This document shows positions 1 to 38,938 of a stretch of 38,938 bases of DNA, in pieces. The notes under the pieces are model-generated. The model did not search any database. It was not told where the DNA came from and worked only from the letters and a program-made list of their open reading frames with translations. Each line of letters opens with the position of its first letter. Position 1 is the first letter of the stretch. The stretch lies in contig SVRR01000018.1 of assembly GCA_015064745.1 (NCBI GenBank), positions 1-38,938 on the forward strand, read 5' to 3'. A program made the translations under genes and the position numbers. The DNA is from Oscillospiraceae bacterium. GTDB taxonomy: Bacteria > Bacillota > Clostridia > Oscillospirales > CAG-272.

Positions 1-75
1 TTTTGTTTCGAAATTCTGTTGTTCAATTTTCAAGGATCGATGCCCGCAAAGTCGTTTCTTTGCGACAGCTTTGCT

Positions 76-104
76 ATTATATCACACACTTTCCCCTTTG
101 TCAA
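76..104 (-). promoter_or_regulatory. Consensus sigma-A promoter directed off the left edge (likely rRNA operon)
   Basis: Read on the minus strand, TTGACA (104-99) is followed after exactly 17 bases by TATAAT (81-76). Downstream are a 7-bp hairpin (45-51 with 58-64) and a stretch at about 15-38 reading CCTTGAAAATTGAACA, which resembles the leader or spacer sequence around Firmicutes rRNA genes. No coding frame follows. I infer that an rRNA or other stable RNA operon begins just beyond position 1; the promoter itself is clear. Confidence 0.7.
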
Positions 105-165
105 CCCCTTTTTTTGATTTTTTTGAGTTTTTTCGGAGTTTTGGCAATTTTCACAAGGCTATTTC

Positions 166-209
166 GGTTTTTTCCAAACCCACTTGGATATAATGGCTAT
201 AGAAAGGTG
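166..209 (+). promoter_or_regulatory. Promoter and RBS of the DUF421 operon
   Basis: A perfect TATAAT lies at 189-194, with only a weak -35 about 17 bases upstream. AAAGGTG at 203-209 sits 8 bases before the ATG at 218 and fixes that start. Confidence 0.45.
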
Positions 210-217
210 AAAAAACC

Positions 218-916
218 ATGATTACCGTTATTCTTCGTACCTTTATTATATATGTCGCACTCAACGTTGCGCTGCGCGTTCTTGGCAAACGGCAAATCGG
301 AGAGCTTGAGATCGCCGAGCTTGTATCTACGCTTCTGCTTTCAGAGCTTGCTACCACCGCTATCAGCGACCCGTCCGTGCCTCTTGCCTTTTCTCTCCTT
401 CCCATCATGCTCATCATGAGCTTGGAGCTGTTGACGAGTGACGTCAAAAATCGCTCTCCCGTTCTAAAACGCATCTTTGAAGGAAGTCCGGGCGTACTCA
501 TTCGCCGCGGTGTTTTGGATCAGACGGCACTCAGGAAAATGCGCATCTCCGTAGAAGAGCTGCTTTCCGCCTTCCGCTTACAAGGAATCGTTTCAATTGC
601 CGACGTTTATTACGCCATTTTAGAGCAAAACGGACAGCTTTCTGTCGTTTTACGGAAAGAAAAGCAACAGCCCACCGCAGAAGAGCTCGCACTCCCATCA
701 AAGGAAACGGGCATTTCTCACGCCATCATCGTGGACGGTCAAATCAAAAAAGAGGAGATGACGGCAAGCGGAAGAACGAGCGCATGGCTTAAACACGCGC
801 TTCAAGCGCGCGGCGTTGCCGAGGAAGAGGTTTTTTTGCTTACCGTTGACGACGGCGGAGAGATCACCTGCATCCTAAAAGAAAAGAAAAATAATAAAAA
901 GGAAAGAAAAAAATGA
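218..916 (+). CDS. DUF421 family membrane protein (YetF/YrbG type)
   Basis: This 232-residue protein has three hydrophobic segments in its first 85 residues (about 3-20, 35-52 and 58-75). A soluble C-terminal part follows, containing the motif ISVEELLSAFRLQGI typical of DUF421 proteins. In Bacillus, relatives are membrane proteins and some are associated with spore germinant receptors or spore membranes; the biochemical role is unknown. The C-terminus is lysine-rich. The stop overlaps the start of the next gene by 4 bases (ATGA), so the two are translationally coupled. DUF421 next to a DUF4363-like gene is a recurring Clostridia arrangement. Family assignment is firm; function is not. Confidence 0.88.
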   Translation: MITVILRTFIIYVALNVALRVLGKRQIGELEIAELVSTLLLSELATTAISDPSVPLAFSLLPIMLIMSLELLTSDVKNRSPVLKRIFEGSPGVLIRRGVLDQTALRKMRISVEELLSAFRLQGIVSIADVYYAILEQNGQLSVVLRKEKQQPTAEELALPSKETGISHAIIVDGQIKKEEMTASGRTSAWLKHALQARGVAEEEVFLLTVDDGGEITCILKEKKNNKKERKK

Positions 917-1281
917 ACCGCGGACTAGCACTCGCTTTGCTCTTGCTTGCGTTTATCATTACACTTGTGGGAGCAGGTACCATCCTCGTCAAGGAAAGAC
1001 TCGAAGACAACGAAGCCATCCTCACCGCGCTCGACCCGACGGAGCTATCCTCGGAAGCAGAAATCGCCGCGGTACGCAGCGTCTTTGAAGGCTCGCGCTT
1101 TCTCTTCTCGCTTTCCGTACCGCTTGGGTATTTGAACGAATACGAGGAGGCGCTGGCTTCTCTTGGGGCATCGGTGCTCACGAAAGAAGCGAGTGCCTAC
1201 GCCGCCGCGCGCGCGGAAGCGATCGCGGCGCTTCTGCAAATAAAAAGATCTGCTCTGTTTTCACTTGAGCAGATCCTTTAA
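913..1281 (+). CDS. DUF4363-like small membrane-anchored protein
   Basis: This protein of 122 residues has one N-terminal hydrophobic segment (about 5-25) and then an exported helical domain rich in Ala, Glu and Leu. That matches the DUF4363 proteins that accompany DUF421 genes in Clostridia. Its ATG lies inside the last codons of the DUF421 gene (ATGA overlap), so the two products are probably made together and may form a complex at the membrane. The last codons lie within a terminator-like hairpin. The family call rests on topology and neighbour; I could not align it. Confidence 0.65.
   Translation: MNRGLALALLLLAFIITLVGAGTILVKERLEDNEAILTALDPTELSSEAEIAAVRSVFEGSRFLFSLSVPLGYLNEYEEALASLGASVLTKEASAYAAARAEAIAALLQIKRSALFSLEQIL
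1247..1279 (+). terminator. Terminator-like hairpin embedded in the end of the DUF4363-like gene
   Basis: A perfect 9-bp stem, GATCTGCTC (1247-1255) with GAGCAGATC (1267-1275), is followed by CTTTAAAT. It lies within the coding sequence just before the stop. The short T run makes it a moderate terminator. Confidence 0.5.
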
Positions 1282-1302
1282 ATACGAAAGCCGTTATTTC
1301 AT

Positions 1303-2007
1303 TTAGCGGAAGGGTGTCATATCCTCAAAGAAAAGTCCGGTGCGGAGGACGGTATAGCGCTCGGCAAGCGGGTCGCCCGCAAGAATACCGCACGCCGCCT
1401 TCAAATGCGTAACCAAATATTCGGGATTAATAAATCCTGCGTTATCGGCTTTCAGAACGGCTTTTACAACCAACGCGCCATCCTCATATATCACGGACGC
1501 TGAACGAATGCCCTCCGAAATATCGGTATCCTTGTCGCCGCTTTTAGAGCGTTTAAACACCACGACAGGTCCAGAAAGTGCCCTCTCGCACGACTCTGCA
1601 AGGGCGACAGACGCCCCCTCGGTAAAAATGCGGATCTCGTACGAGGAGTAGGCAATATCGGTAAACTTCGTCGCCGGCAGATATGCCTCGGTCGCTCTCA
1701 GCTCTTCTGTCAAGCTTTCGTTGAAGGCTTGCATGAGGCGTTCGGGGTCTACCGTCTTTGTCAGACGGATATCAAGAAGCTCACATTCGCTTTCCAGCCC
1801 AATGGACATCGCAGAGGAAAAGGAAAGCCGCGGATGAGGGTTGAAGCCCTCGCTATACCGCACGGGAATTTTCGCGCGGGCGATTGCCTTGGTAAGCGTA
1901 CGAACAAGGTCAAGATGCGCAATAAAGGCAAGGCTTCCCCGCTTATGGAAACGAAGACGCACGGCATAGGAAGCTTCCGCTGTATCGGACAGGATCATTT
2001 GCACCAT
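1303..2007 (-). CDS. DUF2344 / TIGR03936 family radical-SAM-associated protein
   Basis: The 234-residue protein begins its conserved part with YAVRLRFHKRGSLAFIAHLD and continues with RYSEGFNPHPRLSF, both hallmarks of the DUF2344 family. These proteins sit beside, or are fused to, the TIGR03960 radical SAM protein, as here. The exact reaction is unknown, although the pair is often found near ribosome or RNA genes. GGGAGG lies 9 bases before the ATG at 2007. The gene overlaps the end of the upstream radical SAM gene by 13 bases, which implies coupled translation. It converges on the DUF421 operon. Confidence 0.88.
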   Translation of the reverse strand: MVQMILSDTAEASYAVRLRFHKRGSLAFIAHLDLVRTLTKAIARAKIPVRYSEGFNPHPRLSFSSAMSIGLESECELLDIRLTKTVDPERLMQAFNESLTEELRATEAYLPATKFTDIAYSSYEIRIFTEGASVALAESCERALSGPVVVFKRSKSGDKDTDISEGIRSASVIYEDGALVVKAVLKADNAGFINPEYLVTHLKAACGILAGDPLAERYTVLRTGLFFEDMTPFR

Positions 2008-3842
2008 CTCGTTTTACCTCCCAGCTTATTTGCGCCGCACCCACTGCAATGCTCGGAGCAGGCAGGCGTCGTCTTTTCGGCGTAGGCGCGCTCACGCTCT
2101 CTTAAAAGAAAATCCTTTGTCACGCCTGCGTCGATCACATCCCACGGGAGCCACTCGTCAAGTCCAAAGGTACGGTTGGCGTAAAACGAAGGGTCGATAC
2201 CCGCACGCTCGAAAACCGAGAGCCACCTTTCGTAGGAGAAGCCCTCGTCCCACGCGTCAAACATCATGTCTTCCTCCGCGGCAAGTGCCAAGGCGGCGGA
2301 AAGTCGGCGGTCGCCGCGCGCGAATACCGCTTCAACGCGGGACACCTCCGCGTCGTGCCAATTGTAGCGGATCTTGCGGTCGGTAATTTGTGAACGCAAA
2401 TATTCCTGCTTTTCTTTCAGCATTTCAAGGCTGTCCTGCCCCTCCCATTGGAAGGGTGTAAAGGGCTTGGGGATAAAGCAGGAGACGCTGACTGTCACGG
2501 AAACGGGACGCGCTTTGTTGCGGTCGGGCGTATGATAGAAGGTACCGATAACGCGGGAAGCAAGCGTAGCAATACCGCTGATATCCTCCATCGTTTCGGT
2601 AGGAAGTCCGTTCATAAAATACAGCTTTACGCTGTTTTTTCCCGAAGAAAAGGCGATTCCCACAGCACGCATCAAGTCCTCCTCGGTGACGTTTTTATTG
2701 ATAACGTCACGCAAGCGTTGCGTGCCTGCCTCGGGGGCAAAGGTGATGCCGCCCGTACGCACCGAGGAAACCTTTTTCATCAGCTCCTCGGAAAAGCTAT
2801 CAATGCGGAGCGAGGGGAGTGAGAGACTGACGTGAGCATCGTCCGTCCAGGTGAGAAGCCCGTCCGTCAGCTCGGCAATGCGAGAATAGTCGCTGATGCT
2901 GAGCGAGATAAGAGATATTTCCTCATAGCCCGTATTCTCATAAAGGCACTTCGCGAGGTGGCAAAGCGTTTCGGGCGATTTTTCGCGAATCGGGCGATAG
3001 ACCATGCCTGCCTGACAGAAACGGCATCCGCGAATGCAACCGCGGTTCACTTCAAGCACCACGCGGTCGTGCACCGTTTCAATGAATGGCATAACGAGCT
3101 TTTCGGGGTAAACGGCGTTATCGAGATCGCCGATAATACGCTTACGCACACGAGTGGGGACATCGGGATACTTGGGGGTATAGGCACGAATGGTACCGTC
3201 CTCGTTATACGTGACGTCATAAAGCGAGGGAACGTAAAAGCCCTCAATATGCGATGCTTCACGCAAAAAGCTCTCGCGCGTATAGCTTCCGTCCTTTTTC
3301 ATGCGTTCTAAGAGAGCGCACAGCTCAGGGAGCGCCTCTTCCCCCTCACCGATGCTGAAAATATCGAAGAAGTCCGCCACCGGCTCCGCATTGTAAGCGC
3401 AGGGACCGCCTCCGAGAATAATAGGGGCATCGTCGTCGCGATCGCGTGAAAAGAGAGGAATGCCCGCAATCTTCAACATATGCAGTGCCGTCGTATAGCA
3501 AAGCTCATATTGTAACGTAAAGGCAACGATGTCAAAATCTGTCAAAGGATCTCCGCTTTCATGCGCGGAAAGGGGAACCCCATACTCCTTCATTTTGGCA
3601 TCCATATCCGTCCACGGTGCAAACACGCGCTCACACCAAACGCTTGGGGCACGGTTGAGCGCTTCGTAAAGGATACGTACGCCGAGATTGGACATGCCGA
3701 TTTCATAGGTGTCGGGAAAACAAAAGGCAAATCGGACAGCCACACGAGACTTATCCTTGATGATTTGTCCAAATTCTCCGCCCGTATAGCGTCCCGGCTT
3801 TGAAACCGCTTTTAATATGCCCGAAAGCTTTTCATGATTCAT
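1995..3842 (-). CDS. TIGR03960 family B12-binding-domain radical SAM protein
   Basis: This is a 615-residue enzyme. The N-terminal half (about 30-180) is a cobalamin-binding-like Rossmann region with PDTYEIGMSNLG near residue 45 and GGGPCAYNAEP near 145. The radical SAM barrel starts with CxxxCxxC (Cys269, Cys273, Cys276), which binds the 4Fe-4S cluster that cleaves S-adenosylmethionine. A C-terminal cysteine cluster (PACSEHCSGCG) is also typical of the family. The substrate is not established. AAAGGACG precedes the ATG at 3842. It overlaps the DUF2344 gene downstream, its usual partner. Confidence 0.9.
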   Translation of the reverse strand: MNHEKLSGILKAVSKPGRYTGGEFGQIIKDKSRVAVRFAFCFPDTYEIGMSNLGVRILYEALNRAPSVWCERVFAPWTDMDAKMKEYGVPLSAHESGDPLTDFDIVAFTLQYELCYTTALHMLKIAGIPLFSRDRDDDAPIILGGGPCAYNAEPVADFFDIFSIGEGEEALPELCALLERMKKDGSYTRESFLREASHIEGFYVPSLYDVTYNEDGTIRAYTPKYPDVPTRVRKRIIGDLDNAVYPEKLVMPFIETVHDRVVLEVNRGCIRGCRFCQAGMVYRPIREKSPETLCHLAKCLYENTGYEEISLISLSISDYSRIAELTDGLLTWTDDAHVSLSLPSLRIDSFSEELMKKVSSVRTGGITFAPEAGTQRLRDVINKNVTEEDLMRAVGIAFSSGKNSVKLYFMNGLPTETMEDISGIATLASRVIGTFYHTPDRNKARPVSVTVSVSCFIPKPFTPFQWEGQDSLEMLKEKQEYLRSQITDRKIRYNWHDAEVSRVEAVFARGDRRLSAALALAAEEDMMFDAWDEGFSYERWLSVFERAGIDPSFYANRTFGLDEWLPWDVIDAGVTKDFLLRERERAYAEKTTPACSEHCSGCGANKLGGKTRWCK

Positions 3843-3858
3843 GAAGACGTCCTTTCTG

Positions 3859-3888
3859 TTTAAAGCACCGCATACGCGGTGCTTTAAA
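3859..3888 (-). terminator. Hairpin between the pseudo-ATPase and radical SAM genes
   Basis: A 13-bp perfect stem, TTTAAAGCACCGC (3859-3871) and GCGGTGCTTTAAA (3876-3888), has a 4-base loop. No long T run follows on the minus strand, so it may be a weak terminator or an mRNA-end stabiliser. Confidence 0.5.
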
Positions 3889-3901
3889 GGATTTGAAACA
3901 A

Positions 3902-6900
3902 TTATTTTCCCTCAAAAATTTCGGGAAGCTTGACGCCGATCGCTACTATCGCCATATACATGACAAGTAAAATCAAATGATAGAGCGCGATATATACCGA
4001 GGGAAGAAAGGCGAAAATACCCAGCACACACAGAGCGATAGCCGCGCTACCGCCAAGAACGGCGGTAGCAAGCTTACAGCCCCAGCCGAATCGAAGCAAG
4101 CGGCGCGTACGAAGGCACAGAAGGAGAAGCCGTAAAAGCTTGCCCGAGCTTCCCGACGTTACAATACCGCCCGAAGCGCGCTCCGCGTAAAAATCGTTGC
4201 GTTGCTCTACCGTTTTGCTGACAACGTGCACCGAAGCGTCGCAAAGCGCAGAGGAGCGAGAGAGGGTTTTGTCATTGAAATTAGGGTCATACGTACGGAG
4301 AATGGTCGCGATGCCAAGTCGGTGCAAGCGAAGCGCGTTTTTCTCAAAGGTGGTGGAAAGGCGGTGCTCTATGAAAAACTTCAAGCACACCATTCCATTG
4401 ACGGAAACATAAAGCACACTGCTTCGTCCGTTCGAAAGAACTTTTTCATCCTCAGCGTCATACGTGGGGGTGATGCCGTTCGAAACCATGTACTGCCCGT
4501 TGCCTACAACAAGCTCCGCACCGTCAATAGCGGCACTGATACCGTCCTTCGTGGCATCAACCAGCTCAACGAGAGCAACGGCTACGTTTTTATCGGTATA
4601 CATTCCCGAAAAACGACCGCACAGAGGACCGCCTATGTGTCCGTAGAGCGCCGTCAAATATTTAAACACGACAGTAGGATCATCACAGTGCACCCGAATT
4701 CCCGAGAGCACCACGCCCGAAGAGGGCGCTGCCTCAATATCCTCAAAGGAAATCGCCTTTAATTTTGCGACTTCTCTGACCGTTGCTTCTCCCGCCACGG
4801 AGGAATCTTCGCCTGCCACGCGGTCGGTACGGTGCATACAATACGCGTGCATGCCAAGCATAAGAAAAGGCGCGGAGAGAAAGCAGCCGAACAACGCGGC
4901 TCTCGTGGCTGTGGCAGCATCGCAGTGGTTTGCAAAAAAGGCGACAAAAAAGCACAGAAGTCCAACAGCGATGCCGGAAAGCAGAATACCAAGGTTTAGC
5001 TTTTCATCCTCGCACACGGTACTGCATCTTTCCAAAAAGCCCTTTACGTTTGCAGTCTTTCGCACACGGTAAACAAGCGGTGTCTCACCGTCAAGGTTTT
5101 TGCCGAGCGCGTTCATTTCCGCGAGCATATCCTTTTTCGCGGCGGGAGAAAACAGGAGCTTTTCGCCCGCCGAATGGTTTTTTTCAAACACACGCAACGA
5201 CGTTTCGCCGTCAAGGACACGGAAGCAATAGAGAATGGCAAGTCCGATAGAGGGCACAAAGGACATGTACATAGTGGGCGTCCCCAAGGCGCCAAACACA
5301 GCGGCGTAAGTGAATGCCGCCAGCATCTCAACGACTAAGATGCTTTCCGGCAAAACACGGCCATGAAAAAGCCCCCTTGCGCCTACACACAGAGCGGGCC
5401 ATGCCGCGACGGCAACACATGCAAGCAGCACAACATCTATAATGCCCGCCGTTTTTACATCTACAAAGCCTGCCGGCACAAAGCCCTGCACAAGCGTAAT
5501 GTTTTCAAGGAGCAGAAGCACGAAGGAAAGCGCGGCGATCACGACCAACCGCGCGCGCGTTTGCCGCAGTGTTTCCCGTAAATGGTGACGCACGTAATCC
5601 GAAGCCGCATCCTCATCGCGCGCGCCCTCAATCTCCGAGGGAAAGCGGTAGCTCACACGATGCTTCCTTTTAGACGGCGCATCGTTCATTTGACCGTTTT
5701 TCGAGCCTTGTGCGCGATTGGGACGTCCCAGAGGAGAGCCGATAAGAGAATCACGGATACCGCTTGGCAAGCCCTCTATGAAATCTTCTTCATCGTCATC
5801 CAAATCGGCTCTGTTTTTGCTTTGTGCCCGCTCATCCTTCGCGCGGTATGCCGTAGGCGCAAGGTGAACGCGCCCTGAAGGCACATGGGAGCGAAGGTCA
5901 CGATCGGTATCGCTGAGCTCCGCTTGCGCTAAAACGACACGGGCATGCGCGGGAGGCGCTGAATCCGTCTCCTCGGCATGTACTTCTTCCTTAGGCACTT
6001 CTTGGGATTCATCCTCGGAAGCCTTCGCAAGAGCCTCCACAGGCTCTTCCTCGTGGTCTTCCGCAGATTCTTCCGTGGGAGCCTCTTCGAATTCTTCCAC
6101 GGATACCTCCGTGGGAGTTGCTTCGAGTTCTTCTTCGAGCTCTTCTTCAAGTGCTTCTTCGAGCTCTTCTTCAAGTGCTTCTTCGAGCTCTTCCTCGAGC
6201 TCTTCTTCGAGCTCTTCTTCAATTCCCTCATCAAGGGCTTCCGCCACTGTATCATCGGCAACGTCTCTCTGCGCTTCGTCAAGAGATGGTTGCGCGATCA
6301 CAGAAGGAGGCACAAACATCAAAACAGGAGTTTGCGGCAAGGGAGAAGGTGTCTTTTCTTCCTCCTTGGCAGGTGCCTCATCCTCAAAGGATGCCGCCTT
6401 GCGCTTTTCATAAGCCGCAAGCATCGCATCGTATTTGGAGGGATCAAAGCGACGGTCGGGAGAGAAGGGAGAGGGGGAAACAGAGGGAGCATCCTCTTCC
6501 TCCACGGTAGCATTGGGAACAAAGAGACTCACATGTGTCTCCGTCTTTTCTCTGAGAGGCGTTGCAGGATGCTCGACCTCGGTAACGACGACCGCATCCG
6601 AGGGTGCGGCGACATCGGTTACAAGCTCTTGCGCAACGATGCTTTCCTTTCGAATACGCACCGAAGGCTCCGTCTTTGAAAAAACAGGAGTGTCGTCGTC
6701 CAAGTCGATCCGGGAGACAGCCGCTTCGAGGGCTTCCTCGTTCTCTTCTTTGACGTCGAGGGAAACGCTTTCCTTCTCTTCCGTGCCGAGCATCGCGTCA
6801 ATGTCTGCAAAAAGGTCTAGCTGCACCGGCACAGAAGAGGAAGGAGAGAGATCTTCCGGCAACGCGGCTTCCGCCGTCGACTCTTGTATAACGAGTTCCG

Positions 6901-7141
6901 CATTTACCTCCTCAGCTTCATCAAGAGATTCGCTCGGTTCTCTCTCGGTGTCCGCACTCTCCTCTACGACTCCCATCTCCGTCTCTTCGGCGGAAGCATC
7001 GGATACGGCAGGCTCTGCGCTTTCGTCCGAAGCGGGTGCTTCGTCGTCCAGCCCAAACATTTCGTCAAGCTTACTCATTTGTGAGCGCAAGCGTGCAAGC
7101 AGGTCTTGCACTTGGTCGTTTTGATTCTTATCGTCCGCCAT
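3902..7141 (-). CDS. Large membrane protein resembling a catalytically dead P1B-type ATPase with an acidic N-terminal tail
   Basis: The protein has 1079 residues; AAGGAG 7 bases before the ATG at 7141 sets the start. Residues 1-520 are low-complexity, acidic and proline-rich, including an EEL-type repeat at 308-340. Membrane segments follow at about 531-553, 567-590, 599-617, 622-642, 716-738, 745-768, 1018-1045 and 1047-1071. The region from 680 on follows the order of heavy-metal P-type ATPases: an actuator-like strand, a helix where CPC is expected (here SAP, 756-758), the phosphorylation site where DKTGT is expected (here FEDIEA, 799-804), a nucleotide-domain-like GAELVVGNGQYMVSNGI (874-890), and RTYDPN where TGDN is expected (949-954). 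GDGIND is absent. I infer a pseudoenzyme; the role is unknown. Confidence 0.6.
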   Translation of the reverse strand: MADDKNQNDQVQDLLARLRSQMSKLDEMFGLDDEAPASDESAEPAVSDASAEETEMGVVEESADTEREPSESLDEAEEVNAELVIQESTAEAALPEDLSPSSSVPVQLDLFADIDAMLGTEEKESVSLDVKEENEEALEAAVSRIDLDDDTPVFSKTEPSVRIRKESIVAQELVTDVAAPSDAVVVTEVEHPATPLREKTETHVSLFVPNATVEEEDAPSVSPSPFSPDRRFDPSKYDAMLAAYEKRKAASFEDEAPAKEEEKTPSPLPQTPVLMFVPPSVIAQPSLDEAQRDVADDTVAEALDEGIEEELEEELEEELEEALEEELEEALEEELEEELEATPTEVSVEEFEEAPTEESAEDHEEEPVEALAKASEDESQEVPKEEVHAEETDSAPPAHARVVLAQAELSDTDRDLRSHVPSGRVHLAPTAYRAKDERAQSKNRADLDDDEEDFIEGLPSGIRDSLIGSPLGRPNRAQGSKNGQMNDAPSKRKHRVSYRFPSEIEGARDEDAASDYVRHHLRETLRQTRARLVVIAALSFVLLLLENITLVQGFVPAGFVDVKTAGIIDVVLLACVAVAAWPALCVGARGLFHGRVLPESILVVEMLAAFTYAAVFGALGTPTMYMSFVPSIGLAILYCFRVLDGETSLRVFEKNHSAGEKLLFSPAAKKDMLAEMNALGKNLDGETPLVYRVRKTANVKGFLERCSTVCEDEKLNLGILLSGIAVGLLCFFVAFFANHCDAATATRAALFGCFLSAPFLMLGMHAYCMHRTDRVAGEDSSVAGEATVREVAKLKAISFEDIEAAPSSGVVLSGIRVHCDDPTVVFKYLTALYGHIGGPLCGRFSGMYTDKNVAVALVELVDATKDGISAAIDGAELVVGNGQYMVSNGITPTYDAEDEKVLSNGRSSVLYVSVNGMVCLKFFIEHRLSTTFEKNALRLHRLGIATILRTYDPNFNDKTLSRSSALCDASVHVVSKTVEQRNDFYAERASGGIVTSGSSGKLLRLLLLCLRTRRLLRFGWGCKLATAVLGGSAAIALCVLGIFAFLPSVYIALYHLILLVMYMAIVAIGVKLPEIFEGK
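6122..6220 (-). repeat. Coding tandem repeat of acidic EEL units
   Basis: About 33 residues (308-340) of the pseudo-ATPase tail are built from units of three to four residues such as EEL, EEEL and EEAL, encoded by near-identical GAAGA/GAGCTC blocks. The repeat is in frame and could expand or contract by slippage. Confidence 0.85.
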
Positions 7142-7176
7142 GCCGTATCTCCTTTCATTGATTTTGCAGCGTTCCT

Positions 7177-7992
7177 TTATTGTTTGCCGAAATGCTGGCG
7201 CGCCGCCTCGCAAAAGAGGACCGCCGCCGCCGCGGAAACATTCATGGAATCAACTTTACCGTAAAGCGGAATGGAAAGGCGGAAATCGCATTTCTCTTCC
7301 ACAAGATGAGAAATTCCCGTACCCTCACTGCCAAGAACGATGGCAATCGGACCGCGAAGATCTGTTTCATAATACACGGAGCCGTCCATATCGGCACCGT
7401 ATATCCATATATTCTGCTTTTTGAGCGCATCTATGGTGGTGGCAAGATTGGAGACCTTGGCGATACGCATGTGAGCGATCGCACCGGCAGAGGACTTGGC
7501 TACCGTCGCCGTCAAGGTCGCGCTATGGCGCTTGGGAATGATAATGCCGTGAAAGCCCGCGCATTCAGCAGAACGAATGATCGCACCGAGATTGTGAGGA
7601 TCCTCAATGCCATCACAGATAACGATCATCGGCGCTTCACCGCGCGATTCCGCATAGGCGATGATATCGGAAACGTCCACGTACGTGGCAAGTGCCGCCA
7701 TGGCAACGATTCCCTGGTGCGCGGCGCCCTTGCACATGGCGTCCAGCTTTTTGCGATCCACTTCAAGCAGAGGAATACCGCGTTCAAGCGCTTGAGAAAC
7801 AAGCACGGAAATCGAGCCCTCTCGCTCGCCGCGCGCAACAAGGATCTTATCCACGTCCTTGCCCGATAAAAGCAATTCCTTTACCGCGTTTCTGCCAAAA
7901 ACGATGCCCTCGTCCGGCTCCTTTGCTTCGAGTGAGCGGAACGCCGCGTCCTCGCGTTTTTTCTTATATCTTCCGTCGCTTTCGTTTCTCAT
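7177..7992 (-). CDS. rlmB: 23S rRNA (guanosine-2'-O-)-methyltransferase RlmB-type (SpoU/TrmH family)
   Basis: This 271-residue SPOUT methyltransferase would methylate the 2'-O of a 23S rRNA guanosine (G2251 in E. coli), using S-adenosylmethionine. The N-terminal substrate-binding domain starts at FGRNAVKELL (about residue 32). All three SpoU motifs are present: NLGAIIRSAECAG, IVLGSEGTGIS and IPLYGKVDSMNVSAAAAVL, which form the knotted cofactor site. An AGAGGA sequence lies upstream of the ATG. It reads into the pseudo-ATPase gene 36 bases downstream. A charged N-terminal tail of about 25 residues precedes the domain. Confidence 0.9.
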   Translation of the reverse strand: MRNESDGRYKKKREDAAFRSLEAKEPDEGIVFGRNAVKELLLSGKDVDKILVARGEREGSISVLVSQALERGIPLLEVDRKKLDAMCKGAAHQGIVAMAALATYVDVSDIIAYAESRGEAPMIVICDGIEDPHNLGAIIRSAECAGFHGIIIPKRHSATLTATVAKSSAGAIAHMRIAKVSNLATTIDALKKQNIWIYGADMDGSVYYETDLRGPIAIVLGSEGTGISHLVEEKCDFRLSIPLYGKVDSMNVSAAAAVLFCEAARQHFGKQ

Positions 7993-8028
7993 GCCTTAAT
8001 TTCCTCTTTTGGAATATTCTTTCATTAT

Positions 8029-8057
8029 ATTTTATCACAAAGCTATCGTAAAATCAA
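8029..8057 (-). promoter_or_regulatory. Promoter of rlmB and downstream genes
   Basis: On the minus strand TTGATT (8057-8052) and TAAAAT (8034-8029) are separated by 17 bases, just upstream of rlmB and after a terminator. Confidence 0.55.
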
Positions 8058-8064
8058 GGATTTT

Positions 8065-8114
8065 AATAAAAATAGTAAAAAAGAAATCGGACACGGGATG
8101 GTGTCCGATTTCTT
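8065..8114 (-). terminator. Terminator after the zinc-ribbon gene
   Basis: A 14-bp stem (8101-8114 with 8081-8094) and a 6-base loop are followed on the minus strand by a T-rich tract (8080-8065). It ends the sigma factor/zinc-ribbon transcript before the rlmB promoter. Confidence 0.9.
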
Positions 8115-8129
8115 TCCGTTAGGTCAAGC

Positions 8130-8405
8130 TTATCTTGCGCGTCTTGCTGCAAAGCACTCGCTGCAGTATACAGCCTTGCCCTCGGTAGGATTGAAAGGAA
8201 CCTGACATTCCTTTCCGCACTCAGCACAAACTGCTGCAAACATCTCTCTTGCACCCTTTGCGCTGTTCTTACGTGCGTCGCGGCAAGCCTTGCATCTCTG
8301 GGGCTCATTTTCGAAGCCCTTTTCAGCATAGAATTGCTGCTCACCTGCGGTGAATACGAAATCATTGCCGCAATCCTTGCATTTCAGTGTCTTGTCCTCG
8401 TACAT
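8130..8405 (-). CDS. Zinc-ribbon protein with CxxC-x17-CxxC motif
   Basis: This 91-residue cytosolic protein contains two zinc-binding modules. The first is an N-terminal ribbon, Cys9-x2-Cys12 with Cys38-x2-Cys41. The second is a CxxC-x17-CxxC ribbon (Cys60, Cys63, Cys81, Cys84), with exactly 17 residues between the two pairs. Small proteins of this design are common in Clostridia and are presumed to bind zinc and possibly nucleic acid; no reaction is known. GAGGG lies 7 bases before the ATG at 8405. The frame is open further upstream, but that extension runs through the tRNA-like element and lacks family similarity. Confidence 0.85.
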   Translation of the reverse strand: MYEDKTLKCKDCGNDFVFTAGEQQFYAEKGFENEPQRCKACRDARKNSAKGAREMFAAVCAECGKECQVPFNPTEGKAVYCSECFAARRAR

Positions 8406-8438
8406 GTGTTTTCCCTCGCTTTGAAAAGATAAAAATTT

Positions 8439-8506
8439 TGCCCCCAGACGGATTTCAACCGACGCCTTTGATGTAAACACAACGCTCTCCCTTAAGCTAT
8501 ATGGGC
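8439..8506 (-). pseudogene. tRNA-like sequence (degenerate, anticodon-loop TAC)
   Basis: Read on the minus strand, 68 bases fold as a cloverleaf. The acceptor is GCCCATA with TGGGGGC and discriminator A, with one mismatch. The D stem is GCTT/GAGC with a short loop. The anticodon arm is TTGTG-TTTACAT-CAAAG, placing TAC (Val) at 34-36. The T arm is GTCGG-TTGAAAT-CCGTC. Each of the anticodon and T stems has a mismatch, TTC of the T loop is changed to TTG, the variable loop is only two bases, and no CCA is encoded. It lies 11 bases after the sigma factor stop codon. Probably a decayed tRNA or tRNA mimic. Confidence 0.5.
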
Positions 8507-8517
8507 ATATAAACAAA

Positions 8518-9072
8518 TTAATGTGCCAAGAGTGCTCGCAGCTTGGCTTGTATGCGAAACACAGCGTTTGACACCGATTTTTCGCTTTTGCCGAGTATCT
8601 CGGCAATCTTACCGTTCTTCTCTCCTTCGATCAAAAGCGAAAAAACACTCTCTTCGTAGGAGGAAAGCACCGTAACGATGCGTGCCAACAGCTCCGAGAG
8701 CTGCTCCTCTTCCAACAAAGAGCCAAGCGGCTCACGCTCATCCGAGAGAAGAAATCCATCCAGATTGCAAAAAGAAATTCCGTCCGGCACAGTCCTGCGA
8801 CGCAAAAAAGAAATCAAAGCGTTGCGGACGCAAATACGGGCATAAAGCCCAAAGGTTACGTCGGGGGAGGGCTTATAGGTGCACGCAGCACGATAAAGCG
8901 CCAAGCGCGCCTCTTGCGAAAGCTCTCTTCCGTCCGCCTCACAAAGACCTGCCGAAAAGGCTCGAACCAGCCCCTCCGTCATACCGACAAACCTTGAAGC
9001 CAAAAGCGCAAACGCCTCATCCTCGCCATCGCGGACGCGCAGCAACAACGCCCAAAGCTCCTTTTGCTCCAT
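8518..9072 (-). CDS. Sigma-70 family RNA polymerase sigma factor, SigH-like
   Basis: This 184-residue sigma factor has region 2 at about residues 45-105 (ELSQEARLALYRAACTYKP, then FGLYARICVRNALISFLRRR) and region 4 at the C-terminus (SSYEESVFSLLIEGEKNGKI, then a helix-turn-helix). Its size and its proximity to rlmB fit the sigma-H position of Clostridia, where SigH starts sporulation, but secE/nusG are not adjacent here, so identity with SigH is inferred. GGGAG lies 9 bases before the ATG at 9072; an ATG 10 codons upstream has no RBS. A consensus promoter lies 75 bases upstream. Confidence 0.8.
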   Translation of the reverse strand: MEQKELWALLLRVRDGEDEAFALLASRFVGMTEGLVRAFSAGLCEADGRELSQEARLALYRAACTYKPSPDVTFGLYARICVRNALISFLRRRTVPDGISFCNLDGFLLSDEREPLGSLLEEEQLSELLARIVTVLSSYEESVFSLLIEGEKNGKIAEILGKSEKSVSNAVFRIQAKLRALLAH

Positions 9073-9145
9073 AATCGGGTCTCCCAAGGCAAATTTAGCC
9101 ACGAACTTACAAAAAATAATATTCCTTATGAATACGATTGTCTTT

Positions 9146-9173
9146 ATTATAGCACTTTTCGCGCGTTTGTCAA
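9146..9173 (-). promoter_or_regulatory. Promoter of the sigma factor gene
   Basis: On the minus strand TTGACA (9173-9168) and TATAAT (9151-9146) are both perfect, with a 16-base spacer. Confidence 0.8.
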
Positions 9174-9208
9174 GGGTTTATTAAAAAAAAATTTACTATT
9201 TGTGCCAC

Positions 9209-9769
9209 TCAACCCATGTAATATGCAATTTTCCCCGTTAAAACAGCAAGCACCCCGCGACAAACCTCCTCAGGCTGTGCAGAAAAATGGGCGACGATAG
9301 CATTTGCCTCACTCTCTGTCGAAACGGTCACAGCGGTATTCATCATCACGCCTTGGGCATCCTTTATTTCGCATCCAACAAGATAGCTGCCATCCGCCGT
9401 TTTCTCCACAGAGGTGTTGGTGCTGGCACCGCGCAAATGAAGGGAAAGCCGCTTCATCGCGGAGGTGCGGCTTTTCTCGCGAATAGAATCATGGAGCGTG
9501 CCTTGCAATTCGGACGCCACCATATGTCCCAAGGGCGACACCACGTAAAGCGTTTCTTTCCCATCGTCGTACGCCGAAACGTGTCCCTTTTCCACAAGCT
9601 CGGAAAAGCATTCGGCAAAATCAAAACGCCCCACAACACCGTTCTCGCTAACGATCTCACGAATGATAGACTCGCTCATGGGATAGCGAAGCTCATCAAG
9701 CAAAAAGAGGATAAAGACCTTAATGTCTATTTTATCACTCATTTCTCCGTCATATTTCTTTTTATACAT
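9209..9769 (-). CDS. DUF4364 family protein (winged-helix-like regulator)
   Basis: This 186-residue protein matches DUF4364, a Clostridia family with an N-terminal winged-helix fold (here KVFILFLLDELRYPMSESII at about 17-36, then a helix and a wing around YVVSPLGHMVASEL). A C-terminal mixed domain follows and contains ECF-free beta strands such as GSYLVGCEIKD. Members are presumed DNA-binding regulators without known targets. GAGG lies 9 bases before the ATG at 9769; an internal ATG at 9742 has its GGAG too close. The gene follows the peptide-binding lipoprotein gene on the same strand but a terminator separates them. Confidence 0.8.
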   Translation of the reverse strand: MYKKKYDGEMSDKIDIKVFILFLLDELRYPMSESIIREIVSENGVVGRFDFAECFSELVEKGHVSAYDDGKETLYVVSPLGHMVASELQGTLHDSIREKSRTSAMKRLSLHLRGASTNTSVEKTADGSYLVGCEIKDAQGVMMNTAVTVSTESEANAIVAHFSAQPEEVCRGVLAVLTGKIAYYMG

Positions 9770-9851
9770 ACTGCGTTTCCTCTCCGGTTACAAGCCAAAA
9801 CACCGAGTGCGCAAGGTCACTTCGTGCCTTCACATTCTGTTATGTTTGGCT

Positions 9852-9879
9852 TAAAAGGGGTAGCCGACGGCTACCCCTT
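9852..9879 (-). terminator. Terminator of the peptide-binding lipoprotein gene
   Basis: An 11-bp perfect stem, AAGGGGTAGCC with GGCTACCCCTT (9855-9879, 3-base loop), is followed by a short T run on the minus strand, 9 bases after the stop codon. Confidence 0.85.
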
Positions 9880-9887
9880 CGCTATTC

Positions 9888-11765
9888 TCAATATTCTTCC
9901 TCTTCCTCTACCTTGACTTCCGCCTCGGGGAGGGAGACCTTCAAACGCGCGTGCGTCAGAACAGGGTTCCCGTAGCCATCGAAGTCAAGTCCGCCGATCT
10001 TCTCAACCAAATAGTAATTCTGGTTGTAAACAACGGGGACGATAGGCATCTTAGAGAGGAGATATTCCTCTGCCTCGTGCAGGATATCCGCACGCTTTTC
10101 CAGATCCTTCTCCGCCAAAGCTCTGTCCATGATCGCGTCATATGCAGCATCCGAGAAGCCGGAGCAATGCAAACGGTTCTTTGCGTTAGAAAGCCCCGTG
10201 GTCTCATCAATGTAATATTCTACACCGTTACCGTTCAGAAGAGTAGTAAAGCCGCAAAGCGCGGTAAAGGCGTTCGTGGAATACATGTTATAATCAAGAC
10301 CCAAAACGTCAAACTCGCCGGAAATGTACGCCGCTTGGATACCGTCATCATAAACGGGGATACGGCTTCCGACCACTACCGTTCTTCCGGGCTCACCCTT
10401 TTCGTCAGCCCAGATCTCGGTGTCCTGCTTGACGTAGTTGACATCGACCTCGAAGCCAAGCTCGCCCCAAGCCTCTTCTACGTGCTCCGCGATCAAATGA
10501 TCCTCCACGGTGTCTCGAACAGTGAGCTTGATGGTAGCGGAGGTATCGACGCCCGCAAGCAACGCGCGCGCTTCGTCAAGCCTTGCCTCGGTCACAATGA
10601 GAGACTCTGCTTCCGAGCGGAAGGAGGTCTTCTTCTTCACAGAATCCCATACGGCATGAGAAATGAATCCGTCAGCAGCCTTCGCGAAGACGAGCTCCTC
10701 AGCAAGATAGTTGCGGTCGATCGCCATGGAGAGCGCAAGGCGAACCTTTTCATTGTCAAAGGGCGCCTTGTTCGTGTTAAAGACAAAGGAGTAGGTGGAG
10801 AAGGCATCAAAAACATCCGCATCGTCGAAATATTCAAGACGCAGCTCCTTATCAAGCGGCATCGCTCCCACGCAGAAGATCGCTTCCTCGGCAACATCGG
10901 AAAGAGAGTAGAACTTATCGAAGGTATCCTGCAAAAAGCCGTTCATGTCGCCGCGGTAATTTCTGTCGAAATCCTCGTTGGTCCACTGCATTTGGATCTG
11001 AGAAGGATAAACGTCCTTCGTTTTATTGCCCTCCTCAGGCTCACTAACGTGGTAATACTCGTTTTTCTGCAAGGTGAACTCACCCGTAGACGCGTTCCAG
11101 CTACGAATAGCGAACGCACCGTTGGTCGCTATGAAGGAGGTACGTTTTGCCCAATATTCCTTGTCCGGGTCGCCCTCGGTAACCTTGTTCTCGCGCAAGG
11201 GAGAAAGCGCCACGGAGGTCAGGTTGCGCAAGAAAGCGTCGTAGTCGATCTTACCCTCAAAGGTGATGGTAAAGACATCCTTGTTGGCTTCAAGACCGAT
11301 ATCGTTTCTCGAAACGCCTGCCACATCCTGCTTTACCTTGGTAGCGTTTTTAACATCATAGAGAAGAGGTGCGGCTTGGCTCATGAACTCGGGGTCAAGG
11401 ATACGCGTCCAAGCGAAATAAAGATCGTCCGCCGTGACCTTTGCCTTACCGTCATTCCAATAGGTCTCTTTTAACGTGATCTCCATCTGATAAAGGTTCT
11501 TTTCTTCATCTTCGATGATCTTATAGCTCTTGGCAAGACCGGGCTTTACCTTCCCATTCTCGTCAAGCAAAAATAAAGGCTCAAAGATCAAGCTCATTAC
11601 GCGATTGACATTGTCGTCCACAAAGGCGAGAGCCGGATCGAAGTCGTAGATCTGGTCGCCAAGGTAGATGCGGATCTCAGCATCCTTTTTACCGCACCCC
11701 GAAAGGGTAGCGATCATGCCAAAGAGCATTGACGCAACCAAGAGCAAGCTAAGAATTTTTTTCAT
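9888..11765 (-). CDS. Oligopeptide-type ABC transporter substrate-binding lipoprotein
   Basis: The 625-residue protein starts with MKKILSLLLVASMLFGM and a lipobox LSGC, so it is exported and lipid-anchored. The body is an SBP_bac_5 (DppA/OppA) domain: the early YDFDPALAFVDDNVNRVMSL, WNDGKAKVTADDLYFAWTRI and the later KVRLALSMAIDRNYL are typical. It would bind peptides or similar solutes for an ABC importer. No permease or ATPase genes of this class lie nearby, so its transporter partner is elsewhere. The C-terminus ends in an acidic KVEEEEEY. GGAGGA 9 bases before the ATG at 11765 sets the start. Confidence 0.9.
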   Translation of the reverse strand: MKKILSLLLVASMLFGMIATLSGCGKKDAEIRIYLGDQIYDFDPALAFVDDNVNRVMSLIFEPLFLLDENGKVKPGLAKSYKIIEDEEKNLYQMEITLKETYWNDGKAKVTADDLYFAWTRILDPEFMSQAAPLLYDVKNATKVKQDVAGVSRNDIGLEANKDVFTITFEGKIDYDAFLRNLTSVALSPLRENKVTEGDPDKEYWAKRTSFIATNGAFAIRSWNASTGEFTLQKNEYYHVSEPEEGNKTKDVYPSQIQMQWTNEDFDRNYRGDMNGFLQDTFDKFYSLSDVAEEAIFCVGAMPLDKELRLEYFDDADVFDAFSTYSFVFNTNKAPFDNEKVRLALSMAIDRNYLAEELVFAKAADGFISHAVWDSVKKKTSFRSEAESLIVTEARLDEARALLAGVDTSATIKLTVRDTVEDHLIAEHVEEAWGELGFEVDVNYVKQDTEIWADEKGEPGRTVVVGSRIPVYDDGIQAAYISGEFDVLGLDYNMYSTNAFTALCGFTTLLNGNGVEYYIDETTGLSNAKNRLHCSGFSDAAYDAIMDRALAEKDLEKRADILHEAEEYLLSKMPIVPVVYNQNYYLVEKIGGLDFDGYGNPVLTHARLKVSLPEAEVKVEEEEEY

Positions 11766-11811
11766 CGTGTTTTTTCCTCCGAGTATGTAAAGAAACATTT
11801 CAACAAAATAG

Positions 11812-11840
11812 ATTATAACACAAACTTTCGTCACATGCAA
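11812..11840 (-). promoter_or_regulatory. Promoter of the peptide-binding lipoprotein gene
   Basis: On the minus strand TATAAT (11817-11812) is perfect, with TTGCAT 17 bases upstream as a partial -35. Confidence 0.5.
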
Positions 11841-11874
11841 CAGTATTTCTACTTTTTTCAAAAAGGTTTGGTTG

Positions 11875-11912
11875 AATGCACAAAGAAAGCTTTGTTTTTC
11901 TGTGCATTTTTA
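11875..11912. other. Unassigned hairpin in the oppA-like/gpr intergenic region
   Basis: AATGCACA (11875-11882) and TGTGCATT (11901-11908) form an 8-bp stem followed by T residues on the plus strand; an inner alternative is ACAAAG/CTTTGT. It lies between two divergent promoters and terminates no visible gene. Confidence 0.4.
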
Positions 11913-11964
11913 ACAACCGTTTTTCCGTTTTTTTCCATTAATTTTTTATCTCGTCCATGAAAGG

Positions 11965-11995
11965 TGAATAAGTGGCTCATATATCGGTATAAAAT
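11965..11995 (+). promoter_or_regulatory. Forespore (sigma-F/G-like) promoter of gpr
   Basis: TGAATA (11965-11970) is followed after 15 bases by GGTATAAAAT (11986-11995), which resembles sigma-F/sigma-G elements. In Bacillus gpr is made in the forespore under these factors. Assigned by eye from the consensus. Confidence 0.45.
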
Positions 11996-12035
11996 CAGCA
12001 AAAACGGGCTGTAACACGCCGCGTAAGGAGAAAAT

Positions 12036-12896
12036 TTGAAAGTGAAAAAAAGAAAAAACGACGCTCCCCCTGCCTTCCGCGAAACAGACCTCGCGTTAGA
12101 GCGAAATCAGCATCCCTCACGCAAAAACGGTATATTTTACAAGGAAGCCGTGCACGGAAATATCCGCTTCACCGCGCTTTCGGTAAGCGAGGAGGCAAAA
12201 ACCGCCGAAGACCGCGCAGGAAGGACGCTTTCCATTTCGGTCCCATCTCCTTTCCTTTGGAGCGAAGAGGAAAGGGATGCCGTGCGTGACGCACTCCGCC
12301 TTGCCTTGGAATTTTTCTTTCCCACCCCACCGGAACGCCTCCTCGTCACGGGGCTTGGCAACCGTCGCTTGACCGCTGACAGCCTTGGACCTCTCACAGC
12401 GGAAAGGATCGAGGTCAGCGCCGCACTCCCCGAAGCGCTTTTCGAGCAATTTGGGTTAGCGCCAAGCACCCGTGTCGCCGTGTGCGTACCTGACGTTTTT
12501 TCTAAAACGGGTATTGAAAGCGTGCGTTCCATTGAAGCGGCAGTCCGCCTTTTTAAGGCAGACGCCGTGCTCGCCTTCGACGCACTCGCGGCGAAGGAAA
12601 AGGAACGCTTGCTTCGCGTGATAGAGATCACCGATACAGGCACGTTGCCCGGCGGCGGTGTAAAACGCGGCGGTCTTTTTCTCTCGAAGGAAAGCCTCGG
12701 CGTCCCCGTGATTGCCGTCGGTGTTCCCACGGTGGTCCGCACGGACGGAGAGCATTTTCTCGTTTCGCGCGATATGGAAGAGCACTTGGACGAGCTCTGC
12801 GCGGTGCTTGCCGACGCAACAAATCTGACCTTTGGAGATACGAACCGCTTGGAGGACACGACGCTAGCGGCGCTTTTTGAGGAGGTTTCGGCATGA
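12036..12896 (+). CDS. gpr: Germination protease GPR (spore protease)
   Basis: GPR degrades small acid-soluble spore proteins at germination, releasing amino acids and freeing DNA. Here it has 286 residues, shorter than the Bacillus form (about 370). RETDLALE (15-22) matches the propeptide/processing region. The two catalytic aspartates of this unusual acid protease are visible: Asp115 in RLTADSLGP and Asp182 in FDALAAKE, about 66 residues apart as in Bacillus. TGIES and VGVPTVV are further family motifs. Translation appears to start at TTG, 5 bases after AAGGAG; a GTG two codons later is the alternative. The stop overlaps the next gene (ATGA). Confidence 0.92.
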   Translation: MKVKKRKNDAPPAFRETDLALERNQHPSRKNGIFYKEAVHGNIRFTALSVSEEAKTAEDRAGRTLSISVPSPFLWSEEERDAVRDALRLALEFFFPTPPERLLVTGLGNRRLTADSLGPLTAERIEVSAALPEALFEQFGLAPSTRVAVCVPDVFSKTGIESVRSIEAAVRLFKADAVLAFDALAAKEKERLLRVIEITDTGTLPGGGVKRGGLFLSKESLGVPVIAVGVPTVVRTDGEHFLVSRDMEEHLDELCAVLADATNLTFGDTNRLEDTTLAALFEEVSA

Positions 12897-13213
12897 AAAG
12901 AGCATTTTGTGTGCTTTTGTCCGTTTTGGTCCTCGCTACCCTCCTTTTTTCCCTTTTGTGCTTGCGTGTTGCGCGAGGAGAGGCATTTTCGGCTTCGGCG
13001 GAATATTGCGAGGGGCACGCGCTTTTTTCCGTCAGCGTTGTTTTCCCGAACAAATTGCCCCGCATGAGCGACGCCATGACAATTCTTGAAGAGGTGCTTC
13101 CGCCGTTACTTCACGCGCCGCCGCGCATTCTTTGGAGCATTTCGGAGGGGCTTTGGCAAAGCGCGAGAAGCGCCGTAAAGGCGGAGCTTGGCGGGTGCAA
13201 GGCTTTTCCTTAA
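12893..13213 (+). CDS. Small exported protein of unknown function in the spoIIP position
   Basis: I do not recognise this 106-residue protein. Residues 1-28 form a signal peptide or membrane anchor (MKRAFCVLLSVLVLATLLFS, then LLCLRVARG). The rest is a short soluble domain with two cysteines (39 and 103) and no known motif. Its ATG overlaps the gpr stop by 4 bases, so it is translationally coupled and should be made in the forespore with GPR. In many endospore formers the gene after gpr is spoIIP, a much larger peptidoglycan hydrolase; this protein is too short and lacks its domain. A sporulation role is inferred from position only. Confidence 0.65.
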   Translation: MKRAFCVLLSVLVLATLLFSLLCLRVARGEAFSASAEYCEGHALFSVSVVFPNKLPRMSDAMTILEEVLPPLLHAPPRILWSISEGLWQSARSAVKAELGGCKAFP

Positions 13214-13222
13214 AAAGCATCG

Positions 13223-13251
13223 GCATATTTTTGCTTCCCGTATCATAGGAT
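13223..13251 (+). promoter_or_regulatory. Sigma-E-like promoter of spoIVA
   Basis: GCATATT (13223-13229) and CATAGGAT (13244-13251) are 14 bases apart, close to the sigma-E consensus (KMATATT, 14-15 bases, CATACAMT). SpoIVA is a sigma-E product in Bacillus, so context agrees. Confidence 0.65.
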
Positions 13252-13293
13252 GTACGGACGTAACATCAAAGCGAGAAAGGAAAGGTAAAAAAC

Positions 13294-14772
13294 ATGGTCA
13301 GCACATCCCTATATCACGACATTGCCGCACGCACAAAGGGAGACATCTATATTGGCGTGGTGGGGCCCGTGCGCACGGGAAAATCCACCTTTATCAAACG
13401 GTTTATGGAAACCACCGTTTTACCCGTCATCAAGGATGAAAGCGACTACAAGCGAGCAAAAGACGAGCTCCCGCAATCCGCATCGGGAAAAACGGTCATG
13501 ACCGCAGAGCCGAAGTTCATCCCTAACGAGGCAGTCCGCATCATGCTGGAGGGAGGGACGGATATGCGCATCCGCCTGGTAGACTCCGTGGGCTACACCG
13601 TACCCGGCGCACTTGGGCAAGAGGAGGGCGGCGCGCCAAGACTCGTACACACGCCTTGGTCAAACGAGCCGCTTCCCTTCGCGGAGGCGGCAGAGCTCGG
13701 CACGAAGAAGGTCATGACCGAGCACGCGACGCTTGCCATGCTCGTCACAACAGACGGATCCTTCGGAGAAATTCCGCGTGAGGATTACGTAGATGCCGAG
13801 GAACGGGTAGCGAGGGAGCTTATCGCTTCTTCCGTCCCCTTTGCCATTATCTTAAACTCCGCCACACCCGAGGCGGAAGAAACGAGAGCCCTCGCATATG
13901 CGCTTGAAGAAAAGTACAACGCCCCCGTGGCACTTCTCTCTTGCCTTGCGATGGACGATGAGGACATCGGGCACATTTTCGAGCTTTTGCTTGCGGAATT
14001 CCCCATCACAGAGCTGACTGTGACACTGCCCTCCTTCTTTTCCGCTTTGCCCAAAGAGCATCCGCTACGAGAAAAATTCATCGCGGCGATCCGTACGGTC
14101 GCCGACGGCTCTGTCAAAATGGGAGATATCGCAAAATGCGCCTCCGCCTTCCCGCCCGACGACGTTATTGAAGGTATCACGGTTACCGCTTTGCATCCCG
14201 AAAGCGGCAAGGCAACACTCGCCGTAGCCGAGGCGGAGGGGCTTGCCTTCCGCGTCATCAGCGAGCTTTGCGGACGTGCGATTTCAAGTGACGCCCAGCT
14301 GTTCTCTCTTCTCAGGGAATATGCCGAAACGGCGGCGGCGTACGACCGTCTGCGCGAGGCACTTGACGAGGTGGAAAAGAAGGGCTACGGCATCGTTATG
14401 CCTACCGCCGACGAGCTTCGCCTCGAAGAGCCGAAGATCGTTAAGCAGATGGGCGGCTACGGCGTGCGGCTACGCGCGTCGGCAAAGAGCATACATATGA
14501 TCCGCGCCAACATCGAAACCGAGCTTTCTCCCAGCGTCGGCACCGAAGCGGAAACCGAGGAGCTGGTCAAAAATCTCCTTGCTGAGTTTGACGAAAACCC
14601 AACCGAGATCTGGCACTCCAAGCTTTTCGGAAAATCCCTTTACGACCTCGTGGGCGAAGGGCTGCACGCGAAGCTCTCCCACATGCCGGAGGAATCGCGC
14701 GTAAAGCTCTCCGAAACGCTGGAGCGCATCATCAACGAGGGGGCGGGCGGACTCATCTGTATCCTTCTTTGA
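13294..14772 (+). CDS. spoIVA: Stage IV sporulation protein A (spore coat basement ATPase)
   Basis: SpoIVA is a cytoskeletal ATPase of the mother cell that polymerises on the forespore surface and carries the spore coat. The protein has 492 residues, the same as in Bacillus subtilis. The N-terminal GTPase-like domain holds the Walker A motif GPVRTGKST (about 25-33), RLVDSVGYTVPGA (Walker B/switch) and VTTDGSFGEIPREDY. The middle and C-terminal domains complete the family length, ending in GAGGLICILL, a conserved C-terminus needed for membrane targeting. GAAAGGAAAGG precedes the ATG. A sigma-E-like promoter and a strong terminator make it a single-gene transcript. Confidence 0.96.
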   Translation: MVSTSLYHDIAARTKGDIYIGVVGPVRTGKSTFIKRFMETTVLPVIKDESDYKRAKDELPQSASGKTVMTAEPKFIPNEAVRIMLEGGTDMRIRLVDSVGYTVPGALGQEEGGAPRLVHTPWSNEPLPFAEAAELGTKKVMTEHATLAMLVTTDGSFGEIPREDYVDAEERVARELIASSVPFAIILNSATPEAEETRALAYALEEKYNAPVALLSCLAMDDEDIGHIFELLLAEFPITELTVTLPSFFSALPKEHPLREKFIAAIRTVADGSVKMGDIAKCASAFPPDDVIEGITVTALHPESGKATLAVAEAEGLAFRVISELCGRAISSDAQLFSLLREYAETAAAYDRLREALDEVEKKGYGIVMPTADELRLEEPKIVKQMGGYGVRLRASAKSIHMIRANIETELSPSVGTEAETEELVKNLLAEFDENPTEIWHSKLFGKSLYDLVGEGLHAKLSHMPEESRVKLSETLERIINEGAGGLICILL

Positions 14773-14780
14773 AAAATTTA

Positions 14781-14804
14781 CGCCGCGTGCATTTGCACGC
14801 GGCG
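14781..14804. terminator. Bidirectional terminator between spoIVA and the kinase gene
   Basis: A 10-bp GC-rich stem, CGCCGCGTGC with GCACGCGGCG and a 4-base loop, has T-rich sequence on both sides and separates convergent genes. Confidence 0.85.
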
Positions 14805-14819
14805 TTCTGCTTTCTTAAT

Positions 14820-15341
14820 TTATTGATGCTCTTTTGTGATACGGTTGAGGAAGGATACGAACACTCGCTCGGTGTCGGCAAGCGGTCGGTCATTGTAAAA
14901 AACGTAATCGTAGCGGTACTTTTCAACGTCGTCGTCCGCCGCGTTTCCGTAGGCACCGCCGCGGTGGTGAAAGCGTCTGCCGCCACGCACGAGAAGGGTG
15001 ATCGCTTCTCCGTTCGTCGCTTCCACAAACTTACGGATCTCCTCCCCTTCACGGATGTGAACGAACATAATTTCTTCGTCTGAAAGGAGAAAATCCTCGT
15101 ATTCCTTTGCGATCCATTTGGTCGGATAATCGTTATAAGCTACGGTGAGTGCTTTAAGGTCGGCAAGAAATTTTCTCGCGCGGTCGGTCTTTTCCCCGCC
15201 CCAACCGCAAAGGGCAGCGATCTCCTTGATGGGGGTGATCGAGGACACGTTTTTCACCTTAAAATGCTTTGCTGCCATCGCGCAAAGAGTATCCTTTCCC
15301 ACACCGCCCGGGCCATTAATAACGATTACGTGCTTTTTCAT
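14820..15341 (-). CDS. P-loop nucleoside/nucleotide kinase-like protein
   Basis: This 173-residue protein starts with a P-loop, INGPGGVGKDTLC (about 7-19), in which the KDT form recalls deoxynucleoside monophosphate kinases and dephospho-CoA kinases. A lid-type arginine-rich stretch (LVRGGRRFHHRGGAYGN) follows at about 125-141, and FVHIREGEEIRKF looks like an acceptor-binding element. It probably phosphorylates a small nucleotide-like substrate, which I cannot name. AAGGAAG precedes the ATG at 15341. It is transcribed alone and divergently from the mutarotase gene. Confidence 0.7.
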   Translation of the reverse strand: MKKHVIVINGPGGVGKDTLCAMAAKHFKVKNVSSITPIKEIAALCGWGGEKTDRARKFLADLKALTVAYNDYPTKWIAKEYEDFLLSDEEIMFVHIREGEEIRKFVEATNGEAITLLVRGGRRFHHRGGAYGNAADDDVEKYRYDYVFYNDRPLADTERVFVSFLNRITKEHQ

Positions 15342-15369
15342 ACGTTGCTTCCTTTTCCGTCTTTTCTTT

Positions 15370-15398
15370 ATTGTAGCGCATATTGGCAAAAAAGTCAA
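15370..15398 (-). promoter_or_regulatory. Promoter of the P-loop kinase gene
   Basis: On the minus strand TTGACT (15398-15393) and TACAAT (15375-15370) are 17 bases apart. Confidence 0.7.
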
Positions 15399-15415
15399 GA
15401 AAAAAGAAAAAGCTC

Positions 15416-15444
15416 TTTACTTTTTACACTTTTTCTGCTACACT
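15416..15444 (+). promoter_or_regulatory. Promoter of the mutarotase gene
   Basis: TTTACT (15416-15421) and TACACT (15439-15444) are 17 bases apart, 28 bases before the ATG, with AAGGAG at 15461-15466. Confidence 0.6.
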
Positions 15445-15472
15445 TAAACAAAAAAGCGACAAGGAGAATGTC

Positions 15473-16489
15473 ATGGAAAAGCGTGTTTTCGGATATATGC
15501 CCGATGGGATGCCTATTTGGGAATACGTATTAAAAAGCGATTCCATAACCGCCGCCGTCATCACCTACGGCGCCATTCTGCGCGTGCTTGAGGTAAAAGG
15601 GCTTGATATCATTGGCGGTTATGACACCTTAGATGAGTTTCTTGCGGACGACGACCCGTTTCAAGGTGCCATTATCGGCAGGGTTTGCAATCGCACGAAG
15701 GAGGGACGTTTTTCGTTAAACGGAAAAGACTATCAGCTGACCATCAACAACGGCCGCCATCATCTGCACGGGGGTACGGGCGGATTTTTCTCCCGCGTAT
15801 GGACGGTAGATGAGGCGGACGACACTCACGTTACCCTATCGCGTACCTCTCCCGACGGCGAAGAGGGCTATCCCGCCAATCTTTTCGTCAAGGTCACATA
15901 CGCACTCTGTGGCGACTGCATGAGGATCACCTACGATGCCGTTGCCGACGGCGACACTCCCATCAATCTCACCAATCACGCCTTTTACAATCTCTCCGGC
16001 ACGGGCGCGGGCACGGTGTTTGACCACACAGCATGGATCGCCGCCGACCGCTACACGGCGATTGACGGGGAGAATATCCCCACGGGAGAGACGCCCTGTG
16101 TTTCGGGCACGCCCTTTGATTTCCGCACAGAAAAAAGAATCGGACGGGATCTTTCCGAAGCCTTAAAGAGCTACGACCACAATTTCATTTTTGCGGATGC
16201 GCCAATAGAGGAGATCTGCGGTCTTTCACTTCCCCACGTGGCAACCTTCAAGGGGAAAGCCGTAACCATGGACGTCTATACGACCTCTCCCTGCGCACAG
16301 CTTTATACGGGAGCGTTTCTCAGCGGTCCGCTTTCTTTCAAGGGTGGTCGCCCCAAGCAAAAATACGGCGCCTTTTGCTTTGAGACCCAGCTTCCGCCCG
16401 ACGGCATCCACCATGGTGTAGCGCCGCTTCGCGCGGGGGAACACTTCCGTGCCACAACAGTCTACCGCTACCATTACATTCCTTCGTAG
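15473..16489 (+). CDS. galM: Aldose 1-epimerase (galactose mutarotase)
   Basis: This enzyme interconverts alpha and beta anomers of hexoses such as galactose in the cytosol. It is 338 residues long, typical for GalM. Family motifs are GAIIGRVCNRTKEGRF (about 64-79), the histidine-rich NGRHHLHGGTGGF (about 93-105) carrying an active-site histidine, INLTNHAFYNLSG with the second catalytic histidine, and SYDHNFIF. The C-terminal FCFETQLPPDG and HFRATTVYRYH close the fold and include the catalytic glutamate. The ATG at 15473 has AAGGAG 6 bases upstream. No other galactose genes are adjacent. Confidence 0.93.
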   Translation: MEKRVFGYMPDGMPIWEYVLKSDSITAAVITYGAILRVLEVKGLDIIGGYDTLDEFLADDDPFQGAIIGRVCNRTKEGRFSLNGKDYQLTINNGRHHLHGGTGGFFSRVWTVDEADDTHVTLSRTSPDGEEGYPANLFVKVTYALCGDCMRITYDAVADGDTPINLTNHAFYNLSGTGAGTVFDHTAWIAADRYTAIDGENIPTGETPCVSGTPFDFRTEKRIGRDLSEALKSYDHNFIFADAPIEEICGLSLPHVATFKGKAVTMDVYTTSPCAQLYTGAFLSGPLSFKGGRPKQKYGAFCFETQLPPDGIHHGVAPLRAGEHFRATTVYRYHYIPS

Positions 16490-16510
16490 GTTAAAGTCAA
16501 AATAAAAACG

Positions 16511-16541
16511 AGCGCACAGAGCCCTGCTCTGCGCGCTTTTC
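16511..16541. terminator. Bidirectional terminator between galM and the AraC gene
   Basis: AGCGC-A-CAGAG pairs with CTCTG-C-GCGCT around a 5-base loop, with T-rich tracts on both sides, between convergent genes. Confidence 0.75.
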
Positions 16542-16543
16542 TC

Positions 16544-17347
16544 TTATCTTGCTTTTGTACCCTTATATTCCCTCGGTGTCATGCCGGTGTGCTTTTTGAA
16601 GATGCGGGAGAAGTAGCTCGCGTCGTCAAATCCGACGGCGAGTGCCACATCGGTGATACTCCGATCGGTATTTTCCAAGAGAGCTTGCGCTTTTCCCACA
16701 CGATACCCGTTAAGGTATTGGATCGGCGGCACTCCCGTCTGACTTTTGAAAAGACGGCAAAGGTAGTGCTCGTCCAAATGAAAGAGAGATGCCAAGGATG
16801 CCGTTGTAATATGCTCATGACAGTTATGCGCAATATATCTGACGATCTCGCCCACGCGGCTCGCCTTGTTTTTCTCGGCAAGCGAGCGCTCCTTGGAAAG
16901 CGTTTCTGTCCGATAGCAACGAAGCAAGCGGCAGAGCAAGCGGTAAGCGACGGACTTGATTTCCATATCTCCGCCCAGCGGCTCCTCGGTCTTGATACGC
17001 GCGATCTCCTCGAAGCATTCCCTTACCGTCCCGTCGCCCAAAACCAGCGGCATAAGCAAAACGTTATCAAAGCGCACATCGGCAAAAAAGGCGGGAGACA
17101 AGCGCATACAGTAAAAGCGTCCGCCATAAGTAGCGTGCAATTCTCCCGGATTGACTATCACAAGGTCTCCCGCACGAACGCGGTACATCGTATCACCGCA
17201 AAAAACAGACTCACCCTCGGAAAGATAATATAAGAGCTCTAAATGCTCATGCCAGTGCAAATAGCATCTGCCCATATGAAGCGAAAATTTTACCGGGAAA
17301 TTTTTTTCAAGTGGTGCCACACGCTCGTAGAGCGAAATATCCTTCAA
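16544..17347 (-). CDS. AraC/XylS family transcriptional regulator
   Basis: This 267-residue protein has an N-terminal cupin sensor (about 15-110: HWHEHLELLYYLSEG and GDLVIVNPGELHA) and a C-terminal pair of helix-turn-helix motifs (about 165-265) ending with the classic FDDASYFSRIFKKHTGMTP. Such regulators respond to sugars or related ligands. It seems to start at TTG (17347) after GGTGAT. It is divergent from the PIG-L deacetylase gene, and a 21-bp-spaced direct repeat lies between them, so control of the deacetylase and of itself is likely. The downstream galM gene is convergent. Confidence 0.9.
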   Translation of the reverse strand: MKDISLYERVAPLEKNFPVKFSLHMGRCYLHWHEHLELLYYLSEGESVFCGDTMYRVRAGDLVIVNPGELHATYGGRFYCMRLSPAFFADVRFDNVLLMPLVLGDGTVRECFEEIARIKTEEPLGGDMEIKSVAYRLLCRLLRCYRTETLSKERSLAEKNKASRVGEIVRYIAHNCHEHITTASLASLFHLDEHYLCRLFKSQTGVPPIQYLNGYRVGKAQALLENTDRSITDVALAVGFDDASYFSRIFKKHTGMTPREYKGTKAR

Positions 17348-17361
17348 TGGATCACCCCCAA

Positions 17362-17391
17362 GTCAAAATCGTGCGGTTTTTTGTCAAAATC
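17362..17391. promoter_or_regulatory. Candidate AraC operator: direct repeat GTCAAAATC spaced 21 bp
   Basis: GTCAAAATC occurs at 17362-17370 and again at 17383-17391 in the same orientation. The 21-bp period equals two helical turns, the usual spacing of AraC-family half-sites. It lies in the divergent intergenic region. Confidence 0.5.
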
Positions 17392-17487
17392 ATCATGGAA
17401 TTGACGTCCTAATGTATTATATTTAGAGAAAAAGCAACCCTTTTTGGACTTTTTATTATTTTTATTACTTTGGAAAGGAAAAATATT

Positions 17488-18192
17488 ATGCGCGTACTTG
17501 CAATTATGTGCCATCCCGATGACATGGAGCTCTCCTGCAGCGGCACCTTGATCAAATGCAAAAAGAGAGACGACGACGTTATCGCCTGCCACGCCGCAAA
17601 CGGCAACATGGGTCACGTTGTGATACAGCCCGACGATCTTCGCGCCATTCGCATTGCGGAAGCAAAGCGTGCGGCAGCCCTTGGCGGCTTTGAGGTGGTC
17701 ACCACCGACATCGACGATCTTTGTATGAACAGCGCCGACGAGGAGCAGAGAAAGAAATTTATCCGCCTCATTCGTTGGGCGCGCCCCGATTTCATCATCA
17801 CGCACCATCCCGACGATTACTGCTCGGACCATGCGGAGTTATCAAAGCTGATCTTTAAGGCATCCTTTGATGCTTCCTGCCCCCACTTCTACCCCGAGCT
17901 TGGCGCGCCTACGGGTGTAACGCCTATTTTTTATTCCGACACCAGCCGAAGCGTCAACTTTATCCCCACGGAATACGTAGACATTACCGAAGAGATGGAG
18001 TTAAAGGAAGCGATGCTTGCCTGCCACGAGAGTCAACTCAAATGGCTTCTCGATCACGACGGCATCGACATTATCGCCGTACAAAGAGCGCGCGCCGCCG
18101 ACAGGGGCAGCCAATGCAAGGTGAAATACGCCGAGGCGTACAATCAGCTTCTCGAAAGCCAAAGACTTCGCACCTACCGCTGCTTACCGTAA
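17488..18192 (+). CDS. PIG-L family deacetylase
   Basis: This 234-residue metal-dependent hydrolase belongs to the LmbE/PIG-L family, which removes acetyl groups from N-acetylglucosamine-type substrates. The zinc-binding signature CHPDDMELSCSGT (about residues 8-20) is at the N-terminus, with the family's catalytic Asp. HHPDDYCSDHAELS (about 110-123) supplies the further metal-binding histidine. The substrate is not known; BshB-type or sugar-catabolic roles are possible. AAAGGA lies upstream of the ATG at 17488. It is divergent from an AraC regulator that probably controls it. Confidence 0.9.
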   Translation: MRVLAIMCHPDDMELSCSGTLIKCKKRDDDVIACHAANGNMGHVVIQPDDLRAIRIAEAKRAAALGGFEVVTTDIDDLCMNSADEEQRKKFIRLIRWARPDFIITHHPDDYCSDHAELSKLIFKASFDASCPHFYPELGAPTGVTPIFYSDTSRSVNFIPTEYVDITEEMELKEAMLACHESQLKWLLDHDGIDIIAVQRARAADRGSQCKVKYAEAYNQLLESQRLRTYRCLP

Positions 18193-18200
18193 AAACGAAA

Positions 18201-18230
18201 AATCCTCGTTCCGAAGAACGAGGATTTTTT
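18201..18230. terminator. Terminator between the PIG-L gene and the tRNA genes
   Basis: An 11-bp stem, AATCCTCGTTC with GAACGAGGATT and a CGAA loop, is flanked by A and T runs, so it can end both converging transcripts. Confidence 0.9.
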
Positions 18231-18232
18231 TA

Positions 18233-18310
18233 TGGGGTGAATGATGGGAGTCGAACCCACGACCTTCAGGGCCACAACCTGACGCTCTAACCAACTGAGC
18301 TACATCCACC
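18233..18310 (-). tRNA. tRNA-His(GTG)
   Basis: Full cloverleaf on the minus strand, with the histidine-specific extra G at -1 opposite C73, D arm TAGCTCAGTTGGTTAGAGC, anticodon GTG in loop TTGTGGC, T loop TTCGACT and an encoded CCA (18233-18235). Confidence 0.95.
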
Positions 18311-18313
18311 ATA

Positions 18314-18390
18314 TGGCGTACCTTGAGGGACTCGAACCCCCGACCTACTGCTTAGAAGGCAGTTGCTCTATCCGGCTGAGCTAAAGGTAC
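18314..18390 (-). tRNA. tRNA-Arg(TCT)
   Basis: Full cloverleaf on the minus strand: acceptor GTACCTT/AAGGTAC, anticodon TCT in loop CTTCTAA, T loop TTCGAGT, G73 and encoded CCA (18314-18316). It lies 3 bases upstream of tRNA-His in the same transcript. Confidence 0.95.
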
Positions 18391-18424
18391 ACAGTGCAGG
18401 GCGATATTCCCGACAACGCCATAT

Positions 18425-18453
18425 ATTATAGCAGACCTTTTTTCGTTTGTCAA
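18425..18453 (-). promoter_or_regulatory. Promoter of the tRNA-Arg/tRNA-His transcript
   Basis: On the minus strand TTGACA (18453-18448) and TATAAT (18430-18425) are perfect and 17 bases apart. Confidence 0.88.
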
Positions 18454-18475
18454 GGGCTTTTTCGTATTTTTTCAA

Positions 18476-18510
18476 AGAAAAACGCATTTGCCGCCGGCGG
18501 CAAATGCGTT
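18476..18510 (-). terminator. Terminator of the amino acid ABC operon
   Basis: A 30-bp perfect palindrome (18481-18510, AACGCATTTGCCGCC and its complement) ends in a short T run on the minus strand, 7 bases after the ATPase stop codon. Confidence 0.9.
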
Positions 18511-18517
18511 TTTAAAA

Positions 18518-19315
18518 TCAAAGCTCGTCGTTGTGAAGAAATGCCTTTAACTTCTCGCTCTTCGGATGCTCGAAAACTTCCTCGGGCGTGCCAATCTCCT
18601 CAATGAGACCGTCTGCGATAAAGACGATCTTATCCGCGACCTGACGCGCGAAAGCCATCTCGTGGGTCACGATGATCATAGTACGGTCACCGCTTTTGAG
18701 GGACTTGATAACACGGAGCACCTCACCCGTCAGCTCAGGGTCAAGGGCACTCGTCGGCTCGTCAAAGCAAAGGATATCGGGAGATAAAGCAAGCGCGCGC
18801 GCGATTGCGACACGCTGACACTGTCCGCCCGAAAGCTCACAGGGATAATTGTTTGCTTTATCCGCAAGCCCGACCTCCGCTAAAATTTCGTCTGCCTTTT
18901 GATAAGCTTCCACCCGAACACTCTTTTTTAAAGCATGCTTTTCGCGGCGGGAAAGCCCCGTCGCATACCGCTCGAAAAGACGGAGCTTCAGCGGCATCGC
19001 CACGTTTTCCCTTGCCGTATATTGCGGAAAAAGATTGAACGATTGGAAGACCAAGCCAAAGCGAAGACGCTTTTCACGCTTCTCGGCGTCGGTGTATTTG
19101 ATCGCGGCATTAAAGATCTCTTCTCCGCCGACAACAATAGTTCCCTCACCCGGAGTCTCCAAAAAATTCAAGCATCGCAAAAAGGTGGTTTTTCCACCGC
19201 CCGACGAGCCGATAATAACAGCAACCTCGCCGCGCTCCATGGAAAAGTCGATGCCGCGGAGAACCTGTGTGTCCCCAAAGGATTTTTTGATATTATTTGC
19301 TTCTAAAAACGCCAT
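18518..19315 (-). CDS. Polar amino acid ABC transporter ATP-binding protein (GlnQ-like)
   Basis: This 265-residue ATPase powers uptake by the permease encoded just upstream. It has Walker A GSSGGGKTT (about 37-45), the Q-loop in FGLVFQSFNLFPQYT, signature LSGGQCQRVAIARAL (with Cys where Gln is common), Walker B ILCFDEPTSALDPE and the switch histidine in IIVTHEM. An extra charged segment of about 25 residues between the Q-loop and signature lengthens it relative to typical GlnQ. AAGGTG precedes the ATG, whose gene starts 3 bases after the permease stop. Substrate is a polar amino acid by family; which one cannot be read. Confidence 0.94.
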   Translation of the reverse strand: MAFLEANNIKKSFGDTQVLRGIDFSMERGEVAVIIGSSGGGKTTFLRCLNFLETPGEGTIVVGGEEIFNAAIKYTDAEKREKRLRFGLVFQSFNLFPQYTARENVAMPLKLRLFERYATGLSRREKHALKKSVRVEAYQKADEILAEVGLADKANNYPCELSGGQCQRVAIARALALSPDILCFDEPTSALDPELTGEVLRVIKSLKSGDRTMIIVTHEMAFARQVADKIVFIADGLIEEIGTPEEVFEHPKSEKLKAFLHNDEL

Positions 19316-19318
19316 AGC

Positions 19319-19978
19319 TTACACCTTATAATAGGAAAGCTTCTTTTCCAACCAACCGAACAGAATGGTGAGCACCCCGACGAACAGTAAGAAGAAAGCT
19401 CCGATATAGAACAGCGGCCAAATAATACCGCGAGAAAGGATCGATACCTCGTTAACGCAGAAGATCTCCATGACCATGATAACACGCGCAAGCGAGGTAT
19501 CCTTCACAAGCGTGATGATCTCGTTGGCGGTAGGAGGAAGAATGCGGCGAACGACCTGCATCAAAATCACGCGGAAAAAGATTTCCGTCTTAGTCATGCC
19601 AAGCACCTGCCCTGCCTCGTACTGCCCTTGCGGAATAGCGAGGATGCCGCCGCGGAATATCTCTGCGAGATAACAAGCGTAGTTGATAACGAACGCGACG
19701 AGAGCCGCCAAAAAACGCCCCTGCGTACCGTGAAAGATGGGCGTACCGAAAATAAAGCCGGGAACGTAAAAAACGACGAACAGTTGAAGCATTAAGGGCG
19801 TACCGCGAATGACCCATATCAGGGTGCGGGTTGCCGCCATCAGCGGTTTAAATTTGCTCATAGCGCCAAAGGAGACCAGAAGCCCCAAAGGCAGCGCTAA
19901 CACAAGTGTCAACGCAAACAAAAGGAGCGTCTGGCCAAACCCTTCAAGCAACAACTGAGTGACTTGCCAAAAAGACAT
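19319..19978 (-). CDS. Polar amino acid ABC transporter permease (HisM/GlnP-like)
   Basis: This 219-residue permease has about five membrane segments. The ABC-interaction EAA loop is visible as GQYEAGQVLGMTKTEIFFRVILMQ (about 125-148), and TRTLIWVIRGTPLMLQLFVV near residue 55 is the classic start of the HisM/GlnP domain. It is the only permease in the operon, so it presumably works as a homodimer. It sits 46 bases after the binding-protein gene and 3 before the ATPase gene. Confidence 0.94.
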   Translation of the reverse strand: MSFWQVTQLLLEGFGQTLLLFALTLVLALPLGLLVSFGAMSKFKPLMAATRTLIWVIRGTPLMLQLFVVFYVPGFIFGTPIFHGTQGRFLAALVAFVINYACYLAEIFRGGILAIPQGQYEAGQVLGMTKTEIFFRVILMQVVRRILPPTANEIITLVKDTSLARVIMVMEIFCVNEVSILSRGIIWPLFYIGAFFLLFVGVLTILFGWLEKKLSYYKV

Positions 19979-20024
19979 AGGAACTCCTCAGTGGTTGATA
20001 AAATTTATGGAATTACGTCAGCAA

Positions 20025-20849
20025 TTATTCGCCGATGTTGGGGATAAGAGCGTTGGAAAGCCCGTACTTTGCGGCGATCTCAGCCAGCTTGCCATTCTCG
20101 GACAGGGTCTTGATGGCTTCGTTTACCTTTGCGGTAAAGTCGCTACCCTTGCGGAGACCGATCGCATACACCTCAGGCTCAAGCTCGATAGCGGTCACGA
20201 TCGCAAGATCGGCGTAGTCTGCCTTACCTACCATGCTCTCAGCCATCAGAACGTCGATAACGGCAAACTTTGCAGTGCCGCCCTTGACTTCCATCAAAGC
20301 GTTGGTCTGTGCGGCAACGGGCGTCAAGGTAGCACCCTCAATGCCCTTGATAACGGCTTCGCCGGAGGAACCTGCCTCTGCGGCACCCGTCATAGCCTTC
20401 AAATCGTCAAGCGAATCAATGCCTGCAAGATCGGAAGCCTTCATAACGACGCACTGCGAGTTGTTAAGATAGGAGTAGGTGAAATCAACATAGTCCGAAC
20501 GGGGCACCGAGGTACCGTCGTCAAGCGTTTCGTTACCAAAGGTAAAGCCGTTCCAAATAAGGTCGATAGCACCGGAGTTCAGCTCGTTGTACTTAGAGCC
20601 CCACTGAATGAGCTGGAACTTAGCTTCAAGACCGAGCTCAGCGGCGACAGCCTCGGCAAACTCGGTATCAAAGCCGACGAGATTGCCTTCATCGTCAAAG
20701 TAGTTCATAGGCGCGTAATAGGTAATACCGCACACGAAGTATCCCTTTTCCTCAATAGCGGCAACATCCGACTTACCGCAAGAAGCGAAGGAGAAAACGC
20801 AGCCGACAAGCATTACAGCCGCAAGAGCAATTGCCAAAATCTTTTTCAT
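20025..20849 (-). CDS. Amino acid ABC transporter substrate-binding lipoprotein
   Basis: This 274-residue lipoprotein has a signal peptide ending in the lipobox FASC, then an SBP_bac_3 domain: KGYFVCGITYYAPMNYFDD and NLVGFDTEFAEAVAAELG are the standard opening. It captures a polar amino acid for the adjacent permease and ATPase. Of two closely spaced ATGs, the one at 20849 has GAGG at a good 8-base distance, while that at 20855 has only 2. It is the first gene of the three-gene operon, behind a consensus promoter. Confidence 0.94.
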   Translation of the reverse strand: MKKILAIALAAVMLVGCVFSFASCGKSDVAAIEEKGYFVCGITYYAPMNYFDDEGNLVGFDTEFAEAVAAELGLEAKFQLIQWGSKYNELNSGAIDLIWNGFTFGNETLDDGTSVPRSDYVDFTYSYLNNSQCVVMKASDLAGIDSLDDLKAMTGAAEAGSSGEAVIKGIEGATLTPVAAQTNALMEVKGGTAKFAVIDVLMAESMVGKADYADLAIVTAIELEPEVYAIGLRKGSDFTAKVNEAIKTLSENGKLAEIAAKYGLSNALIPNIGE

Positions 20850-20915
20850 TGTCATGTCCTCATTTCTTTTGTGCTTTTGTACTTTATCGCGCTAAAACTT
20901 TAACACGATGAAGTG

Positions 20916-20944
20916 ATTATAGCACAAACGAACCGATTTGTCAA
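20916..20944 (-). promoter_or_regulatory. Promoter of the amino acid ABC operon
   Basis: On the minus strand TTGACA (20944-20939) and TATAAT (20921-20916) are perfect and 17 bases apart. Confidence 0.88.
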
Positions 20945-20995
20945 CCCCTTTGAGAAAATTCTTTTCCCTTATTTGCAATCAGGCGCGAAAATGGC

Positions 20996-21022
20996 ACCCC
21001 TACGGCAGAAAGACATATACTG
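20996..21022 (+). promoter_or_regulatory. Sigma-K-like promoter of the DUF11 gene
   Basis: AC (20996-20997) is followed after 16 bases by CATATACTG (21014-21022), one base off the sigma-K -10 consensus CATANNNTA. No convincing sigma-A promoter is seen. Assigned by eye. Confidence 0.4.
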
Positions 21023-21078
21023 AATTTGGAAGCTATATGTGCAAAGACGCTTCCATAACAGCTTTTCGGAGGTTTTTT

Positions 21079-21933
21079 ATGGCAATTTTTTCAAATCAGG
21101 CAACCCTCACGTACAGTGGGGGTACGACAAACTCCAACGTCGTTACGGGCGAGATCCTTGACGCGCTCTCCATCTCCAAGACCGCGGTCGGCGACACCTA
21201 CCGCCCCGGGGACACGGTAAGCTACGTCGTCAGTCTCGTGAACAGCGGTGCGGTAACGCTTTCGGGCATCACGCTGACCGACGACCTCGGCGCGTATCCC
21301 TTTGGCATGGGCACCGTCACGCCACTCACCTACGTGGACGGCTCTCTTCTTTATTACGTGAACGGTGTGCTTCAAGGCACCCCGACCGTGAACGCGGGTC
21401 CGCCCTTATCCGTTAGCGGTATCTCCGTTCCCGCAGGCGGAAACACAACGGTGGTTTACAGCGCGCTCTTAAACGAATTTGCGCCCATCGGTGCAGGCGG
21501 TACCGTGACGAACACCGTGACCGCGACGTGCACGGGTCTCACGGAACCCACCGTAGCGGAGGAAACGGTAAACGTGGTAGAGGAAGCTGTGCTTTCCATT
21601 TCCAAGGCACTTTCGCCGACCACCGTCCCCGAGAACGGCGTTATCACCTACTCCTTTCTCATTTCCAACACGGGCAACAGCGAGGCGGTGGCGACCGACG
21701 ACGTTACCGTAACCGACACCTTTAACCCCGTACTGAACGATATCACCGTGACGCTCAACGGCGTTACGCTCACGCTCGGTGTTGACTACACCTACGACGA
21801 GACCACCGGCGTATTCCAAACGACCCCCGGCCGTATCACCGTCCCTGCCGCCACCGTAACGCAAGATCCCGCGACGGGCGCTTACACGACGCTCCCCGGT
21901 ACCGTTTTGCTTACCGTTACGGGCACGGTCTGA
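21079..21933 (+). CDS. DUF11 (conserved repeat) domain protein without signal peptide
   Basis: This 284-residue protein carries two DUF11/TIGR01451-type repeats, at about residues 30-165 and 170-284. Each begins with SISK and contains an isolated NSG or NTG turn followed by a TDDLG or TDTF strand. Such Ig-like repeats usually occur in surface proteins, yet there is no signal peptide, anchor or sorting signal here. One cysteine only. CGGAGG lies 6 bases before the ATG at 21079. A sigma-K-like promoter upstream suggests synthesis in the mother cell late in sporulation, so a spore-surface role is a reasonable inference. Confidence 0.8.
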   Translation: MAIFSNQATLTYSGGTTNSNVVTGEILDALSISKTAVGDTYRPGDTVSYVVSLVNSGAVTLSGITLTDDLGAYPFGMGTVTPLTYVDGSLLYYVNGVLQGTPTVNAGPPLSVSGISVPAGGNTTVVYSALLNEFAPIGAGGTVTNTVTATCTGLTEPTVAEETVNVVEEAVLSISKALSPTTVPENGVITYSFLISNTGNSEAVATDDVTVTDTFNPVLNDITVTLNGVTLTLGVDYTYDETTGVFQTTPGRITVPAATVTQDPATGAYTTLPGTVLLTVTGTV

Positions 21934-21944
21934 TTTCTTTTGAA

Positions 21945-21972
21945 AAAAGCATGGCACGAGCCATGCTTTTTT
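21945..21972 (+). terminator. Terminator of the DUF11 gene
   Basis: An 11-bp stem, AAAAGCATGGC with GCCATGCTTTT and an ACGA loop, is followed by T residues, 11 bases after the stop codon. Confidence 0.9.
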
Positions 21973-21983
21973 CGCATTGTGGG

Positions 21984-22013
21984 TTGACAAAAAACGGGGG
22001 GGCATGCTACAAT
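21984..22013 (+). promoter_or_regulatory. Promoter of the AEC transporter gene
   Basis: TTGACA (21984-21989) and TACAAT (22008-22013) are 18 bases apart; GGAGG at 22038-22042 follows. Confidence 0.75.
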
Positions 22014-22047
22014 GGGGCTTGCAGTTTGATTCATCTTGGAGGCATTT

Positions 22048-22872
22048 ATGCTTACAACCTTTTTAGCGACACTTAACCCCATGGCAACCCTCTTCCTTTG
22101 TATCGCGATCGGCTTTATCGCGCGCAAGGCGAAGCTTCTGCCCGACAACGCGGGAAAGGTTATGGCAAAGTTAGAAACCCGGATATTTTGTCCCGCGCTC
22201 GCCTTTATTACCATGGCGCGTTTTTTCACCGTAGAAACAGTACGAGATCACGCCATCAATCTCACGCTCTCCTGCATCGGTGTGGGACTCGCCTTGGGCA
22301 TGGCGATCTTTCTTGCCCGTTTTTTGCGAAAAACGATCTGTCCGAGCGGCGAAAAGAAGGAATCCTTCTTCAAAAAGCTTCTCAACGCGCCGATGGTTGC
22401 CCTCTTCCTCGGTATTATTATGGGCATCACGGGTCTTGGTGCCCATCTTCCACTCGCTGTCACGAACACGCTTGACACACCTAAAGCGTGCATGGGACCC
22501 GTTGCCATGCTTCTTTGCGGCTTCACCGTTGCCGCTTACAGCCTTCCGCATATGCTGAAACAGGGGCGCGTCTATATTGCCACGTTTTTACGCCTCTTCG
22601 TTCTGCCCGCCATTTTGATTGCCGCCCTTTGGGGAGCAAAAGCGCTTGCGGGCATTCTCTTCCGTATAAAGATCGACAACACCGTTCTCTTCCTCACCTT
22701 CTTTGCCACCGCAGCGCCGCTTGGACTCAACACCATAATATTCCCCGAAGCCTACGGCGGCAATCCCAAAACGGGCGCCTCCATGGCGCTGATCTCGCAC
22801 ACGCTGTGCATCCTATCCATTCCCCTCATGTACGCGCTGATGACCTTGATTTTCGGCGCACCGACCTTCTAA
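22048..22872 (+). CDS. AEC (auxin efflux carrier) family transporter
   Basis: This 274-residue membrane protein has about eight hydrophobic segments. The opening LFLCIAIGFIARKAKLLPDNAG is typical of bacterial AEC permeases, which export or import organic acids such as malate. The mid-protein HLPLAVTNTLDTPKACMGPVAML and the C-terminal TAAPLGLNTIIFPEAYGGNPK motifs are also characteristic. The ATG at 22048 has GGAGG 5 bases upstream. It is monocistronic between a clear promoter and terminator. Substrate unknown. Confidence 0.88.
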   Translation: MLTTFLATLNPMATLFLCIAIGFIARKAKLLPDNAGKVMAKLETRIFCPALAFITMARFFTVETVRDHAINLTLSCIGVGLALGMAIFLARFLRKTICPSGEKKESFFKKLLNAPMVALFLGIIMGITGLGAHLPLAVTNTLDTPKACMGPVAMLLCGFTVAAYSLPHMLKQGRVYIATFLRLFVLPAILIAALWGAKALAGILFRIKIDNTVLFLTFFATAAPLGLNTIIFPEAYGGNPKTGASMALISHTLCILSIPLMYALMTLIFGAPTF

Positions 22873-22876
22873 ATAC

Positions 22877-22908
22877 AAAAAAACGCTTCGCGATGCGAAG
22901 CGTTTTTT
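22877..22908. terminator. Bidirectional terminator between the AEC and azlD genes
   Basis: A 9-bp stem, ACGCTTCGC with GCGAAGCGT and a GAT loop (22883-22903), has A/T runs on both sides and separates convergent genes. Confidence 0.92.
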
Positions 22909-22909
22909 G

Positions 22910-23233
22910 TTAGATCAAATATTTCATCAGAAGCTCACACACAAGCACAGCGAAGGAGGACGCGCCCGCAACGACGACGAGGCTTCGCCCAAAGTAAGCA
23001 AGCACGAGAGCCGTAAGGAAGCCGACAAGGGCAGAGGCGAAAGAGCCCGTGGCATAAAAGATGGCAGGCACAGTCATTACCGAAAGGACAGCGTAGGGCA
23101 TATAGTAAAGGAAGGAAAGCAGAAAGCGGTTTTCAATCTTCCTTTTTACCAGCACAAGAGGCAGCATACGCACAAGATACGTCACGCCCGCCATCACAAG
23201 AAGATAAACGAAAAACATGGGACGAACGGTCAT
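22910..23233 (-). CDS. azlD: AzlD domain subunit of branched-chain amino acid exporter
   Basis: This 107-residue protein has about four membrane segments and the AzlD hallmark TYLVRMLPLVLV near residue 18, followed by FLLSFLYYMPYAVLSVMTVPAIF. With AzlC it forms an exporter of branched-chain amino acids or their analogues. Its ATG overlaps the azlC stop by 4 bases, so the two subunits are translationally coupled. Confidence 0.9.
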   Translation of the reverse strand: MTVRPMFFVYLLVMAGVTYLVRMLPLVLVKRKIENRFLLSFLYYMPYAVLSVMTVPAIFYATGSFASALVGFLTALVLAYFGRSLVVVAGASSFAVLVCELLMKYLI

Positions 23234-23949
23234 GCCTCTTCCCCTCCCTTCTTTTCCGCATCAATCGGAGCAAAAAAGGCGAAAACGGCAGATGCGATTA
23301 CCGCGCAAATAATGATAACGAAGCCGCTCGGCACAGACGAAAGTCCGGGAATATAATAAAAAAGGAGACTGAGCGCAACAGCTAAAAGAACGCAGAGCGC
23401 CGTGGGCTTATGCTTTTTGGCGTCGGGCACAACGATAGCGATGAACATACCGTAAATAGCGACGCCGAGCGCCGTACTGACGATGGCAGGTAAAACATCC
23501 CCTGCGATAGCACCGAGTGCCGTACCGATTGCCCAACCGAGATACGGTGTAGTAATAAGTCCGTACATATAAAAACGGGAAACCCCTTCGGGCTGGACCG
23601 CCGAGACGGCAAATACCTCGTCGGTATTGACGAAGGCAATAAGGAAGCGATCGACCTGTCGCACACTCTTATCCATTCGCTGGGACAGTGACACGGACAT
23701 AAGAGCGTATCTTAAATTAATGATGAACTGCGTGGAGGCAAGCTCAATAAGGCTTCCCGCCCCCGCAATGATAGGAACACCTGCCAGCTGCCCCGCCGAC
23801 GTAACGTTGGTCATAGAGATCATTACGACCTCCGCGATCGACAACCCCTGTCCCACGGCAAAAATGCCGAAGGAAAAGGAAACGGCAAGGTAGCCAAGGC
23901 AAATGGGAATACCGTGCAAAATCCCCTTTTTGTAATCATTTCTTTTCAT
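23230..23949 (-). CDS. azlC: AzlC family branched-chain amino acid exporter subunit
   Basis: The protein has 239 residues with 7-8 membrane segments. GIPICLGYLAVSFSFGIFAV near the N-terminus and SAGQLAGVPIIAGAGSLIEL with INLRYALMSVSLSQRM in the middle are diagnostic of AzlC. Together with AzlD it exports branched-chain amino acids. I chose the ATG at 23949. A GTG ten codons upstream lies inside a hairpin and would add MTKPFETSLV; neither has a strong RBS, so the start is uncertain. It follows the CNNM genes on the same strand. Confidence 0.9.
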   Translation of the reverse strand: MKRNDYKKGILHGIPICLGYLAVSFSFGIFAVGQGLSIAEVVMISMTNVTSAGQLAGVPIIAGAGSLIELASTQFIINLRYALMSVSLSQRMDKSVRQVDRFLIAFVNTDEVFAVSAVQPEGVSRFYMYGLITTPYLGWAIGTALGAIAGDVLPAIVSTALGVAIYGMFIAIVVPDAKKHKPTALCVLLAVALSLLFYYIPGLSSVPSGFVIIICAVIASAVFAFFAPIDAEKKGGEEA

Positions 23950-23967
23950 AACTAAACTCGTTTCGAA

Positions 23968-23999
23968 GGGCTTGGTCACGCAACCAAGCCCTCTTTTTT
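23968..23999. other. Hairpin just upstream of azlC
   Basis: GGGCTTGGT (23968-23976) and ACCAAGCCC (23983-23991) form a 9-bp stem. The T run lies on the plus-strand side, where no gene is transcribed; on the minus strand the hairpin ends 18 bases before the azlC ATG. It may be the terminator of the CNNM operon, a leader element, or both. Confidence 0.55.
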
Positions 24000-24004
24000 G
24001 TTAA

Positions 24005-25267
24005 TTATTCGTCCTCGTCCTCATCCGAAATGGGATTTACCACGACGGAAAGACGCTCAATGCGGTTTTCACCCATCTCGGTAACAATGACGTACAGATT
24101 GCGATAGGCAAAGCTGTCGCCCTCGTGCGGGTCGGCGTCAAGCATTTCGATCGCCCATCCGCTGACGGTGGTGAAATCGGATTCAAAGTCTCGGTAATCC
24201 ACGTCAAGCATATCGAACATATCCTCAACGTTTGCGTCGCCTAAGACCTCCCAGGTGTTTTCGTCGGTCTCAACGAACTCGTTTTCGATCTCGTCGCTTT
24301 CGTCCCAGATATCACCGACGAGCTGCTCCAAAATATCCTCCATCGTGACGATACCCATAATGCCGCCGTACTCGTCAAGAACGAAATCGACGTGGTTCTG
24401 CTCCTCACGCATCTCCGCAAGCGCGGCGGGCAGCTTCATATTGGTATAGACGAAGGAAGGCTCTTTGAGGTGGGCACGAAGATCGGTGATCTCCCCCTCC
24501 TCGACCAGCACGCGGTAATAGTGCTTGACGTTAAGCACACCGATGATATGGTCAAAATCGTGCTCGTACACGGGCAAGCGGCTATACGGCGTATTCGATA
24601 TGACGGCGGAGATCTCCTTGGGGTCGGCGTTGATGTCGATGGCGTCCCATTTCAGTCTGTGGGTCAAGATCTCACCGACGGTAGTGTTGGCAAAGTCAAG
24701 AGCAGATTGCAAAAGATCGCTTCTCTCCTCGTTAAGAACGCCCTCTTCTCCGACCGTTTCAATGATGGTGGAAAGCTCCTCCTCGGTGACGGTGGGCTCC
24801 TCCTCGTTTTTGCGGAAGATACGGTGGATGACCGCGACGAAGGGGGCGGCGATGGGGGTGAGAAGCCAGACGATGAGCTGCAAGGGGTAGGCTACCGCCT
24901 GCACGAAGGTAAGCGCTATCTGCTTGGCAACGATCTTGGGAATGATCTCACCAAAGATAAGCACGAGCACGGTCACTGCCGCCGTGGCAATGGTTGCGCC
25001 GACACCGCCCGGGAAAAACGCGACCACGAACACGGTAGCGACCGAGGAAGCGGCGGTATTCACAAGGTTATTGCCGATCAAGAGAGGTCCTAACACCTTA
25101 TCAAAGCGAGATTGGAGCTTAAAGGCAAGGCGTGCGGCAGAGGATCTTTCTCCCGCCTTCTCCAATCGGCGGGGATTTACGCTCATGTAAGCGATCTCCG
25201 AGCCTGAGAAAAAGGCGGAAAACATCAGGAGTATGAGCATAAGAGGAAGGATTACGGCGATACTCAT
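24005..25267 (-). CDS. CNNM/CorC-HlyC family membrane protein (second copy)
   Basis: This 420-residue protein has an N-terminal DUF21/CNNM membrane domain (about 1-145, with FFSGSEIAYMSVNPRRLEK and LIFGEIIPKIVAKQ). A tandem CBS pair follows at about 195-320 (YSRLPVYEHDFDHIIGVLNV, and FVLDEYGGIMGIVTMEDILEQLVGDI), then a CorC_HlyC domain at about 330-415. Relatives take part in magnesium or other divalent cation transport, although many carry the old name haemolysin. The C-terminus is acidic. Its ATG overlaps the upstream paralogue by 4 bases. Confidence 0.92.
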   Translation of the reverse strand: MSIAVILPLMLILLMFSAFFSGSEIAYMSVNPRRLEKAGERSSAARLAFKLQSRFDKVLGPLLIGNNLVNTAASSVATVFVVAFFPGGVGATIATAAVTVLVLIFGEIIPKIVAKQIALTFVQAVAYPLQLIVWLLTPIAAPFVAVIHRIFRKNEEEPTVTEEELSTIIETVGEEGVLNEERSDLLQSALDFANTTVGEILTHRLKWDAIDINADPKEISAVISNTPYSRLPVYEHDFDHIIGVLNVKHYYRVLVEEGEITDLRAHLKEPSFVYTNMKLPAALAEMREEQNHVDFVLDEYGGIMGIVTMEDILEQLVGDIWDESDEIENEFVETDENTWEVLGDANVEDMFDMLDVDYRDFESDFTTVSGWAIEMLDADPHEGDSFAYRNLYVIVTEMGENRIERLSVVVNPISDEDEDE

Positions 25268-26586
25268 TCGAAGATCACCTCCTCGGAGGACTCACGGCTT
25301 TTGGTCGCAAGCTTTGGCGTTTCGATATGGAAGGTCAGCTTCGCAAGGCGACCGTCCTCGACCTCCTTCACCGTGACGGTGAGGTTATGCCACGTAAAGG
25401 TGTCGTCCTCCTCGGGGGTATGCCCCAGCTTTTCCGCGACGAACACGGCAACGGTCAGGCGGGCAGGCACCTTAACGGGAGGGTTGTATTTCATGCGGCG
25501 GAAGGCGTCGGCAAGGAAAAGCGTGGGCGCGACGTCAAAATAATTGCCGCCGAGCTTCATAAACTCGTGGTTTACGACGTCATCCTCATCGAAAATCTCT
25601 CCGACCAGCTCTTCGAGGAAATCCTCTACCGTTACAAGTCCAAGCACCTCGTTTTTCTTACCGCGCACGATGGCAATAGAGGTCTTATTCTTGCTCATTT
25701 TGGCAAGCTCGTCGTCGATATCCGCCTCATGGCTGACAAAATAGGGCTTAGTGATCATGGTACCGAGATTTAGGGGCTTGCCTTCGGCAACTGCCTTTAA
25801 GTAGGTACGCACCGAAAGAAAGCCCAAAATGTGGTCAAGGTCTCGGCGGTAGACGGGCAAACGGGTATATTTGTTCGCCTTGATGATGGCAAGGATCTCC
25901 TCGGAGTCCATGCTGCGTTCGATTCCCACGACGTCCTCGCGGAGAGTCAAAACGTCAGCAACCTTTTTCTTGGAAAAGACGAGTGCCGATTGCAGAAGAT
26001 CTCCTCTATCCTCATCAATGACGCCCTCTTCTTCAATCGTTTCTATGATTCCCGTAAGCTCTTCCTCCGTCACCGTCGGCTCATCCTTGGTCTTGCAGAT
26101 CTTCTGTACAAGAAGAGAAACCGACTGAAACAGAAAAGCCACAGGCGTGAGTACCGTCACCAAAAACGAAAGAGAGCCCGACATCATCATGATGTATTCG
26201 TCGCTGTGCGCACGCGCATAGCTTTTCGGGATCATTTCTCCGGCGAGGAAGATCACAACTGTGGTGATAACGGTCGTAATCACCGTCATCACACCCTCCG
26301 AAAGATTGCTCTTGAATGCGTGAAAGATATCCACGACAAGCAAGGTGGCAAGAGAAGCGCACGCGATGTTTACAACATTATTTCCAACTAAGATAGCGGT
26401 GATCGTGCGATCATACTTTGCTTCAAGACGCAAGGCACGCTTGGCGCGCTTATTGCCGTCGTCGGCATAGCCCTTCATACGAATCTTATTCATAGAGGAC
26501 AAAGCACTTTCCACCGATGAAAAATACGCACTGAACAAGATCAACACGCAACACAAGAACAGGTATAAATAACTACTCGGGTCCAT
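25264..26586 (-). CDS. CNNM/CorC-HlyC family membrane protein (first copy)
   Basis: This 440-residue paralogue of the next gene has the same order: a CNNM membrane domain with AYFSSVESALSSMNKIRMK and IFLAGEMIPKSYARAHS, a CBS pair (YTRLPVYRRDLDHILGFLSV; NEVLGLVTVEDFLEELVGEI) and a CorC_HlyC domain. The second CBS lacks the DEYGG motif, carrying VRGKKNE instead, so ligand response may differ from its neighbour. Start is uncertain: AAGGAG is 1 base from a GTG at 26601 and 14 from the ATG at 26586, which I chose. The pair may form a heteromer for cation transport. Confidence 0.9.
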   Translation of the reverse strand: MDPSSYLYLFLCCVLILFSAYFSSVESALSSMNKIRMKGYADDGNKRAKRALRLEAKYDRTITAILVGNNVVNIACASLATLLVVDIFHAFKSNLSEGVMTVITTVITTVVIFLAGEMIPKSYARAHSDEYIMMMSGSLSFLVTVLTPVAFLFQSVSLLVQKICKTKDEPTVTEEELTGIIETIEEEGVIDEDRGDLLQSALVFSKKKVADVLTLREDVVGIERSMDSEEILAIIKANKYTRLPVYRRDLDHILGFLSVRTYLKAVAEGKPLNLGTMITKPYFVSHEADIDDELAKMSKNKTSIAIVRGKKNEVLGLVTVEDFLEELVGEIFDEDDVVNHEFMKLGGNYFDVAPTLFLADAFRRMKYNPPVKVPARLTVAVFVAEKLGHTPEEDDTFTWHNLTVTVKEVEDGRLAKLTFHIETPKLATKSRESSEEVIFE

Positions 26587-26634
26587 GGACAGGAACCACA
26601 CTCCTTTATGGTGAATTTTGAATTAACACCCTAC

Positions 26635-26663
26635 ATTATATATGACATTTATTCTTTTGTCAA
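26635..26663 (-). promoter_or_regulatory. Promoter of the tandem CNNM genes
   Basis: On the minus strand TTGACA (26663-26658) and TATAAT (26640-26635) are perfect and 17 bases apart. Confidence 0.88.
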
Positions 26664-26693
26664 GTACAAACCTCTCTTCTTTTTGCAAAATGA

Positions 26694-26740
26694 CGAAAAA
26701 GGGACGAAAAGCACCTTTTTTGCCTGTGCCTTCGTCCCTT
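26694..26740 (-). terminator. Terminator of the penicillin-binding protein gene
   Basis: A 9-bp stem, AGGGACGAA with TTCGTCCCT (26700-26708, 26731-26739), extended by GCAC/GTGC, is followed by a T run on the minus strand. Confidence 0.85.
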
Positions 26741-26746
26741 ATTTCT

Positions 26747-29236
26747 CTAAAATCCGAAAAACGGAAGCCGCGGAAGCCGCCTTTTGGGAAGCGTGGGCAA
26801 GCGCCGTTTGGGGAGCGGTTCAGGCACGCGCGGCGCTCTCTCTACCTCTGCATCCGAAAGGAAAGGCGGTACCGTAGGAGAGCGTGCCGCAGCGTTGTAG
26901 GGTCTTCCACCGTGGCTTTTGCCGATATAGACCCCTTCGGGAATCGCCGCGGCGAAAAAGGGGAGGTCTCCTTTGGGCGCCTCCGTCCCTATGGGTTCAC
27001 GGTAGACGTATTCCGCATCCTTGACCGTCACCTCCCGTGGGAAAGCACGCCACGGCACCGAGATCAGGGATACCCGTTTTAGGCTTCCCTCTCTCCCCTT
27101 GGCGGGCGGAAAGGCTACCCCCTCGTTCTCCTCATCGTAAAAAACGGATACGTGGGTATCACACGATTTGAGGTGCACGTCATACGGAAGCCAAACGGTG
27201 GTCGTTCTCTCTCCTCTTGCATCCTCTTTGCAAAGAATTGTTGGCGTTTCACCGGAATCCTTGCATACAGTTACCTCGTGCAGCCCCTCTTCCATTGCAA
27301 AGTGGCGAAGACTGTCGTCGGAAAGGCTCTCGTGTAAGGGCTGCATCACGGCATCAAACAGAGCGAGATGAGGTGTTCCCGAAACCGCCACCTCCCCTTT
27401 TTCATATCCGCACCATGCACCGCATAGATAGTAGGGCGTATAACCGATGAACCAGCGGTCGCGGTTGCCGCCCGAGCTTCCCGTCTTCCCTGCTGTGTCA
27501 ACGACCGATGACAGTTGCAGACTCTTAGCGCTTCCCTCTTCCGTGACGCCCGTAAGCATATGCGTAACGATAGATGCGGTCATAGGTGAGAGGACGCTTT
27601 CTTCCTTATCGTCACCCAAAAAGAGCAGGTCGCCACTTGCATTCTCCACCCGAAAAATCGCGCTTCCCTCGCTCATTCTTCCCTCACGGCAAAAGGGAAG
27701 ATACGCGCGTGTCATTTCAAAAAGGCTGACTCCGTTCGTGAGCTGTCCCAGCGCAAGCGGCGCTTCCGCAAGGTCGGTGCGAACCTCCCCCTCAGCATCG
27801 GTGCTTCTGCGGCAAAGGCTACTCAAACGGAAATCCTCACTTAGCGTTTTATAAACATTCTCCGTTCCCAACAGGCGAAATATCGCTACGGCTACGGTGT
27901 TTTTTGACTTTATAAGTGCATCCTTGGCGAGAATGAGTCCGTCGTAAGCATCGGGTGTGTTTCTCGGCCACACGCCCGTATCCGAAAAGCTCTGCGGCAC
28001 ATCGTCAAAGAGCGTCGCCTCGTTGATCCGCCCCTCATTTATGGCGGGCGCATAGAGCGAAAGCGGCTTCAGCGTCGACCCGGGCGCACGGCGCATATCG
28101 GTCGCATAGCTGAAAAGAAGGCTTCCCTTCTTCTCGCCAAGGTCGCCGACGAGTGCGACAAGCTTTCCCGTTTCGGGTGAAAAAAGTGCTGTGCCCGCAT
28201 GGAAGCCATCGCCGTACCTCTCTCGGAGCGCACCGTCCGAGAAGGCTTTCTCCGCCGCCTTTTGCGCCCTCGGATCCAGCGCGGTATAGATGCGGAGCCC
28301 GCCGCCGCGGATCAAAGCATTAGCCGCGCTTTCGGTATATCCCTTAGCAAGAAGCCCCTCCTTTACCTCCGCAAGAACGTGCTCGGCATACCAGGAATGC
28401 GCTTCTCCCTTATCCTCCGTGTGGGGGGCAAGGATAAGCGGCGCGGCTTGCGCCTCCTTGCATTCCTCCTCACTGATATATCCAAGCTGTGCCATGCGCG
28501 AGAGCACGATGTTTCGCCTTGCCGTGTGCGCCTCCGGGGCACTCCTTGGGTTAAGTCGCGCAGGAGCGGGGGTTATGGCGGCGAGACTTGCCGCCTCGGG
28601 AAGCGTGAGCTCCGACACAGATTTGCCGAAATAATTTTCCGCCGCCGCCCCCACGCCCACGCACCCTTCTGCCATGGGAACGATATTAAGATACGCTTCT
28701 AAGATCTCATCCTTGGTGTGGCGGAATTCAAGCATACGGGCGCGGGTCATTTCCCTCACCTTGCGTACGACCGTTTTCTCTCGCTCGCCACCGATGTTCT
28801 TTATCAACTGTTGGGTAATGGTAGAGCCCCCAAAGCTGCTTTTCCCCCCGAAAACACGGTTGACTGCCGCCTTTGCCGTGCGAAGAACGTCCACTCCTGC
28901 GTGACGGTAAAAGCGATGATCCTCCATCGCGACGAAGGCATCCTTCACGTAGGCGGGGAGCGCCTTGATAGAGCTATGCACACAACGTCCCCCCGACGCG
29001 ACCCGTTCCTCCGCCCATTCAACGGCGCGGTCGCCGTCGTAATAATACAGCCGTGTGGTGCTGTCCGCTCCCGCCTGCTTGAAAAGCGCCTCATCCAGCT
29101 CAAACGAAATGTCGGAGGTGCAGGCGAGCATAACGGCGAGGCATGAGGATATCAACAAAGCCCCCACGCAAAAGACAAGAAAAAACCGACGGCTCTTTCC
29201 CAAAATTCTTTTGCGTGGGGGATCTTTCTTTTTCAT
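26747..29236 (-). CDS. Class A penicillin-binding protein (bifunctional PBP1)
   Basis: The 829-residue enzyme polymerises and crosslinks peptidoglycan outside the membrane. A cytoplasmic basic tail and one membrane anchor (about 17-38) come first. The GT51 glycosyltransferase domain has EDHRFY (105-110) and GGSTITQQ (136-143). The transpeptidase has Ser387 in STLK, SKN (444-446) and KTG (584-586), so both active sites look intact. A C-terminal extension ends in a basic, proline-rich tail of about 25 residues with repeated LPKRRLP units. The gene lies 94 bases after truA and is followed by a strong terminator. Confidence 0.94.
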   Translation of the reverse strand: MKKKDPPRKRILGKSRRFFLVFCVGALLISSCLAVMLACTSDISFELDEALFKQAGADSTTRLYYYDGDRAVEWAEERVASGGRCVHSSIKALPAYVKDAFVAMEDHRFYRHAGVDVLRTAKAAVNRVFGGKSSFGGSTITQQLIKNIGGEREKTVVRKVREMTRARMLEFRHTKDEILEAYLNIVPMAEGCVGVGAAAENYFGKSVSELTLPEAASLAAITPAPARLNPRSAPEAHTARRNIVLSRMAQLGYISEEECKEAQAAPLILAPHTEDKGEAHSWYAEHVLAEVKEGLLAKGYTESAANALIRGGGLRIYTALDPRAQKAAEKAFSDGALRERYGDGFHAGTALFSPETGKLVALVGDLGEKKGSLLFSYATDMRRAPGSTLKPLSLYAPAINEGRINEATLFDDVPQSFSDTGVWPRNTPDAYDGLILAKDALIKSKNTVAVAIFRLLGTENVYKTLSEDFRLSSLCRRSTDAEGEVRTDLAEAPLALGQLTNGVSLFEMTRAYLPFCREGRMSEGSAIFRVENASGDLLFLGDDKEESVLSPMTASIVTHMLTGVTEEGSAKSLQLSSVVDTAGKTGSSGGNRDRWFIGYTPYYLCGAWCGYEKGEVAVSGTPHLALFDAVMQPLHESLSDDSLRHFAMEEGLHEVTVCKDSGETPTILCKEDARGERTTTVWLPYDVHLKSCDTHVSVFYDEENEGVAFPPAKGREGSLKRVSLISVPWRAFPREVTVKDAEYVYREPIGTEAPKGDLPFFAAAIPEGVYIGKSHGGRPYNAAARSPTVPPFLSDAEVERAPRVPEPLPKRRLPTLPKRRLPRLPFFGF

Positions 29237-29330
29237 ATGCGTCTCCTTTTTGCTGTTTCACATTTAGTATACCAAGCAAAAAAGAGAAAAAATCGGGACA
29301 GTTTCCGCCAAAAACGGAAAAAAATGCGTT

Positions 29331-30113
29331 TCAATCACGCGTTTCCTTTTGAAAATCCGCCTCATCGTAAAAAACTCTCGCAAGGCAAAGTCCCTCGGGA
29401 GGTGCCGTTGCCCCTGCACGAGTGCGGTTGCGCGAAGCCAAGATGTCTTTTACGGCATCGGGGTCTAGCCTTCCCGTCGCCACGGCGAGAAGCGTCCCCG
29501 TAATAATACGCACCATATTATAGAGGAAGCCGTCGCCCGTCACCGAGACGGTATAAAGGTCATCCGTCTTCTCCACATGGCAGTCGAAGACGGTACGTAT
29601 GGGTGAGCGCGTAGGCGAACCCTCGGCGCGAAAGGCGGAAAAATCGTGTGTGCCGCAAAGGTGTTTTGCCGCTTCGTTCATTCTTGCGAGGGCATCGGGC
29701 ACGAAAGGATAATACACCTGCCACGCGCGGTCCTTATAGAAGGGATTTAAAACAGGGGTAGACAGCACCGTATAACGGTATTCCTTTGCCCTTGCGTCAT
29801 ATCTCGGATGAAAGCCGTCCTTGACCGCCACCGCCCTATAAAGAGCAAGGTCGGGCGGCATAAAGGGGGCTATGGCAAGTGGGAGCTTTTCGGGCGGGAT
29901 GGGTAAAGCGCCATCGGGAAGCGAGACCGTGAGCGCAAAGGCATCGGCATGTACACCGCTGTCGGTGCGACTGCACCCGGTGACCATCACGGACGCTTTG
30001 AAAAAATCTTCAAGGACTGCCGTCAGCGCTCCTTGCACCGTTCGCTTTTCCTTTTGCGCCTGAAAGCCGCAAAAATGCGTGCCGACGTATCGAATGTAAC
30101 AAAGATACTTCAT
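29331..30113 (-). CDS. truA: tRNA pseudouridine synthase A
   Basis: TruA converts uridines 38-40 of the tRNA anticodon stem to pseudouridine. The protein has 260 residues, as expected. The N-terminal YVGTHFCGFQAQKEKRTVQG and the catalytic CSRTDSGVHA (about 52-61, with the essential Asp) are clear. YNMVRIITGTLLAVATGR is the conserved C-terminal motif. It starts at ATG 30113, 4 bases after the ecfT stop, and the order ecfA1-ecfA2-ecfT-truA is the usual Firmicutes arrangement. Confidence 0.96.
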   Translation of the reverse strand: MKYLCYIRYVGTHFCGFQAQKEKRTVQGALTAVLEDFFKASVMVTGCSRTDSGVHADAFALTVSLPDGALPIPPEKLPLAIAPFMPPDLALYRAVAVKDGFHPRYDARAKEYRYTVLSTPVLNPFYKDRAWQVYYPFVPDALARMNEAAKHLCGTHDFSAFRAEGSPTRSPIRTVFDCHVEKTDDLYTVSVTGDGFLYNMVRIITGTLLAVATGRLDPDAVKDILASRNRTRAGATAPPEGLCLARVFYDEADFQKETRD

Positions 30114-30117
30114 AGCA

Positions 30118-30942
30118 TCACACCGCAAAGCCAAAGGGCAAATAAAGGTTTGCTATCACGATGGCGGCACCGAAGGCAACGAAGAACGCGAGCGCCACGA
30201 AATCGCGCGTGCAAAGGCGCATGCGCACAAAGCGGGTTCTTCCCACATCGCCGCGATAGCAACGGCATTCCATGGCGGTCGCCAGCTCATCGGCACGGTT
30301 AAAGGAGGAGACAAGAAGGGGAATGACAACGGGAACGAGTGCTTTTGCCCTATGAAAAAGGTTTCCCGTATCAAAAGCGGCACCGCGCGCCTTTTGCGCG
30401 TTCATGATCTTCTCCGTCTCCTCGACCAAGGTCGGAATGAATCGAAGCGCAATGGTCAGCATCATCGCAAAATCGTGCACGGGCACGCGAATTTTTTTCA
30501 GCGGCGAAAGCAACGACTCAATGGCATCGGTCAGAACGATGGGGGATGTGGTGTAGGTGAGAAAGACGCTCGTGCCGACAACAAGCACCGTCACGCGGAG
30601 TGCCATAAACACCGCACGAATGACACCCTCCTTGTACACCGTGATACGCCAAAAGGCGAAAAGCACATCGTTGCCCTTCGTAAAAAAGACATTGATGAGC
30701 ATGGTAAAAAGAAGGATGAATAAAATGGGGCGTATTCCCCGCAAAACGACCTTTAAGGACAGTCGGGATGCAAGGATCAGGAAAACGGCGGAAGCGAGAA
30801 GCGCAAGGTAACAGTAAACGTTTTTCGCCAAAAAAATCGTCACGATATATAGCACGGTAAGGACGAGCTTCATTCTTGGGTCAAGACGGTGCAAGACCGA
30901 ATTACCCGGGAAGAACTGTCCCAGTGTCATATCCTTTAGCAT
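30118..30942 (-). CDS. ecfT: Energy-coupling factor transporter transmembrane subunit EcfT
   Basis: This 274-residue membrane subunit (T component) connects the two EcfA ATPases to vitamin-binding S proteins. It opens with LHRLDPRMKLVLTVLYIV, standard for the family, has four to five membrane segments, and its cytosolic coupling region contains the Ala-Arg-Gly-type motif QKARGAAFD followed by the second helix with AMECRCYRGD. It is the third ECF gene of the operon and no S component is encoded in the window, as expected for group II systems that share one ECF module. Confidence 0.94.
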   Translation of the reverse strand: MLKDMTLGQFFPGNSVLHRLDPRMKLVLTVLYIVTIFLAKNVYCYLALLASAVFLILASRLSLKVVLRGIRPILFILLFTMLINVFFTKGNDVLFAFWRITVYKEGVIRAVFMALRVTVLVVGTSVFLTYTTSPIVLTDAIESLLSPLKKIRVPVHDFAMMLTIALRFIPTLVEETEKIMNAQKARGAAFDTGNLFHRAKALVPVVIPLLVSSFNRADELATAMECRCYRGDVGRTRFVRMRLCTRDFVALAFFVAFGAAIVIANLYLPFGFAV

Positions 30943-30957
30943 TGTATTTGCCTTTCT

Positions 30958-31815
30958 TTAGTTCTTTTGCGCGAGGGCTTGAAGGATCGCGTCCCTTAGC
31001 CCCTCCACGGTATACAGCTCACCCGAAAGCGGAATGCCCTTTTCCAAAAGGCGCTCGGCGATTTTGGCGGCAGCAGGCATGGTAAGCCCCGCCTCATAAA
31101 GAAGCGCGGGCTCGGCGAAGATTTCGGAAACCGTGCCCGTCTTAATGACACGCGCCCCCTTCATCAAAACGATATTGTCGCAGTATTTCGCCATATCCTC
31201 CATACTGTGACTGACAAGGATCAAGGTCGCGCCGTGGGCGCGTCTGTATGCGAGCAGCCCCTCGAAGATCTCATTTTTGCCGCGCGGGTCAAGTCCTGCC
31301 GCAGGCTCATCAAGCACGAGCACCTCCGGGCGCATGGCAAACACGCCCGCAATGGCGGCGCGACGCTTTTGCCCACCCGAAAGCTCAAAGGGCGATTTGG
31401 TTAGAAGCTCCTCGTCAAGTCCAACAAAGCTTGCCGCTTCCCGAACGCGCAGAGCAATTTCTTCCTCGGAGAGGCCCATATTGCGCGGACCGTATGCGAT
31501 GTCATTCTCCACGGTGCTGTCAAAAAGCTGATATTCAGGATATTGCATCACAAGTCCCACGCGGAATCGGACGTGAGCAAGCTCCTTTTTGCTTTCGTGA
31601 ATATCCTTGCCGTCAAGAAGCACCCTTCCTTCGGTAGGCTTTAAAATGCCGTTGAGCATCTGCACGAGGGTGCTTTTACCCGACCCGGTATGCCCGATGA
31701 CTCCCGTAACTTTACCTGCCTCAAAGCTAACCGATACGTGATCGAGGGCTGTGATCTCAAAGGGCGTTCCTTTTCCGTAAACGCAGCTGACGCCCTCAAG
31801 CTTCAAAAGTTCCAT
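30958..31815 (-). CDS. ecfA2: Energy-coupling factor ATP-binding protein EcfA2
   Basis: This 285-residue ATPase is one half of the EcfA heterodimer that powers vitamin and metal uptake. It has Walker A GHTGSGKST (about 39-47), Q-loop VGLVMQYPEYQLF, signature LSGGQKRRAAIAG, Walker B VLVLDEPAAGLDPRG and the switch His in LILVSHSM. The C-terminal extension is typical of EcfA2. It starts 4 bases after ecfA1 ends and sits 15 bases before ecfT. Confidence 0.94.
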   Translation of the reverse strand: MELLKLEGVSCVYGKGTPFEITALDHVSVSFEAGKVTGVIGHTGSGKSTLVQMLNGILKPTEGRVLLDGKDIHESKKELAHVRFRVGLVMQYPEYQLFDSTVENDIAYGPRNMGLSEEEIALRVREAASFVGLDEELLTKSPFELSGGQKRRAAIAGVFAMRPEVLVLDEPAAGLDPRGKNEIFEGLLAYRRAHGATLILVSHSMEDMAKYCDNIVLMKGARVIKTGTVSEIFAEPALLYEAGLTMPAAAKIAERLLEKGIPLSGELYTVEGLRDAILQALAQKN

Positions 31816-31819
31816 TGGC

Positions 31820-32674
31820 TTATCCTTTCCAAAGCTCTGCTATTACCGAAGCGCACTCTTCTATCCCGATACAGCCGTCGGGCATAGAAAGCCCTGCCTG
31901 CTTCAATTCGTAAAGAAGGCGCGTCGGTTGGGGTGTTTCCAGTCCCACACTTGTGAGAAGCTCTACCTGTGAGAAGACCTCACGCGGTGTGCCGTCTAAC
32001 AAAAGCTTGCCGCCATCAATGACCAAAACGCGGTCAGCTCTCGCTGCCTCGTCCATATAATGCGTGATATGCAAAAGGGTCATACCGCGCTCACGGTTCA
32101 GCTTCTCCACCACGTCAAGCACCTCACGCCTGCCTTTTGGGTCAAGCATGGCGGTGGATTCGTCAAGAATAATACATTCGGGAAGCATAGCGATCACGCC
32201 CGCGATGGCAACGCGTTGCTTCTGACCGCCCGAAAGACGCGCAGGGGAATGCTTGGCATATGCCGTCATATCGACGGCACGGAGCGCTTGTGCCACTCGC
32301 TCGTGTATTTCTTCATATGGCACGCCGAGATTTTCGGGGCCAAATGCCACGTCCTCCTCAACGACGCTTGCAACAATCTGGTTGTCGGGGTTTTGAAAGA
32401 CCATACCGACCTTTCCGCGCAGACGGAAAAGCGCTTCCTCATCAAAATCTTCTCCCGTCAATTCCTCGCCTGCCACAAAAAGGCGTCCCGCGCTTGGCGT
32501 GAGGATCATATTGAGAAGCTTGGCAAAGGTGCTTTTACCGGAGCCGTTGTGCCCAAGCACAGCCACGTATTCGCCACTATGAATTGTGACCGAGAAGTCA
32601 CTGATCGCGGGATGCACGCCCGCCCCCTCCTCGTAGGAGAAGGAGAGATTCTCGGCACGGATAAATTCACTCAT
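31820..32674 (-). CDS. ecfA1: Energy-coupling factor ATP-binding protein EcfA1
   Basis: This 284-residue ATPase pairs with EcfA2. It has Walker A GHNGSGKST (about 43-51), Q-loop GMVFQNPDNQIVASVVEEDV (diagnostic of EcfA1), signature LSGGQKQRVAIAG, Walker B CIILDESTAMLDPKG with Ser in place of the usual Pro after the catalytic Glu, and the switch His in LLHITHYM. AAAGGAA lies upstream of the ATG. It is the first gene of the ECF block and follows the methyltransferase gene by 12 bases. Confidence 0.94.
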   Translation of the reverse strand: MSEFIRAENLSFSYEEGAGVHPAISDFSVTIHSGEYVAVLGHNGSGKSTFAKLLNMILTPSAGRLFVAGEELTGEDFDEEALFRLRGKVGMVFQNPDNQIVASVVEEDVAFGPENLGVPYEEIHERVAQALRAVDMTAYAKHSPARLSGGQKQRVAIAGVIAMLPECIILDESTAMLDPKGRREVLDVVEKLNRERGMTLLHITHYMDEAARADRVLVIDGGKLLLDGTPREVFSQVELLTSVGLETPQPTRLLYELKQAGLSMPDGCIGIEECASVIAELWKG

Positions 32675-32686
32675 GTTCGTTTCCTT

Positions 32687-33547
32687 TCAAAACGTGCAAC
32701 GCACGCTACTGCCGGCGGGAAGCGTAAGCCCGCTTTTCTCCACGTAAAGACCGATCTCGTCCGCCTCGCATTTGCCGCCGCGCGAGCGGGCAACACGCAG
32801 ATCCACGATGTAGCGCATCGCGGAAGCTGACAGCCCCGTGGTATAGGAATTCAAAAGAAAGAAGAGGGGGTTGTCCGAAAGAAGCTGTGCCGAAAGCGCT
32901 ACGAAGGGGTCAATGCTTTCCTCGATCTTCCAAACCTCACCCGTAGGTCCTCTTCCGTAGGAGGGCGGATCCATAATGATGGCATCATATCGGTTACCGC
33001 GGCGCAATTCTCTTTCCATAAATTTACGGCAATCATCCACGATATAGCGAATGGGAGCGTCGCGAAGTCCCGAAAGGGCGGCATTTTCCTTTGCCGCCGC
33101 GACCATTCCCTTTGCCGCGTCCACATGAACGACCGAAGCGCCTGCCGCTGCCGCCGCGACGGTTGCACCGCCCGTATAGGCAAAAAGGTTAAGCACCTTT
33201 ACGGGGCGCTTCGCGTTTCGAATAAGCGCGGAAAACCAGTCCCAATTGGTTGCCTGCTCAGGGAAAAGCCCCGTATGCTTAAAGCCCATCGGCTTAATAA
33301 CAAAGCGAAGAGAGCCGTAACCGATCGTCCAGCTTTCGGGCAGACGGTTTTCGCTCCAAGCGCCGCCTCCCGATCGTGAGCGACGATAACCTGCATCCGC
33401 TTTGTCCCAAAGCGGATGCTGCTTCGCGTTTTTCCAAATCACCTGGGGGTCGGGGCGCACGAGGGAATATTTTCCCCAAAGCTCAAGACGTTCACCGTCC
33501 GATGCGTCAAGCAAACGGTAATCCTTCCAATTCTTACTTACCCACAC
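32687..33547 (-). CDS. Class I SAM-dependent methyltransferase (RlmI/RlmK-like rRNA methyltransferase family)
   Basis: This 286-residue protein has the SAM-binding motif NLFAYTGGATVAAAAAGASV (about 139-158), the acidic HVDAAKG of motif II, and the catalytic MDPPSYGRG in which DPP-S/Y is typical of nucleic-acid amino or C5 methylation. It likely methylates rRNA or another nucleic acid base. CGGAGG lies 9 bases before a GTG at 33547, so translation should start there, within the last codons of ruvC (14-base overlap). The long basic extension from an ATG at 33637 has no RBS support. Confidence 0.85.
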   Translation of the reverse strand: MWVSKNWKDYRLLDASDGERLELWGKYSLVRPDPQVIWKNAKQHPLWDKADAGYRRSRSGGGAWSENRLPESWTIGYGSLRFVIKPMGFKHTGLFPEQATNWDWFSALIRNAKRPVKVLNLFAYTGGATVAAAAAGASVVHVDAAKGMVAAAKENAALSGLRDAPIRYIVDDCRKFMERELRRGNRYDAIIMDPPSYGRGPTGEVWKIEESIDPFVALSAQLLSDNPLFFLLNSYTTGLSASAMRYIVDLRVARSRGGKCEADEIGLYVEKSGLTLPAGSSVRCTF

Positions 33548-34070
33548 GGTCCGTGTCCTCCGTTTTGTTTTGGTTTTTCTTTTCATAGCGATAGCGCGCC
33601 GAGCCAACGTTTTGTCCGTGGCAAAGCGCGATCGCAAGTGCGTCCGCCGTATCGTCGGGCTTCGGAGGCGCGGGAAGCTTCAAAAGAGAAGTCACCATGG
33701 CGATGACCTGCTTTTTTTCGGCAAGTCCGTAGCCGACAACCGCCTGCTTGACCTGCATCGGGGTATATTCCTCCACCGCAATACCGTGCTGTCTTGCGCA
33801 TAAAAGCGCCACCCCACGCGCCTCGGCAACGGGAATCGCGGTCGTTTGGTTGTGATTGAAGAAAAGCTCCTCGATCGCCATCTCTTCGGGCGCATACTTG
33901 TCCATGAGACGAGAAAGGTCATCGTAGATCATCGAAAGGCGCAAATCTACGGGCGTGTGCGACGGCGTGGTTACCGCACCGCAGGCAACGGGATAAAAGC
34001 GCCCACCCACAGTCTCTATGACGCCCCAACCGAGCGTCGCAAGTCCCGGGTCAATACCGAGTATTCGCAT
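33534..34070 (-). CDS. ruvC: Crossover junction endodeoxyribonuclease RuvC
   Basis: RuvC resolves Holliday junctions by paired nicking. The 178-residue protein starts with MRILGIDPGLATLGWG, including the first catalytic Asp (residue 6 in GIDPG). MAIEELFFNHNQTTA carries the catalytic Glu and the nearby HNQTT loop. The C-terminal DDTADALAIALCH supplies the last acidic pair. AAGGAGA precedes the ATG at 34070. It overlaps the methyltransferase gene; ruvA and ruvB are not in the window. Confidence 0.96.
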   Translation of the reverse strand: MRILGIDPGLATLGWGVIETVGGRFYPVACGAVTTPSHTPVDLRLSMIYDDLSRLMDKYAPEEMAIEELFFNHNQTTAIPVAEARGVALLCARQHGIAVEEYTPMQVKQAVVGYGLAEKKQVIAMVTSLLKLPAPPKPDDTADALAIALCHGQNVGSARYRYEKKNQNKTEDTDRVGK

Positions 34071-34151
34071 ACCCCCTTCTCCTTTCTCACCCATATCTTT
34101 CTTTTAATAATATATTTTACCATAGATGAAGGCAAAAATCAAGACTTTGAC

Positions 34152-34182
34152 GGCAAAAGGGGAAAAGATTTCCCCTTTTGCC
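34152..34182 (-). terminator. Long perfect hairpin after the flippase gene
   Basis: A 14-bp perfect stem, GGCAAAAGGGGAAA (34152-34165) with its complement (34169-34182), has a 3-base loop and starts 3 bases after the flippase stop codon. The T run after it is poor, so it may act as a terminator or RNA stabiliser. Confidence 0.65.
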
Positions 34183-34185
34183 TGC

Positions 34186-35685
34186 TTAAAGTGTTCTTTT
34201 TTCACCCCTTCTCTCCTCAAAAAGAAAAAGCAAAGCAAGAAAGAAGATTCCGCCCCCGACAGCAAAGCGACAAGCAAGCGTAAAAACATCTCCATGCGAC
34301 GGAAGAAGAAAAACGCATATAGAAACGGAAAGAAGAGCGGCAAGTACAGGGGAGACAAAGGCACGCGGCGCAAGTGAAAACCGCAAAGCCCGTTTGAGCT
34401 TTGCCAAGCTCAGCACAAAGTTCATAAGCTCGGTGATGTAAATGACGGCGACGTAACCGTCCGCGCCGAATAGGGGAAGGAGGATCAGCACCGCGAAAAC
34501 AGAAAGGGCGGCATCCGCAATGTTTACGCCCATGGAATACACCTGATATCCAAGCCCCTTCAAGTGAGCGTCCACCACGCTGTCAAGATACATCACGGGA
34601 ACGAGCGGTGCGAGGGCACGGACGTACCGCCCGACACTCTTGTTTTTGTACAGCAAAACACCGAGCGAGTCCGCGCCGAGAAACAAAAAGAGTGCCGCCC
34701 CAACGGCAAAAAGAAAGGTCATTCCTATGGCGCGCGATGCTATTCCGCCAAGGCGTCCGCGTTCTCCTCTGCCGTCAAGCTCGGCGCATTCGGGAACGAG
34801 CAATCCCGAAAAGGAGGAAAGCACCGCAGTGGGAAACAAAAGGATCGGAAGCGCCATGCTATGAAGCGCGGCGTAAGAGGCAAGCGCGTCGGCACGGGCA
34901 ACTCCCCCCCAAGAAAGGCAAATAGGGATCAGAAGATGCTCTAACGTCACAAGTCCCGAGCGCGCATAAGCGGACGCCGCACAAGGGAGCGCAAATCCGA
35001 CAACGGCGCGTCCTTCCCTGCCCGTACCGCCCCCCTTTAAAACGTGACGGCGGCGATCAAGCCACGCTTGGGCATACAGAAGAAAAAACGAAAAAAACTC
35101 GGCGATCGACGACCCTCCCACAAGCGCGAGGCACGCCGCCTCCACCTCACCCTCCTTGCAGAGCGATAATCCAAAAAGAGTGAGAAAAATACGTACCGCT
35201 TGCTCAAAGACCTGTGTTACGGCGTTATGACCGACCCGTCTTACCGCTACGAAATACCCACTGTATACCGCGGAAAGCGCAATCGGTACGAGGCTGAGAG
35301 AAAGAAGGCGCAGAGAAGAACGGGTACGGACGTCGCCAAGCACCCGAATTGCCAAGACATCCGAACCGAAATAAAGGACGAGTGAGCCGACACCACCAAA
35401 GAACAAGGCATAAAGGGCCGCTGCGCGCAAGATCCGCTTCGCTCGCTCCCCCTCTCCTCTGCCCAGTGCCGCGGCAACGAGTCGCGTTACGGCAAGCGAA
35501 ACGCCGGAGGTGGCAAAGGTGACGGCGAAGGCGTAGACACTCATGGTCAAGCCGAGAAGTCCCATTCCTTCTGCCCCAACCTTACCCGTAATGTAGCTGT
35601 TGAAAAGCAGCGAAACGCCTCGCATGGCAAGTGCCACGGTGGCAAGCATCGCACCGCTTTTGAAAAACTGTTTTTTATCCGTCAT
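34186..35685 (-). CDS. MATE/MVF-type oligosaccharide flippase (SpoVB/MurJ-like)
   Basis: This 499-residue protein has about 14 membrane segments. The opening SGAMLATVALAMRGVSLLFN and YITGKVGAEGMGLLGL are typical of the SpoVB/MurJ polysaccharide-biosynthesis flippases, which move lipid-linked sugars or lipid II across the membrane. SpoVB is used for spore cortex synthesis; whether this copy is the sporulation member or a vegetative one cannot be told from sequence. The C-terminus is hydrophobic followed by a basic tail. CGGAGGA precedes the ATG. A terminator separates it from the acyltransferase gene upstream. Confidence 0.85.
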   Translation of the reverse strand: MTDKKQFFKSGAMLATVALAMRGVSLLFNSYITGKVGAEGMGLLGLTMSVYAFAVTFATSGVSLAVTRLVAAALGRGEGERAKRILRAAALYALFFGGVGSLVLYFGSDVLAIRVLGDVRTRSSLRLLSLSLVPIALSAVYSGYFVAVRRVGHNAVTQVFEQAVRIFLTLFGLSLCKEGEVEAACLALVGGSSIAEFFSFFLLYAQAWLDRRRHVLKGGGTGREGRAVVGFALPCAASAYARSGLVTLEHLLIPICLSWGGVARADALASYAALHSMALPILLFPTAVLSSFSGLLVPECAELDGRGERGRLGGIASRAIGMTFLFAVGAALFLFLGADSLGVLLYKNKSVGRYVRALAPLVPVMYLDSVVDAHLKGLGYQVYSMGVNIADAALSVFAVLILLPLFGADGYVAVIYITELMNFVLSLAKLKRALRFSLAPRAFVSPVLAALLSVSICVFLLPSHGDVFTLACRFAVGGGIFFLALLFLFEERRGEKRTL

Positions 35686-35723
35686 CGCTTTTTCCTCCGT
35701 TTCTTATCCATACTATGAGAGGA

Positions 35724-35757
35724 AAAATAAAAATAGAAGCCCGCAAGCGCGGGCTTC
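35724..35757 (-). terminator. Terminator of the GT8/PlsC operon
   Basis: A 9-bp stem, GAAGCCCGC with GCGGGCTTC and a 4-base loop, is followed on the minus strand by TATTTTTATTTTT, 7 bases after the stop codon. Confidence 0.93.
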
Positions 35758-35764
35758 TTAAAGC

Positions 35765-36622
35765 TTAAGCTTCTTTTTGGGTGGTGTACACAAGAGGACA
35801 GCCGTAAACGCGTTCGTACACTTCACGGCAAAATCTTTCATTTTCCACACGCATCTTTTCAGCGGCTTCCCTTCTGTTCAGTGTCGCATCGGGATAGATC
35901 GGAGCGCCGACGTGGGGAGTATAGGCGAGAACGGGAAAGCCGTCGTCGCCCATGGTGTCGGTATCAAGAAAGGTGATAAAGCAGGGCACGACGGGAACGC
36001 CGCGGCGTACCGCAATTTCAAAGGCACTCGATTTTAAGGGCTTCGGCTTGCGGTAATTCCACCAAAGACTTTGCTCGGCGTATATGAGTACGCAATTTTT
36101 TTCTTCAAGCGACTTGTGTACCGCCTTTAAAAAAAGCTTCATCGTAGCGGGATCGGAGCTGAGAGGCAGGGTGTCACAGTTGCGCATCAGCATGCCGTAA
36201 AAGCCGGGAAAGGAGGTGTAATTCCCTTCGCGAATGACACGGTACATCTTCCCACGACGGCACGATTGGTCAAACACCTTTTGCATGATAAAGCTGTCAA
36301 AGGGGTGAAAATGGTTACAGGTGATCACGGCGCCGCCGTCAAGCTCTGCCAAGTGTTCTACCCCCACCGCGGGGTTTAAATACAGTTTTTTTTGTCGCAA
36401 AAGGCGATAAAAGAACAACCGTGCCACACCAAAGGAAAATCCACGCTTTAAGCGAGAAACAAAACGCGCATCCAGGTACTTCACATCTTCGGGGCGAAGC
36501 ATGCGCCCCGGCGGATCGTCCTCGACGTCTTTGTCAAAGAGCCCGAGTCTTTCGTACTCTTCTATTTTCTCTAGCACGGCGAGGCGGTCGGGCGACGGTT
36601 TAATTTTCTTCTTCACAGTCAA
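35765..36622 (-). CDS. PlsC-type 1-acyl-glycerol-3-phosphate acyltransferase
   Basis: This 285-residue protein transfers acyl chains to glycerol phosphate or a similar hydroxyl at the membrane. The catalytic HX4D is at His104-Asp109 (NHFHPFDS), and the YAEQSLWWNYR element near residue 180 stands where the substrate motif lies; FEIAVRRGVPVVPCF matches motif IV. A hydrophilic N-terminal region of about 60 residues precedes it. The start is TTG at 36622, 5 bases after GGAGG, overlapping the upstream TGA. Its coupling to a glycosyltransferase suggests glycolipid or capsule-lipid modification, but that is inferred. Confidence 0.87.
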   Translation of the reverse strand: MTVKKKIKPSPDRLAVLEKIEEYERLGLFDKDVEDDPPGRMLRPEDVKYLDARFVSRLKRGFSFGVARLFFYRLLRQKKLYLNPAVGVEHLAELDGGAVITCNHFHPFDSFIMQKVFDQSCRRGKMYRVIREGNYTSFPGFYGMLMRNCDTLPLSSDPATMKLFLKAVHKSLEEKNCVLIYAEQSLWWNYRKPKPLKSSAFEIAVRRGVPVVPCFITFLDTDTMGDDGFPVLAYTPHVGAPIYPDATLNRREAAEKMRVENERFCREVYERVYGCPLVYTTQKEA

Positions 36623-37650
36623 AGAGCCCTCCCGACGAGTATTTTTCCTTGCCTGGGTATGGGCGCGCGAGCGCAGCTCGGTTTCGCAATACCCATTTCC
36701 TTTACGGAAGACATCACGCGCGAAACGCGCAAGGCGATACGACGGTTTTCCGCCGTTTCCTCGCTCTCGCGAACGGCAGTGGCAATCAGGTTTTCGGTCT
36801 GCTCCGCGGCGCGGCGCACGTCCTCCTCGCTGTAAGCGCGCTTGCGCTCACGCAGCACACCCCCCTCGGGAAGCGCGTCGGCGCATGCCCAAAACTCTTC
36901 CTCATACAAAATGCCGTCCTTTTGCCAAGGCTTGCTGTCAAGGTTAAAGTGCACCAGCATAGGCTCATTTTTCTCAGGTCGGAAGGGCATAAAATTCCAG
37001 CACTCGGGAAGGAATTTCACTCTCCCGCGGCAAATGACGTTCAAATAATCCTGGTCCTGCGCCACACGGAAGGTGACGGCGGAAAGAAGCTTGATAAACA
37101 GGTCGCCGAACGAAATCTTCCGCATTTCGACCAAATTCATCAAAAGAACGCCTGCGTTAAAGTAGGGCACACCCTTCTCGACGCCCACGCGGTTTTCAAC
37201 GTAACGGCGCAAAACGGGAACGTGATTGACAAAGCCGTCGGGGATCGCGCCCGCAAGATCGTTACCAAGACGAGTATCAAAAAGACGTCCCACGTCACCG
37301 CGCAGTAAAATATCACTGTCAAGGTACAGCGCTTTTTTCATTTTTGGATAGAGCTCGGGAATCAGCAAACGATAATAAGTAGCATGGGAATAGTAATCTC
37401 TTGTGTGGAGACGGTGCACAAAATGCTCGATCTCGCGCGATACGTTACGGAAGGTCAGCGAAAAGCCCTCCTCTTCAAACCGCGCGCGCATTTCGCCCGC
37501 CGTCCTTTCGGACACGTCGGTATGCAAAACGTACGCCGCATACGCACGATTCTTATCTCTATGCGCCTTCAAGGACGCAAGCGCCACGCCAAAGAGGGGC
37601 AGATAACGCTCGTCGCAAGCAAAAAACAAATTTACAGTCTCTTTCTTCAT
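36619..37650 (-). CDS. Glycosyltransferase family 8
   Basis: The 343-residue enzyme belongs to GT8, which transfers glucose or galactose from UDP-sugars with retention. The nucleotide-sugar pocket starts with VNLFFACDERYLPLFGVALA; the metal-binding DxD is Asp111-Ser-Asp113 in LYLDSDILLRGD; YFNAGVLLMNLVEMRK and LVHFNLDSKPW are the usual later motifs. The C-terminal 90 residues are charged and helical, unlike the core. AAGGAG lies 7 bases before the ATG at 37650. It is translationally coupled to the PlsC-type gene, so the pair may act on one lipid-linked product. Confidence 0.92.
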   Translation of the reverse strand: MKKETVNLFFACDERYLPLFGVALASLKAHRDKNRAYAAYVLHTDVSERTAGEMRARFEEEGFSLTFRNVSREIEHFVHRLHTRDYYSHATYYRLLIPELYPKMKKALYLDSDILLRGDVGRLFDTRLGNDLAGAIPDGFVNHVPVLRRYVENRVGVEKGVPYFNAGVLLMNLVEMRKISFGDLFIKLLSAVTFRVAQDQDYLNVICRGRVKFLPECWNFMPFRPEKNEPMLVHFNLDSKPWQKDGILYEEEFWACADALPEGGVLRERKRAYSEEDVRRAAEQTENLIATAVRESEETAENRRIALRVSRVMSSVKEMGIAKPSCARAPIPRQGKILVGRAL

Positions 37651-37716
37651 AAATCTTCTCCTTATTTTCAAAAATCCGTGTCGCAAGCCAATGCTTGGCG
37701 GCAGCCAACCAAGATC

Positions 37717-37745
37717 ATTATAGTTATCTGTGCGCCCTTTTACAA
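37717..37745 (-). promoter_or_regulatory. Promoter of the GT8/PlsC operon
   Basis: On the minus strand TTGTAA (37745-37740) and TATAAT (37722-37717) are 17 bases apart. Confidence 0.65.
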
Positions 37746-37754
37746 GGCTTTTCC

Positions 37755-37866
37755 CTCTCGACCTTTCGCCCTTCTTTCGAGAGCCTCTCTCGCGCAGCGA
37801 GAACGACCGTTTTTGCTTTTCTCGGAAAACGAGAGTTGTTTTGCAAACCAACGGTTGTCTTTTTGC
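37755..37866. other. Structured, gene-free segment between divergent promoters
   Basis: No coding frame is supported here. Three hairpins carry TCTCG/CGAGA stems: 37755-37783, 37788-37802 and 37820-37834. The last is enclosed by a longer imperfect stem, 37803-37816 with 37843-37858, that ends in CTTTTT on the plus strand. A small RNA or regulatory structure is possible. Confidence 0.4.
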
Positions 37867-37895
37867 CTGTTTTTGTTTTTTTGCACCTGCAACTA

Positions 37896-37924
37896 TTGAC
37901 ATTTCTTTCTGTTTGTGTTATACT
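37896..37924 (+). promoter_or_regulatory. Promoter of the XRE regulator gene
   Basis: TTGACA (37896-37901) and TATACT (37919-37924) are 17 bases apart; AAAGGAG follows before the ATG at 37956. Confidence 0.85.
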
Positions 37925-37955
37925 ATGACATAAGCAAAAGAAAGGAGAAAGCGGC

Positions 37956-38630
37956 ATGGAGATCAAAGAAACCGTCAAAGCAAACCTCATTCGTCTGCGC
38001 CGTGAGCACAAGCTGACACAGCTTGAGCTATCGGAAAAGATCAACTATTCCGACAAAGCCGTCTCCCGTTGGGAAACGGGCGAGGTGACACCCGACGTGG
38101 AAACGCTCGCACACCTTGCAACGCTATACGGCATTCCCATCACCGCCTTTTTCCTCGCCCCCGAAGAACAGCTTTCAAAGAAAGAAAAAAAGGCACAAAA
38201 GCGTGCCGAAAAGAATTACAAAAGAACACAAAAAAGGCAAGCGAAAAAGAGCGCGTCCGTCGCCACTGCCCCTTCGCGCAAGCCGAAGGACCCCGCCCGT
38301 GCACGTCGCGCGGCACTCCTTGTGTTCTCGCTCTGCTTTCTGTGGACGCTGGCACTCTCGCTCTTCTTTATCTTGCACACATCAGGGCTTAAAGGCGCTT
38401 GGTACACCTTTATTTGGGCTGTCCCCGCTACCTTTGTTTGCCTGCTTTTCTACTTCAACGCCCGCCACGCCGTCACCCGCCGCGTGTTTTCCTCCCTCTT
38501 TGTTTGGACGGCGCTGGTCGCAACCTATTTGCAAACGGCAAATTGGGCGCTCTTTCCCCTTCTCTTCCTCGGTATTCCTTTGCAAGCAATCATTTTGCTG
38601 TTTCCTTTTCTTAAAAAGAAAAACTCATAA
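37956..38630 (+). CDS. Membrane-anchored XRE family transcriptional regulator
   Basis: This 224-residue protein has an HTH_3 DNA-binding domain at about residues 6-64 (LRREHKLTQLELSEKI and SDKAVSRWETGEVTPDVETL). A strongly basic lysine/arginine-rich linker (about 73-118) follows, and then four membrane segments at roughly 119-141, 148-168, 178-194 and 196-219. It would bind DNA from the membrane and may sense envelope state or a small molecule. Target genes are not evident; the divergent GT8/PlsC operon is a candidate. It has its own promoter and terminator. Confidence 0.88.
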   Translation: MEIKETVKANLIRLRREHKLTQLELSEKINYSDKAVSRWETGEVTPDVETLAHLATLYGIPITAFFLAPEEQLSKKEKKAQKRAEKNYKRTQKRQAKKSASVATAPSRKPKDPARARRAALLVFSLCFLWTLALSLFFILHTSGLKGAWYTFIWAVPATFVCLLFYFNARHAVTRRVFSSLFVWTALVATYLQTANWALFPLLFLGIPLQAIILLFPFLKKKNS

Positions 38631-38640
38631 ATATAGCAAA

Positions 38641-38671
38641 ACACCGCTATCTCCGATAGCGGTGTTTTTTT
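38641..38671 (+). terminator. Terminator of the XRE regulator gene
   Basis: An 11-bp stem, ACACCGCTATC with GATAGCGGTGT and a TCC loop, is followed by seven T residues, 10 bases after the stop codon. Confidence 0.95.
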
Positions 38672-38736
38672 AAATTTACGTTTTCGGCAAGAGCACGCCC
38701 CCTTACATAGCGGCAAAGCAAAAAAATCCAAAAATT

Positions 38737-38816
38737 GACCGACAACGATGCCATGTGCGATTTGTGTGGGCGCCGCGCGTTTTATACGAACATCGCGCGA
38801 AGCAAAAATCGTACAG
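38737..38816. repeat. Structured repeat, copy 1 (with 20-bp internal insertion)
   Basis: It begins GACCGACAACGATGCC and ends ATCGTACAG. The outer parts form a stem, TGTGCGATTT (38754-38763) with AAATCGTACA (38806-38815). Relative to copy 2 it holds 20 extra bases ending in a duplicated CGCGCG (38780-38799). Confidence 0.85.
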
Positions 38817-38837
38817 GGCTAGGCGTAAGGGAGCGAG

Positions 38838-38872
38838 GGCGCTGACGGTGTAGTTCCCTACTCCGAAGCGCC
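38838..38872. other. Hairpin between the two repeat copies
   Basis: GGCGCT (38838-38843) pairs with AGCGCC (38867-38872) and inside it CGG-T-GTAG (38846-38853) pairs with CTAC-T-CCG (38858-38865) around a TTCC loop. The fold is regular enough to suggest a structured RNA or DNA element. Confidence 0.6.
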
Positions 38873-38878
38873 TGAATC

Positions 38879-38938
38879 GACCGACAACGACGCCATGTGC
38901 GATTTGTGCGAGCGCCGCGCGAAGCAGAAATCGTACAG
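38879..38938. repeat. Structured repeat, copy 2 (reaches the right edge)
   Basis: Sixty bases match copy 1 apart from a few substitutions and the missing 20-bp insertion, 142 bp downstream of it. The stem TGTGCGATTT (38896-38905) with AAATCGTACA (38928-38937) is kept. The window ends exactly at the unit's last shared base, so more copies may follow. Confidence 0.85.

Follow-up and report, generated by a model that had tools for sequence, protein, structure and literature searches.

A stop-codon-anchored hairpin repeat of about 125 bases in an Oscillospiraceae genus shares a conserved core with repeats of other phyla, including a Correia element

The right end of the window (the whole 38,938-nt stretch analysed, contig SVRR01000018.1 of an Oscillospiraceae bacterium) carries an array of hairpin-forming repeats, which follows a gene without an NCBIfam family at 1e-10 and is cut by the contig end (Table 1). 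The inverted repeat directly behind this gene is an ordinary intrinsic-terminator-like hairpin and lies outside the element. The initial annotation had described two copies of a unit 142 bp apart, one of them with a 20-base insertion bringing a second CGCGCG, and both observations were recovered: 38733-38779 and 38875-38921 are direct copies of 47 nt with 91% identity at this spacing, and the insertion lies at 38780-38799. The region 38737-38938 is free of open reading frames (ORFs) of 100 aa or more, in agreement with its statement that the array is non-coding. The proposed alternation of unit and hairpin, however, was a wrong parsing, as the unit is the base and the hairpin the tip of one and the same element; the hairpin itself is real, not as a separate entity but as the apex of a single fold. 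On the + strand, the stretch 38790-38938 forms a hairpin spanning 38793-38922 with -61.1 kcal/mol (z -3.4; none of 200 dinucleotide shuffles equally stable), the opposite strand reaching -55.5 kcal/mol (z -1.8; 13 of 200 shuffles equally stable). The covariance model described below matches the window with an E-value of 1.5e-29, the window copy being one of the 26 rows from which it was built. Copy 1 probably represents an element minus its central ~60 nt.

Table 1 Features at the right end of the window
Position	Strand	Feature	Remarks
37956-38630	+	Gene upstream of the array	N-terminal part resembles an XRE-type helix-turn-helix (by reading of the sequence)
38628-38678	+	Inverted repeat and T run behind the XRE-like gene	Arms 88% complementary
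38713-38779	+	Copy 1, probable element remnant	Short left arm joined to right half; left limit uncertain
38790-38922	+	Copy 2, complete element	Single long imperfect hairpin, ~130 nt
38816-38825	+	Conserved core, 5' half	GGGCTAGGCG in the window; consensus form AGACAAGGCG
38838-38872	+	Apical stem-loop	GTAG-TTCC-CTAC at 38850-38861; read as a GGAA loop on the opposite strand
38885-38896	+	Conserved core, 3' half	CAACGACGCCAT in the window; consensus form CAACGMAGTATT
38917-38938	+	Left arm of the next copy	Truncated at the edge of the contig

The first 119 bases of another contig of this genome, C5, are identical to window 38815-38933; the contig break therefore most likely falls inside a tandem repeat, and the copy running off the edge very likely continues on C5, as the initial annotation had expected. 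By reading, C5 exits the repeat past base 119 differently from the window, and the last part of its first 312 bases is a larger element-like stretch, which abuts the 3' end of infB and drew no match from the covariance model. This stretch (L008:97-312) has element-like arms around ~130 nt of unrelated interior, right at the infB stop, and would be either a larger variant of the element or an insertion into it. The overlap suggests the gene order XRE-like gene, array, infB, the two contigs being unjoined. The idea that the array begins a larger system was not supported, as no associated protein was found and the array, as read on C5, ends at infB. Elsewhere in the window, tandem repeats of 12, 24 and 36 bp lie at 6057-6222 within a long ORF (3902-7213); since all these lengths are multiples of three, they probably encode a repetitive protein stretch.

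A covariance model built from 26 aligned copies gave 18 matches in this genome, far more than the two copies visible in the window. Matches were found in 49 of the 69 genomes of the genus including this one (maximum 31 in one genome), in 27 of 295 genomes of the order and in 18 of 291 of the class, both counts again including this genome and the searches over more than 40 genomes having been run with stricter filters. Plain DNA similarity reached only 17 of 79 genomes, this one included. Further arrays of this genome include four tandem copies with a period of 160 between hpt and rnj on contig C8 (82-86% DNA identity to the window copy), five tandem copies at the 3' end of dnaN on the same contig (covariance model) and diverged copies between argB and argD on C28 (DNA search). 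A CRISPR array, already disfavoured by the initial annotation, was rejected: the tandem units measure 122-160 nt and the whole 160-nt period on C8 repeats at 99%, whereas a CRISPR array has short identical repeats with unique spacers. Several contigs (G004:C8, G090:C54, C74 and C109, G038:C1 and others) start or stop in or next to arrays, and copy numbers in draft genomes are for this reason probably undercounts. Near-identical, dispersed copies occur in three genomes outside the genus (G249, G389, G511), and in two of these, G389 and G511, the core was read within elements that resemble MITEs, with inverted ends and mostly a TA at their borders. In larger elements of G389 (L119-L125) and G249 (L111-L118), a second similar hairpin domain (GCCT...CGGCGAT...TTTTGG...GGCGC.AGCCT...AAAATCT...) can be read in the ~120 nt 5' of the core, and this domain may be a repeat family of its own.

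Each copy is an imperfect hairpin of 110-135 nt, built from a variable outer stem, a conserved asymmetric core, a variable inner stem and a short apical stem-loop. In the consensus form of the core, AAGAC-AAG-GCG lies opposite C-AA-CGC-A-GTATT, and the outer helix contains a G.A mismatch, which in the window copy sits one pair further out. In an alignment of 148 matches from the window and 99 chosen loci, 91.0% of the cells are paired as compared to 69.8% after shuffling and 29-42% in slid controls, and 27 of 30 pairs changed on both sides; it should be noted that an alignment fitted to the model favours pairing and that related copies are counted many times in these figures. After thinning to 84 copies with less than 80% identity to one another, 77 fold with a z-score below -2 against mononucleotide shuffles. 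The initial annotation's proposal of a family of repeated, structured elements, with stems to be examined for covariation, is supported by these dispersed and tandem copies, whose stems are kept with strong covariation, the opposite of the refuting outcome it had named (two copies only, stems not conserved in relatives). The outer arms are locus-specific yet complementary to each other: 7.6 of 12 positions pair within a locus, in comparison to 6.2 +/- 0.13 when arms are swapped between loci (83 copies).

Concerning the position of the elements, copies were grouped into 106 clusters (72 holding one model match and 34 holding two to five) and genes were called with a crude custom ORF caller, convergent ORFs being measured stop to stop. 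A downstream ORF of 200 aa or more is present in 81 clusters; it was called convergent in 64 and same-strand in 17. Among the convergent ones, 58 ORFs end within -20 to +5 nt of the element, 34 at exactly -17, where the TAA stop comes from the ATTTAT arm of the element itself. Same-strand downstream genes were rejected as mostly antisense frames: 15 of the 17 face a convergent ORF of 191-686 codons ending within the same range, and 14 of these 15 ORFs carry a Pfam domain (seryl-tRNA synthetase, infB, amino acid kinase, queA, serine dehydratase and others). In a wider set of 23 same-strand downstream calls, 17 lie over a convergent ORF that is 190 codons or longer. Altogether, a convergent ORF ends within -20 to +5 nt in 73 of the 81 clusters. 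Taking all clusters, 76 of 106 have a convergent ORF of 100 codons or more whose end falls in the tested range, 38 stopping on the TAA of the element; the other 30 have none, 10 with less than 320 nt left on that side and 20 with enough. The ORF calls were checked by NCBIfam (a family in 7 of 8 proteins) and by Pfam (a domain in 18 of 20, comprising the 15 convergent ORFs above plus 5 out of a random sample of 10 from the 64). The element is hence oriented against gene 3' ends and often contains the stop codon; in this genome rnj, dnaN, argB and, by reading, infB are anchored in this way. Gene distances on the 5' side are spread from 14 to 585 nt, besides four overlaps. An ordinary intrinsic terminator was rejected as the nature of the element: our custom terminator scan placed a site inside the element span at 7 of the 64 gene ends that carry an element (those with enough sequence and a convergent ORF of 150 codons or more), in comparison to a terminator-like site within 120 nt in 20 of 56 control gene ends. 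In 15 of the 64, an extra terminator-like hairpin stands just past the element, a finding that counts against the 3'-end role proposed below.

The queA gene offers a series of such ends. Thirty loci were read, 27 of them with a readable end, and the element was at the stop codon in 18, partial in 3 and absent in 6; two of the element-free ends (L206, L208) have an ordinary terminator-like hairpin instead. The position of the last QueA residue is the same with or without the element. The last codons differ between loci, reading TTCATTCAA (L203), TTCATCCAA (L211), TTGATTGTA (L213), CTGATTGTA (several loci) or CTCATCGAA (L209), and in each case the far arm of the hairpin is complementary or nearly so. 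One exception is L226 (G002), where the outer arm fits TTCATT codons and the gene reads CTGATT, a mismatch which may mark a recent gene conversion or replacement.

We regard it as reasonably probable (roughly 0.6) that the array belongs to a Correia-type, MITE-like family of mobile hairpins, which in this clade has become a tandem, stop-codon-anchored 3'-end element. Copies would spread as non-autonomous mobile elements and subsequently expand in tandem, and those surviving in the clade would sit where the element supplies the stop codon or directly follows it. There, the element could act as a 3' hairpin in transcript end formation or in protection from 3' exonucleases, and the match between outer arm and last codons might be upheld because the hairpin is under selection or because one arm is copied from the other by folding back. 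The main rival, which we consider rather unlikely, is a purely selfish MITE family of no benefit to the host, persisting only at harmless sites such as those behind stop codons, with its orientation fixed by an early in-frame stop that is found at just one of its ends. The patchy distribution across genus, order and class, the near-identical dispersed copies and the contigs breaking within tandem arrays would all suit such a family. Neutral insertion, however, should also leave copies tens of bases past stop codons and in the other orientation, which is at odds with the narrow range found in 73 of 81 clusters, and the spread of distances on the other side is unlike the anchored side; furthermore, the outer arms at queA mostly track the codons across species.

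The hairpin has a strand bias, the folded form being RNA or single-stranded DNA. The window + strand folds better than its opposite in 78 of the 84 thinned copies, and at pairs commonly Watson-Crick it shows G.U rather than A-C in 131 vs 30 cells, counts which shared ancestry inflates; by column, the G.U excess is seen in 18 of 21 informative pairs (hand count; p about 0.0015). This G.U-rich strand is antisense to the anchored gene, and an opposing signal comes from the GNRA loop, which reads on the gene-sense strand in 109 of 148 copies. The structured RNA suggested by the initial annotation is upheld in part, as regards a hairpin with a strand bias, which may be RNA or single-stranded DNA. 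A host regulatory or processing RNA, in which transcription of the array's + strand would yield a non-coding RNA (a sponge, protein-binding or processed) and tandem copies would raise its dose, would profit from the better folding and the G.U excess of this strand, and yet we judge it quite improbable: among the 49 clusters whose 5' side has an ORF of 200 aa or more, 35 have this gene pointing away, so in many contexts nothing obvious transcribes the + strand, and the G.U cell counts suffer from the above-mentioned ancestry. Nor is there an Rfam match over threshold, known families being rejected in the window and in 11 further loci; the search on window 37800-38938 yielded 17 matches up to E 5, none over the gathering score, and the 11 loci gave two tRNAs and nothing else. 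A tRNA-like nature was likewise rejected, ARAGORN remaining empty on ten loci, and so was a phage origin, 38790-38926 being without match in the phage collection.

Hairpins, tandem clusters and nearness to stop codons resemble the biology of REP/BIME sequences, and an element of REP/RAYT type moved by a Y1 single-strand transposase is in spite of these features highly improbable, given its length of 110-135 nt and the absence of Y1_Tnp matches both in this draft genome (89.9% complete) and in four other drafts (G014, G019, G037, G039) with 10-19 element matches each. Across the genus, Y1_Tnp matches occur in 18 of 69 genomes at E<=0.001, 15 over the cut-off, and show by eye no clear relation to element copy number. 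A partner transposon was sought as well, and in G389, G421 and G511 no two such ends were seen spaced at the length of a transposon, G389 and G421 being draft genomes with contigs ending near such ends.

Returning to the favoured mobile hairpin family, one scan of the species-genome collection with the pattern AGACAAGGCGN{34,64}CAACGMAGTATT gave at least 120 stretches, the chance expectation being about two matches in the whole collection (hand estimate, equal base use). Among the matches listed are 80 loci, of which 29 belong to Bacillota by record title; the others include Pseudomonas, Psychromonas, Pantoea, relatives of Nitrosomonas and Gallionella, and Desulfocapsa, as well as Gemmatimonadota, Bacteroidota, Moraxella, Neisseriaceae and Alcaligenaceae. 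Several of these loci share one genome and single MAG matches may be binning errors; isolates are present among the matches for Pseudomonas, Psychromonas, Nitrosomonas marina and Pantoea. Calditrichales was left out of the phylum tally, as its one record (L291) was placed in the class of the window. Reducing 79 usable matches to 51 non-redundant ones, the outer 20-nt arms pair at 13.9 of 20 positions vs 9.87 +/- 0.21 when swapped. The core AGACAAGGCG...CAACGMAGTATT recurs across several phyla, inside locus-specific hairpins. The strand bias is weak outside the genus (GU vs AC 41 vs 23 in outer stems, 11 vs 15 in inner stems). Of 57 matches, 28 have the end of a convergent ORF of 120 codons or more no further than 60 nt from their 3' side, and 12 have one as close to their 5' side, a count which leaves out 29 matches too near the locus edge and in which GC-rich genomes contribute many chance ORFs.

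The Correia elements have so far been treated as a matter of Neisseria in the literature covered. Among the papers listed for the literal core words none was on repeats by title, and among titles and beginnings of abstracts on repeats, on relations to Correia or ERIC and on clostridial intergenic repeats no such link was present, figures, supplements and subscription papers lying outside this scope. A core shared by several phyla, conserved inside and variable at the ends, points to one recognition mechanism. More tentatively, and with considerable doubt, one ancient hairpin core may underlie Correia elements, the clostridial arrays and many unnamed repeats across phyla, with some common machine reading folded single-stranded DNA or RNA; precise entry at gene 3' ends and fold-back capture of the inverted last codons might then have turned element and coding end into one co-evolving stem. 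Independently of this, stop-codon anchoring at housekeeping genes (rnj, dnaN, queA, argB, tRNA synthetases) provides a natural series of related species whose gene ends carry or lack the element, and effects of repeats on mRNA ends are therefore directly testable.

Among known repeats, REP/BIME sequences are likewise palindromic and clustered, and typically lie near stop codons. The initial annotation's REP-like dispersed element holds as to dispersal and not as a REP in the strict sense: REP/BIME sequences are RAYT-linked, whereas this draft genome has no Y1_Tnp match, the family is far longer than the 20-40 bp of a REP unit (PMC3733652), and its GTAG lies in the apical stem instead of forming an end tag (GTAG or CGTC). 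MITEs are similar in being short, non-coding, multi-copy and hairpin-forming, and the copies of G389 and G511 with the core inside look TA-bounded by reading. Signs of the TA target-site duplication and common terminal inverted repeats of MITEs were read in G389 and G511; in the genus of the window the outer arms are locus-specific and no target-site duplication has emerged. Conservation here falls on the inner core and variation on the ends, while a transposase acting on the ends predicts the opposite pattern. By description alone, a likeness also exists to the BRE of Betaproteobacteria, ~90-bp repeats that are mostly intergenic, sometimes tandem (up to 8) and suspected to be mobile (PMC3110155). 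ERIC/IRU sequences of enterobacteria are intergenic hairpin repeats too, and the E. coli copy L353 has AAGGCG and AACGCAG at the corresponding stem sides; the full core is absent, however, and the enterobacterial consensus is not reached beyond short stretches shared with L353, so that a kinship is suggestive only. ERIC insertions at gene 3' ends alter transcript levels in Yersinia (PMC10969869).

The comparison with Correia elements (CREE/NEMIS), equally short, non-coding, multi-copy hairpin elements, extends to the core. An Alcaligenaceae copy (L300) has at least 40 matches per record in two gonococcal records, and five per record in two from Cupriavidus. Two 2.17-Mb gonococcal replicons (NZ_CP119140.1, NZ_CP119142.1) are filed as plasmids and by their size are chromosomes. 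The Cupriavidus copy, by reading, has GGCTAGGCG and CAACGACGCC, the core variant also carried by the window, and lacks the G.A mismatch, which consequently is not a universal feature of the core. According to a review (PMC10969869), Correia elements for the most part stand directly in front of genes, bring promoters and undergo cleavage by RNase III, while the window element stands in a tandem array and its family mostly behind stop codons; the 26-bp terminal repeats beginning TATAGTGGATTAA are absent from the ends of the window element and of the other copies read. The one gonococcal stretch read (L354) contains AGGACAAGGCG and CAACGCCGTACT, and its end, TTAATCCACTATA, is a published Correia end (PMC5039591; Correia ends also in PMC9778887). 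With GGACAAGGCG...CAACGCCGTACT set against the family consensus, this single Neisseria copy appears to carry the same core, its outer core helix differing by compensated changes, AGGAC/GTACT for AAGAC/GTATT.
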